Origin: Octadecabacter sp. B2R22
GTDB taxonomy: Bacteria > Pseudomonadota > Alphaproteobacteria > Rhodobacterales > Rhodobacteraceae
DNA length: 64,000 bases
Direction: 5' to 3'
Assembly (NCBI RefSeq): GCF_018861045.1
Contig: NZ_JAHKQJ010000010.1
Location: forward strand, 620,001-684,000
The notes beneath the pieces are model-generated. The model was not told the DNA's origin and did not search any database. It saw nothing but the letters and a program-made list of their open reading frames with translations. A program made the position numbers and the translations under genes. Shown one piece after another: positions 1-64,000 of the stretch (its first letter is position 1; the number at the start of each line of letters is the position of its first letter).

Positions 1-26
1 CTGGATCACTTCCAAGACGGGTCTCA

Positions 27-45
27 CCCTCCCCCAAGGGGAGGG
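27..45. repeat. Perfect 8-bp hairpin near window start
   Basis: The arms CCCTCCCC and GGGGAGGG flank a 3-base loop. No T-run follows on either strand, so it is not a clear intrinsic terminator. It may end a gene lying left of the window. Confidence 0.4.
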
Positions 46-105
46 CACTTCGAACCATCCCCTCGGCTCGGGCGCAACCTAGCCTGAAACGCCGCATAAA
101 GTTCC

Positions 106-119
106 TTGACCCAAATCAA
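106..119. promoter_or_regulatory. FNR/FnrL-type box upstream of dksA-like gene
   Basis: TTGACCCAAATCAA fits the FNR-family pattern TTGAY-N4-ATCAA. Its centre lies about 60 bases before the start codon at 173. A site at -41.5 would put the transcription start near 154, which is plausible for class II activation. The same 14-mer recurs at 500-513. Confidence 0.65.
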
Positions 120-172
120 GGCACTCCTCCCGCCCTTGTTCCATCCTCCCTAAAAACCAAGGGAGACCGCCC

Positions 173-487
173 ATGAACATCGACACACAAAAACAAACTC
201 TGCTGGCGCGCCGCACGGAGATCACGCAGCATCTGGTTGAGGTTGAAGATCAGCTTGATGACACGCCGCCCGCCGATTGGGAGGACCGTGCGTCCGAGCG
301 GCAGGGGGATGAGGTTCTGGAGGCTTTGGGCAATACCGAGGCCGCCGAGATCAAACAGATCGATGCGGCGCTGGCGCGGATTGAGGCGGGGACATATGGC
401 ATTTGCGCCAAGTGTGGGGACCCGATCTCGGATGAACGGCTTACGCTGCTGCCCGCTGCTCCGCTGTGTAAGAACTGTATGGCCTGA
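173..487 (+). CDS. TraR/DksA family C4 zinc-finger protein
   Basis: A 104-residue protein of the DksA/TraR family, whose members bind the RNA polymerase secondary channel and modulate transcription initiation, often with ppGpp. The N-terminal two thirds is acidic and helical, consistent with a coiled coil. The C-terminal third carries a complete C4 zinc finger (Cys78, Cys81, Cys99, Cys102; CAKCGD and CKNC). It is shorter than housekeeping DksA (about 150 residues), so it is probably an accessory paralogue. The ATG follows an AAGGGAGA ribosome site. The FNR-type box at 106-119 suggests induction at low oxygen. Family assignment is firm; the regulon is unknown. Confidence 0.85.
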   Translation: MNIDTQKQTLLARRTEITQHLVEVEDQLDDTPPADWEDRASERQGDEVLEALGNTEAAEIKQIDAALARIEAGTYGICAKCGDPISDERLTLLPAAPLCKNCMA

Positions 488-499
488 ACGCGCTTTGGT

Positions 500-513
500 T
501 TGACCCAAATCAA
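500..513. promoter_or_regulatory. Second FNR/FnrL-type box, identical 14-mer
   Basis: TTGACCCAAATCAA is repeated exactly from 106-119 and lies between the dksA-like stop (487) and the small membrane gene at 571. Its centre is 64 bases before that ATG, nearly the geometry of the first box. Confidence 0.65.
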
Positions 514-570
514 CGCGACGGCGTTCGACTCATGCCAGTTTGCGCGCATTAACACTTTCCGGAGGCCCCA

Positions 571-756
571 ATGGCACGACTCGCAGGCATTCTTTTCTTC
601 GTTATCGGCACTACACTTGCCGGCACATTCATGATCGCAGCGCTGGTCATGGGCTACGACACCGCGCAGCCTATCGTTATCGCAGTGACCCTTGGGTTCC
701 TCGTGTCCATTCCGGCGTCGTGGTTCATCGCCAAGGCCATCGTGGAACAAGGGTGA
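571..756 (+). CDS. Small two-helix membrane protein A
   Basis: A 61-residue, almost wholly hydrophobic protein with two predicted membrane helices (about 4-27 and 33-56) and no recognised enzymatic motif. A good ribosome site (GGAGG, 7 bases before ATG) precedes it, as does the FNR-type box at 500-513. It aligns without gaps to the next gene: TLAGTF occupies residues 15-20 of both, Pro48 is shared, and both have Trp-Phe-Ile at 51-53. Its stop overlaps the next start (GTGA). Function is unknown. The promoter suggests a low-oxygen role, and pairing suggests a heteromeric membrane unit. Confidence 0.75.
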   Translation: MARLAGILFFVIGTTLAGTFMIAALVMGYDTAQPIVIAVTLGFLVSIPASWFIAKAIVEQG

Positions 757-932
757 ACCCCGTTGCTTTGGCGCTGTTCGGCGTCATTGCGTCTACGCTT
801 GCTGGCACCTTCGTGGTCGTCGCCCTTGTGAGCGGCGTTTCTGGCCTTTGGCCGCTTTTGGGGGTTGCGGCGCTCGGGGCGGTGTTGGCGCTGCCCGCCG
901 TCTGGTTCATCAGCCGCGCGATGGGGCGTTAG
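753..932 (+). CDS. Small two-helix membrane protein B, paralogue of A
   Basis: This 59-residue gene begins with GTG at 753, inside the stop region of its neighbour (GTGA), so translation is probably coupled. It is hydrophobic throughout with two helices. It shares an ungapped frame with protein A: TLAGTF at 15-20, Pro48, and WFI at 51-53, with a short charged tail. This looks like a tandem duplication that diverged while keeping fold and length. No function is recognised. No other start in the frame gives the alignment with A, which is why GTG is chosen. Confidence 0.65.
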   Translation: MNPVALALFGVIASTLAGTFVVVALVSGVSGLWPLLGVAALGAVLALPAVWFISRAMGR

Positions 933-1013
933 GCTAAATGATTTCTTGTGAGAGCGACGGAACGTCCATGCTCGCACGTATCACCCTTAGAAACCCATTC
1001 TAAGGACTGTGAC

Positions 1014-1094
1014 ATGGCCTACCTTCCACATATCTTCTTGTTCTGCGTCGGTGGCGCGAGCTTGTTGGTATTTCTCACGTCTTCAATGAACTAG
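1014..1094 (+). CDS. Possible 26-residue membrane peptide
   Basis: An ATG with an AAGGA ribosome site 7 bases upstream opens a 26-codon frame with one hydrophobic stretch (roughly residues 6-22). It ends at a TAG that overlaps the stop of the convergent esterase gene. The composition suits a single-helix membrane peptide, but a frame this short can arise by chance. No homologue is recognised. Confidence 0.25.
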   Translation: MAYLPHIFLFCVGGASLLVFLTSSMN

Positions 1095-1819
1095 ACGCAG
1101 AATGCCCGAACAGCGGCCTCGAACTCGCGCGGTTTTTGGGCGTGCAGCCAGTGCCCTGCGTCGCGCAGTTTGGCGAAATGGGCGTTCGGGAACAGGTTTT
1201 TGATGGCGGGGCGGTGTTCAGGCTGGACGTAGTCGCTGTCAGCCCCGGACAGGAAGAGGGCCGGACCGTCATAGGTGCCGCTTACGTCTGGAATACTCAG
1301 GATCTTGGGCATCTCGGCCTCAAGAGTGTCCAAGTTCAACAGCCAGCGTTTTTCTTTGACATCAAGGGATTGCAACAGGAAATCCCGCACCTCTGGGTCT
1401 AGGTTTTTGCCAGCGTCAGAGCGGCGTTCAATCGCGTTCAGGTCCACGCCGCGCATCGCGTTGATGTGTTGGGTTTGGGTGTGTGTGTAGGTCACGGGCG
1501 CGATATCGGCTACGATCAGGCGTTTCACCAGTTCTGGGTGGCGCAGTGCCAAGACCATCGCCGCCTTGCCGCCCATGGAATGGCCTACGACATAGGTTGG
1601 TCCGTCCAACAGTTCAGCCAGATCATCTGCCATATCGAAATAGCTGTGGGTGTCGAACCGTGGGCTGGACCCGTGGTTGCGCATGTCCGGGCAGACCACA
1701 AAGTATTGATCCGACAGTCTTTTGGCGATCACGTTCCAGTTGCGGCCAGAGCCAAAAAGCCCATGAGCAATGAGAAGTTTCGGCGCCGCAGGGTCACCAT
1801 GAGTGAGGATATTCAGCAT
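1091..1819 (-). CDS. Alpha/beta hydrolase, YbfF-type esterase
   Basis: A 242-residue alpha/beta-hydrolase. The N-terminal HGLFGSGRNW holds the oxyanion segment, GHSMGG carries the nucleophile Ser81, and AGHWLH near the C-terminus supplies the catalytic His. A GADSDY stretch probably includes the acid. Length and the HGLFGS signature match the YbfF esterase group, which hydrolyses short acyl esters including acyl-CoA-like substrates in vitro. It is cytoplasmic, with no signal peptide. The gene ends by overlapping a tiny convergent frame. The physiological substrate cannot be read from sequence. Confidence 0.85.
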   Translation of the reverse strand: MLNILTHGDPAAPKLLIAHGLFGSGRNWNVIAKRLSDQYFVVCPDMRNHGSSPRFDTHSYFDMADDLAELLDGPTYVVGHSMGGKAAMVLALRHPELVKRLIVADIAPVTYTHTQTQHINAMRGVDLNAIERRSDAGKNLDPEVRDFLLQSLDVKEKRWLLNLDTLEAEMPKILSIPDVSGTYDGPALFLSGADSDYVQPEHRPAIKNLFPNAHFAKLRDAGHWLHAQKPREFEAAVRAFCV

Positions 1820-1884
1820 CGTTTTTGACTAGACCACCTAAAGGAGAATTGAAAGGCAGATCGGCTCGCGCTACTACATGTAGT

Positions 1885-2256
1885 ATGACGAGTGCCCTGA
1901 TACATAGACAAAGCGATGAGATTCGAAATCTGATCGAGGAACGCCTGAAGGTTAAGGGGCGCACGCTGGAAAAGGCATTGGCTAAGGCAGGGCGGTTGTT
2001 GCCGAAATGGGCGCAGCGAGAAGGCAGCTATCTGGTCCATGCGGAACACTATCTGGGCCACCCAAAGCTGCGTCTGATGATTGATGAGGCGAAGGTTGCC
2101 AAAGCCCATAAGACATTAGTGGCGCATTTGAAATCGATCGACCCCAAGGAACGCCGCAAAACGCGGCTTCTTCAATTGATTGGCGCAGTGAGCTTTAATC
2201 TGATTGTCGTGCTCGGCGCGTTCATTTTTTATATGTGGTATCGTGGTTACCTTTGA
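1885..2256 (+). CDS. Conserved hypothetical protein with C-terminal membrane anchor
   Basis: A 123-residue protein rich in charged helix (residues 1-95) ending in one predicted membrane helix (about 97-118), so it is probably tail-anchored with a cytosolic domain. The ATG at 1885 is chosen because upstream residues look non-native. In-frame TTG codons at 1825 and 1849 are alternatives; an AAAGGAG sits too close to the latter. Its 3' end overlaps the convergent DUF817 gene by 35 bases. No function is recognised. Confidence 0.6.
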   Translation: MTSALIHRQSDEIRNLIEERLKVKGRTLEKALAKAGRLLPKWAQREGSYLVHAEHYLGHPKLRLMIDEAKVAKAHKTLVAHLKSIDPKERRKTRLLQLIGAVSFNLIVVLGAFIFYMWYRGYL

Positions 2257-3070
2257 TGTCCAGCGGCGCGCGGATGACCAATGTCACCGTCACGAAGGCC
2301 ACGTAGATCAGTAGATACCAGCTTCCCATTTTTGAAATCGGCGTCCAGTCGAACTCGGCCCCGCCCGCGTAGACCCATGTGCCCGTCAGGGTGCCGATGT
2401 TTTCCGCGATCCAAAGCGCGAAGCTGGCGCAAAGTGCCGCCAACGGCAGGCGCACGGACAATCTGCGCCCCACGGTAAATCGAACCTGCGTGCGCCAGAA
2501 CAAGACCAGTGTGGCTGCGAAAAGCACCAATCGGATATCGTACCAGTAATGGTGCAGAAAGAAGTTCACATAGATCGCCACGGCCAGTGCAACGGTGCTC
2601 CAGTAGGGCGGGTAGGGGGTGAAGCGCAGATCAAACAGCCGGATCACCCGCGCGATATAACTGCCCACAGAGGCATACATGAACCCGCTGAACAGTGGAA
2701 CATTGAAGACCATGAAAATAGCGTGCTCAGGGTAGCCCCAAGACCCCGCGTTGACCTTGAACCATTCCATGCAAGTACCGGTGAGGTGAAACAGCAAGAT
2801 GACCTTAGCCTCGTCCCATGTTTCCAACTTAAACAACAGCATGGCGACCTGCGTTAACACGGCGATCGCAAACAGGGCGTCATAGCGGGCCACGGGCCAC
2901 GCATCGTTCCAGATGGCATTTGTGAAAATCACGGAACCGAGGATCAGAACTGCAAACAAGGCTGCCCAAATGTGTTTGAGGATAAACAGCACCACGCCTG
3001 ACAGCGGCGCGGGCAAGGCGCGGCGCACCAAGGGGGCAAAGGATGTCTCGAAACTCGGCGTGCTGGTCAT
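2222..3070 (-). CDS. DUF817 family integral membrane protein
   Basis: A 282-residue polytopic membrane protein, with about eight hydrophobic segments, matching the DUF817 (YoaT-like) family. Conserved-looking features include KLETWDEAK, TCMEWFKVN-GSWGYPE and a late WIAENIGTLTGTW. The start at 3070 (MTSTPS) is chosen over an upstream in-frame codon at 3169, because the extra 33 residues would run into the terminator region. No biochemical role is established for the family. The 35-base convergent overlap with the preceding gene is notable. Confidence 0.85.
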   Translation of the reverse strand: MTSTPSFETSFAPLVRRALPAPLSGVVLFILKHIWAALFAVLILGSVIFTNAIWNDAWPVARYDALFAIAVLTQVAMLLFKLETWDEAKVILLFHLTGTCMEWFKVNAGSWGYPEHAIFMVFNVPLFSGFMYASVGSYIARVIRLFDLRFTPYPPYWSTVALAVAIYVNFFLHHYWYDIRLVLFAATLVLFWRTQVRFTVGRRLSVRLPLAALCASFALWIAENIGTLTGTWVYAGGAEFDWTPISKMGSWYLLIYVAFVTVTLVIRAPLDIKGNHDTTYKK

Positions 3071-3136
3071 AGGGCTAAATGCGCCAAATGGGGCGGCAAA
3101 GTCCACTGCAGGTTTGCGCAGCTCTCGTGCAAATGC

Positions 3137-3163
3137 AAAAGGGCGCACCTGATGGCGCGCCCC
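3137..3163 (-). terminator. Intrinsic terminator of glyA
   Basis: Read on the minus strand, arms GGGCGC and GCGCCC enclose a 10-base loop followed by UUUU. It lies just after the glyA stop at 3185. Confidence 0.7.
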
Positions 3164-3184
3164 TCGCAATTGGTTCGATCTGTC

Positions 3185-4480
3185 TTACAGGTTTGGATAC
3201 ATCGGGAACTTGTCACAGAAGGCTTCGATTTCGCCGCGCACCTTGGCTTCGACTTCGTCGTTGCCGTCTGGGCCATTGGCCGCAAGGCCATCGACGACCT
3301 CAACGATCCAATCCGCGATCTGGCGGAAGTCATCCTCTTTGAAGCCACGTGTCGTGCCTGCTGGCGTCCCAAGGCGGATACCAGATGTCACAGTCGGCTT
3401 TTCTGGGTCAAACGGGATGCCGTTTTTGTTGGTGGTGATATGTGCGCGGCCAAGGGCTGCGTCGGTGATGTTGCCTGTTACGCCTTTGGGGCGCAGATCA
3501 ACCAGCATCACGTGCGTATCAGTCCCGCCCGTTACGATGTCCAGGCCGCCTTTGATCAACTGATCGGCCAGCGCATCCGCATTGGCGCGAACCTGACGCA
3601 TGTATGTTTTGAACTCGGGACGCAGAGCCTCGCCAAAGGCCACAGCCTTACCAGCGATCACATGCATCAGCGGACCACCCTGAATACCCGGGAAGATGGC
3701 CGAGTTGACCTTCTTGGCGATGGCTTCGTCGTTGGTCAGGATCATGCCGCCACGTGGGCCGCGCAACGTCTTGTGTGTTGTCGTTGTCGCAACATGGGCA
3801 TGTGGGAACGGTGAAGGGTGTTCACCCGCAGCAACCAGACCCGCAAAGTGGGCCATGTCAACGTGCAGATATGCACCAACGCTGTCCGCGATTTCGCGCA
3901 TTTTCGCAAAATCGATCTGGCGCGGAATGGCGGACCCGCCTGCGATGATCATTTTTGGCTTATGTTCGGTCGCCAGTGCCTGCACTTCGTCGTAATCAAG
4001 CAGGTTGTCCTGACGGCGCACGCCGTATTGAACCGCGTTGAACCACTTACCTGATTGGTTTGGCGGGGCACCGTGTGTCAGGTGACCACCGGACGCAAGG
4101 TTCATGCCCAAGATCGTATCACCGGGCTGCAACAGCGCCTGAAACACACCTTGGTTGGCCTGAGAGCCGGAATTTGGCTGCACGTTGGCAAAGCCGCAAT
4201 CAAACAGCTGTTTTGCGCGATCAATGGCCAGGTTTTCTGCAACATCAACGTGTTGGCACCCGCCGTAGTAGCGGCGACCTGGGTAGCCTTCGGCGTATTT
4301 GTTTGTCATGACGCTGCCTTGCGCTTCCATGACGGCGGCGCTGACAATGTTTTCGGACGCGATCAGTTCGATCTCTTTGCGTTGGCGACCCAATTCAGCA
4401 TCAATCGCGGCAGCAATTTCAGGGTCACGCGTGGACAGGCTTTCGGTGAAGAAACCTGTGTCTTTGGTTGCATCAGTCAT
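3185..4480 (-). CDS. glyA: Serine hydroxymethyltransferase
   Basis: This 431-residue cytosolic PLP enzyme interconverts serine and tetrahydrofolate with glycine and 5,10-methylene-THF, the main one-carbon source. The PLP lysine is Lys237 in [14 protein letters not shown]; the N-terminal ELIASEN and the [10 protein letters not shown] segment are diagnostic. Length matches the family. The ATG at 4480 follows AGGAAGACCC; a longer in-frame extension to 4627 lacks SHMT homology and is rejected. It is monocistronic, with its own terminator, and divergent from nadK across a 173-base promoter region. Confidence 0.97.
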
Positions 4481-4653
4481 GGGTCTTCCTTTGGTCGCAG
4501 ACGTTAGGCGATACATAGGCCTTCGTTTGCTGCTCATAAAGCCCAAAAGCGTCATGTTCTTTATGTGCTGCGGCTCATCGGGGGCGTGACGCGTTCTGCT
4601 TGCCTTTTGTTGGGGCGCAGGGGACATTGGGGTGATTGAATAGAGGATGCGCT

Positions 4654-5421
4654 ATGGCCGCCGAAACCAAGCTAGCTTTTGTGGCCAGTGATGCGCCAAT
4701 TGCACAAGATGCCAAGACAGCGCTGGTGGCGCAATATGGCGGCGTAGACGTTGATGATGCCGATATTATCGTGGCCTTGGGCGGTGACGGTTTCATGTTG
4801 CAAACGTTGCATGGCACGCAGCACTTGCCCGCACCTGTCTACGGGATGAACCGTGGCACGGTCGGCTTCTTGATGAACGAGTACTCCGAGGACGGATTGC
4901 GGGATCGTTTGGCCGCCGCCGAAGAGGAAACCATCAACCCGCTGCATATGTTGGCGACCTGCGTAGATGGGACCGAACACAAAGCGCTGGCCATCAACGA
5001 GGTGTCTTTGCTGCGTGCGGGGCCACAAGCGGCCAAGCTCCGTATCCATGTTGATGGCCGTTTGCGGATGGAAGAACTCGTCTGTGATGGTGCGTTGCTG
5101 TCAACGCCTGCGGGCTCCACCGCCTATAACTATTCCGCCCATGGGCCGATCGTGCCGATTGGGTCTGAGGTTTTGGCGCTGACAGCTGTGGCCCCGTTTC
5201 GGCCCCGTCGCTGGCGCGGTGCGCTGCTGCCCAAAGCCGCGCGGGTGACGTTTGAAGTCACCAACCCCGAAAAGCGCCCCGTGCATGCGGATGCGGATGG
5301 GGTGTCGGTCAAGAACGTGGCCTCGGTTGATGTCTGGTCTGCTCCCGAAATCGAACACCGCATCCTCTTTGACCCCGGTCATGGCCTCGAAGAGCGACTG
5401 ATCCGCGAACAGTTCGCCTAA
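4654..5421 (+). CDS. nadK: NAD kinase
   Basis: A 255-residue ATP-NAD kinase that phosphorylates NAD to NADP. The GGDG catalytic/ATP motif is at residues 43-46. NEYSEDG, the NEVSLLR block and STPAGSTAYN (NAD-binding) follow in family order. It is on the short side, as in other alphaproteobacteria. The ATG at 4654 is preceded by AGAGGA. The stop codon overlaps the convergent stop of the next gene in a 4-base CTAA. Confidence 0.95.
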   Translation: MAAETKLAFVASDAPIAQDAKTALVAQYGGVDVDDADIIVALGGDGFMLQTLHGTQHLPAPVYGMNRGTVGFLMNEYSEDGLRDRLAAAEEETINPLHMLATCVDGTEHKALAINEVSLLRAGPQAAKLRIHVDGRLRMEELVCDGALLSTPAGSTAYNYSAHGPIVPIGSEVLALTAVAPFRPRRWRGALLPKAARVTFEVTNPEKRPVHADADGVSVKNVASVDVWSAPEIEHRILFDPGHGLEERLIREQFA

Positions 5422-6095
5422 GCGCGGCGCAGATCGTCCGGCCCCAGTGACGCTGCATGATTTGGGCTGCCCACCCGCAACTGAAGCCGAAACGCGCCTG
5501 TTTCATCTCGTTCTAAGAAATCGAGCACGCTGTTAAACTCCGCCACCTGATCCGCCACCGCTTGGTTGTGCGGTGCGAAGTCCTGATCGGCCACCACGGC
5601 AGGCGTTTCGGACTGATAGATCACGATCGTGGTTGTTTCCCCCGCCTCCAGTAGCGGCGCATTGGGGGAGGGATCAAGAAGCACCCCATCCAGATGGTTT
5701 CCGCCCAAGGCAGGGCGGCCAGAATGGTTGGTGTAGATCAGCGACAGTTCCGTGTGCAAGGGCCCCAGCGGCTGGCGTCCCGCATTGGAAAGATCGGCAA
5801 GGATTGTGACCTCGCCCAGCCTGTCCCGTTCGATGCGAAGGGCAGGGGCCACGCGCAGCCCGTCAATCGTTGCGGCTGGGTTGTAAAGCCCACTGCGAAA
5901 CTGTTTGGGCCTGTCGCGCCCCACCGACGGGCGGCGCGGTCTGAGCTTGTCATAGGCTATAGCAACAACGACCACCGCAGCGCAGGCAAGGAGGACGTAA
6001 CTCATCCCATTCTCCATCTTGGATACGGACAGGCCGATGGCAAACAGGACGCCGAACCCAACAAAGAACCGCCACCGTTTGGTACTATTTTGCAT
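5418..6095 (-). CDS. Membrane-anchored hypothetical protein
   Basis: A 225-residue protein with two N-terminal hydrophobic helices (about 9-25 and 31-48), a basic linker (KLRPRRP), and a soluble C-terminal region of about 170 residues that looks beta-rich. No catalytic motif or family is recognised. Its start lies inside the last codons of prpE (11-base overlap), implying co-transcription with propionyl-CoA synthetase. That may be simple packing rather than shared function. Confidence 0.7.
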   Translation of the reverse strand: MQNSTKRWRFFVGFGVLFAIGLSVSKMENGMSYVLLACAAVVVVAIAYDKLRPRRPSVGRDRPKQFRSGLYNPAATIDGLRVAPALRIERDRLGEVTILADLSNAGRQPLGPLHTELSLIYTNHSGRPALGGNHLDGVLLDPSPNAPLLEAGETTTIVIYQSETPAVVADQDFAPHNQAVADQVAEFNSVLDFLERDETGAFRLQLRVGSPNHAASLGPDDLRRA

Positions 6096-7974
6096 AACCC
6101 ATCGGGATCAGCGCCTCTTTAATCTCGTCCAGAATGGCAGGATCATCGATTGTGGCTGGCATCTTGTACTCTGCGCTGTCGGCGATTTTCACCATGATCC
6201 CACGCAGGATTTTGCCTGACCGCGTTTTGGGCAAACGATCAACGACCGTACACAGTTTGAACGCCGCCACAGGGCCAATCTTTTCGCGAACGAGCTTAAC
6301 ACAGCCTTTGATGACATCCTCATGGCTGGTTGTCGTGCCGTTGTTGAGGCAGACAAACCCCATGGGCAATTGCCCCTTGAGTTGATCCGTCACGCCGATC
6401 ACAGCGCATTCGGCAACGTCAGGGTGCGCGGCGAGGACTTCTTCCATGGCGCCGGTGCTCAACCGGTGGCCTGCGACGTTAATCACGTCATCGGTACGTG
6501 CCATGATGTAAAGATAACCGTCATCATCGATCATGCCCGCATCGCCGGTCTCATAATAGCCAGGGAAAGTGTTCAGATAGCTTGATCTGTACCGATCTTC
6601 GGCGTTCCACAACGTCGGCAGCGTACCCGGAGGCAGTGGCAGTTTGATCGCAATCGCGCCCAGCTCACCTGCGGGCATCTTGTGACCTTCATCGTCCAGA
6701 ATATCGATCTCGAAACCAGGCAGTGGCACAGACGGGCTGCCAAGTTTGACGTCCATCAGCTCGATGCCGACAGGGTTACAGACACCGGGGTAGCCCAGTT
6801 CTGTTTGCCACCAGTGGTCGATGATCGGCTTTTTCAAATGATCCTGCGCCCAGATGATCGTGTCAGGGTCAGCGCGCTCACCGGCCAAGAATACCTGCCC
6901 AAGGCAGCTGAGGTCATATTTTTTAACGAACTCACCAGTCGGGTCTTCACGTTTTACCGCGCGGAAGGCCGTTGGGGCGGTGAAGAAGCTTTTGACGTTG
7001 TGCTCTTCGATGACGCGCCAGAATGTGCCGGCGTCGGGCGTGCCGACGGGCTTGCCTTCAAAAACAATCGTCGTGTTGCCGTGGATCAAAGGCCCGTAGC
7101 AGATATAGCTGTGGCCCACGACCCAACCAACATCGGACGCGGCCCACCACACGTCACCGGGTTCGACGTTGTAGATGTTTTTCATGGTCCAATTCAGCGC
7201 GACCAGATGGCCCGCTGTGTGGCGCACAACGCCCTTTGGCGCGCCAGTGGTGCCAGATGTGTAAAGGATATAGGCAGGGTGGTTGCCTTCGACCGGAACA
7301 CATTCCGCAGGCTCAACCCCGTATTGGAAACCGTGCCAGTTAAAGTCACGCCCTTCGATCAGTTCCGCGACTTCTTGTTCGCGCTGCAAGATAACGCAGA
7401 AGTCTGGCTTATGGGTCGCCAGCTCGATAGCGCCGTCCAGCAGTGGCTTGTAGTGCACCACGCGGCCCGGCTCCAAGCCGCAAGACGCGGCGATGATTGC
7501 TTTTGGTGTGGCGTCATCAATCCGCACGGCCAATTCGTTGGCTGCAAATCCACCAAACACGACTGAGTGCACAGCACCGAGACGCGCACAGGCCAACATG
7601 GCCTCAAGCGCTTCCGGAACCATCGGCATATAGATGATAACGCGGTCACCCTTTTCGACACCCTTGGCGCGCAACGCCCCCGCAAGGTTTGCAACGCGAT
7701 TGCGCAGCTCAACGTATGAGATTTCCCGTTTGGTGTGGGTGATCGGGCTGTCAAAGATAATGGCCGTCTGCTCTCCCCGACCGTTTTCAACGTGACGGTC
7801 CACGGCGTTGTAGCAGCCGTTCACTTTGGCATCGGCATACCATTCATAAAGGGGGGCATCGGCATCGAACAAAGCCTTGCTCGGGGGCTTAACCCAGTCA
7901 ATTGCCTCAGCGGCATTCATCCAAAATGCTTCCGGATCATCCTGCCAGTTTTTGTAAACTTCTTCGTATGACAT
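6085..7974 (-). CDS. prpE: Propionyl-CoA synthetase (AMP-forming)
   Basis: A 629-residue ANL-superfamily ligase activating propionate to propionyl-CoA with ATP. The P-loop-like YTSGTTGAPKGVVRH and the C-terminal PKTRSGKILRG, with the acetylatable catalytic lysine, are intact. The N-terminal SYEEVYKNWQDDPEAFW and overall length fit PrpE rather than the longer acetyl-CoA synthetases. The ATG at 7974 follows GGGAGGC. TTTGCAAA-type repeats upstream (8084-8155) suggest control by a short-chain fatty acyl-CoA regulator. Propionyl-CoA would feed the methylmalonyl-CoA route, which is not in this window. Confidence 0.93.
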   Translation of the reverse strand: MSYEEVYKNWQDDPEAFWMNAAEAIDWVKPPSKALFDADAPLYEWYADAKVNGCYNAVDRHVENGRGEQTAIIFDSPITHTKREISYVELRNRVANLAGALRAKGVEKGDRVIIYMPMVPEALEAMLACARLGAVHSVVFGGFAANELAVRIDDATPKAIIAASCGLEPGRVVHYKPLLDGAIELATHKPDFCVILQREQEVAELIEGRDFNWHGFQYGVEPAECVPVEGNHPAYILYTSGTTGAPKGVVRHTAGHLVALNWTMKNIYNVEPGDVWWAASDVGWVVGHSYICYGPLIHGNTTIVFEGKPVGTPDAGTFWRVIEEHNVKSFFTAPTAFRAVKREDPTGEFVKKYDLSCLGQVFLAGERADPDTIIWAQDHLKKPIIDHWWQTELGYPGVCNPVGIELMDVKLGSPSVPLPGFEIDILDDEGHKMPAGELGAIAIKLPLPPGTLPTLWNAEDRYRSSYLNTFPGYYETGDAGMIDDDGYLYIMARTDDVINVAGHRLSTGAMEEVLAAHPDVAECAVIGVTDQLKGQLPMGFVCLNNGTTTSHEDVIKGCVKLVREKIGPVAAFKLCTVVDRLPKTRSGKILRGIMVKIADSAEYKMPATIDDPAILDEIKEALIPMGYAK

Positions 7975-8083
7975 AGTGTGCCTCCCCTTGCTTTGCATAG
8001 GGATAGGCTGCTGGGGGGGCTTGGGGCAAGCCTGTTAGCGCCGCGAGTGAGGGCGGGTTAGCAAAATGTCGCAGCTAGGTGCC

Positions 8084-8098
8084 GCAAAGTTTGCAAAG
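8084..8098. promoter_or_regulatory. Candidate ScfR/RamB-type operator 1
   Basis: GCAAAGTTTGCAAAG contains an exact TTTGCAAA (8090-8097). RamB and PccR (ScfR family) recognise TTTGCAAA-based elements at genes of short-chain acyl-CoA metabolism. The site lies about 115 bases upstream of prpE. The spacing of the half sites differs from the published PccR arrangement as I recall it. Confidence 0.45.
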
Positions 8099-8138
8099 TC
8101 ATTTATTTGACGGGATGTTGCTAAGCTGCGCGTGACAG

Positions 8139-8155
8139 CTTGCAAAGTTGCGAAG
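8139..8155. promoter_or_regulatory. Candidate ScfR/RamB-type operator 2
   Basis: CTTGCAAAGTTGCGAAG is an imperfect tandem of the same element, 50 bases from the first copy. It sits between prpE and the divergent-facing lipoprotein stop. Confidence 0.35.
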
Positions 8156-8187
8156 TTTTTTGGCCGCCGTAGCGACTCGGTTCGCGC

Positions 8188-8583
8188 CTAGAGAGGCGCG
8201 AGCGTTCCCGTCGCGAGCCGTTGCGTGCCGCCACGCGTGTCATAGATTGTAAAATGGTTTCCCGTTGTCACAACGATATTGCGGCACGAGAATCGGTTCG
8301 GGTCTGAGCGGAATGGGAAACACAGCCCTTGGGTTTCGACTTTCCAGCGCAGGTGCGCGACTTCGCCGTCCTCATAAGAGAGCACCACAGTTCCATCAGG
8401 GTTCAATTCTGCGCGGGTCGGCATGCCCATCGACGCATCAATGGGGCGTATCGCCATGACCTGACCACTTAATCGAGCCTCAAGCGCGTCCCCTGTCAAA
8501 GGATCGCCCCCGCTTACAGGTTCCATACAGGCTGTGAGCGACATCGTTGTGACGGCAGCAAGTGCAAGTGCGATACGGGGCAT
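8188..8583 (-). CDS. Small lipoprotein, paralogue of the 8741 gene
   Basis: A 131-residue protein with a type II signal peptide; the lipobox LTAC puts the lipidated Cys at 19. The mature domain has an NPDG turn, a W-K-V-E stretch, two cysteines (LCFPF and FSC) that could form a disulfide, a TTGNH turn and a C-terminal GTLAPL. The same order (PDG, W, LC, C, GN, GT-PL) recurs in the divergent neighbour, so the two are probably duplicated genes. Function is unknown; an envelope location is likely. Confidence 0.75.
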   Translation of the reverse strand: MPRIALALAAVTTMSLTACMEPVSGGDPLTGDALEARLSGQVMAIRPIDASMGMPTRAELNPDGTVVLSYEDGEVAHLRWKVETQGLCFPFRSDPNRFSCRNIVVTTGNHFTIYDTRGGTQRLATGTLAPL

Positions 8584-8740
8584 AAATTATCCAACTGGTT
8601 GTGCGGCAACTTTAGCGGCACATCCCCAGCCTGCAAGCGCAACCACATAATGGCGGTTAAGAAAGAGGCGGCAAGGGCTTGCTGTGGCGGCATTATTTCG
8701 TCACGCTCAGGAAAGCATCAAACCCGAAAAGGCCGTTGTT

Positions 8741-9094
8741 ATGTTTCGTTTCCCTCTGTGCGCCGCTCTTGCTTTAGGTCTTGCGGGGTGCATGGCGCCC
8801 AGCTCAAAAGAGGTTGGAACTGATCTGGTAAACACGCGCGCTGTTTTCCCGCCGATTGATCCTGATAGCGGCCCGTTGGTGTTCGAATTCTATCCTGACG
8901 GCAAAGGCTTGTTCGCACTGAACGAAGAGGCAAATCGTGGGCAGGAGCCGTTTACATGGCACATCGACGCCGGCGAACTTTGCATCGAGATCGAGGGCCT
9001 CTCGGACGACTGCACCCCGATGACGCTGCAGGGCAACAGGATCTCCCTGCAACCCGGACCGAGACCACTACGAGGAACGATAACCCCGCTCTAA
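8741..9094 (+). CDS. Small lipoprotein, divergent paralogue
   Basis: A 117-residue lipoprotein with lipobox LAGC (Cys17). The mature part follows the pattern of the gene at 8188-8583: YPDGKG, WHID, ELCIEI, a second Cys, QGNR and the terminal GTITPL. It is divergently oriented with 157 bases between starts. The stop is only 3 bases from the convergent maeB stop. The start at 8741 is chosen because it begins the signal peptide directly. Function is unknown. Confidence 0.75.
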   Translation: MFRFPLCAALALGLAGCMAPSSKEVGTDLVNTRAVFPPIDPDSGPLVFEFYPDGKGLFALNEEANRGQEPFTWHIDAGELCIEIEGLSDDCTPMTLQGNRISLQPGPRPLRGTITPL

Positions 9095-9097
9095 ACC

Positions 9098-11392
9098 CTA
9101 GCCATAGTGCTTTACGGGAGTGCCGGCGATGGCCGCCATGTTCAGCAATCCGCGTGCGGTGATGGACGGCGTCACAATATGCGCGCGGTTGCCCATGCCC
9201 ATCAAGATCGGGCCAACCTCTAACCCGCCTCCCTTCATTTTCAGGATGTTACGCACACCGCTGGCCGCATCTGCATGGCCAAAGATCAGCACATTGGCAG
9301 GGCCCTTCATGCGCCCGTTGGGCAGCAAGCGATCCCGCAGTTCCGGATCGAGGGCGGCGTCAACGTTCATCTCGCCCTCATAGGTGAAATCCACCTTTTG
9401 GGCGTCCAGGATCTCCATCGCAGCGCGGATACGCTGCCCCGTATCGCAGTCCAGATTGCCGAATTGCGACTGCGCACAAAAAGCAACTTTTGGCTGCAAT
9501 CCGAACCGTTTGACGTGGCGGGCCGCACCGATGGCCGTCTGGGCGATCTGTTCGCCTGTGGGTTCGGAATGCACGTGTGTGTCGGCGATAAACAGGGGGC
9601 CATCCTCAAGGATCATCATGCTGAGCGCGCCCTGAACCTTATGGTTCTCGCCCAAAACCTGTTTCACGTAATCAAGATGCCAACGGAATTGACCGAACGT
9701 GCCGCAAATCAGGCTATCTGCCTCTCCGCGTTGAACCATCACAGCGCCAATGGCGGTGGTATTGGTACGCATCACCGCACGGGCAATATCAGGCGTAACC
9801 CCGTTGCGCGCCCGCAGGCTGTGATAGGTTTCCCAGTAATCACGATAACGCGGGTCGTTTTCCGGGTTCACGATGTCGAGGTTGTTAATATCAATCTCAA
9901 GCCCCGCACGTTCCGCGCGGGCCGCGATCACATCAGGACGGCCAATTAAGATCGGCGTCTCTGTGGTCTCTTCCAAGATCGCTTGGCTTGCCCGCAGAAC
10001 ACGTTCGTCTTCGCCTTCAGAAAAGACAATCCGGCGGGTCTCTTTGGCGGCGGCTTCAAACACGGGGCGCATCAACAGTGCGGATTTGAACACCGAGGCA
10101 TCCAACGTCGCTTTGTAGTCATCCAAATCAACAGGCCGCGTCGCCACGCCGGTTTCCATCGCCGCCTTGGCCACCGCAGAGGCGACAACCCCCATGAGGC
10201 GCGGATCAAACGGTTTCGGGATCAGGTACTCTGGGCCAAATGTCATCTGTTCGCCCTGATACGCTGCCGCCGCTTCAGCAGAGGTCGTGGCACGGGCCAG
10301 TGCGGCAATCCCTTCGACGCAGCCGATCTGCATGGCGTCGTTAATCTCGGTCGCGCCGACATCCAATGCGCCGCGGAAGATAAACGGGAAACACAGCACG
10401 TTGTTGACTTGGTTGGGGAAATCGCTGCGCCCTGTGGCCATGATCGCGTCGGGCGCGACGCTGCGCGCATCATCGGGCGTGATTTCGGGGTTCGGATTGG
10501 CCAGCGCAAAAACGATCGGGGCCTTGGTCATCTTGGCGACCATTTCGGGTTTCAATACGCCGGGGCCAGACAGACCAAGGAACATGTCCGCGCCCTCAAT
10601 CACATCGTCCAGCGTCGCGGGGGTAGTGCCTTGGGCGTACTCCGCTTTTTGCGGTGTCATGTCCTTTTCGCGGCCCTCGTAGACCAGCCCTTCGATGTCG
10701 CACAGCCAGACGTTTTCGCGCCTTACGCCCAGTTTCAGCAGCATGTTGAGGCATGCAATTCCCGCAGCCCCACCACCTGTGCTGACGATCTTGATGTCTT
10801 CAAACTTCTTACCCGACACTTGCAACGCATTGGTCGCGGCAGCGCCGACAACAATCGCTGTTCCGTGCTGATCGTCATGAAAAACTGGGATGTTCATCCG
10901 TTCACGGCAAAGCTTTTCAACGATAAAACAGTCAGGTGCTTTGATGTCTTCAAGATTGATCGCGCCAAACGTAGGTTCTAGCGCGCAAACGATATCTGCC
11001 AGTTTTTCGGGGTCGGGTTCGTTCACCTCAATGTCAAAGCAGTCGATGTTGGCGAACTTCTTGAACAGGACCGCCTTGCCCTCCATCACGGGCTTACTTG
11101 CCAGAGCCCCAATGTTGCCAAGCCCCAGAACGGCCGTGCCATTGGTGACAACCGCCACCAGATTGCCGCGCGCGGTGTAATCGCCTGCTGTGGCGGCGTC
11201 CTCTTTGATCTCAAGGCAGGCCTCAGCCACGCCCGGCGAATAGGCCCGCGCCAAGTCCCGGCCATTGGCCATCGGTTTGGTCGCACGGATCTCCAGCTTC
11301 CCGGGTTTTGGATACTTGTGATACTGCAGTGCCGCTTGGCGCAAGGCTTCTTTATGGGCGTCTTTAGGCGGAGTTTTGGGTGTATCAGTCAT
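9098..11392 (-). CDS. maeB: NADP-dependent malic enzyme with phosphotransacetylase-like domain
   Basis: A 764-residue fusion typical of proteobacterial MaeB. The N-terminal malic domain (about 20-165) contains [12 protein letters not shown]. The NAD(P)-binding domain (about 170-425) has the [15 protein letters not shown] nucleotide fold. The C-terminal region (about 435-760) is a phosphate acetyl/butyryltransferase homologue that in this family is usually regulatory, not catalytic. It decarboxylates malate to pyruvate with NADPH production, linking the TCA cycle to gluconeogenic precursors. It faces the nucleoside operon across a 141-base region holding an 18-bp palindrome. Confidence 0.95.
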
Positions 11393-11426
11393 CGGTTTCC
11401 CGTTCGATTGAGAGGTATTCAGAAAT

Positions 11427-11444
11427 TAGTTTAACGTTAAACTA
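11427..11444. promoter_or_regulatory. 18-bp perfect palindrome between maeB and the nucleoside operon
   Basis: TAGTTTAACGTTAAACTA is a perfect palindrome, centred 43 bases upstream of the maeB start and about 98 bases upstream of the VOC-cupin gene. It probably binds a dimeric repressor or activator acting on one or both promoters. No regulator gene is adjacent. Confidence 0.5.
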
Positions 11445-11533
11445 TCTTGCTGACGTTAAGGAAGTTCTATTTCCCCTATAGTCCGAAGGCGCACTCTCTT
11501 GCAAATCGGAAAGCGGGGCCGCAAATTGACCAA

Positions 11534-12622
11534 ATGATAAATAATCCTGACATCCGCGCTGAGGTTTGCCTGCCAACGAAAGCATTGACTGCTGACATTG
11601 GTTTTTTCACCAAGACCTTAAAGATGCGTATGGATAGCATTTATCCCGCCGATGATCCGTCTGTCGCTGTGTTTTCCGGCCATGGATTGCGCGTGCGTTT
11701 GGATGGATCACAGGAGGGAGCTTCGGGCCATCTGCGGATTCTGACGGATGATGCGACGTTCGCAGATCGCCGGACCCTGACATCGCCAGGGGGAACGACC
11801 GTTGAAATTGACGAACTCAACCCGCCGCTGCATTTGCCGCAAACAGACCACGCCTTTGTGGTGCGACGTTTGGCAGATCAGGCACCTTGGGTTATCGGCC
11901 GTGCAGGCATGCATTACCGCGATTTGATCCCGTCCCGTTTGGGTGGGTCCATCATCGCCAGCCACATCCGTATTCCAGACGGCGGCCCTGTGCCCGACAT
12001 GGTGCACTATCATAAGGTCGGGTTTCAGCTGATCTTTTGTTATCGTGGCTGGGTTGATGTGGTCTACGAGGATCAGGGCGGTCCAATCCGCCTGCATGCG
12101 GGCGATTGCTTTATCCAGCCACCAGAAATTCGCCACCGCGTCCTTGAGGCATCAGACGGGATCGAGGTGATTGAAGTTGGCGTGCCTGCAGAACATGTCA
12201 CTGAAATCGAACATGAAATGACCCTGCCGACCCCGCATCTGCGCCCCGATCGCGAATGGCAGGGGCAAAAATTCGTGCACAACATTGGCAAAGATGCACA
12301 GTGGCAGCCCTTTCGACTGCCCGGGTTTGTCGCGCGGGATACTACGATCAATAAGGCTACGAAATCCGTTGCGGGCGTACAGGTCGTGCGCCGCGGGGAC
12401 GGGCCCCCTCAGTGGGCCACCCACGATGCGGACATCCATTTCACCTTTGTCATGGAGGGCGCGATGACCTTAGAAGGCGAAGGCAAAGACCCTTACCGTC
12501 TTGAAGCTGGCGATGCTTTCGTTATCCCGCCTCAGATGGCGACCCGATACAGTGATCCGACCGATGACCTTGAACTGCTTGAAGTTTCGCTGGCCGGAGA
12601 ATTCACAACGACTTTGGCTTGA
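11534..12622 (+). CDS. VOC-like plus double-cupin protein
   Basis: A 362-residue three-part protein. Residues about 7-70 resemble a VOC/glyoxalase-like half (LPTKALTADIGFFTKTL opening). Residues about 143-215 form a cupin with metal-ligand candidates His158, His160 and His201. A second, weaker cupin follows at about 275-355. Cupins of this type are often metal-dependent dioxygenases, isomerases or sugar-binding proteins; no substrate can be assigned. It stands 47 bases upstream of cdd and is probably the first gene of the nucleoside operon, suggesting a linked sugar or base step. The ATG at 11534 is preferred to one at 11447. Confidence 0.7.
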   Translation: MINNPDIRAEVCLPTKALTADIGFFTKTLKMRMDSIYPADDPSVAVFSGHGLRVRLDGSQEGASGHLRILTDDATFADRRTLTSPGGTTVEIDELNPPLHLPQTDHAFVVRRLADQAPWVIGRAGMHYRDLIPSRLGGSIIASHIRIPDGGPVPDMVHYHKVGFQLIFCYRGWVDVVYEDQGGPIRLHAGDCFIQPPEIRHRVLEASDGIEVIEVGVPAEHVTEIEHEMTLPTPHLRPDREWQGQKFVHNIGKDAQWQPFRLPGFVARDTTINKATKSVAGVQVVRRGDGPPQWATHDADIHFTFVMEGAMTLEGEGKDPYRLEAGDAFVIPPQMATRYSDPTDDLELLEVSLAGEFTTTLA

Positions 12623-12669
12623 AACTGGATCGCAACAGGCTCACGCTGCATAAAAAAGGAGCTGCCAAA

Positions 12670-13062
12670 ATGTCCCTTATAGATGATGCCCGTAAGGTGC
12701 GTGAAAACGCCTATGCGCCCTATTCGAACTTTGCCGTCGGGGCGGCGATCAAAACAGTAGATGGCACTATTTACAAAGGCATAAACGTTGAAAATGTCGC
12801 CTATCCAGAAGGCACCTGTGCCGAAGCGGGGGCCATTGCCGCCATGTGTGCAGCGGGTGAGCGCCAGATTGCAGAAGTAGCCGTGATCGCCGATGCGCCC
12901 GCGCCTGTGCCGCCTTGCGGCGGGTGCCGACAGAAAATCGCTGAATTTGCAGGGCCTGATGTGGTTGTGACTATGGCGACGATGGATGGCAAAACTTTGC
13001 AGATGACTGTGGCCGATCTATTGCCGGGACGCTTTACCGCAGATCACATGGCAAATTCCTAA
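12670..13062 (+). CDS. cdd: Cytidine deaminase
   Basis: A 130-residue homotetramer-type cytidine deaminase converting cytidine and deoxycytidine to uridine and deoxyuridine. Zinc ligands are visible: Cys50 with catalytic Glu52 (TCAEAGA) and PCGGC with Cys83 and Cys86. AYAPYSNFAVGAA is the family signature. The start follows AAAAAAGGAG, a strong ribosome site. deoA begins one base after its stop, so it is clearly co-transcribed. Confidence 0.96.
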   Translation: MSLIDDARKVRENAYAPYSNFAVGAAIKTVDGTIYKGINVENVAYPEGTCAEAGAIAAMCAAGERQIAEVAVIADAPAPVPPCGGCRQKIAEFAGPDVVVTMATMDGKTLQMTVADLLPGRFTADHMANS

Positions 13063-13063
13063 G

Positions 13064-14368
13064 ATGGATGCGCGCGCAATCATTGCCAAAGTGCGGCGGG
13101 GCATCGCCCCCAGCACCGAAGAAATTAAATGGTTCGCCAATGGTCTTGCCACGCGGGCCGTTTCTGATGCTCAGGCGGGGGCATTTGCGATGGCCGTTTG
13201 TCTAAAAGGGCTGAGCGAAGAAGGTCGCGTTGCGCTGACCTGCGGGATGCGAGACAGCGGCGACGTGATGAAATGGGATTTGCCGGGGCCAGTGCTGGAT
13301 AAACATTCCACAGGCGGGGTCGGGGACCCTGTTTCGCTCATCCTCGCACCAGCTCTAGCGGCCTGTGATGTCTTTGTTCCAATGGTTTCGGGGCGCGGCC
13401 TCGGCCACACAGGTGGTACGCTGGATAAGCTCGAAAGCATTCTCGGTCTCAACACGGCACTCACGCCTGCGGAGTTTCGCCAGGTGACCCGTGATGTGGG
13501 CTGTGCCATCGTCAGTGCGACCCGCACGATCGCACCGGCCGATAAACGTTTATATGCCATTCGGGACGTTACTGCGACAGTAGAGAGTGTTGATTTGATC
13601 TGCGCGTCGATCTTGTCCAAAAAACTGGCGGCGGGGCTCGACGGGCTTGTGCTGGATGTCAAAGCGGGCAGCGGCGCCTTTATGAAGACGCCTGATGAGG
13701 CCGCGGTTCTTGCTCGGGCGTTGGTTTCAACGGCGAATGGTGCGGGCACACCGACGGCGGCGTTCATCACTGACATGTCACAGCCCCTCGCGCCCAGTCT
13801 TGGTAACGCACTTGAGGTTGCCACCTGTCTTGAGGTCCTTTCGGGCAATCGCGCCGCGGCACCGCGGCTGCATGATCTGACGGTTGCACTCTGCGCGCGC
13901 GTCTTGGCGCTGTCGGGTCATTCCGAGGGTGAGGCCGAAGAACGTGTGACGGCGGCCATTTCGTCGGGCCACGCGATGGTGTGTTTCGCTGCTATGATAC
14001 GCGCTATGGGCGGCCCACCAGATATCGCCGAAGACTGGCACACACATTTGCCCAAAGCCCCTGTTGTCGGGGATGTGCCTGCGCCAAGTTCGGGGATGAT
14101 CACGGCCATTGATGGTGAAGCGCTTGGTCTTGCCGTCGTGCAAATGGGTGGTGGACGGCAGGTCGAAAGTGATCGTATTGATCCGCGCGTCGGGCTTTCC
14201 GATGTGTTGCCCTTGGGCACTAAGGTGAGCCGTGGCGACCCCCTCGTAACGATCCACGCCGCCGACGAAGAGAGTGCCGAGGCCGCCGCGCGGACTGTTC
14301 AGAACGCCATTACTATCGGGCAAGCTGTTGAAGCGCCCGACCTTATCCTTGAAAGGATCGAACAATGA
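13064..14368 (+). CDS. deoA: Thymidine phosphorylase
   Basis: A 434-residue enzyme cleaving thymidine or deoxyuridine with phosphate to the base and 2-deoxyribose-1-phosphate. The phosphate-binding KHSTGGVGD is at 80-88, and SGRGLGHTGGTLDKLE follows as in the family. Length matches E. coli DeoA (about 440). It overlaps deoB by four bases (ATGA). Its base product can be recycled by Upp when it is uracil. Confidence 0.96.
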   Translation: MDARAIIAKVRRGIAPSTEEIKWFANGLATRAVSDAQAGAFAMAVCLKGLSEEGRVALTCGMRDSGDVMKWDLPGPVLDKHSTGGVGDPVSLILAPALAACDVFVPMVSGRGLGHTGGTLDKLESILGLNTALTPAEFRQVTRDVGCAIVSATRTIAPADKRLYAIRDVTATVESVDLICASILSKKLAAGLDGLVLDVKAGSGAFMKTPDEAAVLARALVSTANGAGTPTAAFITDMSQPLAPSLGNALEVATCLEVLSGNRAAAPRLHDLTVALCARVLALSGHSEGEAEERVTAAISSGHAMVCFAAMIRAMGGPPDIAEDWHTHLPKAPVVGDVPAPSSGMITAIDGEALGLAVVQMGGGRQVESDRIDPRVGLSDVLPLGTKVSRGDPLVTIHAADEESAEAAARTVQNAITIGQAVEAPDLILERIEQ

Positions 14369-15567
14369 CGCGCGCCTTTTTGATCGTAATTGACAGCGTT
14401 GGCATTGGCGGCGCGCCAGATGCTGCACAGTTCTTTAACGGCGATGTTCCCGATACGGGTGCAAACACTCTTGGCCACATCGCGCAGGCGTGTGCCGCAG
14501 GGCAGGCCGAAGACAGCCGCAGCGGACCTCTCCAAATTCCAAACCTCAACGCACTTGGCGCGGGGGCGGCAATCAAGAATGCCTCAGGGTTGGATCTTGG
14601 ATGGCCCGCACCCACTGGAGCCCATGCCAACGCGGTGGAAATCAGCATGGGCAAGGACACGCCGTCAGGTCATTGGGAATTGGCGGGTGTGCCAGTGCCA
14701 TGGGACTGGCACACCTTCCCGAACCAGACGCCCGCTTTTCCGCAGGCCGTATCGGATCGCATCAATGAACTGGCCGGAACCGACGGCATCCTTGCCAATT
14801 GCCACGCCTCTGGCACTCAAGTGATCGAAGACTTTGGCGATGAACACGTCCGAACAGGCAAGCCGATTTGCTATACGTCTGTGGACAGTGTTCTTCAGAT
14901 CGCAGCCCACGAAGACCACTTCGGGCTAGATCGCCTTTTGCAGCTGTGCGAGGATTTGTCGCCCATGCTGCACGACATGAAAGTCGGTCGCGTGATCGCG
15001 CGTCCGTTTGTGGGTGAAAGCGGCAATTATCAACGCACTTTAAATCGGCATGACTATGCCATTGCCCCGCCATCGCCGACCTTGTGTGATTGGGTTCATG
15101 CGGCAGGAAAATCCGTGCAAGCGATTGGTAAAATTGGCGATATCTTCTCCATGCGCGGCATTGACGAGGTCCGAAAGGGCGCTGACGCGACATTGATGGA
15201 TCACTTGTCTGATCTCGCCGACGACGCACCAGATGGCGGGTTTGTCTTTGCCAACCTCGTCGAATTCGACAGCCTTTATGGTCATCGCCGTGATGTGTCT
15301 GGCTATGCGCGCCACCTTGAATGGTTTGATGCCGAACTCGGGAAACTGCTCCCTAAATTGCGAGACGGAGACCTGCTTTGTGTCACAGCCGATCATGGCA
15401 ATGATCCGACATGGGTTGGCACCGATCACACCCGCGAACAGGTGCCCGTTCTTATTCACGGGGCAGGGTCCCGCGACCTTGGCCAGATCGCATTCGTTGA
15501 TGTCGCCGCGAGCATTGCCGCCCACCTTGGTGTGCCGCCTCAAGGCACCGGAAAGAGTTTCTTATGA
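14365..15567 (+). CDS. deoB: Phosphopentomutase
   Basis: A 400-residue metal-dependent mutase (alkaline phosphatase superfamily) that converts (deoxy)ribose-1-phosphate to the 5-phosphate. N-terminal VIDSVGIGGAPDA with DTGANT, MGKDTPSGHWE and the C-terminal DHGNDPTWVGTDHTRE hold the metal and phosphate ligands. ATGA overlaps on both sides imply coupled translation. No deoC is visible in this window. Confidence 0.96.
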   Translation: MTRAFLIVIDSVGIGGAPDAAQFFNGDVPDTGANTLGHIAQACAAGQAEDSRSGPLQIPNLNALGAGAAIKNASGLDLGWPAPTGAHANAVEISMGKDTPSGHWELAGVPVPWDWHTFPNQTPAFPQAVSDRINELAGTDGILANCHASGTQVIEDFGDEHVRTGKPICYTSVDSVLQIAAHEDHFGLDRLLQLCEDLSPMLHDMKVGRVIARPFVGESGNYQRTLNRHDYAIAPPSPTLCDWVHAAGKSVQAIGKIGDIFSMRGIDEVRKGADATLMDHLSDLADDAPDGGFVFANLVEFDSLYGHRRDVSGYARHLEWFDAELGKLLPKLRDGDLLCVTADHGNDPTWVGTDHTREQVPVLIHGAGSRDLGQIAFVDVAASIAAHLGVPPQGTGKSFL

Positions 15568-16550
15568 CTTACAAATCTATGCCGAAAGTAGAACTACATA
15601 CGCACATTGAAGGCTGCGCGCCGCCTGCGTTTATTCGTGGGCTCGCCAAGGAAAAATCGCTTGATATCAGCGGGATATTCAACCCAGATGGCACCTATGC
15701 CTATCGTGATTTCAATCACTTCCTTGAGGTCTACGAGGCCGCATGCACGACTTTGCAAGGCCCACAGGACTTCTACCGTTTGACCAAGGCCATTCTTGAG
15801 GAAAGCGCATCGCACGGTGTCGTCTATCAAGAGACGTTCATCTCGCCGGACTTCTGCGGCGGTGGTGATGTGTCCGCATGGCGCGAATATCTTGGTGCCA
15901 TCCAGATGGCTGCGGATGAGGCTGACCGCGATTTGGGGATCACATTGAAATGTGTGGCGACCTGTGTGCGACACTTTGGGGCCGAGAAAGCCAAAGCCGC
16001 CGCCAAATGTGCGGCCGAAACCAAGGGTGATTTTGTGACGGGGTTCGGGATGGGCGGCGCTGAAACTTTCGGGACGCCAGCTGATTTTGCCTATGCTTAT
16101 GATATGGCGCGCGAAGCGGGGTTGGAATTGACATGCCATGCTGGCGAATGGGGCGGCCCAGAGATGATCGCAGCCACACTTCGCGACCTTAAGGTCACGC
16201 GCATTGGTCACGGTGTAGACGCCATCAAAGACCCTGCCTTGATGCAGCAGATCATCGACACCGATGTCGTGCTAGAGGTCTGCCCCGGATCAAACGTGTT
16301 CTTGCAGGCCACGGGCGGTTGGTCTGAACATCCGATCCAACGCCTGCGCGATGCAGGTGTTAAGGTCACTGTTTCGACAGATGATCCGCCTTTCTTCGGG
16401 ACAACGATGACCCGCGAATTCGACATGCTTTCCCAGACTTTTGGTTGGGATGAGGATGATTTCAAAGCCGTCAACGAAACCGCCCTCGCGGCGGCATTCT
16501 GTGACGATGCCACCCGCTCTAAAATTGCCAAACGATTGGAAACCGCATGA
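15564..16550 (+). CDS. add: Adenosine deaminase
   Basis: A 328-residue TIM-barrel amidohydrolase converting adenosine to inosine. The zinc-binding LHTHIEG (His12, His14), CHAGEWGGP and the late [11 protein letters not shown] are present and in order. It lies between deoB and upp with 4-base overlaps at both ends, so the operon salvages purine as well as pyrimidine nucleosides. An adenine deaminase activity is less likely but not excluded by sequence alone. Confidence 0.92.
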
Positions 16551-17185
16551 CTGACCTGCCGCACCTTACCCATGTCAAACACCCGCTGGTGCAGCACAAG
16601 CTGACCCTGATGCGGGACAAAGACACATCGACTGCCGTGTTCCGCCAGCTGTTGCGTGAGATTAGCCAACTGCTCGCCTATGAGGTGACACGCGAACTGC
16701 CGATGACAACCAAGCGCATCGATACCCCGATGGAGCCGATGGATGCGCCAACCCTTGAGGGTCGCAAGCTCGCGCTTATTTCGATTTTGCGAGCAGGCAA
16801 TGGGTTGTTGGACGGAATGCTGGAACTTATCCCGTCAGCGCGTGTCGGCTTTGTTGGGCTTTACCGCGACGAAGAGACACTGCAGCCCGTGCAGTACTAC
16901 TTCAAGGTGCCAGAGAAAATGGACGAGCGTATGGTTATTGCCGTCGACCCTATGTTGGCGACTGGAAATTCCTCTATCGCTGCGATTGATTTGCTGAAGA
17001 AATCAGGCGCAAAAAACATCCGGTTCTTGTGTTTGTTGGCCTCCCCTGAAGGGATTGCAGCAATGAAGGCCGCACATCCGGACGTGCCGATTGTGACTGC
17101 GTCGGTAGATAGTCACTTGAATGACAATGGATATATTGTGCCGGGACTAGGGGATGCGGGTGACCGCATGTTTGGCACAAAATAA
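16547..17185 (+). CDS. upp: Uracil phosphoribosyltransferase
   Basis: A 212-residue type I PRTase making UMP from uracil and PRPP. The PRPP motif is seen as [10 protein letters not shown], the uracil-binding C-terminal region carries [16 protein letters not shown], and [15 protein letters not shown] opens the fold. It is the last gene of the cdd-deoA-deoB-add-upp run and recovers the base released by DeoA. Confidence 0.97.
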
Positions 17186-17252
17186 AGGGGACAATCTCTT
17201 TACAAATTAGCGATTGTTGGGCATTCTTCTACAATATCTTGTGGGGGCACCA

Positions 17253-18896
17253 ATGTCTAATACTCGCCAGCGGTTTGGTTTACTTTCGACAGTCGCGGTT
17301 ACCGCGACACTTTTGATGGGAACGGCGAGCGCGCAGTCATTGCGCAGTGCGCAGCCTCCAGCAGAGTTGCCGCCATCGTCGTTTACGGCCAATCAATTCG
17401 TCGACAGCCGAGGCTGTGTTTTTGTACGCGCTGGCATTGGCGGCACGACGCAGTGGGTTCCGCGTGTGTCCCGTACGCGCGATCAACTTTGTGGGTTCCA
17501 GCCGTCGCTCTCTGGCGGAACAACAGTTGCCGCCGCGCCGGAACCAGTGCCCGCACCAACGCCAGAGCCAACGCAAGTTGCCAGCGCACCGGCACCGGCA
17601 CCTGCGCCGATCCCAACATCAGAACCTGCGCCTGTTGTGCAGGCTGCTGCTCCGGCGCCCGCGCCTGTCACACGTGTTACGCCAACCGTGACGAGCACAC
17701 CGCCGCGACCTGCCGTAATCGCAAGCCCGTCACCCCGCGTGATTACGGCTCCGGCTCCAACGCCGCAGCCACGTATCCTGACCAAAGCCGAGGCTTGCGC
17801 CGGCCTGACTGGCATCCAGCAAAACATGATCAGCCAGCGCACGGGTGAACCAATCGATTGCGGCGGCGCGCCTGCTGCTGCGCAGGTCGCATCTGTGGCG
17901 CCGAGTGTTCAGCAACCGGCAGCTCCAACACCTGCAACCCAAACGTCACGCCTTACGCGCCAGCAGGCCTGTGCGGACATGGCGGCCACGGGGCGCAGTT
18001 ATGTCAGTGCGGTAACTGGTTTGCCAATCACCTGCGCCCAAACGAGGACACCTGGTCAAGGTTTGACGCAATTGCGTGCTGATTTGGCCTTGCCACAGCA
18101 ACCCTATTCAAACCCGTTGGACGCAGCCCCGGGGTCGACGTTCGTGGGGATGACCCGTCCCGTTGCGACAGCGCGTGCAAACACACGGCCTTATTCTAAC
18201 CCACTCGATTCAGCACCGGGCTCGACCTTTGTCCCCGGTGTAAACACCCAGCTTTCATCGACTTGCGGGACAGAACTTGGCGGTCTTACGCCAGGCTGTA
18301 GTTCTGCGGTGCAAACGCCAACTGGTTCATCTCGTGCCACGACAACGCGTGCGGCGACGGTTACGCGGGCGCAGTCTTCGCAAGGGTTCCTGAATGGCAT
18401 TTTGGGCCGTACCCCGCCGCCATATTCCAACCCGACCACCGCTTACGCGCTTCCAAGCCCGACTGTTCCTGATGGCTATGAGCGTGTTTGGAGTGACGGT
18501 CGCTTGAACACCCAGCGTGGCATTCCAGTCAACCAGATGACGCGCAGCCCGTCCGATTACACCAACTATGCGCGCTACGCGCAGGCCCCTGTTGTGCAGC
18601 CGACGGCATCGGCCGCGACCACGACACGCGCCGTTGCACCACAACCGCAGCGCGCCGAGCAGATCAGCGGACACCGCTATGTGCAGGTCGGCACTTATGG
18701 CACACGCAACGAAGCACAGGCGATCGCACGGTCTTTGCGCTCACGCGGATTGCCAATGCGGGTTGGCGTGTTCAATCAGAATGGCCGCGAAATGCGCATC
18801 GTTCTGGCAGGTCCGTTCGCCAATGACAGCCAACTGCAAAACGCCCTAGGCACAACGCGCGGCGCGGGGTTCTCCAGCGCTTTCACTCGCCGCTAA
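17253..18896 (+). CDS. Secreted repeat-rich SPOR-domain protein
   Basis: A 547-residue exported protein with a signal peptide (about 1-28). An N-terminal RGCVFVRAG...WVPRVSR...CG module spans 48-82. A long Pro/Ala-rich linker follows (about 95-175). Two related Cys-flanked modules occupy 181-204 and 239-262 (ACA...TGxPIxC). Three PYSNP repeats follow, two as PYSNPLDxAPGSTFV (284-298, 313-327) and a short one at 390. A C-terminal SPOR domain (about 472-545) should bind denuded septal peptidoglycan. It is likely an envelope or division-site protein. It may be transcribed with upp or alone. Confidence 0.8.
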   Translation: MSNTRQRFGLLSTVAVTATLLMGTASAQSLRSAQPPAELPPSSFTANQFVDSRGCVFVRAGIGGTTQWVPRVSRTRDQLCGFQPSLSGGTTVAAAPEPVPAPTPEPTQVASAPAPAPAPIPTSEPAPVVQAAAPAPAPVTRVTPTVTSTPPRPAVIASPSPRVITAPAPTPQPRILTKAEACAGLTGIQQNMISQRTGEPIDCGGAPAAAQVASVAPSVQQPAAPTPATQTSRLTRQQACADMAATGRSYVSAVTGLPITCAQTRTPGQGLTQLRADLALPQQPYSNPLDAAPGSTFVGMTRPVATARANTRPYSNPLDSAPGSTFVPGVNTQLSSTCGTELGGLTPGCSSAVQTPTGSSRATTTRAATVTRAQSSQGFLNGILGRTPPPYSNPTTAYALPSPTVPDGYERVWSDGRLNTQRGIPVNQMTRSPSDYTNYARYAQAPVVQPTASAATTTRAVAPQPQRAEQISGHRYVQVGTYGTRNEAQAIARSLRSRGLPMRVGVFNQNGREMRIVLAGPFANDSQLQNALGTTRGAGFSSAFTRR

Positions 18897-18911
18897 TTCC
18901 CAGTTCTCCCG

Positions 18912-18948
18912 AGGAGGGGCCCCGCAATCGAGCGCGGGGTCTCTTCTT
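18912..18948 (+). terminator. Terminator after SPOR gene
   Basis: Arms 18912-18925 and 18934-18947 pair over 14 positions with four G-U wobbles (core CCCCGC/GCGGGG), loop of 8 bases. The right arm is U-rich. It sits 16 bases after the stop. Confidence 0.6.
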
Positions 18949-18960
18949 GTTCGGGGTGGG

Positions 18961-19980
18961 TTAGCCGCAAATCCCTTGCAAGCTAATCCACTCGGCATCG
19001 CTAAGGAGCGTCTCATCGCTGCGCCCTTGCATCGGGTCTGCTTCGATAAGGCCAAGAGTGCTTTCGCCAGTTACATCGAGACTATAGGCAAAGGGCGTGC
19101 TTGGGATCTGGGCAGCTTGGAACAAGGTCAACAATTCCGCGTCGTCCGCACGCGACGGAGGGTTGGTGAACAAGGTTTCCGCATACGTCTTTAGGGTTTC
19201 GCCATCGATCTCGCCTGTGGTCAGCAAGGTGAATGTCGTGCCGATGCCGCTTTCTTTCAAAAGCGCCGCAAGCGGGTCGACCGCGCGAGCTTGTGCCGTC
19301 GCTGCAAAAATATGTCCCGCCACGACCGCAGGGTCTTCTGTGTCTTCCACCAGATCGCGGTTCATCACGATCAGTCCGCCCGGCAGGTAGATCGCTGAGT
19401 CTGGACCAGAGGGCACCACAAGGGCTTGCCCACCGGCATCTTGCCCCAAAGCACGGGTATAAAGTTTCCCCATCGCCTGCGTGCCCAATGTACTGCGGCA
19501 GGTTTGCCCCGTGACGCGTTGAATATGGCCCAACAAGGTCGCGCCAATTTGGCTGCGCTGCACGGGTGGGACAACGCTTTGTGCTTGTCGGATCAATGCA
19601 TCTGGCAACCAAAATATCGCCAACGCCCCAAGTCCACAGGCGGTCATCAGCAGGCCGACGCTGCGCACCCGCCCCGGTCTGCTGCGGCGTTTCTTGACAG
19701 TGGTGCGGACCTTTTCCATGGCGTCGATCATAAAATCGTCACTGATTTCCAAGGTTTCTGTCGCGTCAATTGCTGGTGTGAACAATGCGGGTCGTTCACC
19801 TGCATTCAGCCGTTCAACTGCGGGAAGGGACCAATGGGTCAGAGCGCGACCGGCATTGTCAGAAATAATGACTGTGGCCTTGCCGAAGGACACAGTCACC
19901 TCGCGGCGTTGCGCATCGGGGTCAGGACGCCAAAGTCCGCCGCTTTCTAGCCGTTCAAAATCCGTTAATGCCGTTGTCAT
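18961..19980 (-). CDS. Membrane protein with degenerate M48 peptidase-like domain
   Basis: A 339-residue protein: cytosolic N-terminus (about 1-100), a basic stretch (KKRRSRPGR), one membrane helix (107-128) and a periplasmic-type C-terminal domain. Around 194-235 it resembles M48 metallopeptidases (DSAIYLPGGLIVMNRDLVED then DPAVVAGHIFAATAQA), but the HExxH motif reads HIFAA, so the catalytic Glu and second zinc His are missing. If the resemblance is real it is a pseudoenzyme. The alternative is an unrelated conserved protein. It converges on the SPOR gene. Confidence 0.6.
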   Translation of the reverse strand: MTTALTDFERLESGGLWRPDPDAQRREVTVSFGKATVIISDNAGRALTHWSLPAVERLNAGERPALFTPAIDATETLEISDDFMIDAMEKVRTTVKKRRSRPGRVRSVGLLMTACGLGALAIFWLPDALIRQAQSVVPPVQRSQIGATLLGHIQRVTGQTCRSTLGTQAMGKLYTRALGQDAGGQALVVPSGPDSAIYLPGGLIVMNRDLVEDTEDPAVVAGHIFAATAQARAVDPLAALLKESGIGTTFTLLTTGEIDGETLKTYAETLFTNPPSRADDAELLTLFQAAQIPSTPFAYSLDVTGESTLGLIEADPMQGRSDETLLSDAEWISLQGICG

Positions 19981-20110
19981 CTTGGGGCCTGCTCTGCCTC
20001 CGCTTTGCGCAATTCTAACGCGAAGCTGGATAAATTAATAGCCGTTTATGGACCATCAAGTGACGTTGATTGTTTCTGAGATCGGTCGAACCTGTGCTAA
20101 AGTGTCGCAG

Positions 20111-20128
20111 GCGCACGAGGAGGTGCGC
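20111..20128 (+). promoter_or_regulatory. Hairpin presenting a Shine-Dalgarno loop in the BCCT leader
   Basis: Arms GCGCAC and GTGCGC enclose the loop GAGGAG, a perfect ribosome-binding sequence, 5 bases before an in-frame ATG at 20134. A second hairpin follows at 20139-20154. Confidence 0.4.
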
Positions 20129-20138
20129 TTGCAATGAA

Positions 20139-20154
20139 CGGGCGAAATCGCCCG
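20139..20154 (+). repeat. Second leader hairpin before BCCT start
   Basis: Arms CGGGCG and CGCCCG enclose AAAT. It lies between two in-frame ATG codons (20134 and 20170). Confidence 0.4.
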
Positions 20155-20169
20155 AAAGAGAGGGACAAA

Positions 20170-21984
20170 ATGGCACCTAAGGCACCATTCACGGATCTTG
20201 AGATCCCCAAACAGGACGGGGGATTTTATCATGGATACAGTCTTCCGATCGCACTGATATCAAAAGGCCTTATGGTCGCGCTTGTGCTCTGGGCGTTGTT
20301 CTGGCCAGTGACAGCTGGCAATACGCTCGACAGTTGGAACTGGTCGCTGCTGCTCGGATTTAACACATTCTACATCATTTCAGTTGGTGCGTTTGCCTTC
20401 TTTCTAATCATTTTGGCGATATTGCCGATTGGTAAAAAGAAACTCGGGGCACCGGGCGAAGCCCCCGAGTTCTCCAACTTCTCGTGGTTTTCGATGATGT
20501 TTGGCGCTGGTTTGGGTGTCGGTTTGATGGTCTTCGCGACCGCCGAACCCTTGGGCCTGTGGGGGTCAAATCCACTGACAGTATCGGGAGAGGTTACTGC
20601 TAATTCACCGGAAGCAGTGCAAAGTGCGTATCGTTACACCTTTTTGCATTACGGTTTGCACGCATGGGCGATCTACGTGGTGACTGGACTGTCGTTGGCC
20701 TACTACGCTTATACGCGTGACATGCCGCTAACGATCCGATCTGCGCTGACGCCGCTCTTGGGCCGTGCAGCGAATGGGTTCATCGGCCATGTCGTTGATG
20801 TGCTTGGGGTTGTTGCAACGATCCTTGGTGTTTCTGTCACCATTGGGTTTGGCGTTAGCCAATTTATCGACGGGGTTTACGCGGTCACCGGAATGGAATG
20901 GCTGATGGGGCCCGCTGAAGGTGATACGCCGCCAGCGCCATCTACCGTTGGCCTTTTGGCAGGTCTTCTTGTCATCATGTTTCTGTCGATCTTGTCGGCG
21001 GTTTCAGGTGTTGGACGAGGCATCAAATACCTGTCCAACCTCAACCTTGTGTTGTCTGTCATCCTGCTTTTGACATTTGTGATCTTCGGGTCGTTCATGT
21101 TTGCGATGACGACGTATGGAACGGCGCTGGTGGACTATATCCTGAACTTCTTCAGTTTGTCGTTTGGCGCGGCGGGAGCCTTGTCGGCCGATGCATACGC
21201 AGCAGCACTTCCAGCCGAGGCCGCAGGCCAAGCCGAAGCGTTATTTGGTGGCGCAACCAATGCATGGGGATCGTTCGACGGGTTCGTTGGCGGCCTCGAA
21301 GGAGAGGCCGCAGCGCTTCCACCTGAAACCTTGGCCGCTGCCTATGACGCGGGCAATCAGGGTCGTCAGTTCGGGTGGCAGTCTGGTTGGACAACGTTCT
21401 ACTGGGCGTGGTGGATTGCGTTTTCGCCATTCGTCGGCTTGTTCCTTGCGCGGATTTCACGCGGTCGCACTGTGCGTGAATTCATCCTTGGCTGTGTGAT
21501 TGCACCGTCTTTGGTGTGTTTCGCTTGGATGACCATATTGGGTGGCACGGCCATCGATCTGGAACTGGCAGGTGCCGCAGAAGGTGCGATCATCGGGGCG
21601 TCCAACACGAACAAATTGTTTGTTACGCTTAGCTACATGATCTCTGGCGGGTTCCTGACGGCTATCACCATCATGTGTGTGGTTCTGATTATGACCTTCC
21701 TCGTGACCTCGGCGGACTCGGGCATCCTCGTGATGAACACGATCATGTCTGGTGGCGAACAAGAGACGGGCATCAAGCACCGTATCATCTGGGGCATCAT
21801 CCTGACCTTGGTGATTGGTTCACTGTTGGTCGCGGGTGGGCTCAGTACCACAGGCAATCCGTTCGATGCGCTTCAAGATGCGATGATCATCGGGGCGCTG
21901 CCCTTTACGATTGTCATGGTCTTGATGGTGATCGCTCTGATTAAGGCGATGTACAACGATACGCGCCGTGCCAAAGCCGACTAA
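20170..21984 (+). CDS. BCCT-family transporter (betaine/choline/DMSP-type)
   Basis: A 604-residue secondary transporter with about 12 membrane helices. The family core is clear: WSMMFGAGLGVGLMVF-type segment early and the YWAWWIAFSPFVGLFLARISRGRTV block, which lines the substrate site. BCCT proteins import quaternary ammonium or sulfonium osmolytes such as betaine, choline, carnitine or DMSP; the substrate cannot be fixed here. An inserted loop of about 70 residues rich in Ala and Glu lies near residues 345-410. Two starts are possible (20134 or 20170); the latter follows AGAGGGAC. A 2OG-Fe oxygenase gene follows. Confidence 0.93.
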   Translation: MAPKAPFTDLEIPKQDGGFYHGYSLPIALISKGLMVALVLWALFWPVTAGNTLDSWNWSLLLGFNTFYIISVGAFAFFLIILAILPIGKKKLGAPGEAPEFSNFSWFSMMFGAGLGVGLMVFATAEPLGLWGSNPLTVSGEVTANSPEAVQSAYRYTFLHYGLHAWAIYVVTGLSLAYYAYTRDMPLTIRSALTPLLGRAANGFIGHVVDVLGVVATILGVSVTIGFGVSQFIDGVYAVTGMEWLMGPAEGDTPPAPSTVGLLAGLLVIMFLSILSAVSGVGRGIKYLSNLNLVLSVILLLTFVIFGSFMFAMTTYGTALVDYILNFFSLSFGAAGALSADAYAAALPAEAAGQAEALFGGATNAWGSFDGFVGGLEGEAAALPPETLAAAYDAGNQGRQFGWQSGWTTFYWAWWIAFSPFVGLFLARISRGRTVREFILGCVIAPSLVCFAWMTILGGTAIDLELAGAAEGAIIGASNTNKLFVTLSYMISGGFLTAITIMCVVLIMTFLVTSADSGILVMNTIMSGGEQETGIKHRIIWGIILTLVIGSLLVAGGLSTTGNPFDALQDAMIIGALPFTIVMVLMVIALIKAMYNDTRRAKAD

Positions 21985-21997
21985 CGGCTAAGAGACG

Positions 21998-22034
21998 AAG
22001 TTGGGCGCCGCATTTTCTATGCGCCGCCCAACTT
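21998..22034 (+). terminator. Long hairpin after BCCT gene
   Basis: A 16-position stem (AAGTTGGGCG, one C-C mismatch, CGCAT) with loop TTTCT. No T-run follows, so it may stabilise the 3' end or attenuate read-through into the oxygenase gene rather than terminate fully. Confidence 0.5.
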
Positions 22035-22087
22035 GCATCCACCGCACTGCGGAGTCATGGTCCGAAGACACAGCCTAAGGACCTCCC

Positions 22088-22864
22088 ATGCAGCTTTCAG
22101 ATATCGTCGACCTTGCGCGCTACCCATTGGACGAGGCTTTTGGCGCAAGCTGTACAGCCACTCTGGACCGCGATGGTGTGTTGGTCTTGCCTGACTTTAT
22201 TCAAGCCGACGCTTTGAAACTGCTGCAGGACGAAAGCCGCGCAGGACAAAAGGACGCCTATTTCTGTGCGCAAGATCACTCGGTCTACCTGACCCCACCC
22301 AATAGCGACTTTGCGCCCGATCACCCTGCGAACCTGCAGGTCGTGTCGTCAAAAGGCTGTATTTGCGACGATAGGGTTGCCGCGCAGTCCCCGCTGCGGT
22401 TGCTTTACGATCACGACAGCTTTCGCGATTTTGTGAAACGCACGACCGGCCAGCCGGAACTTCACGCCTACGCCGACCCGTTGTCCTCGATCAACATTCA
22501 CTACGCCAAACGCGGCCAAGAACTCGGCTGGCATTTCGACAACTCGTCGTTCGCCATCACCCTGCTGATTGAAAAGCCCGACGCCGGAAGCCGCTTTGAA
22601 TACATTAAAGATCTGCGCGATGCGGATGCAGGTGATATGAACTACGACGCTGTGGGCGATCTTCTCGCTGGCCGCACGCAGCCAGACGTGCTGGAGATGG
22701 ACCCCGGTGCGCTTGTGCTGTTTCGCGGCCGCAACTCCATCCACCGTGTGTCACCAAACGAAAGCGACAAAACCCGCATGCTGGCCGTATTGGCTTACAA
22801 CGACACCGCAGGTGTCGAGCTGTCAGAAAGTGCGCGCATGACGTTTTACGGGCGCTTGGCCTAA
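22088..22864 (+). CDS. 2-oxoglutarate/Fe(II)-dependent oxygenase family protein
   Basis: A 258-residue protein with the facial triad of Fe(II)/2OG oxygenases: HFD (His149, Asp151) in GWHFDNSSFAITLL, distal His219 in NSIHRVSP, and Arg230 as the likely 2OG-binding arginine. The SSINIHYAKRGQELGWHFD stretch resembles the HalD/ArpA-like group. Such enzymes hydroxylate or halogenate small molecules; no substrate is evident. It follows the BCCT transporter gene with a hairpin between, so it may act on the imported solute. Start follows AAGGACCTCCC. Confidence 0.75.
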   Translation: MQLSDIVDLARYPLDEAFGASCTATLDRDGVLVLPDFIQADALKLLQDESRAGQKDAYFCAQDHSVYLTPPNSDFAPDHPANLQVVSSKGCICDDRVAAQSPLRLLYDHDSFRDFVKRTTGQPELHAYADPLSSINIHYAKRGQELGWHFDNSSFAITLLIEKPDAGSRFEYIKDLRDADAGDMNYDAVGDLLAGRTQPDVLEMDPGALVLFRGRNSIHRVSPNESDKTRMLAVLAYNDTAGVELSESARMTFYGRLA

Positions 22865-22869
22865 CCGCG

Positions 22870-24489
22870 TTACTTGAACGTTTTCCGCAGCTCGAACTTC
22901 TGAATTTTGCCGGTCGATGTCTTGGGCAACTCGCCAAACACCACCTTCTTGGGGCATTTGAACCCTGCCAAACGTTCGCGGGTAAAGGCAATTAGGGTCG
23001 CCTCGTCGCTTGCGTGGCCTTCTTTGAGTTCCACAAAGGCACAAGGCACTTCGCCCCATTTGTCATCCGGCATAGCGACCACAGCGCAAAGCATCACGTC
23101 AGGATGCCCCATCAAAGCGCCCTCAACCTCAACAGAGGAGATGTTCTCGCCGCCCGAGATGATGATATCCTTAGCGCGATCCGAGATTTGCATCCAACCG
23201 TCGGGGTGCTGCACGGCAATATCCTCAGAGTGAAAATAACCACCCTTAAACGCTTTGGCCGTGGCTTTGGGGTTTTTGAGGTATCCCTTCATCACCGAAT
23301 TACCACGGATCATGATCTGGCCTTGGGTCGCCCCGTCCATCGGCACTTGCTGCATGTCGTCATCCAGAACGGTGATGTCTTCCATTTGGGGCAGGGCGAC
23401 GCCTTGGCGCGCTTTGATTGCCGCCTGTTCGTCCTCAGGCAAAGCATCCCAGTCTTCGTTCCAAAGGCATTCGGTGACGTGGCCGTAGGTTTCGGTAAGC
23501 CCGTACACCTGCTGCACGTTGAAGCCGAGCTTCCCAATGGCATCCAGTGTCGACGGGGCAGGTGGGGCGCCAGCGGTGAAGACCTCGACCGTGTGGTCGA
23601 ACGGGCGCACGTCTTCGGGTTTGGCGTTCACCAAAAGGTTCAACACAATGGGCGCGCCGCCGAAATGAGTGATCCCTTCATCCGCAATCGCATCATAGAT
23701 CGCGGCAGCCGTAACATCGCGGCAACACACAACAGTGCCGCCGATCATCGGCATCATCCACGTGTGGTTCCAGCCGTTGCAGTGAAACAACGGCACGATG
23801 GTCAAATAACGCGGATGCAAGGTCATGCGCCACGTGATCGGCGTCCCCGTTGTCATCAAGTACGCGCCACGGTGATGGCACACCACGCCCTTTGGGCGAC
23901 CCGTCGTGCCGCTGGTGTAGTTCAGTGAAATGCTTTCCCACTCATCCTCTGGCATCATCCATTGGAAATTCGGGTCACCAGCATCAAGGAATGTCTCGTA
24001 ATCGATCTGCTCACCGATCTCTGGCACGCCAGCGACGGGGTCGGGGACTTCGACGACCAAGGGTGCTTCGCCCTCCATCTGCTCAATCGCCTGCATGCAG
24101 ACCGGAAGGAACTGGCTGTCACACAGAACCACCTTGGCTTCGCCGTGATCAAAAATGTAGGCGATGGTGTCGACGTCCAGCCGGATGTTGATGGTGTTTA
24201 GAACCGCGCCGCAGGCAGGCACACCAAAATGCGCTTCGGCTTGGGCGGGGATATTGGGGAGCAGAGTCGCTACCACATCACCGGGTTGAACGCCGGCCAT
24301 CGAGAGGGCGGATGCCAGCTGGCTAACACGGGCATGATATTGGGCGTAAGTCCGGCGGATGTCGCCGTAGACCAATGCCTCATGGTCTGTGAAAACCTTA
24401 GCCGCACGTGCCAAATGGCTTAGCGGTGTTAGCGGCACATAATTGGCGGCACATTTGTCCAGCCCTGTTTCGTCTCTCATCCATCCCAT
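22870..24489 (-). CDS. Acyl-CoA ligase, DmdB-like
   Basis: A 539-residue AMP-forming ligase with YTSGTTGRPKGVVCHHRGAY (ATP-binding) and KTSTGKIQKF with the C-terminal catalytic lysine. Length and the N-terminal YVPLTPLSHLARAA match the medium-chain or 3-methylmercaptopropionate (DmdB-type) ligases of roseobacters. Together with a DmdC-like dehydrogenase elsewhere in the window it could serve DMSP demethylation, but ordinary fatty acids are equally possible. The ATG at 24489 follows GGGAGGAACAGCGA; the extension to 24609 is rejected. It converges on the oxygenase with 5 bases between stops. Confidence 0.88.
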   Translation of the reverse strand: MGWMRDETGLDKCAANYVPLTPLSHLARAAKVFTDHEALVYGDIRRTYAQYHARVSQLASALSMAGVQPGDVVATLLPNIPAQAEAHFGVPACGAVLNTINIRLDVDTIAYIFDHGEAKVVLCDSQFLPVCMQAIEQMEGEAPLVVEVPDPVAGVPEIGEQIDYETFLDAGDPNFQWMMPEDEWESISLNYTSGTTGRPKGVVCHHRGAYLMTTGTPITWRMTLHPRYLTIVPLFHCNGWNHTWMMPMIGGTVVCCRDVTAAAIYDAIADEGITHFGGAPIVLNLLVNAKPEDVRPFDHTVEVFTAGAPPAPSTLDAIGKLGFNVQQVYGLTETYGHVTECLWNEDWDALPEDEQAAIKARQGVALPQMEDITVLDDDMQQVPMDGATQGQIMIRGNSVMKGYLKNPKATAKAFKGGYFHSEDIAVQHPDGWMQISDRAKDIIISGGENISSVEVEGALMGHPDVMLCAVVAMPDDKWGEVPCAFVELKEGHASDEATLIAFTRERLAGFKCPKKVVFGELPKTSTGKIQKFELRKTFK

Positions 24490-24629
24490 TCGCTGTTCCT
24501 CCCAGACGCGATAGACCACCAGAATGTCGCAGTTTTTTGGAATGATAAACTCCCAATGCGGCGTATTGGTCGTTTTTAGACGGGCAGGGGGCAACCGTTT
24601 TCGGGACAAGGCCCCAAAGGACCCCTTTG

Positions 24630-25529
24630 ATGCAAACCATCCAACCGAAATTGTCGATGATCTGCACGTTGTGCGGAATGTTTGTGTTGGGGGTTACGGA
24701 CAACCTTGTACCATTGATCTCGCAGATCAGCAGCCTGTGGCTATTTCAACTCGCGCGGTCGGCTGCCGTCGTGCCGATGTTGATCGTTCTGACACTGCTG
24801 GGCCTTGGGACACTGCGCGCAAACCGACCGCGCTGGGTGCTGGCGCGTAATTTTTTCACGGGCAGTGCGTTGCTCATCTATTTCGGCTGTCTTGCTATAC
24901 TTCCGATTGGCGTTGTTGTGGCGGGGATGTTCACGGCTCCGATCTTTGTTTTGCTTCTGTCAGTTCTATTTCGTGGCGAGAAAGTTGGCATTTGGCGTTG
25001 GGCATCGGTTGCCGTCGGCTTTGTTGGGGCTGTTATGGTCGTTTGGCCAGAGGATGGGGCACTCACGGCGCTGTCCTTCGTGCCCATCATTGCAGGGGTG
25101 TTCTACGCCATTGGCGCAGTCGGCACGCGGGACTGGTGCGAAGGCGAAAGCGTGTTGGTCATGACTCTGGCCTATTTCGCAATTCTAGGCATCTACGGAG
25201 CGATTGGAATGATCGCGCTGACCCTTTGGCCTTTGGACCTACCACAAGACGGTGTTGGCTGGTTGTATCTGGGCTGGGTGCCCATGACACCCACGGTGGT
25301 CTGGGTTACAGTGGCGCAAGCAGTGGGCAGCTTGATTGGTGTTGGCCTGCTGACCCGTGGCTATCAACTGGGCGAGGCCTCTTACGTGGCGATCAATGAA
25401 TATTCTCTGATTGTTTTTTCAGCGTCGTTTGCCTGGCTCATCTGGGATCAAACGGTTGGTGTGGTTGCGCTGTTTGGGATGGCGTTGATTATTCTCTCCG
25501 GTTCGATCATCGCCGTGAGGTCGAAATGA
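24630..25529 (+). CDS. DMT-superfamily (EamA) exporter
   Basis: A 299-residue protein with about ten membrane helices in two EamA repeats, typical of the drug/metabolite transporter superfamily; substrates range from amino acids to metabolites and are not predictable. Start follows AAAGGACC. It overlaps the downstream sulfotransferase by 4 bases (ATGA), so the two are co-expressed. That pairing hints at handling of a sulfated or modified metabolite, which is speculation. Confidence 0.85.
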   Translation: MQTIQPKLSMICTLCGMFVLGVTDNLVPLISQISSLWLFQLARSAAVVPMLIVLTLLGLGTLRANRPRWVLARNFFTGSALLIYFGCLAILPIGVVVAGMFTAPIFVLLLSVLFRGEKVGIWRWASVAVGFVGAVMVVWPEDGALTALSFVPIIAGVFYAIGAVGTRDWCEGESVLVMTLAYFAILGIYGAIGMIALTLWPLDLPQDGVGWLYLGWVPMTPTVVWVTVAQAVGSLIGVGLLTRGYQLGEASYVAINEYSLIVFSASFAWLIWDQTVGVVALFGMALIILSGSIIAVRSK

Positions 25530-26191
25530 TAATCTCTCGCGGTCGCGGATATATCTTTGTGCACATTCCAAAGACAGGCGGCACGGCAATGGCACTGGCG
25601 TTGGAAGGCCGAGCCAAAGCCGACGACATTATGATCGGCGATACGCCAAAAGCCGTGAAGCGTCGCGGAAAGGTAAAGGGTGTTCAAACTGCAGGGCGGC
25701 TTTGGAAACATTCCACGCTCGCGGATGCCGAGGGCCTGATCAGTCGTGACGATATGAAAGACCTGTTTACCTTTACGCTGGTGCGCAACCCGTGGGACCG
25801 CATGGTCAGTTATTACCACTGGCTGCAAACCCAGACCTTCGACCATCCCGCCGTGACTTTGGCTAAAGCCAAAGGGTTTTCGGGCTTTCTAAATGCGCCA
25901 CTGACACAGGCCACATTCCGCAAGTCGCCCTATGCGTCCTATATGACGGATGGCGCCGGGGTCGAACATGCGGATCTTTATATCCGGCTGGAAAACCTGA
26001 AACAGGACAGTGCGCCACTGATCGACCTTCTGGGGTTTGATCTTGAGATTCCAATCGCCAATGCCAGCGCACGTCCACGCGATTGGCGCGGTTTCTATAC
26101 AGAATCAGATGCGGAACGTCTGGCGGACCTGTGTTCTCAGGACATCAAACTTCACGGCTATTCCTTCGATCCTGAGGGAACCTGCGGCTAA
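25526..26191 (+). CDS. Sulfotransferase-family protein
   Basis: A 221-residue PAPS-dependent-type sulfotransferase. The 5'-phosphosulfate loop is seen as FVHIPKTGGTAM (residues about 10-21) and the 3'-phosphate site as LVRNPWDRMVSYYHW. There is no signal peptide, so it is cytosolic. Family members sulfate carbohydrates, lipids or small molecules. Translationally coupled to the DMT exporter upstream. Confidence 0.85.
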   Translation: MIISRGRGYIFVHIPKTGGTAMALALEGRAKADDIMIGDTPKAVKRRGKVKGVQTAGRLWKHSTLADAEGLISRDDMKDLFTFTLVRNPWDRMVSYYHWLQTQTFDHPAVTLAKAKGFSGFLNAPLTQATFRKSPYASYMTDGAGVEHADLYIRLENLKQDSAPLIDLLGFDLEIPIANASARPRDWRGFYTESDAERLADLCSQDIKLHGYSFDPEGTCG

Positions 26192-26209
26192 TTGTTTCCG
26201 GTTTTCTGG

Positions 26210-26225
26210 TTAATCAATCGTTAAC
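26210..26225. promoter_or_regulatory. Full CtrA-type box
   Basis: TTAATCAATCGTTAAC is an exact TTAA-N7-TTAAC, the CtrA consensus of alphaproteobacteria. It is embedded in a 10-bp perfect inverted repeat (TTCTGGTTAA and TTAACCAGAA, 26204-26230). It lies 155 bases before the Hint gene and 19 bases after the sulfotransferase stop. Confidence 0.5.
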
Positions 26226-26278
26226 CAGAACATTTCCCGCAGATCTTATTCAATGCCCCAAACATGCCCTTTTCTGAG

Positions 26279-26294
26279 CCAAGGTCCGCCTTGG
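26279..26294. repeat. Inverted repeat upstream of Hint gene
   Basis: CCAAGG-TCCG-CCTTGG, overlapped by a second repeat TTGGG-AATCAA-CCCAA to 26306. It could be a leader hairpin or operator. Confidence 0.35.
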
Positions 26295-26379
26295 GAATCA
26301 ACCCAAATGGTTTTGTTGCTACGGACCAAGTCGCTGCCGACTGGTTCGAAAAATAAGAACAAGACATGGGGATGTCACA

Positions 26380-27033
26380 ATGTTTGCTTGGAAAACTACG
26401 ACTTGGGAAAAAGCTGCTCGTTCAAATGGGGGGACATCTGCCGCACTTCCAAAATTGGACACTCACACAACTGGAATGGTGTCTGGCACCAAGGTTGCGA
26501 CGAACACTGGATGGGCCAAGGTCGAAACTATTCGCGAGGGTCAGCAGGTTCTGACGTTTGATGGTGGGCTGCAAACAGTCATCGCGGTTACCCGCCACGT
26601 CTTGATGGCAGACACAGACACCATCGCAAGCTGGCCAATGGCCGTTCCTGCTGGTGCCCTTGGCAACCACGAAGAGATGACACTGCTGCCACATCAATCC
26701 GTCATGATCGAAAGCGACGCTGCTGAAAACATGACAGGCGATCCCTTTGCGGTGATCCCTGCTGCTGCGCTCGAAGGTTACCGTGGCATCACACAGACAC
26801 GTCCATCTGAATGGGTTGAAGTTATCCAGCTGCATTTTGCTCAAGACGAAATCGTATTCGCCAACATCGGCGCTTTGTTCCTGTGCCACGCACAGACAGA
26901 CCTGATCTCGGACGCTGCACCATCCGACTATGCCGTTCTGCCAATGGATGTTGCGGAAGACCTCGTTGATTGCCTGATGTTTGAAGACGACGCACGCGCT
27001 CCTGTCCGTGCCGTTCAGTACGCTGTCGCCTAA
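26380..27033 (+). CDS. Hint-domain protein lacking the catalytic Cys
   Basis: A 217-residue protein with a Hint (hedgehog/intein) fold signature: GTKVATNTGWAKVETIREGQ (about 36-55), followed by VLTFDGG and VTRHV, then LLPHQSVMIES and a late IVFANIGALFLCHA. In self-processing members a Cys precedes this block at about the position that is Gly32 here, and no C-terminal His-Asn is seen, so autocleavage is unlikely. Rhodobacteraceae carry many such Hint_2 proteins, often near exported proteins. The start has a GGGGA ribosome site. A CtrA-type box upstream suggests cell-cycle or motility-linked control. Confidence 0.75.
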   Translation: MFAWKTTTWEKAARSNGGTSAALPKLDTHTTGMVSGTKVATNTGWAKVETIREGQQVLTFDGGLQTVIAVTRHVLMADTDTIASWPMAVPAGALGNHEEMTLLPHQSVMIESDAAENMTGDPFAVIPAAALEGYRGITQTRPSEWVEVIQLHFAQDEIVFANIGALFLCHAQTDLISDAAPSDYAVLPMDVAEDLVDCLMFEDDARAPVRAVQYAVA

Positions 27034-27100
27034 TTGGCTGCACCCAGTTACAAACGGGGGCTGACCTCGCTTGTGACCGGTTGGTTCGGGACATCCCCCA

Positions 27101-27117
27101 GATTGAACGGATCAATC
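27101..27117. repeat. Inverted repeat in Hint-phoX intergenic region
   Basis: GATTGA-ACGGA-TCAATC, perfect 6-bp arms, just before the hairpin at 27120. It could be an operator for phoX or part of the 3' structure of the Hint mRNA. Confidence 0.3.
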
Positions 27118-27119
27118 GG

Positions 27120-27150
27120 GCCCCGTCGTTGGTAACAGCGGCGGGGCGTT
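27120..27150 (+). terminator. Terminator-like hairpin after Hint gene
   Basis: GCCCCGTCG pairs with CGGCGGGGC (one U-G wobble) around a 10-base loop, then GTTT. It lies 87 bases after the stop. Confidence 0.5.
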
Positions 27151-27287
27151 TAATTGGCGGGGGCAGGCACCCAGCCGAACACTGAAAATTTCATTAAACC
27201 GCAATATCACTATTACAAAACTGTGAACTTCATCTCTCAGAAATGCGCCAGTCAGGACCCGCGTCGGGTCCCAGCAGGAGCACGACA

Positions 27288-29213
27288 ATGTCCCAGATCA
27301 ATTACGATGAACTGTCTTTTGATGACGAAGATGAACTGAAATTCCCGCGCCCGACCACGCAAGGCTTTGACGATGTGGTTGAAAAGGCGATCTCGCGTCG
27401 CGGTTTCCTTGGCGGCGCACTTGCATTCGGCTCTGGCGCAGCGGTGATGGGCACCGGCCTGTTGTCGAGCACGTCAGCGCAGGCGCAACAAACGTCTCGC
27501 TTTGCCTTCAACCAGCTTGCGCCGCAAACAGACGGAACCGTGCATGTGCCAGAAGGCTACACATGGGACATCCTCGCACGCTGGGGCGACCCGCTGTTTT
27601 CAGATGCGCCTGAATTTGATTCATCCACGGGCATCCCGACCGAAGGATCTGACCGCGTGTTTGGTGAAAACACTGACGGGATGGAATTGTTCCTTGTAGG
27701 CGACACAGAGCTTCTCGTTGTGAACTCTGAATATGTGAATGGCGGCATCAACTTGCCAGCTGAACAAGAAGGCAAACCTGTTTCCAGTGATGACGTCATC
27801 CGCCTGCAGAACTTCCAAGGCGTGACCGTAATGGAAGTCGCTGAAACAGATGCAGGTTGGGATGTTGTGATCGACAGCCCCTACAACCGCCGCATCCACC
27901 ACCGCACGCCAATGCAGCTCGACGGTCCGGCTGCGGGTCATGATCTTCTGAAAACCAGCGCCGACCCAACTGGAACCACCTCGCTGGGGACGTTCAACAA
28001 CTGCGGTTCTGGCCGCACACCGTGGGGCACTTACCTGACATGCGAAGAAAACTTTAACGGCTACTTTGGCACAACCGAAGAGCTGACCCTTGAGGATGCA
28101 ACCGCCGCTGGATTTGCCCGCTACGGGGTGAATACCGATGTTGATGCGGGCCGTTACAACTACCACGGCTTTGATGCGCGGTTCGACCTCTCAAAAGAAC
28201 CGAACGAGCCACACCGCGCAGGTTACATCGTCGAAATCGACCCTGCAGACCCAACGTCTACCCCTGTGAAACGCACAGCACTTGGCCGTTTCAAGCACGA
28301 AAACGCAGCTTCGGTTGTCGCACCGGATGGCCGCGTGGTTGTCTACATGGGCGACGATGAACGCGGCGAATACATGTACAAATGGGTTAGCCGTGACGTC
28401 TACACACCGGGCGGCGATACATCGACATTGCTCACCGAAGGTCAGCTTTATGTCGCCAAGTTCAATGACGACATGACAGGCACATGGATCGCGCTGACGC
28501 CAGAAGACACAGGAATGTCCGAGGCGGAGATCGCTATCTTCACGCGGATCGCAGCCACTGAGGTCAGCGCCACCACGATGGACCGCCCTGAATGGATCGC
28601 CGTGAACCCCACCGCGATTGAGGCCTACTGCTGCCTCACCAATAACTCTCGCCGTGGCGCAACCAACGACGACGGGTCCTTGCGCACAAACGCAGCGGGC
28701 GAACCTATGACGACAAACGCGCCAAACCCGCGTGAGCTGAACAAATACGGTCAAATCCTGCGCTGGCGTCCGCACAACAGCGACCACGCTGCGGCGACGT
28801 TTGAATGGGATCTGTATGTGATGGCTGGCAACCCAAGCGTCTACGACGACGGGCTTTATGCGGGCACGGCCAACATCAATGCGGGCAACATGTTCAACTC
28901 GCCAGATGGCATGCAAATCGACAGCACTGGTCTGATCTGGATCCAGACAGACGGGGATGACGATAACGAGGGCGATTTCCTTGGCATGGGGAACAACCAG
29001 ATGCTTGCGGGTGATCCCGTCACTGGTGAGATTCGCCGCTTTCTGACGGGGCCGAATGGGTCCGAGGTAACTGGGCTGACGTGGTCGGCGGATCGTCGCA
29101 CAATGTTCGTCGGCATCCAGCACCCCGCAGCGCCGTTCCCTGATGGCGAAGGCACATTGCCGCGCTCGTCCATTGTGACGGTTAAACGTGCGGACAATGC
29201 ATTGGTCGGTTAA
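27288..29213 (+). CDS. PhoX-family (DUF839) phosphatase, Tat-exported
   Basis: A 641-residue protein of the PhoX/DUF839 family, calcium- and iron-dependent alkaline phosphatases releasing phosphate from organic phosphoesters outside the cytoplasm. A Tat signal follows an unusually long acidic N-region: SRRGFLGG at residues 36-43, hydrophobic core, then AQAQQ near 64-68. NNCGSGRTPWGTYLTCEENF and GRFKHENA are typical PhoX segments. ATG at 27288 follows AGGAGCACGACA. PhoX is normally phosphate-regulated, yet I see no convincing Pho box. A strong terminator follows at 29231. Not every DUF839 protein is a proven phosphatase. Confidence 0.88.
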   Translation: MSQINYDELSFDDEDELKFPRPTTQGFDDVVEKAISRRGFLGGALAFGSGAAVMGTGLLSSTSAQAQQTSRFAFNQLAPQTDGTVHVPEGYTWDILARWGDPLFSDAPEFDSSTGIPTEGSDRVFGENTDGMELFLVGDTELLVVNSEYVNGGINLPAEQEGKPVSSDDVIRLQNFQGVTVMEVAETDAGWDVVIDSPYNRRIHHRTPMQLDGPAAGHDLLKTSADPTGTTSLGTFNNCGSGRTPWGTYLTCEENFNGYFGTTEELTLEDATAAGFARYGVNTDVDAGRYNYHGFDARFDLSKEPNEPHRAGYIVEIDPADPTSTPVKRTALGRFKHENAASVVAPDGRVVVYMGDDERGEYMYKWVSRDVYTPGGDTSTLLTEGQLYVAKFNDDMTGTWIALTPEDTGMSEAEIAIFTRIAATEVSATTMDRPEWIAVNPTAIEAYCCLTNNSRRGATNDDGSLRTNAAGEPMTTNAPNPRELNKYGQILRWRPHNSDHAAATFEWDLYVMAGNPSVYDDGLYAGTANINAGNMFNSPDGMQIDSTGLIWIQTDGDDDNEGDFLGMGNNQMLAGDPVTGEIRRFLTGPNGSEVTGLTWSADRRTMFVGIQHPAAPFPDGEGTLPRSSIVTVKRADNALVG

Positions 29214-29230
29214 TCCGATCTTACAAATGC

Positions 29231-29264
29231 AAACGGCCGCCCCAGATCGGGGCGGCCGTTTTTC
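29231..29264. terminator. Strong intrinsic terminator between phoX and fadJ
   Basis: A 13-bp perfect stem (AAACGGCCGCCCC) with loop AGATC and a T-run serves phoX on the plus strand. The left arm's AAA could also serve the convergent fadJ. Confidence 0.9.
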
Positions 29265-29281
29265 GTTTGGTGTTGGGTTGT

Positions 29282-31483
29282 TTAGGCTGCTTTGCTGTCA
29301 ACGCCTGTGCCGAACCGTCCGTAGAACGACTGGCCCTTGTCGGCCATTTCACGCAGCAGGGTCGGACAGGTGAAACGCGGACCGAACTTTTCGGTCATCT
29401 GGTCACAGCGATCCGCCGCATAAGGCGCGCCCAGAATGTCGAGCCAGCTGAACGGACCACCGGACCACGGCGCAAAGCCCCAGCCAAGGATCGCCCCAAC
29501 ATCGCCTTCGCGGATGTCCATCAACACGCCTTCTTCCAGCGCACGAACCGCTTCGAGAACTTGAGAGAACAATAAACGGTGCTGCACCTCGATAAGCTCT
29601 GGCTGCTCGTCGGCCAGCGCGTAGCGTTCGCCCAACCCGGACCATAGTCCTTCGCGGCGGCCCTTTTCGTTGTAGTCATAGAAACCTGCGTTGGACTTGC
29701 GACCCAAGCGGCCCTCATCGGCCATCCAGAAGATCAGCTCATCAGCACTGTCATCGTATGCATCACCCATGGCGGCCTTCGTTGCCTTGGCGATCTTTAC
29801 GCCGAGATCGATTGAGGTTTCATCGGTCAATTGCAGCGGACCCAGCGGCATACCAACCAGTTTGGCGGCATTTTCGATCAAGGCAGGGGCGACGCCCTCT
29901 TGCAGCATGCGCACGCCCTCATTGACGTAGGGCAGGATGCAGCGGTTTGCGTAGAAGAAACGTTCGTCGTTTACAACAATCGGTGTCTTGCGGATCTGGC
30001 GCACGAAATCGAGGGATTTCGCAACAGCCACATCGCCGGTTTCTTTACCGCGGATGATTTCCACCAGCAGCATTTTGTCGACAGGGGAGAAGAAGTGGAT
30101 ACCGATGAACTGATCTGGACGCACGGATGCTTTGGCCAGTTCAGTGATCGGCAGGGTGGATGTGTTGGTCGCAAAGATCGCATCGTCACCGATGATCGCT
30201 TCAACCTTCTTGGTCATCTCCGCCTTAACACCAACGTCTTCAAACACCGCCTCAACGATTAGATCACAGTCTTTCAACGCGTTCAGATCGGTCGTGGCAT
30301 TGATCAGGCTGAGAACCTTTTCTTTCTTCTCTTCGGTCGCTTTCTTACGGGAAATCCCTTTGTCCATATAGGCTGTGGTGTAGGATTTACCCTTGTCGGC
30401 CGCGTCTTGATCGCGGTCAATTAAAACGACCTCGATGCCTGCTAAAGCAGACACAAGGCTGATGCCAGCGCCCATCATGCCCGCGCCCAGCACACCGACT
30501 TTCTTAACGGTCTGGTCAGCAACATCAGGACGGTTCGCACCCTTTTCCAATGCTTCTTTGTTGATGAACAAGCTGCGGATCATCGCCTCGGAGCTTGGGT
30601 TCATGAGGACATTGGTAAACCAACGCGCTTCGATCTTGATGGCCGTGTCAAAAGGCACCATCGCTCCCTCATAAGCCGCCGAGAGCAGCGCCTTGGCGGC
30701 AGGGTAGACGCCCTGGGTCTTGCCGTTGATCATTGCGGATGCGCCAACATAGGTCATGAAACCTGCAGGGTGATACGGTTCACCGCCGGGCATTTTGTAG
30801 CCCTTTTCATCCCATGGCTTAACGATCTTTGGCTCGGAGAGAACCCATGCTTTGGCGGCTGCCAGCAGTTCATCAGCTGGCACGACCTCATCTACCAAGC
30901 CGGCAGATTTGGCTTTGCTCGGGTCCAGTAATTTGCCTTCGAGAAGGTAAGGCGACGCCGCCATCGCGCCCATCTTGCGCACAAGGCGCGTGGTGCCGCC
31001 CATGCCAGGGAAAATGCCAACCATAATTTCTGGCAGGCCGATCTTCGCCTTTGGATTGTCGGCCACAAAAATGCGGTGACACGACAGCGGGATTTCAAAC
31101 CCGATGCCAAGACCTGTGCCCTGCATGGCGCAAGCAATCGGCTTACCGCCCTTGTTGGTTTTTGGGTCCATACCCGCGCGCTCAATCTTACGAAGGATCG
31201 CGTGGCTTGCCATCAGGCCTTCCATCAGACCCTGTGCTGGATTATCGCCCGCGCTTTCTTTCATCTTCGCGATGATGTTGAGGTCCATGCCCCCAGCAAA
31301 GGACCCTTCCTTGCCGGATGTGATGATCACGCCTTTAACGGCATCATCGGCCAGTGCCTGATCGATCAGGCCGTCAAGGTCCATGAACCCCTGCTGGTTC
31401 ATCACGTTCATGGACTTACCAACGGTGTCCCATGTGATCGTGGCGACGCCGTCGGCGTCTGTTTTCATAATAAAGTCGGTCAT
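29282..31483 (-). CDS. fadJ: Fatty-acid oxidation complex alpha subunit (enoyl-CoA hydratase/3-hydroxyacyl-CoA dehydrogenase)
   Basis: A 733-residue bifunctional enzyme. The N-terminal crotonase domain (about 1-200) includes GSFAGGMDL and GLPEIMVGIFPGMGG. The NAD-binding 3-hydroxyacyl-CoA dehydrogenase domain begins with GVLGAGMMGAG near residue 335, and C-terminal dehydrogenase domains follow. It performs hydration and oxidation steps of beta-oxidation with the FadA thiolase encoded upstream in the same transcript. Its ATG overlaps the preceding gene (ATGA). The symbol fadB is also used for such proteins. Confidence 0.94.
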   Translation of the reverse strand: MTDFIMKTDADGVATITWDTVGKSMNVMNQQGFMDLDGLIDQALADDAVKGVIITSGKEGSFAGGMDLNIIAKMKESAGDNPAQGLMEGLMASHAILRKIERAGMDPKTNKGGKPIACAMQGTGLGIGFEIPLSCHRIFVADNPKAKIGLPEIMVGIFPGMGGTTRLVRKMGAMAASPYLLEGKLLDPSKAKSAGLVDEVVPADELLAAAKAWVLSEPKIVKPWDEKGYKMPGGEPYHPAGFMTYVGASAMINGKTQGVYPAAKALLSAAYEGAMVPFDTAIKIEARWFTNVLMNPSSEAMIRSLFINKEALEKGANRPDVADQTVKKVGVLGAGMMGAGISLVSALAGIEVVLIDRDQDAADKGKSYTTAYMDKGISRKKATEEKKEKVLSLINATTDLNALKDCDLIVEAVFEDVGVKAEMTKKVEAIIGDDAIFATNTSTLPITELAKASVRPDQFIGIHFFSPVDKMLLVEIIRGKETGDVAVAKSLDFVRQIRKTPIVVNDERFFYANRCILPYVNEGVRMLQEGVAPALIENAAKLVGMPLGPLQLTDETSIDLGVKIAKATKAAMGDAYDDSADELIFWMADEGRLGRKSNAGFYDYNEKGRREGLWSGLGERYALADEQPELIEVQHRLLFSQVLEAVRALEEGVLMDIREGDVGAILGWGFAPWSGGPFSWLDILGAPYAADRCDQMTEKFGPRFTCPTLLREMADKGQSFYGRFGTGVDSKAA

Positions 31484-31932
31484 GTGTCGTCTCCCAATTG
31501 AGGACCGTGAAGTACGGCCTCATTGTGTTTTTCTGAATCGGGGATAGTGATGAGCATGGAGCTACATTTCCAATCGCCACCGATTATTTTGAGATTGGTC
31601 AGGGTGTTGTAAGGCGCTTGCACCAAGATGTTTCCGGACATCAGTCGGCTTTGATACATCGTGTGAATGGTCTCTTCGTCGTGCCAGTCACACTCAATGA
31701 TATTGCGTACGATTTGCGTCACACCAAGTGAGCGATGATGGGCACGTACGCTGGCAAACCGCGCAGCGAGGTCTTCGACCGTTTCAATCATGACCTCGCC
31801 TTCAAAGGTTCCGAATAACGCCGGAAGCGTGAAAGTCTTTTTAATAGCAGCAAATTCCCCTGACATGATGGCAGCGCCAGTCTCGTCGAGGGCTCTTTGA
31901 GCGATTGTTAAGGCTTCCGCGTGCAACTGCAT
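31480..31932 (-). CDS. NTF2/SnoaL-like hypothetical protein coupled to fadJ
   Basis: A 150-residue soluble protein with a pattern typical of NTF2-like cone folds: an N-terminal helix (MQLHAEALTIAQRALDE), then mid-domain strands, HHRSLGVTQIVRN and a WHDEETIHTMYQSR strand. It starts 5 bases after the fadA stop and overlaps fadJ by ATGA, so it is fully embedded in the beta-oxidation operon. Function is unknown. The context suggests a role with acyl-CoA substrates or simply co-expression. The fold call is tentative. Confidence 0.65.
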   Translation of the reverse strand: MQLHAEALTIAQRALDETGAAIMSGEFAAIKKTFTLPALFGTFEGEVMIETVEDLAARFASVRAHHRSLGVTQIVRNIIECDWHDEETIHTMYQSRLMSGNILVQAPYNTLTNLKIIGGDWKCSSMLITIPDSEKHNEAVLHGPQLGDDT

Positions 31933-31937
31933 GTCGC

Positions 31938-33149
31938 TTACACCCGCTCGATGATGGTTGCTGCACCCATGCCGGATGCTATGCACAACGTCGCAAGGCC
32001 GACTTCTTTGTCAGAGCGTTCCAGTTCGTCCAGCAGTGTGCCGATGATGATTGCGCCGGTCGCCCCGAGCGGGTGGCCCATCGCAATCGATCCACCGTTT
32101 ACGTTGACCTTGGAGTGGTCCACGTTGAACGCTTGCATGAAGCGCAAAACAACAGATGAGAAGGCTTCGTTGACTTCGAACAAATCGATGTCACCAATGC
32201 TCATGCCGCTGTCAGCAAGGATCTTATGAGTGACAGGAACAGGCCCTGTCAGCATGATCGTTGGATCTGTCCCGATTTTGGCTGTCTGGCGGATACGCGC
32301 GCGGGGTTTCAGGCCCATCTTCTCGCCGTATTCTTTGGACCCGATCAGAACGCCAGCCGCACCATCCACGATGCCGGAACTGTTGCCCGCTGTGTGGATG
32401 TGGTTGATCGCCTCAAGGTGCGGGTATTTCATCAATGCGACCTTATCAAAGCCCGGCATCGTTGTGCCCATGGCCTCAAACGCGGCATTCAACGCGCCCA
32501 AAGACTGCATGTCCGTTTGTGGGCGCATGTATTCGTCGGTGTCCAGAATGGTCAGGCCGTTCTGGTCTTTGACGGGTACGATGGATCTGGCAAAACGGTT
32601 GTCTTTCCACGCCGCATCCGCACGCTGTTGGGACGCAACGGCCAGTTGGTCGGCGTCGTCACGAGAGAACCCGTATTCCGTCGCGATGATGTCGGCTGAG
32701 ATGCCCTGTGGGACAAAATAAGTTTCCATGGCGATAGAGGGGTCAACGGCAATCGCAGCGCCATCGCTCCCCATCGGCACGCGGCCCATCATTTCAACAC
32801 CACCAGCGATGTAGGCTTCGCCCGCGCCGCCGCGAACTTGGTTGGCGGCAAGGTTTACGGCTTCCATGCCCGAGGCACAGAACCGGTTGATCGCAAGACC
32901 GGGGATCGACTGGTCAAGCTCAGACGCCAGAACGGCAGTACGGGCCAAACAACCACCGGCCTCTTTGACTTGGGTCACGTTACCCCAAATCACGTCCTCA
33001 ACAGCGTGGCCGGTCAGGTTGTTGCGCTCTTTCAAAGCGTTCAACACGCCTGCGGATAGCTTCGCAGATGTCACCTCATGCAAAGAACCGTCCTTGCGGC
33101 CTTTGCCGCGTGGTGTGCGGATTGCGTCGTAGATATATGCTTCGGTCAT
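31938..33149 (-). CDS. fadA: Acetyl-CoA C-acyltransferase (thiolase)
   Basis: A 403-residue thiolase cleaving 3-ketoacyl-CoA. The active-site Cys lies in NRFCASGMEAVNLAA or the preceding GGCLARTAVLAS region; NEAFSS, GHPLGATGA (catalytic His) and C-terminal CIASGMGAA (second Cys) are intact. It is transcribed with GST upstream and the NTF2-like and FadJ proteins downstream. Length and motifs match degradative thiolases. Confidence 0.94.
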   Translation of the reverse strand: MTEAYIYDAIRTPRGKGRKDGSLHEVTSAKLSAGVLNALKERNNLTGHAVEDVIWGNVTQVKEAGGCLARTAVLASELDQSIPGLAINRFCASGMEAVNLAANQVRGGAGEAYIAGGVEMMGRVPMGSDGAAIAVDPSIAMETYFVPQGISADIIATEYGFSRDDADQLAVASQQRADAAWKDNRFARSIVPVKDQNGLTILDTDEYMRPQTDMQSLGALNAAFEAMGTTMPGFDKVALMKYPHLEAINHIHTAGNSSGIVDGAAGVLIGSKEYGEKMGLKPRARIRQTAKIGTDPTIMLTGPVPVTHKILADSGMSIGDIDLFEVNEAFSSVVLRFMQAFNVDHSKVNVNGGSIAMGHPLGATGAIIIGTLLDELERSDKEVGLATLCIASGMGAATIIERV

Positions 33150-33158
33150 GGTCTCTCC

Positions 33159-33791
33159 TTAAGCGCGATCTGCCGGCGAACCCGGCATCAGATCGTAGGG
33201 GTGTTTCCAACCCTTGGTGCCCTCAATACGGGTCATCCAAGCGTCGATGTGTGGGAAATCGTTACGGTCGAACCCGAATGGTTCGGGGTAAAACAGGTAG
33301 CCCACACAAGCGATGTCAGCGATGGTGAGGCTATCGCCCGTCAGGTAGGGTGTCTCTTCCAATTGGGTTTCCATGATCTTGAGCGCACCAAGAAGCCGCG
33401 CGGTTTGGAACGCGATCACATCAGCGTTGCGCTTTTCTTCTGGCAGGAAATTCATCAGAAACCGCAGCGGTCCGGCAATTGCGCTGACCTTGCTGTTGTC
33501 AAAGAACATCCAGCGCAGGACATCACGACGTTCGGCGGCGGAACGGCCACCCAGTTTACCCGTTTTTGAGGAGATGTAATCCTGGATCACAGCGGACTGC
33601 GTTAGCACCAGATCACCGTCTTCCATCACGGGCGCTTCGCCCATGACGTTCAGTTCGCGAAACTCTGGTGTGCGGGTCTCACCATTGAAGAAATCGATAT
33701 AGACGGGTTCCCATTCGCTTTCCGTCAGTTCAAGCGTTAGCGCGGCTTTGTAAGAATGCCCGCTTTCTCCGAAGCAATGTAGCTTAATCAT
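33159..33791 (-). CDS. Glutathione S-transferase family protein
   Basis: A 210-residue soluble protein with a thioredoxin-like N-terminal domain (about 1-75; VMEDGDLVLTQSAVIQDYI holds the glutathione gamma-glutamyl contact ES/QS) and an all-helical C-terminal domain (LTIADIACVGYL). Substrate is not predictable. It lies 9 bases upstream of fadA in the same direction, a common roseobacter arrangement. Confidence 0.9.
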   Translation of the reverse strand: MIKLHCFGESGHSYKAALTLELTESEWEPVYIDFFNGETRTPEFRELNVMGEAPVMEDGDLVLTQSAVIQDYISSKTGKLGGRSAAERRDVLRWMFFDNSKVSAIAGPLRFLMNFLPEEKRNADVIAFQTARLLGALKIMETQLEETPYLTGDSLTIADIACVGYLFYPEPFGFDRNDFPHIDAWMTRIEGTKGWKHPYDLMPGSPADRA

Positions 33792-33826
33792 GGTGTTATC
33801 CTTTGAAGGTCAGGGGCGTGGCGGTG

Positions 33827-34336
33827 TTACAGTAAAGAGACGGACGCAAAGTCTGGGTAAACGGCGTTGAGAATGTGGATCTGGGATGCGTTTTCGATCC
33901 TCAGAAGAAACCAGTTGCCTTGGTCCTCAAAAAAGAGGGTCTTTGTCATGGTCTCAAAACGTTGGCCGTTCATAGAAATGGTCGAGGTCGTTGGCACAAG
34001 CGCATAGGCCCGCCCCGTTGGAGTGACGGCGGTTTCCATCGCGTCCACATCCATGTTGAAATGTTCAACCTCGACGGTCTCCATCATCTCTTGTGTTTGC
34101 TGGACCAACATATGTCTTAGCGTCAAAGGCCGCAAACCACCCTGTTCGGCGATGTAAGCGATAATTGGCTCTGGCATAAAACCGATAACGGCGGCCATGT
34201 CGTTCGCTTCAAAAGCGGCGTCAAACATGGCTGCCAAACCTGCGATCTGGCGTTGGTCGCTATCCTCAAGGGATTGCGCGAAAAGCGCCGCAGTTGAGTG
34301 TGCGACAAAGATGAATGCTATCCATAACGTTCTCAT
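33827..34336 (-). CDS. Exported hypothetical protein
   Basis: A 169-residue protein with a signal peptide (about 1-20, cleavage near LFAQS) and a mature domain that could be NTF2-like: a helical start (IAGLAAMFDAAFEAND), then strands with ISMNGQRFETMTKTLFFEDQGNWFLLRIENA. Overlaps the upstream 70-codon gene by ATGA. No enzyme motif is seen. It is a candidate periplasmic binding or inhibitor-type protein. Confidence 0.65.
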   Translation of the reverse strand: MRTLWIAFIFVAHSTAALFAQSLEDSDQRQIAGLAAMFDAAFEANDMAAVIGFMPEPIIAYIAEQGGLRPLTLRHMLVQQTQEMMETVEVEHFNMDVDAMETAVTPTGRAYALVPTTSTISMNGQRFETMTKTLFFEDQGNWFLLRIENASQIHILNAVYPDFASVSLL

Positions 34337-34545
34337 TTTTTGCGCGCCTCCAGCTCGGAATTAAACAGACGCAAACGGTGGCCGAATGTGTCTTCGTCGA
34401 TGACGGAATCAAAGTTCTCAAACAGAAACGATAAGGCCTCTCCCTCATCCAGTCCTGCTTCTTTGGCGAAGCGTTTCAGGCGGCGATAACCGTCTTCGGT
34501 CATGGCACAGGGAAAACGGCGGGTTAGGCGAAAGCGTTTGGGCAT
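34333..34545 (-). CDS. Small basic protein, RHH-like
   Basis: A 70-residue charged protein. Its start (KRFRLTRRFPCAMTEDGYRR) could be a beta-strand followed by helices (LKRFAKEAG, DEGEALSFLFENF), the layout of ribbon-helix-helix DNA-binding proteins, but no specific family is recognised. An AGAGG ribosome site and a TATATT box-like sequence precede it. ATGA coupling to the exported protein suggests a two-gene unit, set apart by the terminator at 34571. Confidence 0.55.
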   Translation of the reverse strand: MPKRFRLTRRFPCAMTEDGYRRLKRFAKEAGLDEGEALSFLFENFDSVIDEDTFGHRLRLFNSELEARKK

Positions 34546-34570
34546 GAGACCTCTAATATAGGAATTGAAA

Positions 34571-34591
34571 GGGGCGGATTTAACCCGCCCC
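34571..34591 (-). terminator. Terminator after acyl-CoA dehydrogenase
   Basis: On the minus strand GGGGCGG-GTTAAAT-CCGCCCC (7-bp perfect stem) is followed by TTTC. It separates the dehydrogenase from the small gene downstream. Confidence 0.65.
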
Positions 34592-34600
34592 CCTCAAAGC

Positions 34601-36379
34601 TTAGAAGCTCGCGGCGTCCAATGCCATCACCGTTTCGGATCCAGTGTTGATCCGTGCAAGGTGCATAGCGGTCGCAAGCAGTTGGCGTGCCATGTAGTAG
34701 CGGCCCGTTGCGATCTTGGACTCGTGGAATTCTGTGTCCGTGTCGCCAGCAGCCAGTGCATCCATGGAGGCCTTCGCCATCCGTGCCCACATCAGACCAA
34801 AACAAACGTGACCCATCATGTGCATGAAGTCATAAGACCCAGCCAACGCGTCGTTCGGGTTCTTCATACCGTTCTGCATGAAATACATGCCTGCGGCTTG
34901 CAGATCCTTGGAGGCTGCTTTCAGCGGCTCAAGGAAGTCACGATCAAAGGCCTCATTGCCTTTGTTTTCGCTGATGTAGTCTTTGATCATGGCAAAGAAG
35001 GCCATTACGTGTTTGCCACCATCTTGCGCCAATTTACGGCCCACAAGGTCAAGCGCCTGAACGCCGTTAGCGCCTTCATAGATCATCGCGATACGGGCAT
35101 CGCGGGCATATTGGGACATGCCGGATTCCTCAATATAGCCGTGGCCACCCCAAACTTGCTGGGCTGCGACTGCGTATTCGAACCCTTTGTCGGTCAGGAA
35201 GCCTTTGATGACAGGTGTCATCAGGGAAATCAGACCTTCGGCGGCTTCGTCATCTAGTTTGTTAGCCCGATCGATCAGGGTGGTTCCCCAATAGGTCAGC
35301 GCACGTGCGCCTTCGACGAAGGACTTTTGATCCATCAGGTTGCGGCGGATATCTGGGTGAACGATCAGCGGATCAGCAGGGCCGTCAGGATTCTCAACAC
35401 CTGTCACGGCGCGCCCTTGAAGGCGGTCGTTCGCGTAGGAAACCGCGTTTTGATAGGCGATCTCGGCCTGTGCGTAGCCCTGAAGGCCAACGCCCATCCG
35501 TGCTTCGTTCATCATTACGAACATCGCGCGCATACCTTTGTGCATCTCACCGATGAGATACCCTTCGGCGTTGTCGTAGTTCATCACACAGGTCGCATTG
35601 CCGTGAATGCCCATTTTTTCTTCGATCTTGCCGACTTCAACGCCGTTGCGATCACCCAAAGAACCGTCGTCGTTGACGATGAACTTTGGCACGATGAACA
35701 GGCTGACGCCTTTGATGCCATCAGGGCCACCCGGGATTTTCGCCAGAACAAGGTGGATGATATTGTCGGCCATGTCGTGGTCGCCGGCCGAGATGAAAAT
35801 CTTCGTGCCGGAAATCTTGTAGCTGCCATCCTCTTGGGGGTCAGCTTTGGTGCGCATCAGGCCCAGATCAGTCCCGCAGTGAGGTTCGGTCAGGTTCATG
35901 GTGCCCGTCCATTCACAGGTCACCATTTTCGGCAGGAATTTTGCTTTTTGTTCGTCCGAGCCATGCACATGGATGGCGCTATAGGCCCCATGTGTCAGAC
36001 CTTGATACATCTGGAACGCCATATTGGCGCTGACCAGCATTTCTTGGGCCGCTGTGTGCATGATATAGGGCAGGCCTTGGCCGCCATATTCAGGATCACA
36101 GTCCATGGCGGTCCAGCCGCCGTCTTTCATCTGTTGGAACGCTTCAAGGAAACCTTTGGGTGTGCGAACAACGCCGTTTTCAAGAACACAGCCTGCTGTG
36201 TCGCCCACTTCGTTAAGAGGCAAGAGAACCTCTTTTGCCACTTTGCCGGCTTCTTCCAGAACAGCGCTGGTGAAATCGCGATCAAGATCCTCATAGCCTG
36301 GGATGTCTTGCTCTGACACATTCAGCACGTTGTGCAGAATGAATTGCATGTCCTTGGTAGGCGCATTGTAGATAGGCAT
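34601..36379 (-). CDS. Acyl-CoA dehydrogenase, DmdC-like
   Basis: A 592-residue flavoprotein of the longer acyl-CoA dehydrogenase type with an added C-terminal domain (about 465-592). [17 protein letters not shown] binds FAD, and [13 protein letters not shown] holds the catalytic Glu near residue 440; [13 protein letters not shown] is the preceding conserved block. Length equals the DmdC (3-methylmercaptopropionyl-CoA dehydrogenase) group, but fatty-acid dehydrogenases of this shape also accompany fadAJ. A MerR regulator lies 40 bases upstream. Confidence 0.9.
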
Positions 36380-36419
36380 AGTGGTGGTTTCCTCCCTTGG
36401 TGTCCTCAGAAGAGGGGCG

Positions 36420-36821
36420 TCAGCCCGTCAACTTCTGAGGTTGGTCTAGTTTAGCAAGCCGAGCGGCTCCCCAATCCATTTGTGTTTTCAGCTCTTCAAT
36501 GGCCTCGACCAGTTCAGAGCGCTGTGCTTCCATGTCGGCGAGGTGTTTTTGGGCCAACAGATAGGTTTCGCGCAGCTGTGTTTCTTGTGTGTCGTCCATG
36601 TAGTACAGATCAAGAAGTTGACGAATTTCTTCGAGGCTGAACCCAAAACGCTTGCCGCGCATGATCAGCTTCAAACGTGCACGATCGCGTTTGGAATACA
36701 GTCGCTTCTGGCCTTCACGGACAGGAAACAACAATTCCTTGGCTTCGTAGAACCGAAGCGTTCGTGGCGTTACATCGAATTCATCACACATCTGACGAAT
36801 GGTCATAGTATCTTCTAACAT
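36420..36821 (-). CDS. MerR-family regulator (LiuR-like)
   Basis: A 133-residue MerR-type regulator: winged helix-turn-helix ([20 protein letters not shown] at about 6-25), then [14 protein letters not shown] and a C-terminal dimerisation coil. The C-terminus lacks the Cys pairs of metal sensors. Its position immediately upstream of acyl-CoA dehydrogenase supports control of acyl-CoA catabolism, as with LiuR. A repeated ACG motif upstream (36888-36910) may be its operator. The start at 36821 has AAGGGAAACGAG; Met at 36806 is an alternative. The neighbour at 37288 is a paralogue. Confidence 0.85.
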
Positions 36822-37287
36822 CTCGTTTCCCTTATTGCGGCGCGTCTGCCGCGACATGGGGGTATTCACCCCACCATACAATCAATATTGACGCGAACGT
36901 AAACGTAACGCCGCGTCATGAGTTCACCTGACGAAAGGTTAAGTACTTTTGTACAACCCAAAGAGGTTTCCTAAGAGGGAAGAAGGTGGGGGAATTCCCC
37001 CTAAGCCCCGTTAATATGTGGTTATGGACAAGAAAAACCGATCTTCAACCAGATGGAAATGCATTCTTCAGATGTAAGTGATTGTGCAACCTTGAGTTTA
37101 GCGCATTGCAAATACAGGAAAAAACCTGTGCCGTGGTGTGGCTCTATTTGTATTCTTGAGGTGCGCGCACCGCGGTCGGGGGCAAGTTTGTTACCCTACG
37201 TCACTTTCGTTAGCGCAAACAGCTAGCCAAGAGTAACGCAAGACATCTTTGTCATCCGAACTGGAGGAACATTGATTCTCGCTCGAG
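36822..37287. other. 466-base gene-free region with several palindromes
   Basis: No credible coding frame is seen. It contains the candidate MerR operator (36888-36910), GTAC-TTTT-GTAC at 36943-36954, a perfect GGGGGAATTCCCCC at 36988-37001, ACAGG-A6-CCTGT at 37114-37129 and GGTGCGCGCACC at 37160-37171. Some of these could belong to a small RNA or mark the promoter of the 36420 regulator. Confidence 0.5.
36888..36910. promoter_or_regulatory. Candidate MerR/LiuR-type operator
   Basis: The ACG triplet recurs at 6-base spacing (ACGCGA-ACGTAA-ACGTAACG), close to the ACGTAAACGTAA core I recall for LiuR sites. It lies 67 bases before the regulator's start, fitting autoregulation. Confidence 0.4.
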
Positions 37288-37656
37288 TTATACAAAAGTT
37301 TTGCTGGTTTCTTCGCGCAATTTCATCAGCTCGTTGATCGTGTCATCTAGTTGTTCGCGTTGCTCACGTAACTCTACCAATTGGCGGTCAGCCAGCTCAC
37401 ACCATGTTCGCATTTGCGCTTCGTTTCCTTCATGTTCGTAGATCATCAGCCATTGACGGATGTCTTCCAAAGGAAAGCCAAACTTTCGCCCCCGCATGAT
37501 CAGCGTCATCCGCGCAAGCTCCTTAGCCCCGTAAAATCGTGACCGTCCCTCGCGTTCAGGCGACAGCAGTTCGATGTATTCATAATAGCGCAACGTGCGC
37601 GGGGTCACGTCAAACTTTGCACACATTTCTTTGAACGTCAGACGGGGCTCTGTCAT
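37288..37656 (-). CDS. Second MerR-family regulator, paralogue
   Basis: A 122-residue MerR-type regulator aligned with its neighbour throughout ([20 protein letters not shown], then LIMRGRKFGFPLEDIRQWL). Cysteines are few, arguing against metal sensing. The start at 37656 follows AAAGGAGCACCCG. It is divergent from a pair of hotdog thioesterases across 136 bases, so it may regulate them. Sequences such as GTACGTCAATCATACG lie in that region. Confidence 0.85.
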   Translation of the reverse strand: MTEPRLTFKEMCAKFDVTPRTLRYYEYIELLSPEREGRSRFYGAKELARMTLIMRGRKFGFPLEDIRQWLMIYEHEGNEAQMRTWCELADRQLVELREQREQLDDTINELMKLREETSKTFV

Positions 37657-37792
37657 CGGGTGCTCCTTTAGTACGTCAATCATACGACGACCTTGCTGGC
37701 AGGGCAACGATTTGCACGCGCTCTGCCGAAGAATGCATAGTGACATTGATTTCGCCCTTGTGTCGTAAGGCAAGGCGGGGTTCAAAAGGCTC

Positions 37793-38230
37793 ATGAGCAA
37801 TGAACGCCAAACAAAAATCGCGACCCAGTTCATTGGCGCGATTCCTTATTCCCGTACGCTAGGGATGACCCTGACCGAAATCGGAGACGGGCGCGCAACG
37901 ATCACAATGCCCTACGATGACCGCCTTGTCGGTGACCCAGAAACGGGTGTTATCGCTGGCGGCGCGGTGTCTGCGTTAATGGATACCTGTGCCGGTGCGG
38001 CTGTCATGGTTCATGAAAGCCAACCCATCGGGACGGCGACACTGGATTTGCGAATTGATTACATGCGCCCAGCAAAACCGGGGGACATGATCTCGGCCAT
38101 TGCCGAGTGCTATCACGTGACGCGCTCGGTGGCCTTTGTGCGGGTGACCGCAACAGACGCAGACGAGAGCCGCCCCGTGGCGACAGCAACAGGCGCTTTC
38201 ACAATACAGACTGCAAAGGCGGCCGAGTGA
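37793..38230 (+). CDS. PaaI-type hotdog thioesterase 1
   Basis: A 145-residue hotdog-fold acyl-CoA thioesterase. GVIAGGAVSALMDTCAGAA supplies the conserved helix and likely acidic catalytic residue (Asp in MDT), followed by TLDLRIDYMRPAKPGD. Cytosolic. Its last base is shared with the next ATG (TGATG), so translation is coupled to the second thioesterase. Likely trims acyl-CoA pools; the substrate is unknown. Confidence 0.88.
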   Translation: MSNERQTKIATQFIGAIPYSRTLGMTLTEIGDGRATITMPYDDRLVGDPETGVIAGGAVSALMDTCAGAAVMVHESQPIGTATLDLRIDYMRPAKPGDMISAIAECYHVTRSVAFVRVTATDADESRPVATATGAFTIQTAKAAE

Positions 38231-38712
38231 TGAAACGCCCAGAACCTGTTCAAGCCGTCAAGCAACGCCGCGATGCGGCCTTACAATCTTTGCTGGAGGG
38301 TGTTCCTTACATCCAATTCATGGGCTTTCGGTTTGATCGTCGGGGCGACGAGTTGACCGGTGTAATGCCCTATCAAGACATGCTGATCGGCAACCCGATG
38401 CTGCCTGCCTTGCATGGTGGCGCAACCGCGGCCTTCTTGGAAACCACCGCGATTGTCGAACTCAGTTGGGCGATGATGTGGAACAGGATGGAAGCAGGTG
38501 AAGACGTCACCGGTTTGCGCCTGCCAAAAACGATCGACTTTACCGTTGATTACCTCCGGACAGGATTGCCACGCGATGCTTATGCCCGCGCGACAGTAAA
38601 CAGATCTGGTCGCCGCTACGCCAGCGTTCATGTCGAAGCTTGGCAAGACAACCGGACACGCCTTTTTGCTCAAGCGACGGGGCACTTCTTGATGCCCTCT
38701 ATAGATGACTGA
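38230..38712 (+). CDS. PaaI-type hotdog thioesterase 2
   Basis: A 160-residue second hotdog protein. The HGG motif of the hotdog helix appears in LPALHGGATAAFLETTAIVEL, with IDFTVDYLRTGLPRDAYARA as the central strand. The pair may form a heteromeric or double-hotdog arrangement. The start at 38230 overlaps the preceding stop; an upstream frame to 38107 would overlap gene 1 and is rejected. The next gene overlaps by 8 bases. Confidence 0.85.
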   Translation: MKRPEPVQAVKQRRDAALQSLLEGVPYIQFMGFRFDRRGDELTGVMPYQDMLIGNPMLPALHGGATAAFLETTAIVELSWAMMWNRMEAGEDVTGLRLPKTIDFTVDYLRTGLPRDAYARATVNRSGRRYASVHVEAWQDNRTRLFAQATGHFLMPSIDD

Positions 38713-40027
38713 GCAGCCCCAATCTCTGACCCATCGCCGTATTCTCAATATTGCGGTGCCGGTCGTGCTGGCCAATGTGACGGTTCCGATCCTCGGGTTG
38801 GTGGATACGGGCGTCGTCGGCCAAATGGGCGAAGCCGCCCCAATCGCTGCCGTGGGGATTGGCGCGCTGATCCTGACGGGGTTTTATTGGATCTTCGGGT
38901 TCTTGCGCATGGGCACGACGGGGTTTGCCGCCCAAGCGATTGGGGCAGGGGATGCGGTTGAAAACGCGACCATTCTGATCCGCGCCCTAGCAATTGCGGC
39001 TTTGGGTGGTTTGGCGATTTTCGCGTTGCAATGGCCGTTGTTTTCGTTTGGATTTTGGCTGTCCCCCGCGAGTGGTGAGGTCGAGAACCTCGCGCGTATG
39101 TACATGAGTGTCCGTGTTTGGTCGGCTCCGTTCCTGATCGCGACCTATGCGATCACAGGCTGGTTGGTCGCCGCTGAACGCACCCGCGATGTGCTGGTCA
39201 TTCAGCTAGTAATGAATGGTGTGAACATCGGCTTGGACCTGCTGTTCGTGCTGGGCTGGGGCTGGGGTGTAGAGGGGGTGGCCGTTGCCACCGTTATCGC
39301 CGAGATCGCAGGCTGCGGGTTGGGCCTGTGGTATTGTCGAGCGGCGTTTCAGGGTGCCCCGTGGCAGGACCGTGCGCGTCTGCTTGATCCAGCAAAGCTG
39401 CGCCGCTTTGCGTCCGTAAATGCGGATATCTTGATCCGATCCCTATTCTTGCAAGCGATCTTCATGTCGTTTCTGTTTTTCGCAGCCCGCTACGGGGATG
39501 TGCGATTGGCCGCGACGCATATTTTGCTCCAATTCCTGACGCTGACGGCCTACGCCATGGATGGCTTTGCCTTTGCGGCTGAAACCTTGGTCGGGCAGGC
39601 GATGGGGGCCGGTCGACGGGCGGTGTTTCGGCGCGCGTCTGTGATGGTGTCCATCTGGTGTTTTGGCACCGGCGTTGCCTTGGCCGCGATGTTCGGGATG
39701 TTTGGTGGGCAGATCATCGACTGGATGACAACGGCCCCTGACGTGCGTCTTGTTGCACGCGAATTTTTGTTTTTCATGGCGCTGACGCCGCTGATTTCAG
39801 CGGCACCGTTTATGATGGATGGTATTTTCATCGGCGCGACCCGCACCCGTGACATGCGTAATATGATGGCGCTGTCGACGGTGATCTATTTCGCGGCAGC
39901 GCTCGCCTTGATGCCATTGTTTGAAAGCCACGGGTTGTGGATTGCGTTGCTGATCAGCTTTGCGGCGCGCGGGGGGACGCTGGCGTGGAAATACCCTGCC
40001 TTGGAAAGCTCGATCGGAACGGATTAA
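38705..40027 (+). CDS. MATE-family efflux transporter
   Basis: A 440-residue protein with about 12 membrane helices, matching the MATE/DinF group: LANVTVPILGLVDTGVVGQMG in helix 1 and GFLRMGTTGFAAQAIGAGD early. It exports cationic or other toxic compounds by Na+ or H+ antiport. It is transcribed with the thioesterases. The stop shares a 4-base TTAA with the convergent arsC-like stop. Confidence 0.9.
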   Translation: MTEQPQSLTHRRILNIAVPVVLANVTVPILGLVDTGVVGQMGEAAPIAAVGIGALILTGFYWIFGFLRMGTTGFAAQAIGAGDAVENATILIRALAIAALGGLAIFALQWPLFSFGFWLSPASGEVENLARMYMSVRVWSAPFLIATYAITGWLVAAERTRDVLVIQLVMNGVNIGLDLLFVLGWGWGVEGVAVATVIAEIAGCGLGLWYCRAAFQGAPWQDRARLLDPAKLRRFASVNADILIRSLFLQAIFMSFLFFAARYGDVRLAATHILLQFLTLTAYAMDGFAFAAETLVGQAMGAGRRAVFRRASVMVSIWCFGTGVALAAMFGMFGGQIIDWMTTAPDVRLVAREFLFFMALTPLISAAPFMMDGIFIGATRTRDMRNMMALSTVIYFAAALALMPLFESHGLWIALLISFAARGGTLAWKYPALESSIGTD

Positions 40028-40359
40028 ATAATCCCCAGAACGGATTCGGGCGGGCGACCAATCGCAGCCTTGTCGTCGGTAATCAAAATGGGCCGTTCGA
40101 TGAGGATCGGGTTGGCGACCATGGCGGCGATCAGGGCGTCCTCATCCGCTGCACCCAGGCCCAGTTCCTTAAACAGTTTTTCACCTTTGCGCATCATCGC
40201 GTCTGCCGTCACGCCAAGGGCGTTGCGCACGGCGATGATTTCAGCCGCGCTTGGCGCTTCTTTCAGATATAGGCGCACGGCAGGTTGATGACCTGCGTCT
40301 TGCAGCAGCTTCAATGTCTCGCGGGATTTGGTGCAGCGTGGGTTGTGCCAAAGGATCAT
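40024..40359 (-). CDS. ArsC-family (glutaredoxin-dependent) reductase-like protein
   Basis: A 111-residue ArsC/YfgD-like protein: [13 protein letters not shown] at 4-16 has the single catalytic Cys10, [19 protein letters not shown] carries the C-terminal Arg block. Without ars neighbours, arsenate reduction is not certain. The ATG at 40359 is preferred to an upstream GTG because the AGGAG sequence is 8 bases before it. It overlaps pyrD by 4 bases. Confidence 0.85.
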
Positions 40360-41402
40360 GACAACCACTCCTCTTTTGCAGTGCCCACCGCGTCTGCGAC
40401 ATTGGCGAATCCATCACGCGCCAAAAGGTCATCCAGCCCTTGCGCGATGTCGCCCGCCAGTGAGATGCCGCCATAAACCAGAGCGGTGTAGAACTGCACA
40501 GCTGAGGCGCCGGCACGGATTTTGGCGTATGCCTGTTCGGCAGAACCGATGCCACCAACGCCGATCAAAGGAACGTCCGTTAGGGTGCTGAGCTTTGCCA
40601 ATATACGCGTTGATTTCTCAAACAAAGGTTGACCAGACAGTCCGCCGCCTTCGCTTTTATGGGCGTTGATTAAACCGTCGCGGGACAGGGTCGTGTTTGT
40701 GGTGATGACGGCGGAAATACCTGAGGTGTTGGCCACCTCTGCAACGTCCGCCAAATCCGCGTCGGTCAAGTCCGGCGCGATTTTGAGGAAGATCGGGATG
40801 CCCGTTGTGTTGGCCGCCATGACCCCCGCCAGCAACGCCGCAAGCGCGTCTTTGCCTTGCAGGTCGCGCAGCTTTTCGGTGTTGGGGGAGGAGACGTTGA
40901 CGGTCGCGAAATCCACATGCGGGCCGCAATGGGTCAGCACTTTGGCGAAATCCGCCGCGCGGTCTTCGCTGGTTTTGTTCGCCCCGAGGTTGAGGCCCAC
41001 GATGCGCCCGGCCGGGCGAGCCGCCAAGCGTTTTGCAATCGGCTCCATCCCCTGATTGTTAAACCCGAACCGGTTGATCGCGGCTTCGTCTTCGGTCAGG
41101 CGGAACAGGCGCGGGCGCGGGTTGCCCTCTTGCGGCAGCGGCGTCGCGGCCCCGACCTCAAGAAAGCCAAAACCGGTGCGCCCAAGGGCGGCCAAAGCGG
41201 TGGCGTTTTTGTCAAAGCCAGCGGCCAGACCGACGGGGTTGGGCAGATCGAGCCCCGCGACCGTGCAGCGCAATCGATCAGCTGTCACAGCGCCGCCGTG
41301 TGGGCCAAGCCCCGTGTTAAGCGCCTTGAGCGCAAGGCCATGGGCGGTTTCAGGGTCAAAGGCACGAAGGGCGCGCAGCCCGATTTGTTCGAGTGCTTTC
41401 AT
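40356..41402 (-). CDS. pyrD: Dihydroorotate dehydrogenase (quinone)
   Basis: A 348-residue class 2 FMN enzyme that oxidises dihydroorotate to orotate in de novo pyrimidine synthesis, passing electrons to quinone. [32 protein letters not shown] and the active-site Ser in [11 protein letters not shown] are present. An N-terminal membrane-associating helix is characteristic. It lies between a DUF952 gene and arsC-like gene with 4-base overlaps on both sides. Confidence 0.96.
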
Positions 41403-41734
41403 GAGAAATCCAAGCTGTGTTTGCCATTCACAAGCGGCATCGGGCGGGCCCAGATAACCTCATGGCGCTGCATGGGGCGGTTGTAGATGTGGGGAAATTC
41501 AGCGCCGCCGCGCGACACTTCCCAGACCAGATCATCACCAAAGGTTGCGGCGTCCAGCGCGGCCAGCATCAGTCCTTGGGCGCCTGCGAAATGCTTGTCC
41601 GCGGTCTCTTGGGCCTGATCGGCGGCTGAGGTGTGGATGTAGCCATCGGCCAGATCAATCGGCGCACCTTGGAAGGTTCCAGATTGGTCCAGTTCGGCCC
41701 ATTGCTCGGCGGTCAGTATTTTATAGATCAACAT
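41399..41734 (-). CDS. DUF952 family protein
   Basis: A 111-residue soluble protein beginning [12 protein letters not shown] and containing [20 protein letters not shown], the DUF952 hallmark. No enzymatic role is established. The start at 41734 fits the family; its ribosome site is weak. It is the first gene of the DUF952-pyrD-arsC unit. Confidence 0.85.
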
Positions 41735-41881
41735 GGCTCCGAAGTGCCGCCCATTTAGGCAAACGTCAAGTGTCATGGCCCTGTCATCAGGCGACGCTAC
41801 GCCAACTTGGTCGCTTGTGCTTTGACTCTTGGACCCGACTCAACCCAAGCTGGCGCCAGAAACTAACAGGGAGCTAATAAT

Positions 41882-43453
41882 ATGCTTACAAAACTTCTTT
41901 CAACAACGGCCGCGTTCACAGTGATCGCAGGGTCCGCAGCCGCAGATTACACGCTGCACATCATTCACATCAACGATCTGCACAGCCGGATTGAACCGAT
42001 CAGCAAATACGATGGCACATGCAGCACCGAAGACAATGCTGCGGGCGAGTGCTTTGGTGGTGTTGCGCGTGTCGCGACAATGATCAACCAGCTGCGCGAA
42101 GAGCTTGCGGGCGAGAACGTGATCGTTCTGGATGCTGGCGATCAGTACCAAGGGTCCTTGATGTACACGACGTACAAAGGCGACGTCGAAATCGAAATGA
42201 TGAACGAGATTGGCTTTGATGTCATGGCCGTGGGCAACCACGAATTTGACGACGGCGACGAAGGTCTCGCGAAATTGGCGAGCGGCGTCGATTTCCCTGT
42301 CATCTCTGGCAACATCGACGTGAGTCAATCCAACATCCTTGCTGGCCTTGTGGACAACCATGTTGTTCTTGAAGTTGGCGGTGAGCAGATCGGCATCGTA
42401 TCCGCTTTGGCTGTTGATACGGTTGAGACGTCCTCACCGTCTGATGCCGTCATCTTTACGCCCGAGATCGAGAGCTTGTCCGCTGATGTTGCAATACTGA
42501 CGGACGCCGGTGTGACGAAAATCATCGCGTTGAACCACGTTGGAGTAACGCATGATCTGGCAATTGCGGAAGCGGTTGAGGGTCTAGATGCTGTTGTGGG
42601 GGGTCACTCGCACACGTTGTTCTCCAACACGGAAGAGGGTGCATATGCCTATCCGACAATGGCTGGCGATGTGCCTGTTGTGCAGGCCTACGCCTATTCC
42701 AAATACGTCGGTCACCTGACGCTAACGTTTGATGATGACGGCAATGTCACCCAAGCGACCGGCGACACCATTTTGCTGGATGCCTCTGTTGCAGAAGACG
42801 AAGCCATTGTTGCGCGGGTTGCGGAACTGGCCGGTCCTGTTGAGGAAATGAAGAACGAAGTTGTCGCTGAAAGCACAGCGGTCATCGAAGGGACGCGAGA
42901 AGTCTGCCGTGCGATGGAATGCGCGATGGGTAACCTTGTTGCGGATGCGATGCTTGATCGTGTTGCTGATCAGGGCGCTGTTGCCGCGATCCAGAACGGT
43001 GGCGGCGTGCGTGCCTCTATCGATGATGGTGAAGTGACGATGGGCGAAGTCCTGACAGTGCTTCCGTTCCAGAACACTCTAGCGACATTCGAAACAACAG
43101 GTGCCAACCTGATTGCCGCTCTTGAGAACGGTGTTGGCCAAGTCGAAGAAGGCGCAGGCCGTTTCCCGCAGGTTGCTGGGATCACGTTCACCATCGATTT
43201 GGGTGCAGAACCAGGCAGCCGCGTTAGCGAAGTCATGATCGCGGGTGCGCCCGTGGACGAAGCCGCGACTTACCTGATGGTTACAAACAACTACGTGCGT
43301 AACGGTGGCGACGGCTATTCCATGTTCGAGGATGCGCCAAACGCCTACGATTTTGGCCCAGGTCTGGAACGCGTTGTTGCAGATTATCTGAGCGCGCAAG
43401 GCCCATACACGCCTTACACAGACGGCCGTATTACTGTGAAAGCTGCCGAATAA
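41882..43453 (+). CDS. Secreted 5'-nucleotidase/metallophosphoesterase
   Basis: A 523-residue exported protein with signal peptide (1-about 21, ending SAAA-DY). The metallophosphatase domain has HINDLHSRIEPI, DAGDQYQG and GNHEFDDGDEG as metal-binding blocks, and GGHSHTLFS. The C-terminal 5'-nucleotidase domain follows from about 320 (QNGGGVRASIDDGE, NNYVRNGGDGYSMF). It likely hydrolyses extracellular nucleotides to nucleosides for uptake, complementing the salvage operon. A terminator follows. Confidence 0.93.
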   Translation: MLTKLLSTTAAFTVIAGSAAADYTLHIIHINDLHSRIEPISKYDGTCSTEDNAAGECFGGVARVATMINQLREELAGENVIVLDAGDQYQGSLMYTTYKGDVEIEMMNEIGFDVMAVGNHEFDDGDEGLAKLASGVDFPVISGNIDVSQSNILAGLVDNHVVLEVGGEQIGIVSALAVDTVETSSPSDAVIFTPEIESLSADVAILTDAGVTKIIALNHVGVTHDLAIAEAVEGLDAVVGGHSHTLFSNTEEGAYAYPTMAGDVPVVQAYAYSKYVGHLTLTFDDDGNVTQATGDTILLDASVAEDEAIVARVAELAGPVEEMKNEVVAESTAVIEGTREVCRAMECAMGNLVADAMLDRVADQGAVAAIQNGGGVRASIDDGEVTMGEVLTVLPFQNTLATFETTGANLIAALENGVGQVEEGAGRFPQVAGITFTIDLGAEPGSRVSEVMIAGAPVDEAATYLMVTNNYVRNGGDGYSMFEDAPNAYDFGPGLERVVADYLSAQGPYTPYTDGRITVKAAE

Positions 43454-43491
43454 GGCACCGACTAAGTTGCGGGTTTATCCCATGACTTTGG

Positions 43492-43522
43492 CCCCGTCGC
43501 GCACATGTGCGGCGGGGTTTTC
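43492..43522 (+). terminator. Terminator after 5'-nucleotidase
   Basis: CCCCG and CGGGG arms enclose the 12-bp palindrome CGCACATGTGCG, followed by TTTTCTT. It sits 38 bases after the stop. Confidence 0.75.
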
Positions 43523-43607
43523 TTATACTGCGTTGGATCTGGCCGGTTTGTTCCACGATACCGTAAGGCGCCTTGTCAAACGCAGCGACCTTGGTAGGTT
43601 TATACTC

Positions 43608-44462
43608 ATGCGAATTTTCCTAATGCTTCTTTGCCTCTGGGCGGGCGGGTCGATGGCCCAAACCTTTCCGTTGTATGAACAGATCACGGTGAACGATTAT
43701 GCCGACCTTCTGCCCGTAGACGAGGAGGCCGCGCTCTCGGCGCAGCTCAAAACGTTGCGCGAGGAAACGGGTGTAGAAATGACGGTGCTGACGCTCGACA
43801 GCCAACGCCCATTTGCCCAAGGCCAAAGCCTTGAGGCCTTTTCGACGGCACTGTTCAACCATTGGGGCATTGGCGACGCGCAACGCAATGACGGGGTGCT
43901 TGTCATGGTGTTGCGGGCGGATCGGGCTATGCGCGTTGAATTGGGTGCAGGTTATGGGCAGGACTGGAACCGCGAGGCCCAATATATCGTAGATAATGAT
44001 TTCCTACCGGCCTTTCGCAACGACGATTACGCTGGCGGGATCGCCCGCGGGGTTGATGCGGTTATCGAAGACATCGTGATGCCGTTTAACGCCGGTACTC
44101 TGCGCCCTGCGCGCCAAGCAGACAAAAGCCGTGGGACGAAAATTCTGTTCGGGATTTTCGGGGGCGTGATTGCAGCATTTGCCGCGTTGTTCGTTTTCGC
44201 CAAGCGCCTGATCAAGCGACTGCGCAAATGTCCCAAGTGCGGGCAAGGTGGGATGAACAAAGATCGGATTGTTGATTTCAAGGCGAGCTATTCCACGACA
44301 GGATCGGGTCGGCACCATTTCCATTGTGACCATTGCGGCCATACATACGATCAAAGCTTTATCATAGCGATGCGCAGCCAAAGCACATCGTCCAGTTCAT
44401 CTTCGGGGTCCAGCTTTGGGGGCGGTAGCTCTGGCGGTGGCGGTGCGTCGGGGCGGTGGTAG
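43608..44462 (+). CDS. TPM-domain membrane protein with zinc ribbon
   Basis: A 284-residue protein: signal peptide (1-18), TPM domain (about 22-155; VNDYADLLPVDEEAALSAQL, DGVLVMVLRADRAMRVELGAGYG), a membrane helix (about 178-198), a cytosolic C4 zinc ribbon (Cys208, 211, 240, 243) and a Ser/Gly tail ending GGGGASGRW. The TPM fold is found in proteins of envelope or photosystem assembly. It resembles YgcG-type proteins. The ATG at 43608 is chosen as the start of the signal peptide. Confidence 0.85.
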   Translation: MRIFLMLLCLWAGGSMAQTFPLYEQITVNDYADLLPVDEEAALSAQLKTLREETGVEMTVLTLDSQRPFAQGQSLEAFSTALFNHWGIGDAQRNDGVLVMVLRADRAMRVELGAGYGQDWNREAQYIVDNDFLPAFRNDDYAGGIARGVDAVIEDIVMPFNAGTLRPARQADKSRGTKILFGIFGGVIAAFAALFVFAKRLIKRLRKCPKCGQGGMNKDRIVDFKASYSTTGSGRHHFHCDHCGHTYDQSFIIAMRSQSTSSSSSSGSSFGGGSSGGGGASGRW

Positions 44463-44463
44463 C

Positions 44464-44772
44464 ATGGCGCATCCGCTAGAAGACCTCGTCGATGCACGCA
44501 TTCGGGCCGCCCAGCAGGACGGGGCGTTTGATGATCTGGCAGGGCAAGGCAAACCACTAGCGCCAGAAGACGACCCCGAGAATGCATTGCTGAACCGTTT
44601 GATGCGCGAGAATGGGGCGGTGCCCGAATTTGTGAGCCTTAGCCGAGAGCTGGAACGCTTACGGGCGGAATTGATCGACACGGATGATCGCACAAAGCGT
44701 GCGGATATCTTGAAAGAAATGTCGATGATGGATGCGAAGATCGATTTGGCGCGAAGGGCCTATAGGCGGTAA
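44464..44772 (+). CDS. DUF1992 (DnaJ-homologue C28-type) protein
   Basis: A 102-residue protein with the DUF1992 signature: VDARIRAAQQDGAFDDLAGQGKPL, then LLNRLMRENGAVPEFV. It is helical and cytoplasmic. Starts immediately after the TPM gene stop. Function is not established. Confidence 0.85.
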   Translation: MAHPLEDLVDARIRAAQQDGAFDDLAGQGKPLAPEDDPENALLNRLMRENGAVPEFVSLSRELERLRAELIDTDDRTKRADILKEMSMMDAKIDLARRAYRR

Positions 44773-44792
44773 CGATCTAGGAGGAACGCGCG

Positions 44793-45449
44793 ATGTGTGG
44801 ACGAATGGCGATGACGCTGCCTCATGATGCGATGGCGCAGATGTTTGATGCGGCCCCTGCTAATGATCTGCCGGAGGTTCCCAACTACAATGTTTGCCCG
44901 ACGGTGCACGTGGCTGCGGTGACGTCAGACGGAGGGCAGCGGCGGTATAATTCGATGCGCTGGGGGTTCATCCCGCATTGGTACCAGAAGCCCAATGGCG
45001 GACCGTTGTTGATCAATGCCCGCGCTGAAACGATTGCCGAAAAACCAGCGTTCAAGGCGGCCTGTCGCGAACGGCGTTGTATTATTCCGGCGGCAGGGTT
45101 TTACGAATGGGAACGCCCAGAGAATGGGTCAAAGCTGCCATGGTTTGTGCAGCGCAGCGACGGCGCGCCACTGGCGATGGCCGCGATCTGGCAAGATTGG
45201 GGGGAGCTGGGCAGCACTGCTGCAATAGTTACCACATCGGCTAACAATGCGATGGGCAGGATCCACCACCGCATTCCAGTCATTCTAGAAGCCGATCAAT
45301 GGGCTAAGTGGTTGGGTGAAGAGGGCAAGGGGGCTGCGACGTTGATGACAGCCACGGGCGAGGACACGCTGACGTTTCACCGTGTCGATACCGCCGTAAA
45401 TTCCAATCGCGCCCATGGGCCAGAATTGATCGAGCCACTTGATGTTTAG
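44793..45449 (+). CDS. HMCES/YedK-type abasic-site protein (SRAP domain)
   Basis: A 218-residue SRAP protein. The catalytic Cys2 (MCGRM) would form a thiazolidine crosslink with abasic sites in single-stranded DNA, protecting them during replication. [22 protein letters not shown] and the HHRIPVIL His-bearing block complete the active site. The start is preceded by AGGAGGAACGCGCG. Stop overlaps the convergent dehydratase stop (TTAG). Confidence 0.95.
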
Positions 45450-47242
45450 TGACTGTCGCGCGGCATGCCTTTGCGGGCGGTGTCGCGATAGTTTGGGGCG
45501 TCGCGCAGGGTCATGCCCGTGTCCAACCCGCCTGTAAGTTCGCGGAAATACTGCTGCCACGGTGTCTGGCTTTCGGGGACCTGATACCCACCCGCTTCGG
45601 TGAGGGCGCGGGCGCGTTCAGCAAGCTCTTCCAGTGGAACGAGCATATCAGCCGTGCCCTTGCCTAGGTCGAACCGCACGGTGTCGCCCGTTTTCAACAA
45701 TGCCAAACCGCCACCAGCTGCCGCCTCGGGGGAGGCGTTCAGGATCGACGGAGAACCCGAGGTGCCCGACTGGCGGCCATCGCCGATACAGGGCAACGCG
45801 TCGATGCCTTGTTTGAGCAAATAGGACGGCGCACGCATGTTCACGACCTCGGCGCCACCGGGGTAGCCTTTGGGGCCAGCGCCGCGCATGAACAGCACGC
45901 AGGAATCGTCAATGTTTTCTGCGGGGTCATCGATGCGCGCGTGGTAATCTTCGGGACCATCAAAGACGATAGCGCGGCCTTCAAAGGCCATCGGGTCGTC
46001 GGGGTTGGACAGATAACGGGCATGAAAAGCATCCGAGATGACGCTGGTTTTCATGATCGCGCTGTCAAACAGGTTACCTTTGAGGTTCAGGAAACCTGCT
46101 TCTTGCACAAGTGGATTTTCGAGAGTGCGAATGACGTCGGTGTTTGTGGCGGCGCAGGTCTTGCAGTTGTCGCCCATGCTGATGCCGTTGGCTGTGATCG
46201 CATCGGGATGGGGCAGTAAACCGCCGTTCATCAGTTCGGCCACGACGGCAGGGACGCCGCCGGCGCGGTGGTAATCTTCGCCTAGATATTTGCCCGCCGG
46301 TTGCAGGTTTACCAACAGCGGGACGTGGTGGCCAAGGGCCTGCCAGTCGTCGTTGTTTAGTGGCACGCCAAGGTGCGCGGCAATTGCATTCAGGTGGATC
46401 GGCGCGTTTGTTGATCCGCCAATCGCCGAATTGATTACAATCGCATTTTCAAAGGCTTCGCGGGTCATGATGTCGGATGGGCGCAGGTCGTCCCACACCA
46501 TATCAACGATGCGTTTGCCGGTTTCATAACTGATCTGCCCGCGTTCGCGGTAAGGGGCTGGGATCGCGGCCGAACCAGGAAGCTGCATGCCCAAGGCTTC
46601 GGCCAGCGAATTCATCGTCGTCGCGGTGCCCATGGTATTGCAATAGCCCACGGAAGGGGCACTGGATGCGGCGATGTCCATGAATTCTTCGCCGTCAATT
46701 TCGCCCTTCGCCATCATTTCGCGGGCTTTCCAAATCACAGTGCCAGAGCCTGCGCGTTCGCCATTCCAGTAGCCGTTCAACATGGGGCCAACCGAAAGTG
46801 CGATTGCGGGGATGTTGACGGTGGCGGCGGCCATCAAAAGTGCGGGCGTAGTCTTGTCGCACCCAATGTTCAACACAACGCCGTCGATCGGGTAGCCGTT
46901 CAGCGTTTCCACCAAAGACAGGTAGGCGAGGTTGCGATCAAGGTTTGCGGTCGGGCGTTTGCCGGTTTCTTGGATCGGGTGAACAGGGACTTCGATACAG
47001 GTGCCGCCAGCCGCAATGATACCGTCGCGCACACGTTTGGTGAGCTCGATATGGTGGCGGTTACAGGGGCTCAGGTCGCTGCCCGTTTGCGCTATGGCGA
47101 TAATCGGTTTCTCGCCCTGTAGTTCTTCGCGGGTGAGCCCGTAGTTCAGGTAGCGTTCCAGATAAAGCGCCGACATTTCCGGATCACCGGCGCGGTTAAA
47201 CCAATCACGGGACCGCAGGTTTTCTTTGGTCATCTTTGTCAT
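45446..47242 (-). CDS. IlvD/Edd-family dehydratase, probable sugar-acid dehydratase
   Basis: A 598-residue Fe-S dehydratase of the dihydroxy-acid/6-phosphogluconate family. Cluster cysteines appear in [25 protein letters not shown] and DNCKTCAA. Length and the [32 protein letters not shown] opening match aldonate dehydratases (arabonate, xylonate, gluconate) rather than IlvD (about 555-615, different N-terminus). The divergent KduD-like SDR supports sugar-acid catabolism. Start at 47242 is preferred; Met at 47233 is possible. Confidence 0.88.
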
Positions 47243-47409
47243 GCTCGGGCCTGTTCTTATTGGGTCTGGAATGTGGTGTTCGTTGCGGACTTTAGGCGGG
47301 TGGATCGGGATTTGAAAGCGCACATCGTGGGTGGGTCTTGGTATGGTTGCTGGTGCGCAGGTCGGGGGTGCCTTATGAATACCTGTCGCCCTCACTCTAA
47401 GGACCCTAC

Positions 47410-48171
47410 ATGACGCTCTTTGATCTAAGCGGGAAAACCGCCCTTGTGACCGGATGCAAACGTGGCATCGGGCGTGGCATGGCCGAAGCTTTGGCAGATG
47501 CGGGGGCAGATATCGTTGGTGTCAGCGCCAGTTTGGAACCGAGCGGCAGCGCGGTTGAGGCCGCCATCACCGCCAAGGGGCGCAGTTTCAAAAGCTATCA
47601 ATGCGATTTTTCCGATCGCGGGGCCGTGCGCGCGTTTGCAGATCAGTTGGAACGTGACGGGGTTGCGCCAGATATTTTGGTGAACAACGCGGGCACCATC
47701 AAGCGCAAGCCAGCGGCAGAGCATGATGATGACCTGTGGGACGAAGTGATCGACGTAAATTTGTCGTCCCAGTTTATCCTATCTCGTGAAGTCGGGCGAG
47801 GGATGATCGAACGCGGGCACGGCAAGATCATCTTTACGGCCTCACTACTGACGTTTCAGGGCGGCATCACCGTGCCTGGTTATGCGGCGTCAAAGGGTGG
47901 GATTGGTCAATTGACCAAAGCCTTGGCCAATGAATGGGCCCCTTTGGGGCTGAACGTGAATGCCATCGCACCGGGGTATATCGCGACGGACAATACGCAG
48001 GCGCTGCAAGATGACGAAGGCCGCTCGGCGGGGATCCTCGGGCGTATCCCGCAGGGACGTTGGGGCACACCCACTGATTTCGCAGGGCCTGTGGTGTTCT
48101 TGGCGTCTGCCGCGTCGGATTATGTGAACGGTGAAATTTTGGTGGTTGATGGCGGCTGGATGGGACGCTGA
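47410..48171 (+). CDS. SDR-family dehydrogenase, KduD-like
   Basis: A 253-residue short-chain dehydrogenase. The nucleotide motif TGCKRGIG is at 14-21, and the catalytic triad Ser145, Tyr158, Lys162 is complete ([14 protein letters not shown]). The overall pattern follows 2-dehydro-3-deoxy-gluconate dehydrogenase (KduD). It would oxidise or reduce an intermediate of hexuronate or sugar-acid breakdown in the cytosol. It is divergent from the dehydratase. Confidence 0.88.
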
Positions 48172-48206
48172 GACAATGACATGGGTAGATCCGCATTTGG
48201 ATTAAC

Positions 48207-48218
48207 GTTTGCGCAAAC
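48207..48218. promoter_or_regulatory. Candidate LacI/GalR-type operator
   Basis: GTTTGCGCAAAC is a 12-bp perfect palindrome with CG-centred half sites; a third half, AAGTTTGCGA, follows at 48223. It lies 192 bases before the oxidoreductase start. No LacI gene is visible. Confidence 0.4.
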
Positions 48219-48409
48219 AATCAAGTTTGCGACGACGCGGGAAATAGCTATACGCAAAGCAGAGGATATGGCCATCGATGCTGGCCGCATCATGTCGCGC
48301 CCTCGTAAAACAGACGCTTTAGGGCATCGCGACACACCCCAAGCAAAGAGCCTTGGACAAAATGAATTCGCGCCATCTCAAAGTGGCGCCGTGATATAGG
48401 AGACGACCA

Positions 48410-49297
48410 ATGAGTAAACCAACGATTGGCTTTATGGGGCTTGGGCTCATGGGGGGGGCGATGGTGTCCCGTCTGCAGGATCAGGGTTATTCCGTGACCG
48501 TGCTGGGCAACCGGGACCGCACTGAACTGGACAAAGCGATTGCCCGCGGCGCGAGTGAGGCCAAGAGCGCCCGCGAAGTTGCACAAGCAAGCGATGTCGT
48601 GATGCTGTGCATGGGTACGTCCGAACATGTCGAAGGCCGGATGCTTGGTGATGACGGTGTGTTGGCTGGATTGAAGTCCGGCGCAGTTGTGATTGATTTC
48701 GGGACGTCCTTGCCGGCATCCACAAAGAAAATGGGCGAAGCAACAGCAGCGGCTGGCGGAACCTATTTGGACGCGCCGTTGGGCCGCACGCCAACCCACG
48801 CGCTTGTGGGTGAGTTGAACATCATGTGTTCTGGCGACGAAGCAGCATTCAAGACGGTCGAACCTGTCTTGAACGACCTTGCTGAAAACGTGTTCCATTT
48901 GGGCGCGCTGGGCAACGGTCACACGATCAAGCTGCTCAACAACTTCTTTGGTCAGACTGTGGCCAACGCATTGGCAGAAGTCTTTGCGCAAGCGGACATT
49001 GCGGGCATTGATCGCAAGCAGGTTTTTGACGTTATGCACTCAGGTCCGCTTGGATCTCCGTTCATGGCATTCATGGCCGAGTACGCGCTCAACGGTGATC
49101 CGAGCAAGCTGGCGTTTTCGATCAAGAACGCGACCAAGGATGTTGGTTACTATGACCAGATGACACGTGATGCAGGTGCGCCGTCCATTATGGCGGCTGC
49201 TCCTTTGCAGATCATGAAGGACGCGATTGAAGCCGGTTACGGTGAAAACCTCGTGCCTGAGTTCACCGACTACTATGTCGAACGCTTGAAGAAATAA
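48410..49297 (+). CDS. Beta-hydroxyacid dehydrogenase (GarR-type)
   Basis: A 295-residue NAD(P)-dependent oxidoreductase. The dinucleotide motif GFMGLGLMGGAM is at 7-18, the substrate segment DAPLGRTPTHALVGEL is near 121-135 and the catalytic lysine is Lys174 in GHTIKLLNNFF. Relatives reduce tartronate semialdehyde or oxidise 3-hydroxyisobutyrate. With the dehydratase and KduD-like gene it suggests sugar-acid degradation. The start follows AGGAGACGACCA. Confidence 0.88.
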   Translation: MSKPTIGFMGLGLMGGAMVSRLQDQGYSVTVLGNRDRTELDKAIARGASEAKSAREVAQASDVVMLCMGTSEHVEGRMLGDDGVLAGLKSGAVVIDFGTSLPASTKKMGEATAAAGGTYLDAPLGRTPTHALVGELNIMCSGDEAAFKTVEPVLNDLAENVFHLGALGNGHTIKLLNNFFGQTVANALAEVFAQADIAGIDRKQVFDVMHSGPLGSPFMAFMAEYALNGDPSKLAFSIKNATKDVGYYDQMTRDAGAPSIMAAAPLQIMKDAIEAGYGENLVPEFTDYYVERLKK

Positions 49298-49348
49298 AAC
49301 TTATTGGCCCCTTGCGCATTGGTGCAGGGGGCATCGGAGCCCCCTCAA

Positions 49349-50278
49349 ATGACTATCACACACCTCGTCACCCATTCCGGTGGCTTTCATGCGGATGAAC
49401 TGCTGTCTTCCGTGATCCTGACACGACTTTTCCCCGAGGCGCAGTTGATGCGGACGCGGGATAAGCAAACGATCACGCCAGGTGCGGACAAGATTATCTA
49501 TGATGTGGGCGGCGCATATGACGCGGATGCGCAGATTTTTGATCACCACCAGAAACCGGGCCCGTTGCGCGAAGATGAGCAACCTTATAGTTCGTTTGGG
49601 TTGGTCTGGAACCATTTCGGGCGGGCGTATCTGGCGGCGATGGACGTGCCGGAGGATCACATCGAATACATCCACGGCAAGTTTGATGCGAAGTTCGTCC
49701 TGCCGATCGATCTGCTGGACAACGGCGCGATGGAACCATCTGTCGCAGGACCTTTGTCCATTCTGACTTTGCCGTCTTTGTTAGGCAGCTTAAAGCCTGT
49801 CTTTGATGACCCATCACCGACAGCGGATGACGACGCGTTTATGTCTGCCTTGCCGATCGCGCGCCGTTTTGTCGAAGCGCAGATATTGAACCTTGCCGCA
49901 AAGAAACGCGCCGAGAGCCTTGTCGAAGATGCCGTTGATCAAGCGGGAACATCGCCCATTCTAGAACTGCCGATGGGGATGCCGTACCGTTCTGTTCTGG
50001 ACAAAAAAGAAGCGGATCACATCCTGTTCGTTGTGATCCCGCGCGGGGATGATTGGACGCTCGGGGGCATTAAGCTGTCTGGTGATACGTTTGAGCAACG
50101 CGCTGATTTGCCTGCTGCATGGGCAGGGCTCACGGATGCAGCCTTAGAGGCGGCGAGCGGCGTAAAAGGGGCAAAGTTCTGCCACAACGCTCGCTTTATT
50201 GCCGTCGCCACTTCGCGTGATGCGATCTTGGAAATGGCCGAACTGGCCGTACAAGAGGCGCAACAGGCAGAAGCCTGA
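49349..50278 (+). CDS. MYG1 family protein
   Basis: A 309-residue DHH-like metal-binding protein of the MYG1 family: THSGGFHADELLSSVIL and YDVGGAYD-DHHQ motifs are intact. Eukaryotic MYG1 is a 3'-5' RNA exonuclease; bacterial members are presumed nucleases. It starts with GGAGCCCCCTCAA before ATG at 49349; an ORF from 49304 is rejected. Role here is unclear. Confidence 0.88.
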   Translation: MTITHLVTHSGGFHADELLSSVILTRLFPEAQLMRTRDKQTITPGADKIIYDVGGAYDADAQIFDHHQKPGPLREDEQPYSSFGLVWNHFGRAYLAAMDVPEDHIEYIHGKFDAKFVLPIDLLDNGAMEPSVAGPLSILTLPSLLGSLKPVFDDPSPTADDDAFMSALPIARRFVEAQILNLAAKKRAESLVEDAVDQAGTSPILELPMGMPYRSVLDKKEADHILFVVIPRGDDWTLGGIKLSGDTFEQRADLPAAWAGLTDAALEAASGVKGAKFCHNARFIAVATSRDAILEMAELAVQEAQQAEA

Positions 50279-50304
50279 GTGCGCCTCGATTGGGAAAGGC
50301 GTCG

Positions 50305-51231
50305 CTAGAGCCCGCGGATACGTGGGTCTAGCGCGTCACGCAGCCCGTCACCCATGTAGTTCACCGCCAGAACCGTCAGGCTGATCGCAAGGCCGGGCCA
50401 CATCACCCGTTGAGGGTGCTGTTGCATGAAGTCGGTCGCATCAAACAGCAAACGGCCCCACGTCGGAAAGTCCGGCGGAAAGCCAAGACCAAGGAAGCTA
50501 AGCGCGCTTTCAGTAATGATGGCTGTGGCAATCCCGAGGGTGGCAGACACCATGATCGGGGACATCACGTTTGGCAGCACGTGGCGCAGGATCATCCGGC
50601 CCGGACGCGTTCCGATAGAACGCGCAGCAAGGACAAATTCCCGTTCCTTCAAGGCCAATACGTCGCCGCGCACAATGCGGGCTGTGGGCATCCATGACGT
50701 AATACCAATGGCGATCACGATCAGGATGAAGATACCGGTTTCAGGCCCGAAGGACGCGGACAAAGGCTGGCGGAACAACATCACCATAACCAGCAGCAGT
50801 GGCAGCAACGGCAGGGCGAGGAACAGGTCCGTCGTGCGCATCAACAAACCGTCGATACGTTTGAAATATCCTGCCAGCACGCCAACAAGCGTGCCAAGAA
50901 ACAACGCGAGGCCCATTGCCGTCAGCCCAACCGAGATTGAGGTCTGCCCACCGGCCATCATCCGCGCCAGCATGTCACGCCCCAATTGGTCCGTTCCAAA
51001 CGGGTGCGCGAAAGACGATCCTTGGTTGCGGGCACGAATGTCGATGTAGGTCGGATCGATCGACCAAATCCATGGGCCCACATAAACGGCCAATACGATA
51101 AAGATAAAGAAACACGCGCCCATAACAGCGCCTTTGTGAGTCTTGAACTGGTCCCAAACGTCCCACCACTGGTTGCGGGCGGGGGCCTCTGTGCGGGTGT
51201 CGAGGGACGGGGTTGTCGCTGCTTCAGTCAT
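50305..51231 (-). CDS. Peptide/opine ABC transporter permease (DppC/OppC type)
   Basis: A 308-residue inner-membrane permease with about six helices. The N-terminal charged tail, DQLGRDMLARMMAGGQTSISVGL and the EAA loop (AARSIGTRPGRMILRHVLPN) identify OppC/DppC. It overlaps the upstream permease by 8 bases. It is the last gene of the leftward operon. Confidence 0.92.
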   Translation of the reverse strand: MTEAATTPSLDTRTEAPARNQWWDVWDQFKTHKGAVMGACFFIFIVLAVYVGPWIWSIDPTYIDIRARNQGSSFAHPFGTDQLGRDMLARMMAGGQTSISVGLTAMGLALFLGTLVGVLAGYFKRIDGLLMRTTDLFLALPLLPLLLVMVMLFRQPLSASFGPETGIFILIVIAIGITSWMPTARIVRGDVLALKEREFVLAARSIGTRPGRMILRHVLPNVMSPIMVSATLGIATAIITESALSFLGLGFPPDFPTWGRLLFDATDFMQQHPQRVMWPGLAISLTVLAVNYMGDGLRDALDPRIRGL

Positions 51232-52246
51232 AGCGAATCCTCGGGTCTAGGATGCCGTAGAGAATATCGGCGATCAAATTGAAGAACACGATCAGCACCG
51301 CAAAGATGAAGGTCAAGGTTTGCACCATTGGCACATCGCTGCCTTGGATCGAGACGATCAGAAGTTGGCCGATGCCGTTCACTTTGAAGATTTGCTCGGT
51401 GATGATGGCCCCGCCAAAGATCGCTGGAATGCCCAGTGCGATGACGGTGATCACGGGGATCATGGAATTGCGCAGCACGTGTTTCAGGACGACGACGCTT
51501 TCGGTCATGCCTTTGGCGCGGGCAGTGCGCACGTAGTCTTGGTTCAGGTTGTCCAGCATCGAGGCCCGCATAAAGCGGCTGATCTGCGCCGTGGTTTGCA
51601 GCGCAAGCACCATGACGGGCAGCACCATCTGGCGCACTTGTTTGCCGAAGTTTTCCCATGAATCGACAACCAGCGTGGTGTCGTAGATCGACGGGAACCA
51701 CCAGAAACTGTCGTTGGGCATCATCACGGTGAACAGGATAATCATCAACACACCGCTAAAGAACGGCGGGATCGAGAACCCGATCATCGACACGAATGTC
51801 CCTGCCTGATCGAACACGGAATATTGACGGTACGCAGAGATGACGCCGATCGGTAGCGCGATGAGGACGCCGACAACATAGGCCAACCCGACCACCATAA
51901 GAGTCTGTGGAATACGTTCAAAGACGGTGTCCAGAACGGGCGCGCGGGTCTGCCATGAGATCAGGCGCGCGGCGTCTGGTGTGTCAATCCAAGAGACGGA
52001 TTGGGACAGGTAGAACATGGGTTCCGACCAGACCATTTGTTTTAGCCACAGCAAATAGCGGATATGAACGGGTTCCCCCATACCGAGGGACTGGCGGATC
52101 TGTTCGCGGACTTCTGGCGGGATCGTCAACGGCAGGCTCGCCGTTGGATCACCTGGGGCCATGTCCAGCAACAGAAAGATGATCAACGAGATGAAGATCA
52201 ACGTTGGAATAGCCGTAAAAAGGCGCCGGATTGTATAGGTCAGCAT
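51224..52246 (-). CDS. Peptide/opine ABC transporter permease (DppB/OppB type)
   Basis: A 340-residue permease. Six helices, the N-terminal MLTYTIRRLFTAIPTLI and an EAA loop (RTARAKGMTESVVVLKHVLRN) fit OppB/DppB. Pairs with the OppC-type permease to form the channel. An unrelated exported protein gene lies just upstream. Confidence 0.92.
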   Translation of the reverse strand: MLTYTIRRLFTAIPTLIFISLIIFLLLDMAPGDPTASLPLTIPPEVREQIRQSLGMGEPVHIRYLLWLKQMVWSEPMFYLSQSVSWIDTPDAARLISWQTRAPVLDTVFERIPQTLMVVGLAYVVGVLIALPIGVISAYRQYSVFDQAGTFVSMIGFSIPPFFSGVLMIILFTVMMPNDSFWWFPSIYDTTLVVDSWENFGKQVRQMVLPVMVLALQTTAQISRFMRASMLDNLNQDYVRTARAKGMTESVVVLKHVLRNSMIPVITVIALGIPAIFGGAIITEQIFKVNGIGQLLIVSIQGSDVPMVQTLTFIFAVLIVFFNLIADILYGILDPRIRYD

Positions 52247-52280
52247 GGGCGTGCCCTTGGAAGATTATCGGTTTTGTTCA

Positions 52281-52676
52281 TCAGAGAGCCTCACCGGTTG
52301 GGCAATCGGCTACGATTGTGACGGGGTTGCCGAAGTACTGTGCCGTCGCCGTAATCAGGGCGGATGGGCCGTCAGTTTGTGAAATCGCGAACTTGTCTTC
52401 GTCTATCGAATAGAACGATAGACCTTCCGAGGTTTCTTCAAAGACCATGGTGTATGTTTTTCCGTCGTCGAGCAATGTCGCGTTGCTTGGCGTGGGCGGG
52501 ATAGTGACCTGAAAGTTAAAATCGATCGTTTCACAAATTCCGTTATCGTCGCAAGCTTCATCGGCGTGGCATTCGTAGGTGAATTGTTGCGAATAGGCGG
52601 GCACCGCGAAAAGCGTCAGCATAGCGACACAAAGGGCGCTCGATATTCGAGTAAACGTTGGCAGTTTGGAGTTCAT
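52281..52676 (-). CDS. Exported hypothetical protein within ABC operon
   Basis: A 131-residue protein with a signal peptide (about 1-32, cleavage near VPAYSQQ) and a mature domain with four cysteines (ECHADEACDDNGICET) near its start, likely disulfide-bonded, followed by beta-rich sequence ending DCPTGEAL. It sits between the substrate-binding protein and the permeases, same strand. No family is recognised; it might be an accessory ligand-binding protein. Start at 52676 is chosen because it opens the signal peptide. Confidence 0.65.
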   Translation of the reverse strand: MNSKLPTFTRISSALCVAMLTLFAVPAYSQQFTYECHADEACDDNGICETIDFNFQVTIPPTPSNATLLDDGKTYTMVFEETSEGLSFYSIDEDKFAISQTDGPSALITATAQYFGNPVTIVADCPTGEAL

Positions 52677-52820
52677 TTTGATGCAGCCATGGGTTTCGTC
52701 CTCAGCAACAAGGTGCGGGTAGCGGCAAGTTACAAAGGCAAAGAAAGGCTGCATGAAAATCAAATCCGTAAGGGTGGGGAAAGGGTGGGCATTGCTGCCC
52801 ACCCCGTTTTTAGGTCAGGC

Positions 52821-54542
52821 TCATTCGCCCATGCGGTACCAGCTGGCGATGTTCCACAGTTCGGAGTCCCAATCGGAAATCGCGATGCCGCCTAATGTGT
52901 TGGCATGTGCAGATACGCCGCCACGGTGAACGAGTGGGATGATGGAGTAAGATTCCATCAGCATGTCGTTCATCTGCTTAACGATCTCAGCGCGGGCTTC
53001 GATGCCTGCAGTGGATGCGAGTTCGTCGATCAGCGCGTCATAGGCTGGATCACAGAAACGCTGCATGTTGGAACCCTGCCACTGTGACTCTGGGCTTGGC
53101 CATTCTTTACAGGCCCAGTTCGCCATGTAGGCTTCTGGGTCAACGCCTGCGAAGTTGTTGGTGTACATTTCAACGTCGGCATAGAACTTCTGGAATGTAT
53201 CAGGCGATGCTGGATCGCCGCCAAAGAACACAGATGCATCGATGTTACGCAGGTCGGCTTGAATGCCCAGTTCGCTCCACCACTGTTTGATCAGCGCTTG
53301 CGCATCCTGACGAACCGCGTTTGTGGATGTCTGGTAGGACACGATGAGTGGCATGCCGTCGAGTTCACGAACACCGTCACCATCCGTGTCAACGATGCCT
53401 GCTTCATCAAGCATTGCGATGGCACCAGCCATGTCTTGCGTCAGGCAAGCGTCATTTGCAGTGGATGCATAAACCGCAGGGGCAGGCAGCACGTTACATG
53501 TTGCTTGACCACCGGCGCCGTAGCCGATTTCAACCAACAGACCGCGGTCGATCGCCATGGACATGGCTTGTGCGATTGTCTGGTTGGTCAGGAACGGGTG
53601 CTCGCCGCCTTCAGCAGTGGCACGCAAATCGCCAAGATCAGCGGATGGGTTTGTCTGGTTCAGGTGCAGACGCTCAACGGATGTACCGAAGGCTGTTACA
53701 ACTGTACCGATGCCGGCAGATTCCATGTCGGCCAGAACTGTCGGGTCGATCTGAAGGTTCCAAGCGTAGTCGAATTCGCCAGTTTCCAGAACCGAACGTG
53801 CAGCCGCAGCTGCATCGCCGCCACCTTTGAACAGTACAGTTTCAAACGCTGGCTGGCCGTCGATGCGGAAGTTTTCGTTGGCGGAGAACTGGATCACGTC
53901 GTTGGCTTTGAAGTCTGTTACAACGAACGGACCGGTGCCGATCGGGCCAAAGTTTGCGTCAACACATGTTGGTGCGGCCGCACCAAGACAGTCAGCAAAC
54001 TGAGCTGCTTGAATGATCGGGCTCTCGGCACCGACAAGTGCTGTGTAAGGGAATGGTTTTGGCGCATCAAAAGTGATTTTGATGGTCATATCATCCACGG
54101 CTTCGACGCTTTCAACACCGTCAAAGTAGGATGCTTGTGCGCAACCGCCGCCTTCAGCGGTACAGTACTGCCACGTGAACACAGCGTCATTTGCTGTCAG
54201 TGGCGTGCCATCTGACCACATAACACCGTCTTGCAGTGTCCATGTGATGGTTGTCAGGTCTTCGGAGATGCCGCCGTTTTCAACAGTCGGGATTTCAGAA
54301 GCAAGCCACGGAACCAATTCACCTGTGTTGGTGAAACGGCCAAGGGATTCCAGCACGAGAGATGCGGATTCAACTTCTTTTGTGCCGCCCGACAGATACG
54401 GGTTCAACGTGGATGGCGCTTGCCAATAAATGATGTTGAGCTGGCCATCGCGTCCGCGTTCGCCTTCGTGACCGTCGGCAAAAGCCATTGGTGCGAAAGC
54501 CACCGCAGCGGTGGCGCCCATTAGGGCTGATCGTAGTTTCAT
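52821..54542 (-). CDS. Peptide/opine ABC transporter substrate-binding protein
   Basis: A 573-residue periplasmic binding protein of the SBP_bac_5 (DppA/OppA) family, with a signal peptide (1-about 22). Seen are NIIYWQAPSTLNPYLSGGTKE (domain start), TWTLQDGVMWSDGTPLTANDAVF and a late WYRMGE. It follows the two ATPase genes. Ligand may be a peptide, opine or other; M20 peptidases encoded next door suggest acylated amino acids or peptides. Confidence 0.93.
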   Translation of the reverse strand: MKLRSALMGATAAVAFAPMAFADGHEGERGRDGQLNIIYWQAPSTLNPYLSGGTKEVESASLVLESLGRFTNTGELVPWLASEIPTVENGGISEDLTTITWTLQDGVMWSDGTPLTANDAVFTWQYCTAEGGGCAQASYFDGVESVEAVDDMTIKITFDAPKPFPYTALVGAESPIIQAAQFADCLGAAAPTCVDANFGPIGTGPFVVTDFKANDVIQFSANENFRIDGQPAFETVLFKGGGDAAAAARSVLETGEFDYAWNLQIDPTVLADMESAGIGTVVTAFGTSVERLHLNQTNPSADLGDLRATAEGGEHPFLTNQTIAQAMSMAIDRGLLVEIGYGAGGQATCNVLPAPAVYASTANDACLTQDMAGAIAMLDEAGIVDTDGDGVRELDGMPLIVSYQTSTNAVRQDAQALIKQWWSELGIQADLRNIDASVFFGGDPASPDTFQKFYADVEMYTNNFAGVDPEAYMANWACKEWPSPESQWQGSNMQRFCDPAYDALIDELASTAGIEARAEIVKQMNDMLMESYSIIPLVHRGGVSAHANTLGGIAISDWDSELWNIASWYRMGE

Positions 54543-54552
54543 GACGTCTCTC

Positions 54553-55629
54553 CTAGTTGGTTTTTTCGTTTTTGATATTGCTCAGGCTCTGTTGGTCTGA
54601 TGCCTCGGATGCTGCCGTTGAATCGGCGGCTGTTTGGACGTCGTTGTAGTGGTGGCAGGCGACATAGCGGCCTGGCAGCACTTCGCGGTAGTCCGGTTCT
54701 TGTTGTTTGCAAATGTCCATCACCGCAGGGCACCGGGTGCAAAAATTGCATCCCTTCGGCGGGTTGGCGGGGGAGGGCACATCGCCCGTCAGGATCGTGC
54801 GCTCCATTGTGTCGTGCAGATCAGGGTCTGGCTCGGGAACCGCAGAAAGAAGTGCCTTGGTGTAAGGATGCAGTGGTTCAGCATAGAGCGCTTCGCGTGG
54901 GGCGAGTTCGACAATCTTACCCAGATACATCACCGCCACACGGGTCGCGATATGGCGCACCATGGACAGGTCGTGACTGATGAACAGGTAGGTCAGGCCG
55001 AATTCCTTTTGCAGGTCTTCGAGCAAGTTCACCACCTGCGCTTGGATCGATACATCAAGGGCAGCGATGGGTTCGTCACAGACAATGAATCTCGGGTTCA
55101 GCGCCAAGGCACGGGCAATGCCGATGCGCTGACGCTGACCGCCAGAAAACGCGTGTGGGTAGCGGCCCGCGAATTTGCGGTTCAGCCCGACCTGATCCAT
55201 CAATTCAAGGACCTTGTCGCGCTTTTCTGATGCCGAAAGTGACGTGTGTTCATCCAGCGGTTCTTGAATGATCGCTTGCACGGTCATGCGCGGGTTAAGG
55301 CTGGCCTGTGGGTCCTGAAACACCATCTGCATGGTTGGGCGTTTGGTGCGCAGGTCTTTTTGGGACATGTCGCCGATTTGGTCGCCATCAATCAGGATGG
55401 ATCCGTCAGTGATATCATAAAGCCGCAGTGCCGCCCGCCCGCAGGTGGATTTGCCGCAGCCGGATTCGCCGACCAGCCCCAGTGTTTCGCCCTCAAAGAT
55501 ATCAAAGGACACACCATCCACGGCTTTCACATCGCCCGTGTGGCGGCGGAACAGGCCCGTGTGGATCGGGAAGTGCATTTTGAGGTTGTCGATTTCAACC
55601 AGTTTTGTCGGCTTAGTATCATCAAGCAT
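54553..55629 (-). CDS. Oligopeptide ABC transporter ATP-binding protein (OppF type)
   Basis: A 358-residue ATPase. Walker A GESGCGKSTCGRA, signature FSGGQRQRIGIARAL, Walker B FIVCDEPIAALDVS are intact. The C-terminal Cys-rich NFCTRCPAVMDICKQQEP region is the oligopeptide-type extension. Start at 55629 overlaps the upstream ATPase by 8 bases; longer in-frame starts are rejected. Confidence 0.93.
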   Translation of the reverse strand: MLDDTKPTKLVEIDNLKMHFPIHTGLFRRHTGDVKAVDGVSFDIFEGETLGLVGESGCGKSTCGRAALRLYDITDGSILIDGDQIGDMSQKDLRTKRPTMQMVFQDPQASLNPRMTVQAIIQEPLDEHTSLSASEKRDKVLELMDQVGLNRKFAGRYPHAFSGGQRQRIGIARALALNPRFIVCDEPIAALDVSIQAQVVNLLEDLQKEFGLTYLFISHDLSMVRHIATRVAVMYLGKIVELAPREALYAEPLHPYTKALLSAVPEPDPDLHDTMERTILTGDVPSPANPPKGCNFCTRCPAVMDICKQQEPDYREVLPGRYVACHHYNDVQTAADSTAASEASDQQSLSNIKNEKTN

Positions 55630-56626
55630 TACGTGGCCCCCCTGTGCGGGCGTCATAAAAACATGCGGCGTCGTGGCCGTTGCCCACATCAAATCGGGGC
55701 GGGTTCTGTTTCGCGCACATATCAAATGCCACATCGCAGCGGTCCCTGAACGGGCAGGCGGTGGGCTGTTCACCAAGGATCGGTGGTTGGCCTTCGATGA
55801 TCGCAAGACGTTCTTCGCGACCGCCGGTGACCCGTGGTACGGTTTTTAGCAGCGCGCGTGTGTAGGGATGCTGTGGATCACGGAACAATTCGCGGGTCGG
55901 AGCCTGTTCGACGATTTGGCCGCCATACATCACAAGAACGCGGTCCGCGATTCCCGCCACAACACCAAGGTCGTGGGTGATCCAGATAACGGCCATTCCA
56001 AGCCGTTCCTGAAGGTCTTTCATCAGCTCAAGAATCTGCGCCTGAATGGTCACGTCCAGTGCGGTTGTCGGTTCATCCGCGATCAAGACTTGTGGATCAC
56101 AGGCCAGCGCAATGGCGATCATCACACGCTGACGCATGCCGCCGGAAAACTGGTGTGGGTAATCTTTCAGACGGCGTTCAGCATCTGGAATTCCGACCAG
56201 TTCTAGAAGTTCCTTGGCCCGAACGGTCGCTTGCTTTTTGTTCATGCCCATATGCTTGCGCAGTGGTTCCATGATCTGCATGCCGACATTGTAAACAGGA
56301 TTGAGCGAGGTCATCGGGTCCTGAAACACGAAGCCGATCTTCCCGCCGCGCACCCCGCGCAGGGTTTCTGCATCGACTTTCAAAAGGTCCTGTCCTTGAA
56401 ACGTTACTGTGCCGTCGCGCACATCGGCGGGGGGCGTCGGCAGCAAGCCGAGCAGGGACATCATGGTGACAGATTTGCCTGATCCGCTCTCTCCGACAAC
56501 GCCAAGGAGTTCACCTGCGCGGAGATCAAAGCTCACGTCGTTGACGGCGTGCACTTCGCCGCCGCGGATTTTAAATACAGTTTTCAGCCCCTGTACGTCG
56601 AGTACAGGCTGCGCCCCATTGGGCAT
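55622..56626 (-). CDS. Oligopeptide ABC transporter ATP-binding protein (OppD type)
   Basis: A 334-residue ATPase with Walker A GESGSGKSVTMMS, signature FSGGMRQRVMIAIAL and Walker B LIADEPTTALDV; the C-terminal CPFRDRCDVAFDMC extension is characteristic. First gene of the leftward transporter operon. It faces argE across 225 bases with a 16-bp inverted repeat. Start at 56626 is chosen over an upstream frame to 56743. Confidence 0.93.
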   Translation of the reverse strand: MPNGAQPVLDVQGLKTVFKIRGGEVHAVNDVSFDLRAGELLGVVGESGSGKSVTMMSLLGLLPTPPADVRDGTVTFQGQDLLKVDAETLRGVRGGKIGFVFQDPMTSLNPVYNVGMQIMEPLRKHMGMNKKQATVRAKELLELVGIPDAERRLKDYPHQFSGGMRQRVMIAIALACDPQVLIADEPTTALDVTIQAQILELMKDLQERLGMAVIWITHDLGVVAGIADRVLVMYGGQIVEQAPTRELFRDPQHPYTRALLKTVPRVTGGREERLAIIEGQPPILGEQPTACPFRDRCDVAFDMCAKQNPPRFDVGNGHDAACFYDARTGGPRNA

Positions 56627-56743
56627 AGGCGACCCCCCTGTGAAAGTGGTCCGAGATTTTTGTTGGTGCAGGTTCGTCTTCGCGCCCCTTGCGTCTTCAT
56701 GGACGTTATCACCAAACTTTGATCCCGCAACCCCCGATAGCAT

Positions 56744-56759
56744 TTTACCGTATGGTAAA
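56744..56759. promoter_or_regulatory. Inverted repeat in oppD-argE promoter region
   Basis: TTTACC-GTAT-GGTAAA, perfect 6-bp arms. Its position midway between divergent starts (117 bases to oppD, 92 bases to argE) suits a shared regulator, perhaps GntR-like. No regulator gene is adjacent. Confidence 0.45.
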
Positions 56760-56851
56760 TTTTTAAAAGCTGCGATTTAAGGCTCTTGACGGGCCTCAAT
56801 GCCCGTTTCACGCTCGGTGTATGGCTGAGACGGCCTTCTGAAAGGGATTCC

Positions 56852-58015
56852 ATGACAACGACACTTGATGCGCGGGCATTGATGGAGCGCTTGATTTCGT
56901 TCCCGACAGTAAGCCGGGATAGCAATCTGGAACTTATTGATTTTGTTGAAGGTTATCTTGCGGATCACGGCATTGCGTCAACGCGCGTGCCTGACCCGAC
57001 AGGCACGAAGGCGGCACTTTATGCCCATGTGGGCCCGCAGGTCGAAGGGGCTGTCGTGCTCTCGGGCCATACGGATGTTGTACCGGTTGATGGGCAGGCA
57101 TGGGATTCGAATCCCTTCGACGTGATCGAAAAGGACGGCAAGCTGTATGGCCGCGGCACCTGTGACATGAAGGGGTTTGACGCACTCGCAATTTGGGCCT
57201 TGGTCGAGGCAAAGAAGCGTGGCGTGACCCGCCCTTTGCAACTTGCGCTGAGTTATGACGAAGAAATCGGCTGCACCGGCGCGCCGGTGATGATTGATGC
57301 CATGGTCGCCAGCGGAATGCCCCGTGGCGCCGCCGCAGTTATTGGTGAACCATCCATGATGAAGGTCGTTACAGGCCATAAGGGCGGCATCGGATTTGAC
57401 GTGCATATGCGCGGGTTCGAGGTCCATTCATCGCTGATCCACGAAGGGGTCAACGCAATCATGTTCGGGGCCAAGCTGATTGATTGGTGCAACGAGATGA
57501 ATGCCGAAAATGCAGCCAAGACGCCGTTGCCCATGGATGCAGAATTTGTACCGCCCTATACCACGCTGCATGTCGGCATGGTGACAGGCGGCACGGCCCA
57601 CAACATCACCGCCAAGGACTGCAATTTCGTGCTGACGTTTCGCACTGTGCCGGGCGAAACGGGCCAGATGTGGGTTGATGCGTTCGAGGCCAAAGTTGCC
57701 GAGATCGAAGCGCAAATGCAGGCCATCCATCCTGATACGGGGATCGATTACAGCCGTAAATTCGATGTGCCTGGTTTGAAGCCAGAGGTCGAAGGCAGCG
57801 CCGAAGAACTGGTGCGCCTGATGACCGGTGATAACGCCGTGAACGTCGTCAGCTACGGAACCGAAGCGGGCCAATTTCAGGAGCGCGGGTATTCCGCTGT
57901 GATCTGCGGACCGGGCGACATCGCTCAGGCCCACCAACCGAACGAGTTCATCACGATTGAACAATTCCAAGCGGGTGAAAAATTTATGCAACAGCTGCTC
58001 GATAGCTTGAATTAA
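56852..58015 (+). CDS. argE: Acetylornithine deacetylase-type M20 peptidase
   Basis: A 387-residue M20 metallopeptidase of the ArgE group. SGHTDVVPVDGQAW (metal His and Asp), GTCDMKG and DEEIGCTGA (metal/catalytic Glu) are visible. It releases acetate from N-acetylornithine; related enzymes hydrolyse other N-acyl amino acids. Adjacent to an oligopeptide importer and another M20 enzyme, it may be catabolic rather than arginine biosynthetic. Start at 56852 follows AAAGGGATTCC. Confidence 0.88.
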   Translation: MTTTLDARALMERLISFPTVSRDSNLELIDFVEGYLADHGIASTRVPDPTGTKAALYAHVGPQVEGAVVLSGHTDVVPVDGQAWDSNPFDVIEKDGKLYGRGTCDMKGFDALAIWALVEAKKRGVTRPLQLALSYDEEIGCTGAPVMIDAMVASGMPRGAAAVIGEPSMMKVVTGHKGGIGFDVHMRGFEVHSSLIHEGVNAIMFGAKLIDWCNEMNAENAAKTPLPMDAEFVPPYTTLHVGMVTGGTAHNITAKDCNFVLTFRTVPGETGQMWVDAFEAKVAEIEAQMQAIHPDTGIDYSRKFDVPGLKPEVEGSAEELVRLMTGDNAVNVVSYGTEAGQFQERGYSAVICGPGDIAQAHQPNEFITIEQFQAGEKFMQQLLDSLN

Positions 58016-58102
58016 GGGCGGTCGTGTGGGGACGGGGCCGCAAGGGCTTGTCGTCCCCCCGCGCACGACCCAATCTAGACCAAACCCATCAGGAGAATCC
58101 AA

Positions 58103-59266
58103 ATGCCAGTAAAGAACCGTTTTGCCGAGTTGCTGCCCGAGATCACGGAATGGCGGCGCGACCTCCATGAGAACCCCGAGATTTTGTTCGAGACACACCG
58201 CACCAGTGCCATCGTTGCAGAAAAGCTGAAGGCGTTTGGCTGTGATGAGATTGTGACGGGCATTGGCCGCACGGGGGTCGTGGGTGTCATCAAGGGTAAG
58301 GCCAGTGGATCAGGCAAGGTCATTGGGCTGCGCGCGGATATGGATGCATTGCCCATCCATGAACAGACGGGGCTGGACTATGCCTCCAAAACAGACGGCG
58401 CGATGCATGCCTGTGGTCATGACGGGCACACAGCGATGTTGCTTGGCGCGACAAAATACCTGTCCGAGACCCGCAATTTTGACGGCACAGTTGTCGTGAT
58501 CTTTCAGCCCGCCGAAGAAGGCGGCGGCGGCGGCAAGGAAATGTGCGACGATGGTATGATGGACAAGTTCGGCATCCAAGAAGTCTACGGCATGCACAAT
58601 TGGCCCGGCAAACCTGTTGGGTCTTTCGCAATCCGCCCCGGAGCGTTCTTTGCCGCCACGGATACATTTGACATCATTGTCGAAGGCAAAGGCGGCCACG
58701 CGGCAAAACCTCAGGAAGTGATCGATAGCACAGTTGTTGCCGCCCAATTGATCACAGCGGTGCAAACCATCGCCAGCCGCAATGCGGATCCCGTGGAACA
58801 GGTTGTGGTGTCGGTGACATCCATCGAAAGTTCATCCACGGCCTACAACGTCATTCCACAACGGGTTCATCTGAAAGGCACTGTGCGCACACTGGACAAA
58901 GACATCCGTGCTTTGGCGGAAAAACGCCTTGGCGAGATTGCAGCAGGGGTCGGCGCGACGTTCGGCGCGACAATCGATCTGCAGTACCACCACGGCTATC
59001 CGGTTATGGTGAATTCTGACGAGCAGACGGATTTCGCCGCCGAGGTTGCATCGTCTGTAGCAGGTGAGTGTGCAGACGCGCCGCTGGTAATGGGCGGTGA
59101 GGATTTTGCCTACATGCTCGAAGAGCGGCCCGGTGCGTATATTCTGGTCGGCAACGGCGACACGGCGGCGGTGCACCACCCCGAATACAACTTCAACGAT
59201 GAAGCGATCCCAGCTGGGTGCAGCTGGTGGGCCGAAATCGTCGAGCAGCGGATGCCGGCGGCATAA
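58103..59266 (+). CDS. M20D amidohydrolase (hippurate hydrolase/N-acyl-L-amino acid type)
   Basis: A 387-residue metal-dependent amidohydrolase. HACGHDGHTAMLLGA, FQPAEEGGGGGKEM and GMHNWPG hold the metal and catalytic residues typical of the M20D group that cleaves N-acyl or N-benzoyl amino acids. It lies 87 bases after argE with AGGAG before its ATG. It pairs with ArgE and the ABC importer in a likely uptake and deacylation unit. Confidence 0.9.
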   Translation: MPVKNRFAELLPEITEWRRDLHENPEILFETHRTSAIVAEKLKAFGCDEIVTGIGRTGVVGVIKGKASGSGKVIGLRADMDALPIHEQTGLDYASKTDGAMHACGHDGHTAMLLGATKYLSETRNFDGTVVVIFQPAEEGGGGGKEMCDDGMMDKFGIQEVYGMHNWPGKPVGSFAIRPGAFFAATDTFDIIVEGKGGHAAKPQEVIDSTVVAAQLITAVQTIASRNADPVEQVVVSVTSIESSSTAYNVIPQRVHLKGTVRTLDKDIRALAEKRLGEIAAGVGATFGATIDLQYHHGYPVMVNSDEQTDFAAEVASSVAGECADAPLVMGGEDFAYMLEERPGAYILVGNGDTAAVHHPEYNFNDEAIPAGCSWWAEIVEQRMPAA

Positions 59267-59282
59267 ACAACGCGTACTTCTT

Positions 59283-59307
59283 GCGCCGCCTATTTTTTGG
59301 GCGGCGC
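59283..59307 (+). terminator. Hairpin after M20D gene
   Basis: GCGCCGCC pairs with GGCGGCGC (8 bp) around a T-rich 9-base loop. No T-run follows, so termination efficiency is uncertain. Confidence 0.5.
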
Positions 59308-59316
59308 GGCGCTATA

Positions 59317-59340
59317 TCGTGCTTTTGCGACGGAGCACGA
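59317..59340. repeat. Inverted repeat upstream of nasT
   Basis: TCGTGCT and AGCACGA arms, 10-base spacer, 67 bases before the nasT start. It could bind a regulator such as a nitrogen-control protein; no sigma-54 promoter is evident. Confidence 0.35.
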
Positions 59341-59406
59341 CGCCTGCACTGATCATCTGCCCGATACCTATGGAGTCTCACTTTGGGTTGCGGGTAGCGA
59401 TCCAAA

Positions 59407-59991
59407 GTGCAGACCGACCTGAAAATCCTTGTTGTCGAAGATGACCCCCAAAAGGCGCGCGATATAATCGACGCGTTGACGGATGGCGGTTGGACAAATC
59501 TGTCGGTCATTGGCTCGGCGGGGGCGCTTGAGCGGACGATTACGACGCAGGATCCTGATATCATTCTGATCGACCTTGCTAATCCGGATCGTGACACGCT
59601 TGAACACCTCGGTCTTGTGTCCAATGCCCGCAACCGTCCGGTCGCCATGTTTGTGGATCGCACCGATGATGCGATGACGCAGGCGGCGATCTCTGCGGGG
59701 GTGAGTGCCTATGTTGTGAACGGCCTGATGAAGGACCGTATCAAGCCCGTGCTGGAAACCGCGATTGCCCGCTTTGGCATGTTCGCGAAGATGCAATCGG
59801 AACTGGACGCGGCGAAACAGGCGCTGACAGATCGTAAGACCATTGATCGCGCCAAAGGGCTGTTGATCCGCGCGCGAAATATTTCTGAAGACGAAGCCTA
59901 TAACTTGCTGCGCAAGACGGCGATGGATCAGGGACGCAAGGTCATTGATGTCGCGACGGCTTTGGTCACGGCGGCGGAGCTGCTGCAATGA
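59407..59991 (+). CDS. nasT: NasT-type ANTAR RNA-binding antiterminator
   Basis: A 194-residue protein: pseudo-receiver domain (about 1-120; VVEDDPQKARDI, and LIDLANPDRDTLEHL with Asp56) followed by a C-terminal ANTAR domain (about 130-190; IDRAKGLLIRARNISEDEAYNLLRK as separate helices). ANTAR proteins bind pairs of hexaloop RNA hairpins and stop transcription termination. NasT is held off by NasS until nitrate or nitrite binds. A GTG start is used. It overlaps nasS by four bases. Confidence 0.92.
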   Translation: MQTDLKILVVEDDPQKARDIIDALTDGGWTNLSVIGSAGALERTITTQDPDIILIDLANPDRDTLEHLGLVSNARNRPVAMFVDRTDDAMTQAAISAGVSAYVVNGLMKDRIKPVLETAIARFGMFAKMQSELDAAKQALTDRKTIDRAKGLLIRARNISEDEAYNLLRKTAMDQGRKVIDVATALVTAAELLQ

Positions 59992-61166
59992 AGTCTATTC
60001 AGGTGCAATGCGGATACCTCCCGTTAGTGGACAGCGCTCCTTTGATTATTGCTAAGGAGCTGAAGTTTGCCGCGCAAGAAGGGCTGGATCTGACGCTGCA
60101 AAAGCAACCATCTTGGTCGGCACTGCGGGATCGATTGGCGTTCGGCCATATCGATTTTGCACATATGTTGTCACCCATGCCGATCGCCATGTCGTTGGGG
60201 TTGGGGGGGCTGTCCAACCGCATTGATGCGCTGATGGTCATGTCGGTCAATGGAACGGTTATTGGCGTGTCATCCGAGCTGAACCAAAAGATGTCAGGCG
60301 CGGGGTGGGAAAATACGTTTGATAATCCGAAAGCCACGTCAAAGGCGCTTTTGGCTGTGTCGGACCGTCCCTTGCGGATCGGGGTTCCGTTTCCGTTTTC
60401 CATGCACCGCATGTTGCTGGAAACATGGTTGACCCAAGACCCCGTGTTCTCACCCGACCGAATTGAGATCGTGACAGTTCCGCCACCACAGATGGCGCAG
60501 GCGGTCACGGAGGGCGCGCTAGACGTGTTCTGCGTTGGTGAGCCGTGGGGCTCGGTGGCTTTGCAACACAGCGACGCGTCGTTGATCTTACCGGGGTCGA
60601 GCATTTGGGAATTCGCACCCGAAAAGGTTCTTGGCGTGCGCCACGAGTGGGCTGAGGAAAATCCGACGGCATGCCGTGCGATGATCCGCGCGCTTTATAA
60701 AGCGGCACGTTGGCTGAACTTGCCGGAAAACACGCCGCTTGCTGTTGAGATCCTGGCGCGCAGCCAACACCTCGACCTGCCTGATCACGCAATTGACCCT
60801 GCTTTGACGGGCCGTATCGCTACACGTTCGGGGCACGACGCCAAACCTACAGCAGGTTTTTTGAACTTCCACGACAAAGCCGCCAACTTTCCGTGGCGCA
60901 GTCAGGCAAGCTGGATTTCAGATGTGATTTCGCGCTGGCATGGTCTTGATCGCGATGCATCGCGCAAAATAGCCCGCGCGTGTTTTCGCAGTGATCTTTA
61001 TCGTGAGGCCTTGGCCCCGTTGGGGGTAAACCTGCCAGGCGCGTCAGAGAAGGTTGAGGGCGCGATGGCGACATCGGTGGCCGTGGCCTCAACCATGGGG
61101 CAGATGATTCTTGGGCCTGACAGATTTTTTAGCGGCGCGACATTCGACTTTGAGGGAGAGGAGTAG
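59988..61166 (+). CDS. nasS: NasS-type nitrate/nitrite sensor (cytosolic NrtA-like)
   Basis: A 392-residue member of the NrtA/CmpA binding-protein family that lacks a signal peptide (starts MKSIQVQCGYLPLVDSAPLI), marking it as the cytosolic sensor NasS. PPPQMAQAVTEG and CVGEPWG are the ligand-domain blocks. Ligand-free NasS sequesters NasT; nitrate or nitrite releases it. Co-translated with nasT and directly upstream of the target leader. A tight single system can be read here. Confidence 0.9.
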   Translation: MKSIQVQCGYLPLVDSAPLIIAKELKFAAQEGLDLTLQKQPSWSALRDRLAFGHIDFAHMLSPMPIAMSLGLGGLSNRIDALMVMSVNGTVIGVSSELNQKMSGAGWENTFDNPKATSKALLAVSDRPLRIGVPFPFSMHRMLLETWLTQDPVFSPDRIEIVTVPPPQMAQAVTEGALDVFCVGEPWGSVALQHSDASLILPGSSIWEFAPEKVLGVRHEWAEENPTACRAMIRALYKAARWLNLPENTPLAVEILARSQHLDLPDHAIDPALTGRIATRSGHDAKPTAGFLNFHDKAANFPWRSQASWISDVISRWHGLDRDASRKIARACFRSDLYREALAPLGVNLPGASEKVEGAMATSVAVASTMGQMILGPDRFFSGATFDFEGEE

Positions 61167-61190
61167 GTTAAAAATTAAGCACTTTCTGCA

Positions 61191-61226
61191 TCGCGGCAAT
61201 TTGCGCTGCATATGCGAAGGCCGCGA
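61191..61226 (+). repeat. Long-loop hairpin after nasS
   Basis: TCGCGGC and GCCGCGA (7 bp perfect) flank a 22-base spacer that itself can form a wobble-paired inner stem (TTTGCG with TGCGAA). It lacks a T-run. It could be the 5' part of the nrt leader or the nasS 3' end. Confidence 0.45.
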
Positions 61227-61263
61227 GTCGTAATCAGGGCCTGAATTGGTCAATATCAAGTTA

Positions 61264-61277
61264 GGGCAACGATGCCC
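61264..61277 (+). ncRNA. ANTAR target hairpin P1
   Basis: GGGC-AACGAT-GCCC: a 4-bp stem with a 6-base loop bearing A at position 1 and G at position 4, the ANTAR recognition signature. Confidence 0.75.
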
Positions 61278-61282
61278 GTTCC

Positions 61283-61302
61283 GGCCGACACTGATGTCAG
61301 CC
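61283..61302 (+). ncRNA. ANTAR target hairpin P2
   Basis: GGC-C-GAC closes on GTC-A-GCC (one C/A mismatch) with hexaloop ACTGAT, again A1 and G4. Five bases separate it from P1, giving the dual-hairpin ANTAR target. Confidence 0.75.
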
Positions 61303-61316
61303 ACCGAAATAAGAGC

Positions 61317-61379
61317 AAAGCCGCTCGATTGTGCATGCCTCCTCCCTTCCTCCCGCATGCGTCAATCGTGCGGTTTTTT
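61317..61379 (+). terminator. NasT-controlled leader terminator with anti-SD loop
   Basis: Left arm CCGC-t-CGATTG-t-GCATGC pairs with GCATGC-gt-CAATCG-t-GCGG, 16 bp in three blocks, then six T. It lies 34 bases before the nrtA start, so it must be overcome for expression. The 16-base loop (61339-61354) is CTCCTCCC followed by TTCCTCCC, complementary to Shine-Dalgarno sequences. Confidence 0.88.
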
Positions 61380-61412
61380 GCGTTTCAAGAAAACAAACGG
61401 GGACGATAAAAT

Positions 61413-62780
61413 ATGAACACTTTCAAATGGCTCATCGCCACGACAGCTTTGTGTGCCAGCCCAGCGATGGCAGACATGCTGGACCTTGAGAAAGACGAGC
61501 TCACTTTTGGCTTCATTAAGTTGACAGACATGGCGCCGCTCGCTGTGGCGTATGAGAACGGTTATTTTGAGGACGAAGGTCTGTTTGTGACACTCGAAGC
61601 ACAAGCAAACTGGAAAGTTCTGCTGGACGGCGTGATTGATGGCCAACTTGACGGTGCACACATGCTGGCAGGTCAGCCTTTGGCCGCAACAATCGGCTAC
61701 GGCACCGAGGCACACATCATCACACCGTTCTCAATGGATTTGAACGGTAACGCGATCACAGTGTCCAACGACATCTGGGAACAAATGCGCCCTCACGTTC
61801 CATTGATGGAAGATGGTCGTCCGCAGCACCCGATCAGCGCGAGTTCCCTTGCTCCGGTTGTTGAAGAATACCAAGACCAAGGTATCCCGTTCAACATGGG
61901 CATGGTTTTTCCTGTTTCCACACACAACTACGAACTGCGTTACTGGTTGGCCGCTGGCGGTATCGAACCTGGCTATTACTCACCTGACGACGTGACGGGC
62001 CAGATCGGTGCGGACGTTTTCCTCAGCGTGACGCCTCCTCCACAGATGCCATCCACAATGGAAGCCGGCACGATCTTTGGTTACTGCGTGGGTGAACCAT
62101 GGAACCAGCAAGCTGTGTTCAAAGGCATCGGTGTGCCTGTCGTCACTGACTATGAACTGTGGCGCAACAACCCTGAAAAGGTCTTTGGTATCTCTGCTGA
62201 ATTTGCAGAAGAGAACCCAAACACTACGATCGCACTGACCAAAGCGTTGATCCGTGCGGCGATCTGGTTGGATGAAAACGATAACGCCAATCGTGAAGAA
62301 GCGGTCGAAATCCTGTCACGTTCTGAATACGTTGGCGCGGACTACGAAGTTATCGCGAACTCCATGACTGGTACGTTTGAGTACGAAAAAGGCGACGTTC
62401 GTGACGTTCCAGACTTCAACGTGTTCTTCCGCTACAACGCGACGTACCCGTTCTACTCTGATGCGATCTGGTATCTGAGCCAAATGCGCCGTTGGGGCCA
62501 AATCGCCGAGCCACAGACAGATGAATGGTTCATCGAAACTGCGCAGTCTGTTTACCGCCCAGACATCTACCTTGAGGCTGCACGCCTTCTTGTGGACGAC
62601 GGCATGGCCAATGAAGCGGACTTCCCATGGGACAGCGACGGTTTCAAAGACCCAACACCAGCTGAAGATGTGATTGACGGCATTCCATACGATGGCCGCG
62701 CACCAAACGCATACCTCGACAGCCTGCCGATCGGCTTGAAGGGTGACCAAATCATCTCTGGGTCCGAAATCCAGAACTAA
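61413..62780 (+). CDS. nrtA: Nitrate ABC transporter substrate-binding protein
   Basis: A 455-residue NrtA/CmpA-family binding protein with a signal peptide (1-21, SPAMA-DML) and ligand-domain blocks [14 protein letters not shown] and CVGEPWNQQ. It captures nitrate (or nitrite) in the periplasm for the permease encoded next. It is related to NasS but exported. Expression depends on read-through of the leader terminator. The ATG at 61413 has GGGGACGATAAAAT upstream. Confidence 0.9.
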
Positions 62781-62787
62781 AAACAGG

Positions 62788-62814
62788 GCCCGTCGCGCAC
62801 TCCGCGCGGCGGGC
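62788..62814 (+). repeat. Intercistronic hairpin between nrtA and nrtB
   Basis: GCCCG-T-CGCGC pairs with GCGCG-G-CGGGC around loop ACTCC. No T-run follows. Such hairpins commonly protect the binding-protein mRNA and lower expression of the permease gene. Confidence 0.55.
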
Positions 62815-62854
62815 GCCCCTCTCTACAACCCCAATTCAAAATACAGGTTCCGAC

Positions 62855-63928
62855 ATGACCGCCATTGACCCAGATACACTCCAGGCAGAAGCTCGCCGCG
62901 CCCGCCGCTTTACGCGGATCAACAAAGCCGACGCATGGTTTCAGGTTTTGGGGCTGGCGTGGGTGACGCCGATCCTGAAAGCCGCAGCGGGGGACAACCC
63001 GCGAGCGCAAATGTCCGAAATCTGGCGCCTGCTTGGTGTACCGCTTTTGGCGATTTTTCTTTTTATCGGCGCGTGGGCGACCTTGGCCCCGAAAGTTCAA
63101 ACATCGCTGGGTGCGATCCCTGGTCCTGTTCAGGTTTGGGAACAAGCGGTTAACCTCAATGCTGACGCAGTTCGCGAACGCGAAAAAGAAGCCGCATTCT
63201 ACGAACGCCAAGATGTACGCAACGCGGAACTGATCGCAAACGGCAACGCCGATGACGTGCGCCAGCGGGTCTATACAGGTAAGCCGACATACTATCAGCA
63301 AATCTGGACTTCGATCAAAACGGTATTCTTCGGGTTCTTGATCGGTTCCCTTATCGCAATTCCTGTTGGTATTTTGGCAGGGCTTTCGGCGACTGCGAAT
63401 GCTGCGATCAACCCGATCATTCAAATCTTTAAGCCCGTCAGTCCGCTGGCATGGTTGCCGATTGTCACCATGGTTGTGTCAGCTGTTTACGCCACCAACG
63501 ACGGCATGTTTTCCAAGTCGTTCCTTGTGTCGGCGATTACCGTGACGCTGTGTTCGTTGTGGCCGACACTGATCAACACATCACTGGGTGTTGCGTCCAT
63601 CGACAAAGATCTGGTGAGCGTTTCCAAAGTTCTGAAAATGAGCACTTATTCAAAGATCACCAAGCTGGTTTTGCCATCTGCATTGCCCTTGATCTTTACA
63701 GGTCTGCGCTTGTCCCTAGGTGTGGGCTGGATGGTTCTGATCGCGGCGGAAATGCTGGCACAGAACCCGGGCCTTGGGAAATTCGTATGGGATGAATTCC
63801 AGAACGGCTCCTCCCAGTCTCTCGCTAAAATCATGGTTGCAGTCTTCACCATCGGTATCATCGGGTTCTTGCTCGACCGTGTGATGTACGCCCTACAATC
63901 CATGTTCACCTTCACTGAGAACCGGTAA
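62855..63928 (+). CDS. nrtB: Nitrate ABC transporter permease
   Basis: A 357-residue permease with a long cytosolic N-terminus (about 1-60) and six or so helices; the EAA-type loop lies late in the protein (VSVSKVLKMSTYSKITKLVLPSALPL region). It forms the membrane channel with NrtC/NrtD ATPases. The N-terminal extension and a charged stretch near 100-140 are longer than in cyanobacterial NrtB (about 270). Confidence 0.88.
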   Translation: MTAIDPDTLQAEARRARRFTRINKADAWFQVLGLAWVTPILKAAAGDNPRAQMSEIWRLLGVPLLAIFLFIGAWATLAPKVQTSLGAIPGPVQVWEQAVNLNADAVREREKEAAFYERQDVRNAELIANGNADDVRQRVYTGKPTYYQQIWTSIKTVFFGFLIGSLIAIPVGILAGLSATANAAINPIIQIFKPVSPLAWLPIVTMVVSAVYATNDGMFSKSFLVSAITVTLCSLWPTLINTSLGVASIDKDLVSVSKVLKMSTYSKITKLVLPSALPLIFTGLRLSLGVGWMVLIAAEMLAQNPGLGKFVWDEFQNGSSQSLAKIMVAVFTIGIIGFLLDRVMYALQSMFTFTENR

Positions 63929-63934
63929 GTCATC

Positions 63935-64000
63935 ATGAGCATTCTTTCCTTCACAAACGTGTCCAAAGGCTTCGGCCAAGGGACCAACCGGAACGAAGTC
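63935..64000 (+). CDS. Nitrate ABC transporter ATP-binding protein (5' end only)
   Basis: Only 22 codons lie in the window, beginning MSILSFTNVSKGFGQG, the usual first strand of ABC ATPases; Walker A is beyond the edge. It starts 6 bases after nrtB, so it is the operon's NrtC- or NrtD-type ATPase. Confidence 0.75.
   Translation, partial: MSILSFTNVSKGFGQGTNRNEV

Follow-up and report, generated by a model that had tools for sequence, protein, structure and literature searches.

The locus considered here raises the question of why the loop of an intrinsic terminator, placed just ahead of genes for nitrate uptake, should read as anti-Shine-Dalgarno sequence, and whether the RNA that such a terminator releases might have a second job. 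The locus lies in a 64-kb stretch of DNA, hereafter the window (C3:620001-684000 of the 3.3-Mb genome G000), and a homologue search with NrtA places the relatives of its nas genes in the Rhodobacteraceae. A preliminary description had taken the region for a nas (NasT/NasS) attenuator leader, and we agree, given the adjoining ANTAR gene, the P1/P2 hexaloops and the terminator (Table 1). The nasS and nasT genes overlap by 4 nt, and the intergenic leader between nasS and nrtA is 246 nt long. The TGC-rich element upstream of the leader is perhaps a promoter or operator element. A TGC-rich inverted repeat, approximately CTGCATTGCGGCA-N6-TGCGGCAATGCAG in some relatives, stands ahead of many nas leaders (L008, L016, L019, L030), and 56 of the 84 leaders compared below match a half-site of the element, a raw count made with a loose regular expression and no chance control. 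Separately, GAGGGAGAGGAG at the end of nasS (61152-61163), within the nasTS transcript, complements the terminator loop imperfectly.

Table 1. Features of the nas locus, in window coordinates, and of the octamer array on another contig of the same genome.
Feature	Position	Strand	Basis
nasT, response-regulator-like ANTAR antiterminator	59407..59991	+	Pfam ANTAR E 3.8e-20, Response_reg E 5.9e-9
nasS, nitrate sensor of NMT1 type that partners NasT	59988..61166	+	Pfam NMT1_2 E 6.7e-64
TGC-rich element TCTGCATCGCGGCAATTTGCGCTGCATATGCG upstream of leader, putative promoter or operator	61185..61216	.	position
ANTAR P1 hairpin GGGC[AACGAT]GCCC (A1, G4, closing C:G)	61264..61277	+	hexaloop comparison across leaders
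Intervening hairpin GGCCGAC[ACTGAT]GTCAGCC, alternatively an A1/G4 hexaloop	61283..61302	+	leader comparison
ANTAR P2 hairpin GAGC[AAAGCC]GCTC	61313..61326	+	overlaps 5' base of terminator (inside its 5' arm)
Intrinsic terminator hairpin, stem and loop	61317..61373	+	fold prediction
Terminator loop CTCCTCCCTTCCTCCC, 16 nt; conserved module CTCCTCCC, anti-Shine-Dalgarno type	61339..61354	+	sequence, folds, leader comparison
Terminator T run TTTTTT; expected 3' end of released leader RNA	61374..61379	+	sequence
Putative nrtA ribosome-binding-site core, GGGG of CGGGGACG	61399..61402	+	CGGGGACG at 61398-61405; spacing
nrtA, nitrate ABC transporter substrate-binding protein, gene under control	61413..62780	+	Pfam NMT1_2 E 6.9e-94; name from context
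nrtB, nitrate ABC transporter permease	62855..63928	+	Pfam BPD_transp_1 E 4.6e-21; name from context
Cuckoo/CcsR-type array, L098-L101	G000:C7:268693-268976	-	CTCCTCCC hairpins just downstream of DUF1127 gene

A1/G4 hexaloops are recognised by the ANTAR proteins NasR, where the closing pair is C:G, and EutV (PMC7496416, PMC3369931), and in Bradyrhizobium nitrate dissociates NasS from NasT, which then antiterminates (PMC6759348). From this homology we infer that NasT would bind the present leader and that the leader would respond to nitrate. The P2 hairpin, which resembles the published AGCAANGRRGCUY element (PMC3369931), adjoins the terminator in all 78 leaders searched with a loose P2 pattern (six of the 84 were omitted by hand), and could be aligned for 59 of them. 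In 68 of 81 leaders a P1-like hairpin with an A1/G4 hexaloop has its 3' end 20-50 nt ahead of P2, against a mean of 4.8 and a maximum of 10 in mononucleotide shuffles. In the window, P1 and P2 are ∼35 nt apart, the linkers of Enterococcus faecalis eut targets being 5-12 nt (PMC7496416, PMC3369931), and a proximal A1/G4 hairpin lies between them, 10 nt from P2. Such a proximal hairpin recurs in 17 of 81 leaders, where shuffled sequences give 2.7 on average and at most 8, and P1, the middle hairpin and P2 could possibly form a three-hexaloop NasT site. One relative, G105, has two P2-terminator leaders (C9:308141 and 533576), and a further operon may therefore be under NasT control in that genome.

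The proposal that tandem pyrimidine octamers make up the whole terminator loop was borne out: when 61240-61385 is folded, the loop stands unpaired at the apex in the minimum free energy and the centroid structure alike (−51.1 kcal/mol; z −4.32 relative to 200 shuffled sequences), and its mean unpaired probability is 1.0 over six assumed 5' ends. Its octamer type had been likened to that of CcsR/cuckoo hairpin loops, and it is indeed the CUCCUCCC octamer of the CcsR/cuckoo and AbcR RNAs. Exposure of the loop on the terminated leader is likewise predicted, with one refinement. When P2 is forced, the upper hairpin with its loop is still present in the fold (−63.1 vs −70.2 kcal/mol). Because the upper hairpin is thus predicted to survive P2 formation, the read-through mRNA would be expected to show the loop as well. 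No Rfam family reached its gathering score across the window, and the leader region 60900-61500 gave no match to the CcsR1 or ar14 models up to E 10. An Rfam match to mir-2813 in the leader (E 0.17) was taken for a chance match to a long hairpin.

We compared the loop across 84 leaders, comprising the best 80 of 589 NrtA relatives in named genomes, three close relatives and the window itself; 83 could be scored, L065 being without such a terminator. The motif CCTCC occupies the apical loop in 40 of the 83, and 32 of these 40 carry the exact octamer CTCCTCCC; it is absent from the other 43, 28 of which have loops of only 3-5 nt. About half of the scored nas leaders have the motif, and the others do not. 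Since 43 of 83 leaders manage without the motif, it is dispensable for attenuation.

Where the motif is present, the loop is kept while the stem varies, the reverse of the pattern that the preliminary description had named as refuting its proposal. Once duplicates are removed there are 36 motif-bearing hairpins, whose five closing pairs are of 23 kinds. The pair that closes the loop is paired in all 36, although its identity changes (CG 24, AT 4, GC 4, TA 3, TG 1). With the last copy of CCTCC as the anchor, the loop columns adjacent to it are T in 33/35, C in 34/34 and C in 28/33. Given conserved loop columns and compensated stem changes, we conclude that the conserved word is CTCCTCCC and that the stem evolves by compensation.

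The tandem arrangement is real in the window, and it is local. A second octamer is otherwise seen only in the nearest relative, G008, whose leader has the identical 16-nt loop and is 96% identical to the window over 201 nt. Other leaders of the genus have single copies, for example ACCTCCTCCC and ATCTCCTCCC, and in L010, L011 and L047 the word is lengthened in other ways. By protein search, 13 of 19 genomes in the genus have nrtA, whereas a comparison of 40 relatives at the DNA level had matched three of the 18 same-genus genomes besides the window's own. Among the 13, nine carry CCTCC in the loop, on inner stems of two types (GCATGC and CACGG): tandem in the window's genome and G008, single in G003, G004, G016, G009, G017, G005 and G010. 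The four that do not score are L195, which reads ACTTTCTCCC, L196 and L200, which have short loops, and L199, which the terminator finder missed and in which CCTCC is visible by eye in the tip. Nine of these 13 leaders (all except those of G000, G003, G004 and G008) lie outside the 84-leader set.

Leaders were also collected by a pattern for P2 and the terminator base that leaves the loop free. Of 394 family genomes, 50 contained a match, 51 matches in all, the window's own genome being left out by one differing letter in its terminator base. When the matches were folded, CCTCC was found in 18 of 22 loops of at least 7 nt and in 2 of 29 shorter ones. Eight of the 51 matches are identical to named loci, so that this is no independent sample; with those eight removed the figures are 15 of 18 and 1 of 25. 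Long loops and CCTCC occur together. Under strict filters, a model of P2 plus terminator, which with only four base pairs is mostly a sequence profile, matched, in a search aimed beyond the family, three of 142 class genomes, two of them members of the family. In the single match outside the family (L167) the tip reads CGCG-TTT-CGCG by eye.

The octamer as such is not enriched, the genome holding 17+13 = 30 matches to CTCCTCCC and 14+17 = 31 to a reversed control. What is distinctive is its position. A fold-based terminator finder, which recovers 79 of the 80 named leaders (36 of them with CCTCC), reported 431 terminator-like hairpins in 464 kb of the window's genome including the window, and the single CCTCC loop among them is that of the nas leader. 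CCTCC loops were absent from 370 such hairpins in 400 kb of the same genome outside the window and from 220 in G262, a relative that bears the motif, over 400 kb of its DNA, many of these background hairpins probably not being genuine terminators. As a control, the finder did detect the terminator of the genome's own octamer array, with a loop of CCTCCC. Because the leaders are mutually related, a Fisher value for leaders against background overstates significance.

The history of the trait was read from an NrtA tree built by a quick method, in which 23 of 79 inner branches are open and the midpoint root serves for drawing only. The CCTCC trait requires 11 changes over 81 rows, whereas 200 label shuffles gave a mean of 27.2 and a minimum of 20. 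With the midpoint root, the part of the tree holding the window has the motif in 20 of 26 rows (one unscored) and the remainder in 18 of 56. The loop motif is a dispensable trait that has been repeatedly gained or lost.

Cuckoo/CcsR loci usually consist of several hairpins in a row. In the window's genome four more copies of CTCCTCCC lie within 300 bp on the minus strand of C7, 3' of a DUF1127 gene (Pfam E 9.1e-10), and this array matches the Rfam models CcsR1 and ar14 below their gathering scores. By sequence, the C7 array looks like a cuckoo/CIN1 locus. If the 30 octamers of the genome are ranked by the stability of the enclosing hairpin, the nas leader and the four array copies take the first five places (−34.0 to −24.1 kcal/mol); L106 (−22.7 kcal/mol, with only two pairs adjoining the loop) and L109 (−20.4 kcal/mol) come next. 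Arrays, here defined by spacing alone as two octamers 30-60 nt apart, with the DUF1127 neighbour established for the window's genome only, were present among the matches listed in 39 of 40 genomes; the reversed pattern was present, on the same terms, in five (G262, G187, G105, G203 and G128). The 40 comprised 37 genomes hand-picked from the 50 of the loop-free survey (17 motif-bearing, 20 motif-less) together with G000, G003 and G008. Arrays gave no signal of co-occurrence with the nas loop, appearing among the matches listed in all 20 motif-bearing genomes and in 19 of the 20 without the motif. Array length varies greatly: G399 (C17:36115-36717) has at least 13 two-octamer matches, several in near-identical units, and G291, G349 and G073 vary likewise, which suggests that octamer arrays undergo rapid tandem duplication.

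A loop kept on a changing stem suggests an additional role, as a small regulatory RNA, for the RNA made in the off state. We favour, at about even confidence, a bifunctional leader, that is, a NasT-gated attenuator whose terminated product presents a trans-acting anti-Shine-Dalgarno loop. Atop the terminator there would be a conserved second part, an upper hairpin of ∼12-13 pairs capped by CUCCUCCC. When nitrate is absent, NasS would hold NasT, the terminator would form and a leader of ∼100-210 nt, ending at about 61379, would be released; its exposed loop could then pair with purine-rich ribosome-binding sites of the GGGAGGAG type on other mRNAs and repress them in trans, perhaps the same pool that is served by cuckoo/CcsR RNAs. 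When nitrate is present, NasT would stabilise P1/P2, P2 would take the terminator base and nrtA would be transcribed; the upper hairpin and its loop could persist in the read-through nrtA mRNA. The stability of the terminated RNA, its repression in trans, the identity of its targets and any protein partner are what we infer rather than observe. A fuller version, which we advance tentatively and with confidence somewhat under even, sees a nitrate-gated RNA that joins a NasT attenuator in cis to an anti-Shine-Dalgarno small RNA in trans bearing the cuckoo/CcsR octamer: lack of nitrate under nitrogen limitation would directly lower translation of other uptake or catabolic genes, and the loop would be maintained by selection in many Rhodobacteraceae, strengthened in this lineage by tandem duplication.

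Candidate targets can be named. A full GGGAGGAG stands at ribosome-site spacing before open reading frames of at least 128 aa at five of 30 sites (L083, L097, L103, L105 and L109); at L086 the 52-aa TTG frame is probably no gene. The five candidate sites would be common to the array RNAs and not special to the nas leader. A further suggestion, that the loop might sequester other anti-Shine-Dalgarno RNAs, fails, because those RNAs carry the same pyrimidine sequence and pairing with the nas loop is excluded. Competition with them for targets or for a shared protein is possible.

The alternative that survives best, though we consider it unlikely, is that the CUCCUCCC hairpin is bound by a protein (a DUF1127 protein of the CcaF1 type, Hfq or another) that stabilises, processes or titrates the leader, pairing with ribosome sites being secondary. 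CcaF1, a DUF1127 protein that binds RNA, takes part in the maturation of CcsR RNAs, which are processed from a transcript shared with a DUF1127 gene (PMC10253847), and in the window's own genome a DUF1127 gene precedes hairpins that carry this loop. Moreover, conservation extends to the hairpin as well as the loop, and the hairpin is predicted in both conformers of the leader. Its stem sequences nevertheless vary freely, and recognition of CUCCUCCC by CcaF1 or Hfq is not stated in the part of PMC10253847 drawn on here.

Somewhat less probable again is control in cis, in which pairing of the loop, to the ribosome site of nrtA or elsewhere in the same leader, would lower translation of leaky read-through. 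The geometry would suit this, as the nrtA ribosome site follows the anti-Shine-Dalgarno loop at a distance of 45 nt and the duplex between the window's loop and its downstream region is predicted at −8.6 kcal/mol. Over 38 motif-bearing leaders, pairing with the leader's own downstream region (−6.72 kcal/mol) is stronger than with shuffled copies (−5.72), but it does not exceed that with swapped regions (−6.89) or with those of motif-less leaders (−7.14), a comparison that is a weak test because every ribosome site is partly complementary to the loop. Upstream, the same 38 leaders gave −6.93 with their own sequence, −6.81 when swapped and −8.08 when shuffled. Nor does GGGAGG occur on either side of the loop in any of the 38, and downstream AGGA is found in 23/38 motif-bearing and 20/43 motif-less leaders (Fisher p 0.27).

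We think it improbable that the loop is simply a device for folding and termination, an unstructured pyrimidine cap favourable to the timing with which the terminator forms relative to P2. Motif loops are indeed pyrimidine-rich and unstructured, and about half of the leaders use other, mostly short, loops. However, the other terminator-like hairpins described above (0/370 and 0/220) do not use the motif, 18 of 22 long loops share one word, and individual letters (T at −1, C at +5) are conserved beyond what pyrimidine richness alone would give. Least credible by far is shared ancestry without constraint, with too little time for the loop to have changed: the trait does cluster on the tree (11 changes vs 27.2 shuffled), but the inner stem pairs beside the loop have changed with compensation (23 closing stems among 36 hairpins), which largely refutes it.

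If the bifunctional leader that we favour is real, a classic nitrate attenuator doubles as a small RNA gene in a widespread marine bacterial family, and nitrate sensing is tied to the anti-Shine-Dalgarno RNA network, giving that network an input of known signal. A loop that is conserved on a stem that is not would then be a sign of hidden small RNA function to seek in other attenuators.

Each component of this proposal is of a known kind, namely an ANTAR attenuator, an anti-Shine-Dalgarno hairpin small RNA and an attenuator-derived small RNA; their combination is unreported among the matches listed. In the literature, the matches listed included no small RNA from a nas leader and no CUCCUCCC loop in one, and a term search of the main text of small RNA papers on relatives returned nothing about nas leaders. 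As an attenuator, the leader resembles those controlled by NasT, NasR and EutV in its two A1/G4 hexaloops, the overlap of P2 with the terminator and the adjoining ANTAR gene (PMC7496416, PMC3369931). Its distal P1 lies ∼35 nt from P2, further than in the E. faecalis eut targets, with an extra hairpin in between, and a conserved anti-Shine-Dalgarno cap is not mentioned in the parts of those papers used here.

In its loop, the leader is like the CcsR/cuckoo RNAs (CIN1; Rfam RF02791 CcsR1, 'Conserved CCUCCUCCC motif stress-induced RNA 1'), which are (C)CUCCUCCC-capped hairpins in Rhodobacteraceae. It is unlike them in being a single hairpin, the terminator of an ANTAR attenuator between nasS and nrtA, with no DUF1127 neighbour and no Rfam match. 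AbcR1/2 (ar15) and NfeR1 of Sinorhizobium share the CUCCUCCC-type loop, NfeR1 having three identical anti-Shine-Dalgarno motifs; they are intergenic small RNA genes and not attenuator leaders, and nitrate antitermination is not described for them in the part of PMC8844928 that we cite. The AbcR CUCCUCCC loop (aSD1) represses its target at the ribosome site; loop mutants lose repression, and compensatory changes in the target restore regulation (PMC8844928).

Precedents also exist for attenuators whose products act elsewhere. In Listeria, SreA, Rli51 and Rli55 are attenuator or riboswitch products, or ANTAR-element RNA, that are also trans-acting (PMC8079631, PMC11394854). These, compared by description only, belong to other organisms and elements, and Rli55 acts by binding EutV, not through an anti-Shine-Dalgarno loop. 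A further precedent is UpsM, the dcw-leader small RNA of Rhodobacteraceae, which arises from intrinsic termination in a 5' leader and for which a function in trans is implied (PMC5089854). The main text of that paper uses neither 'CCUCC' nor 'anti-Shine', and the operon is different; the nas leader, from the same family, nevertheless resembles UpsM in that an intrinsic terminator is predicted within a 5' leader. It is because AbcR RNAs silence through such a loop, and because UpsM is made by termination within a leader, that we favour a terminated nas leader acting in trans.
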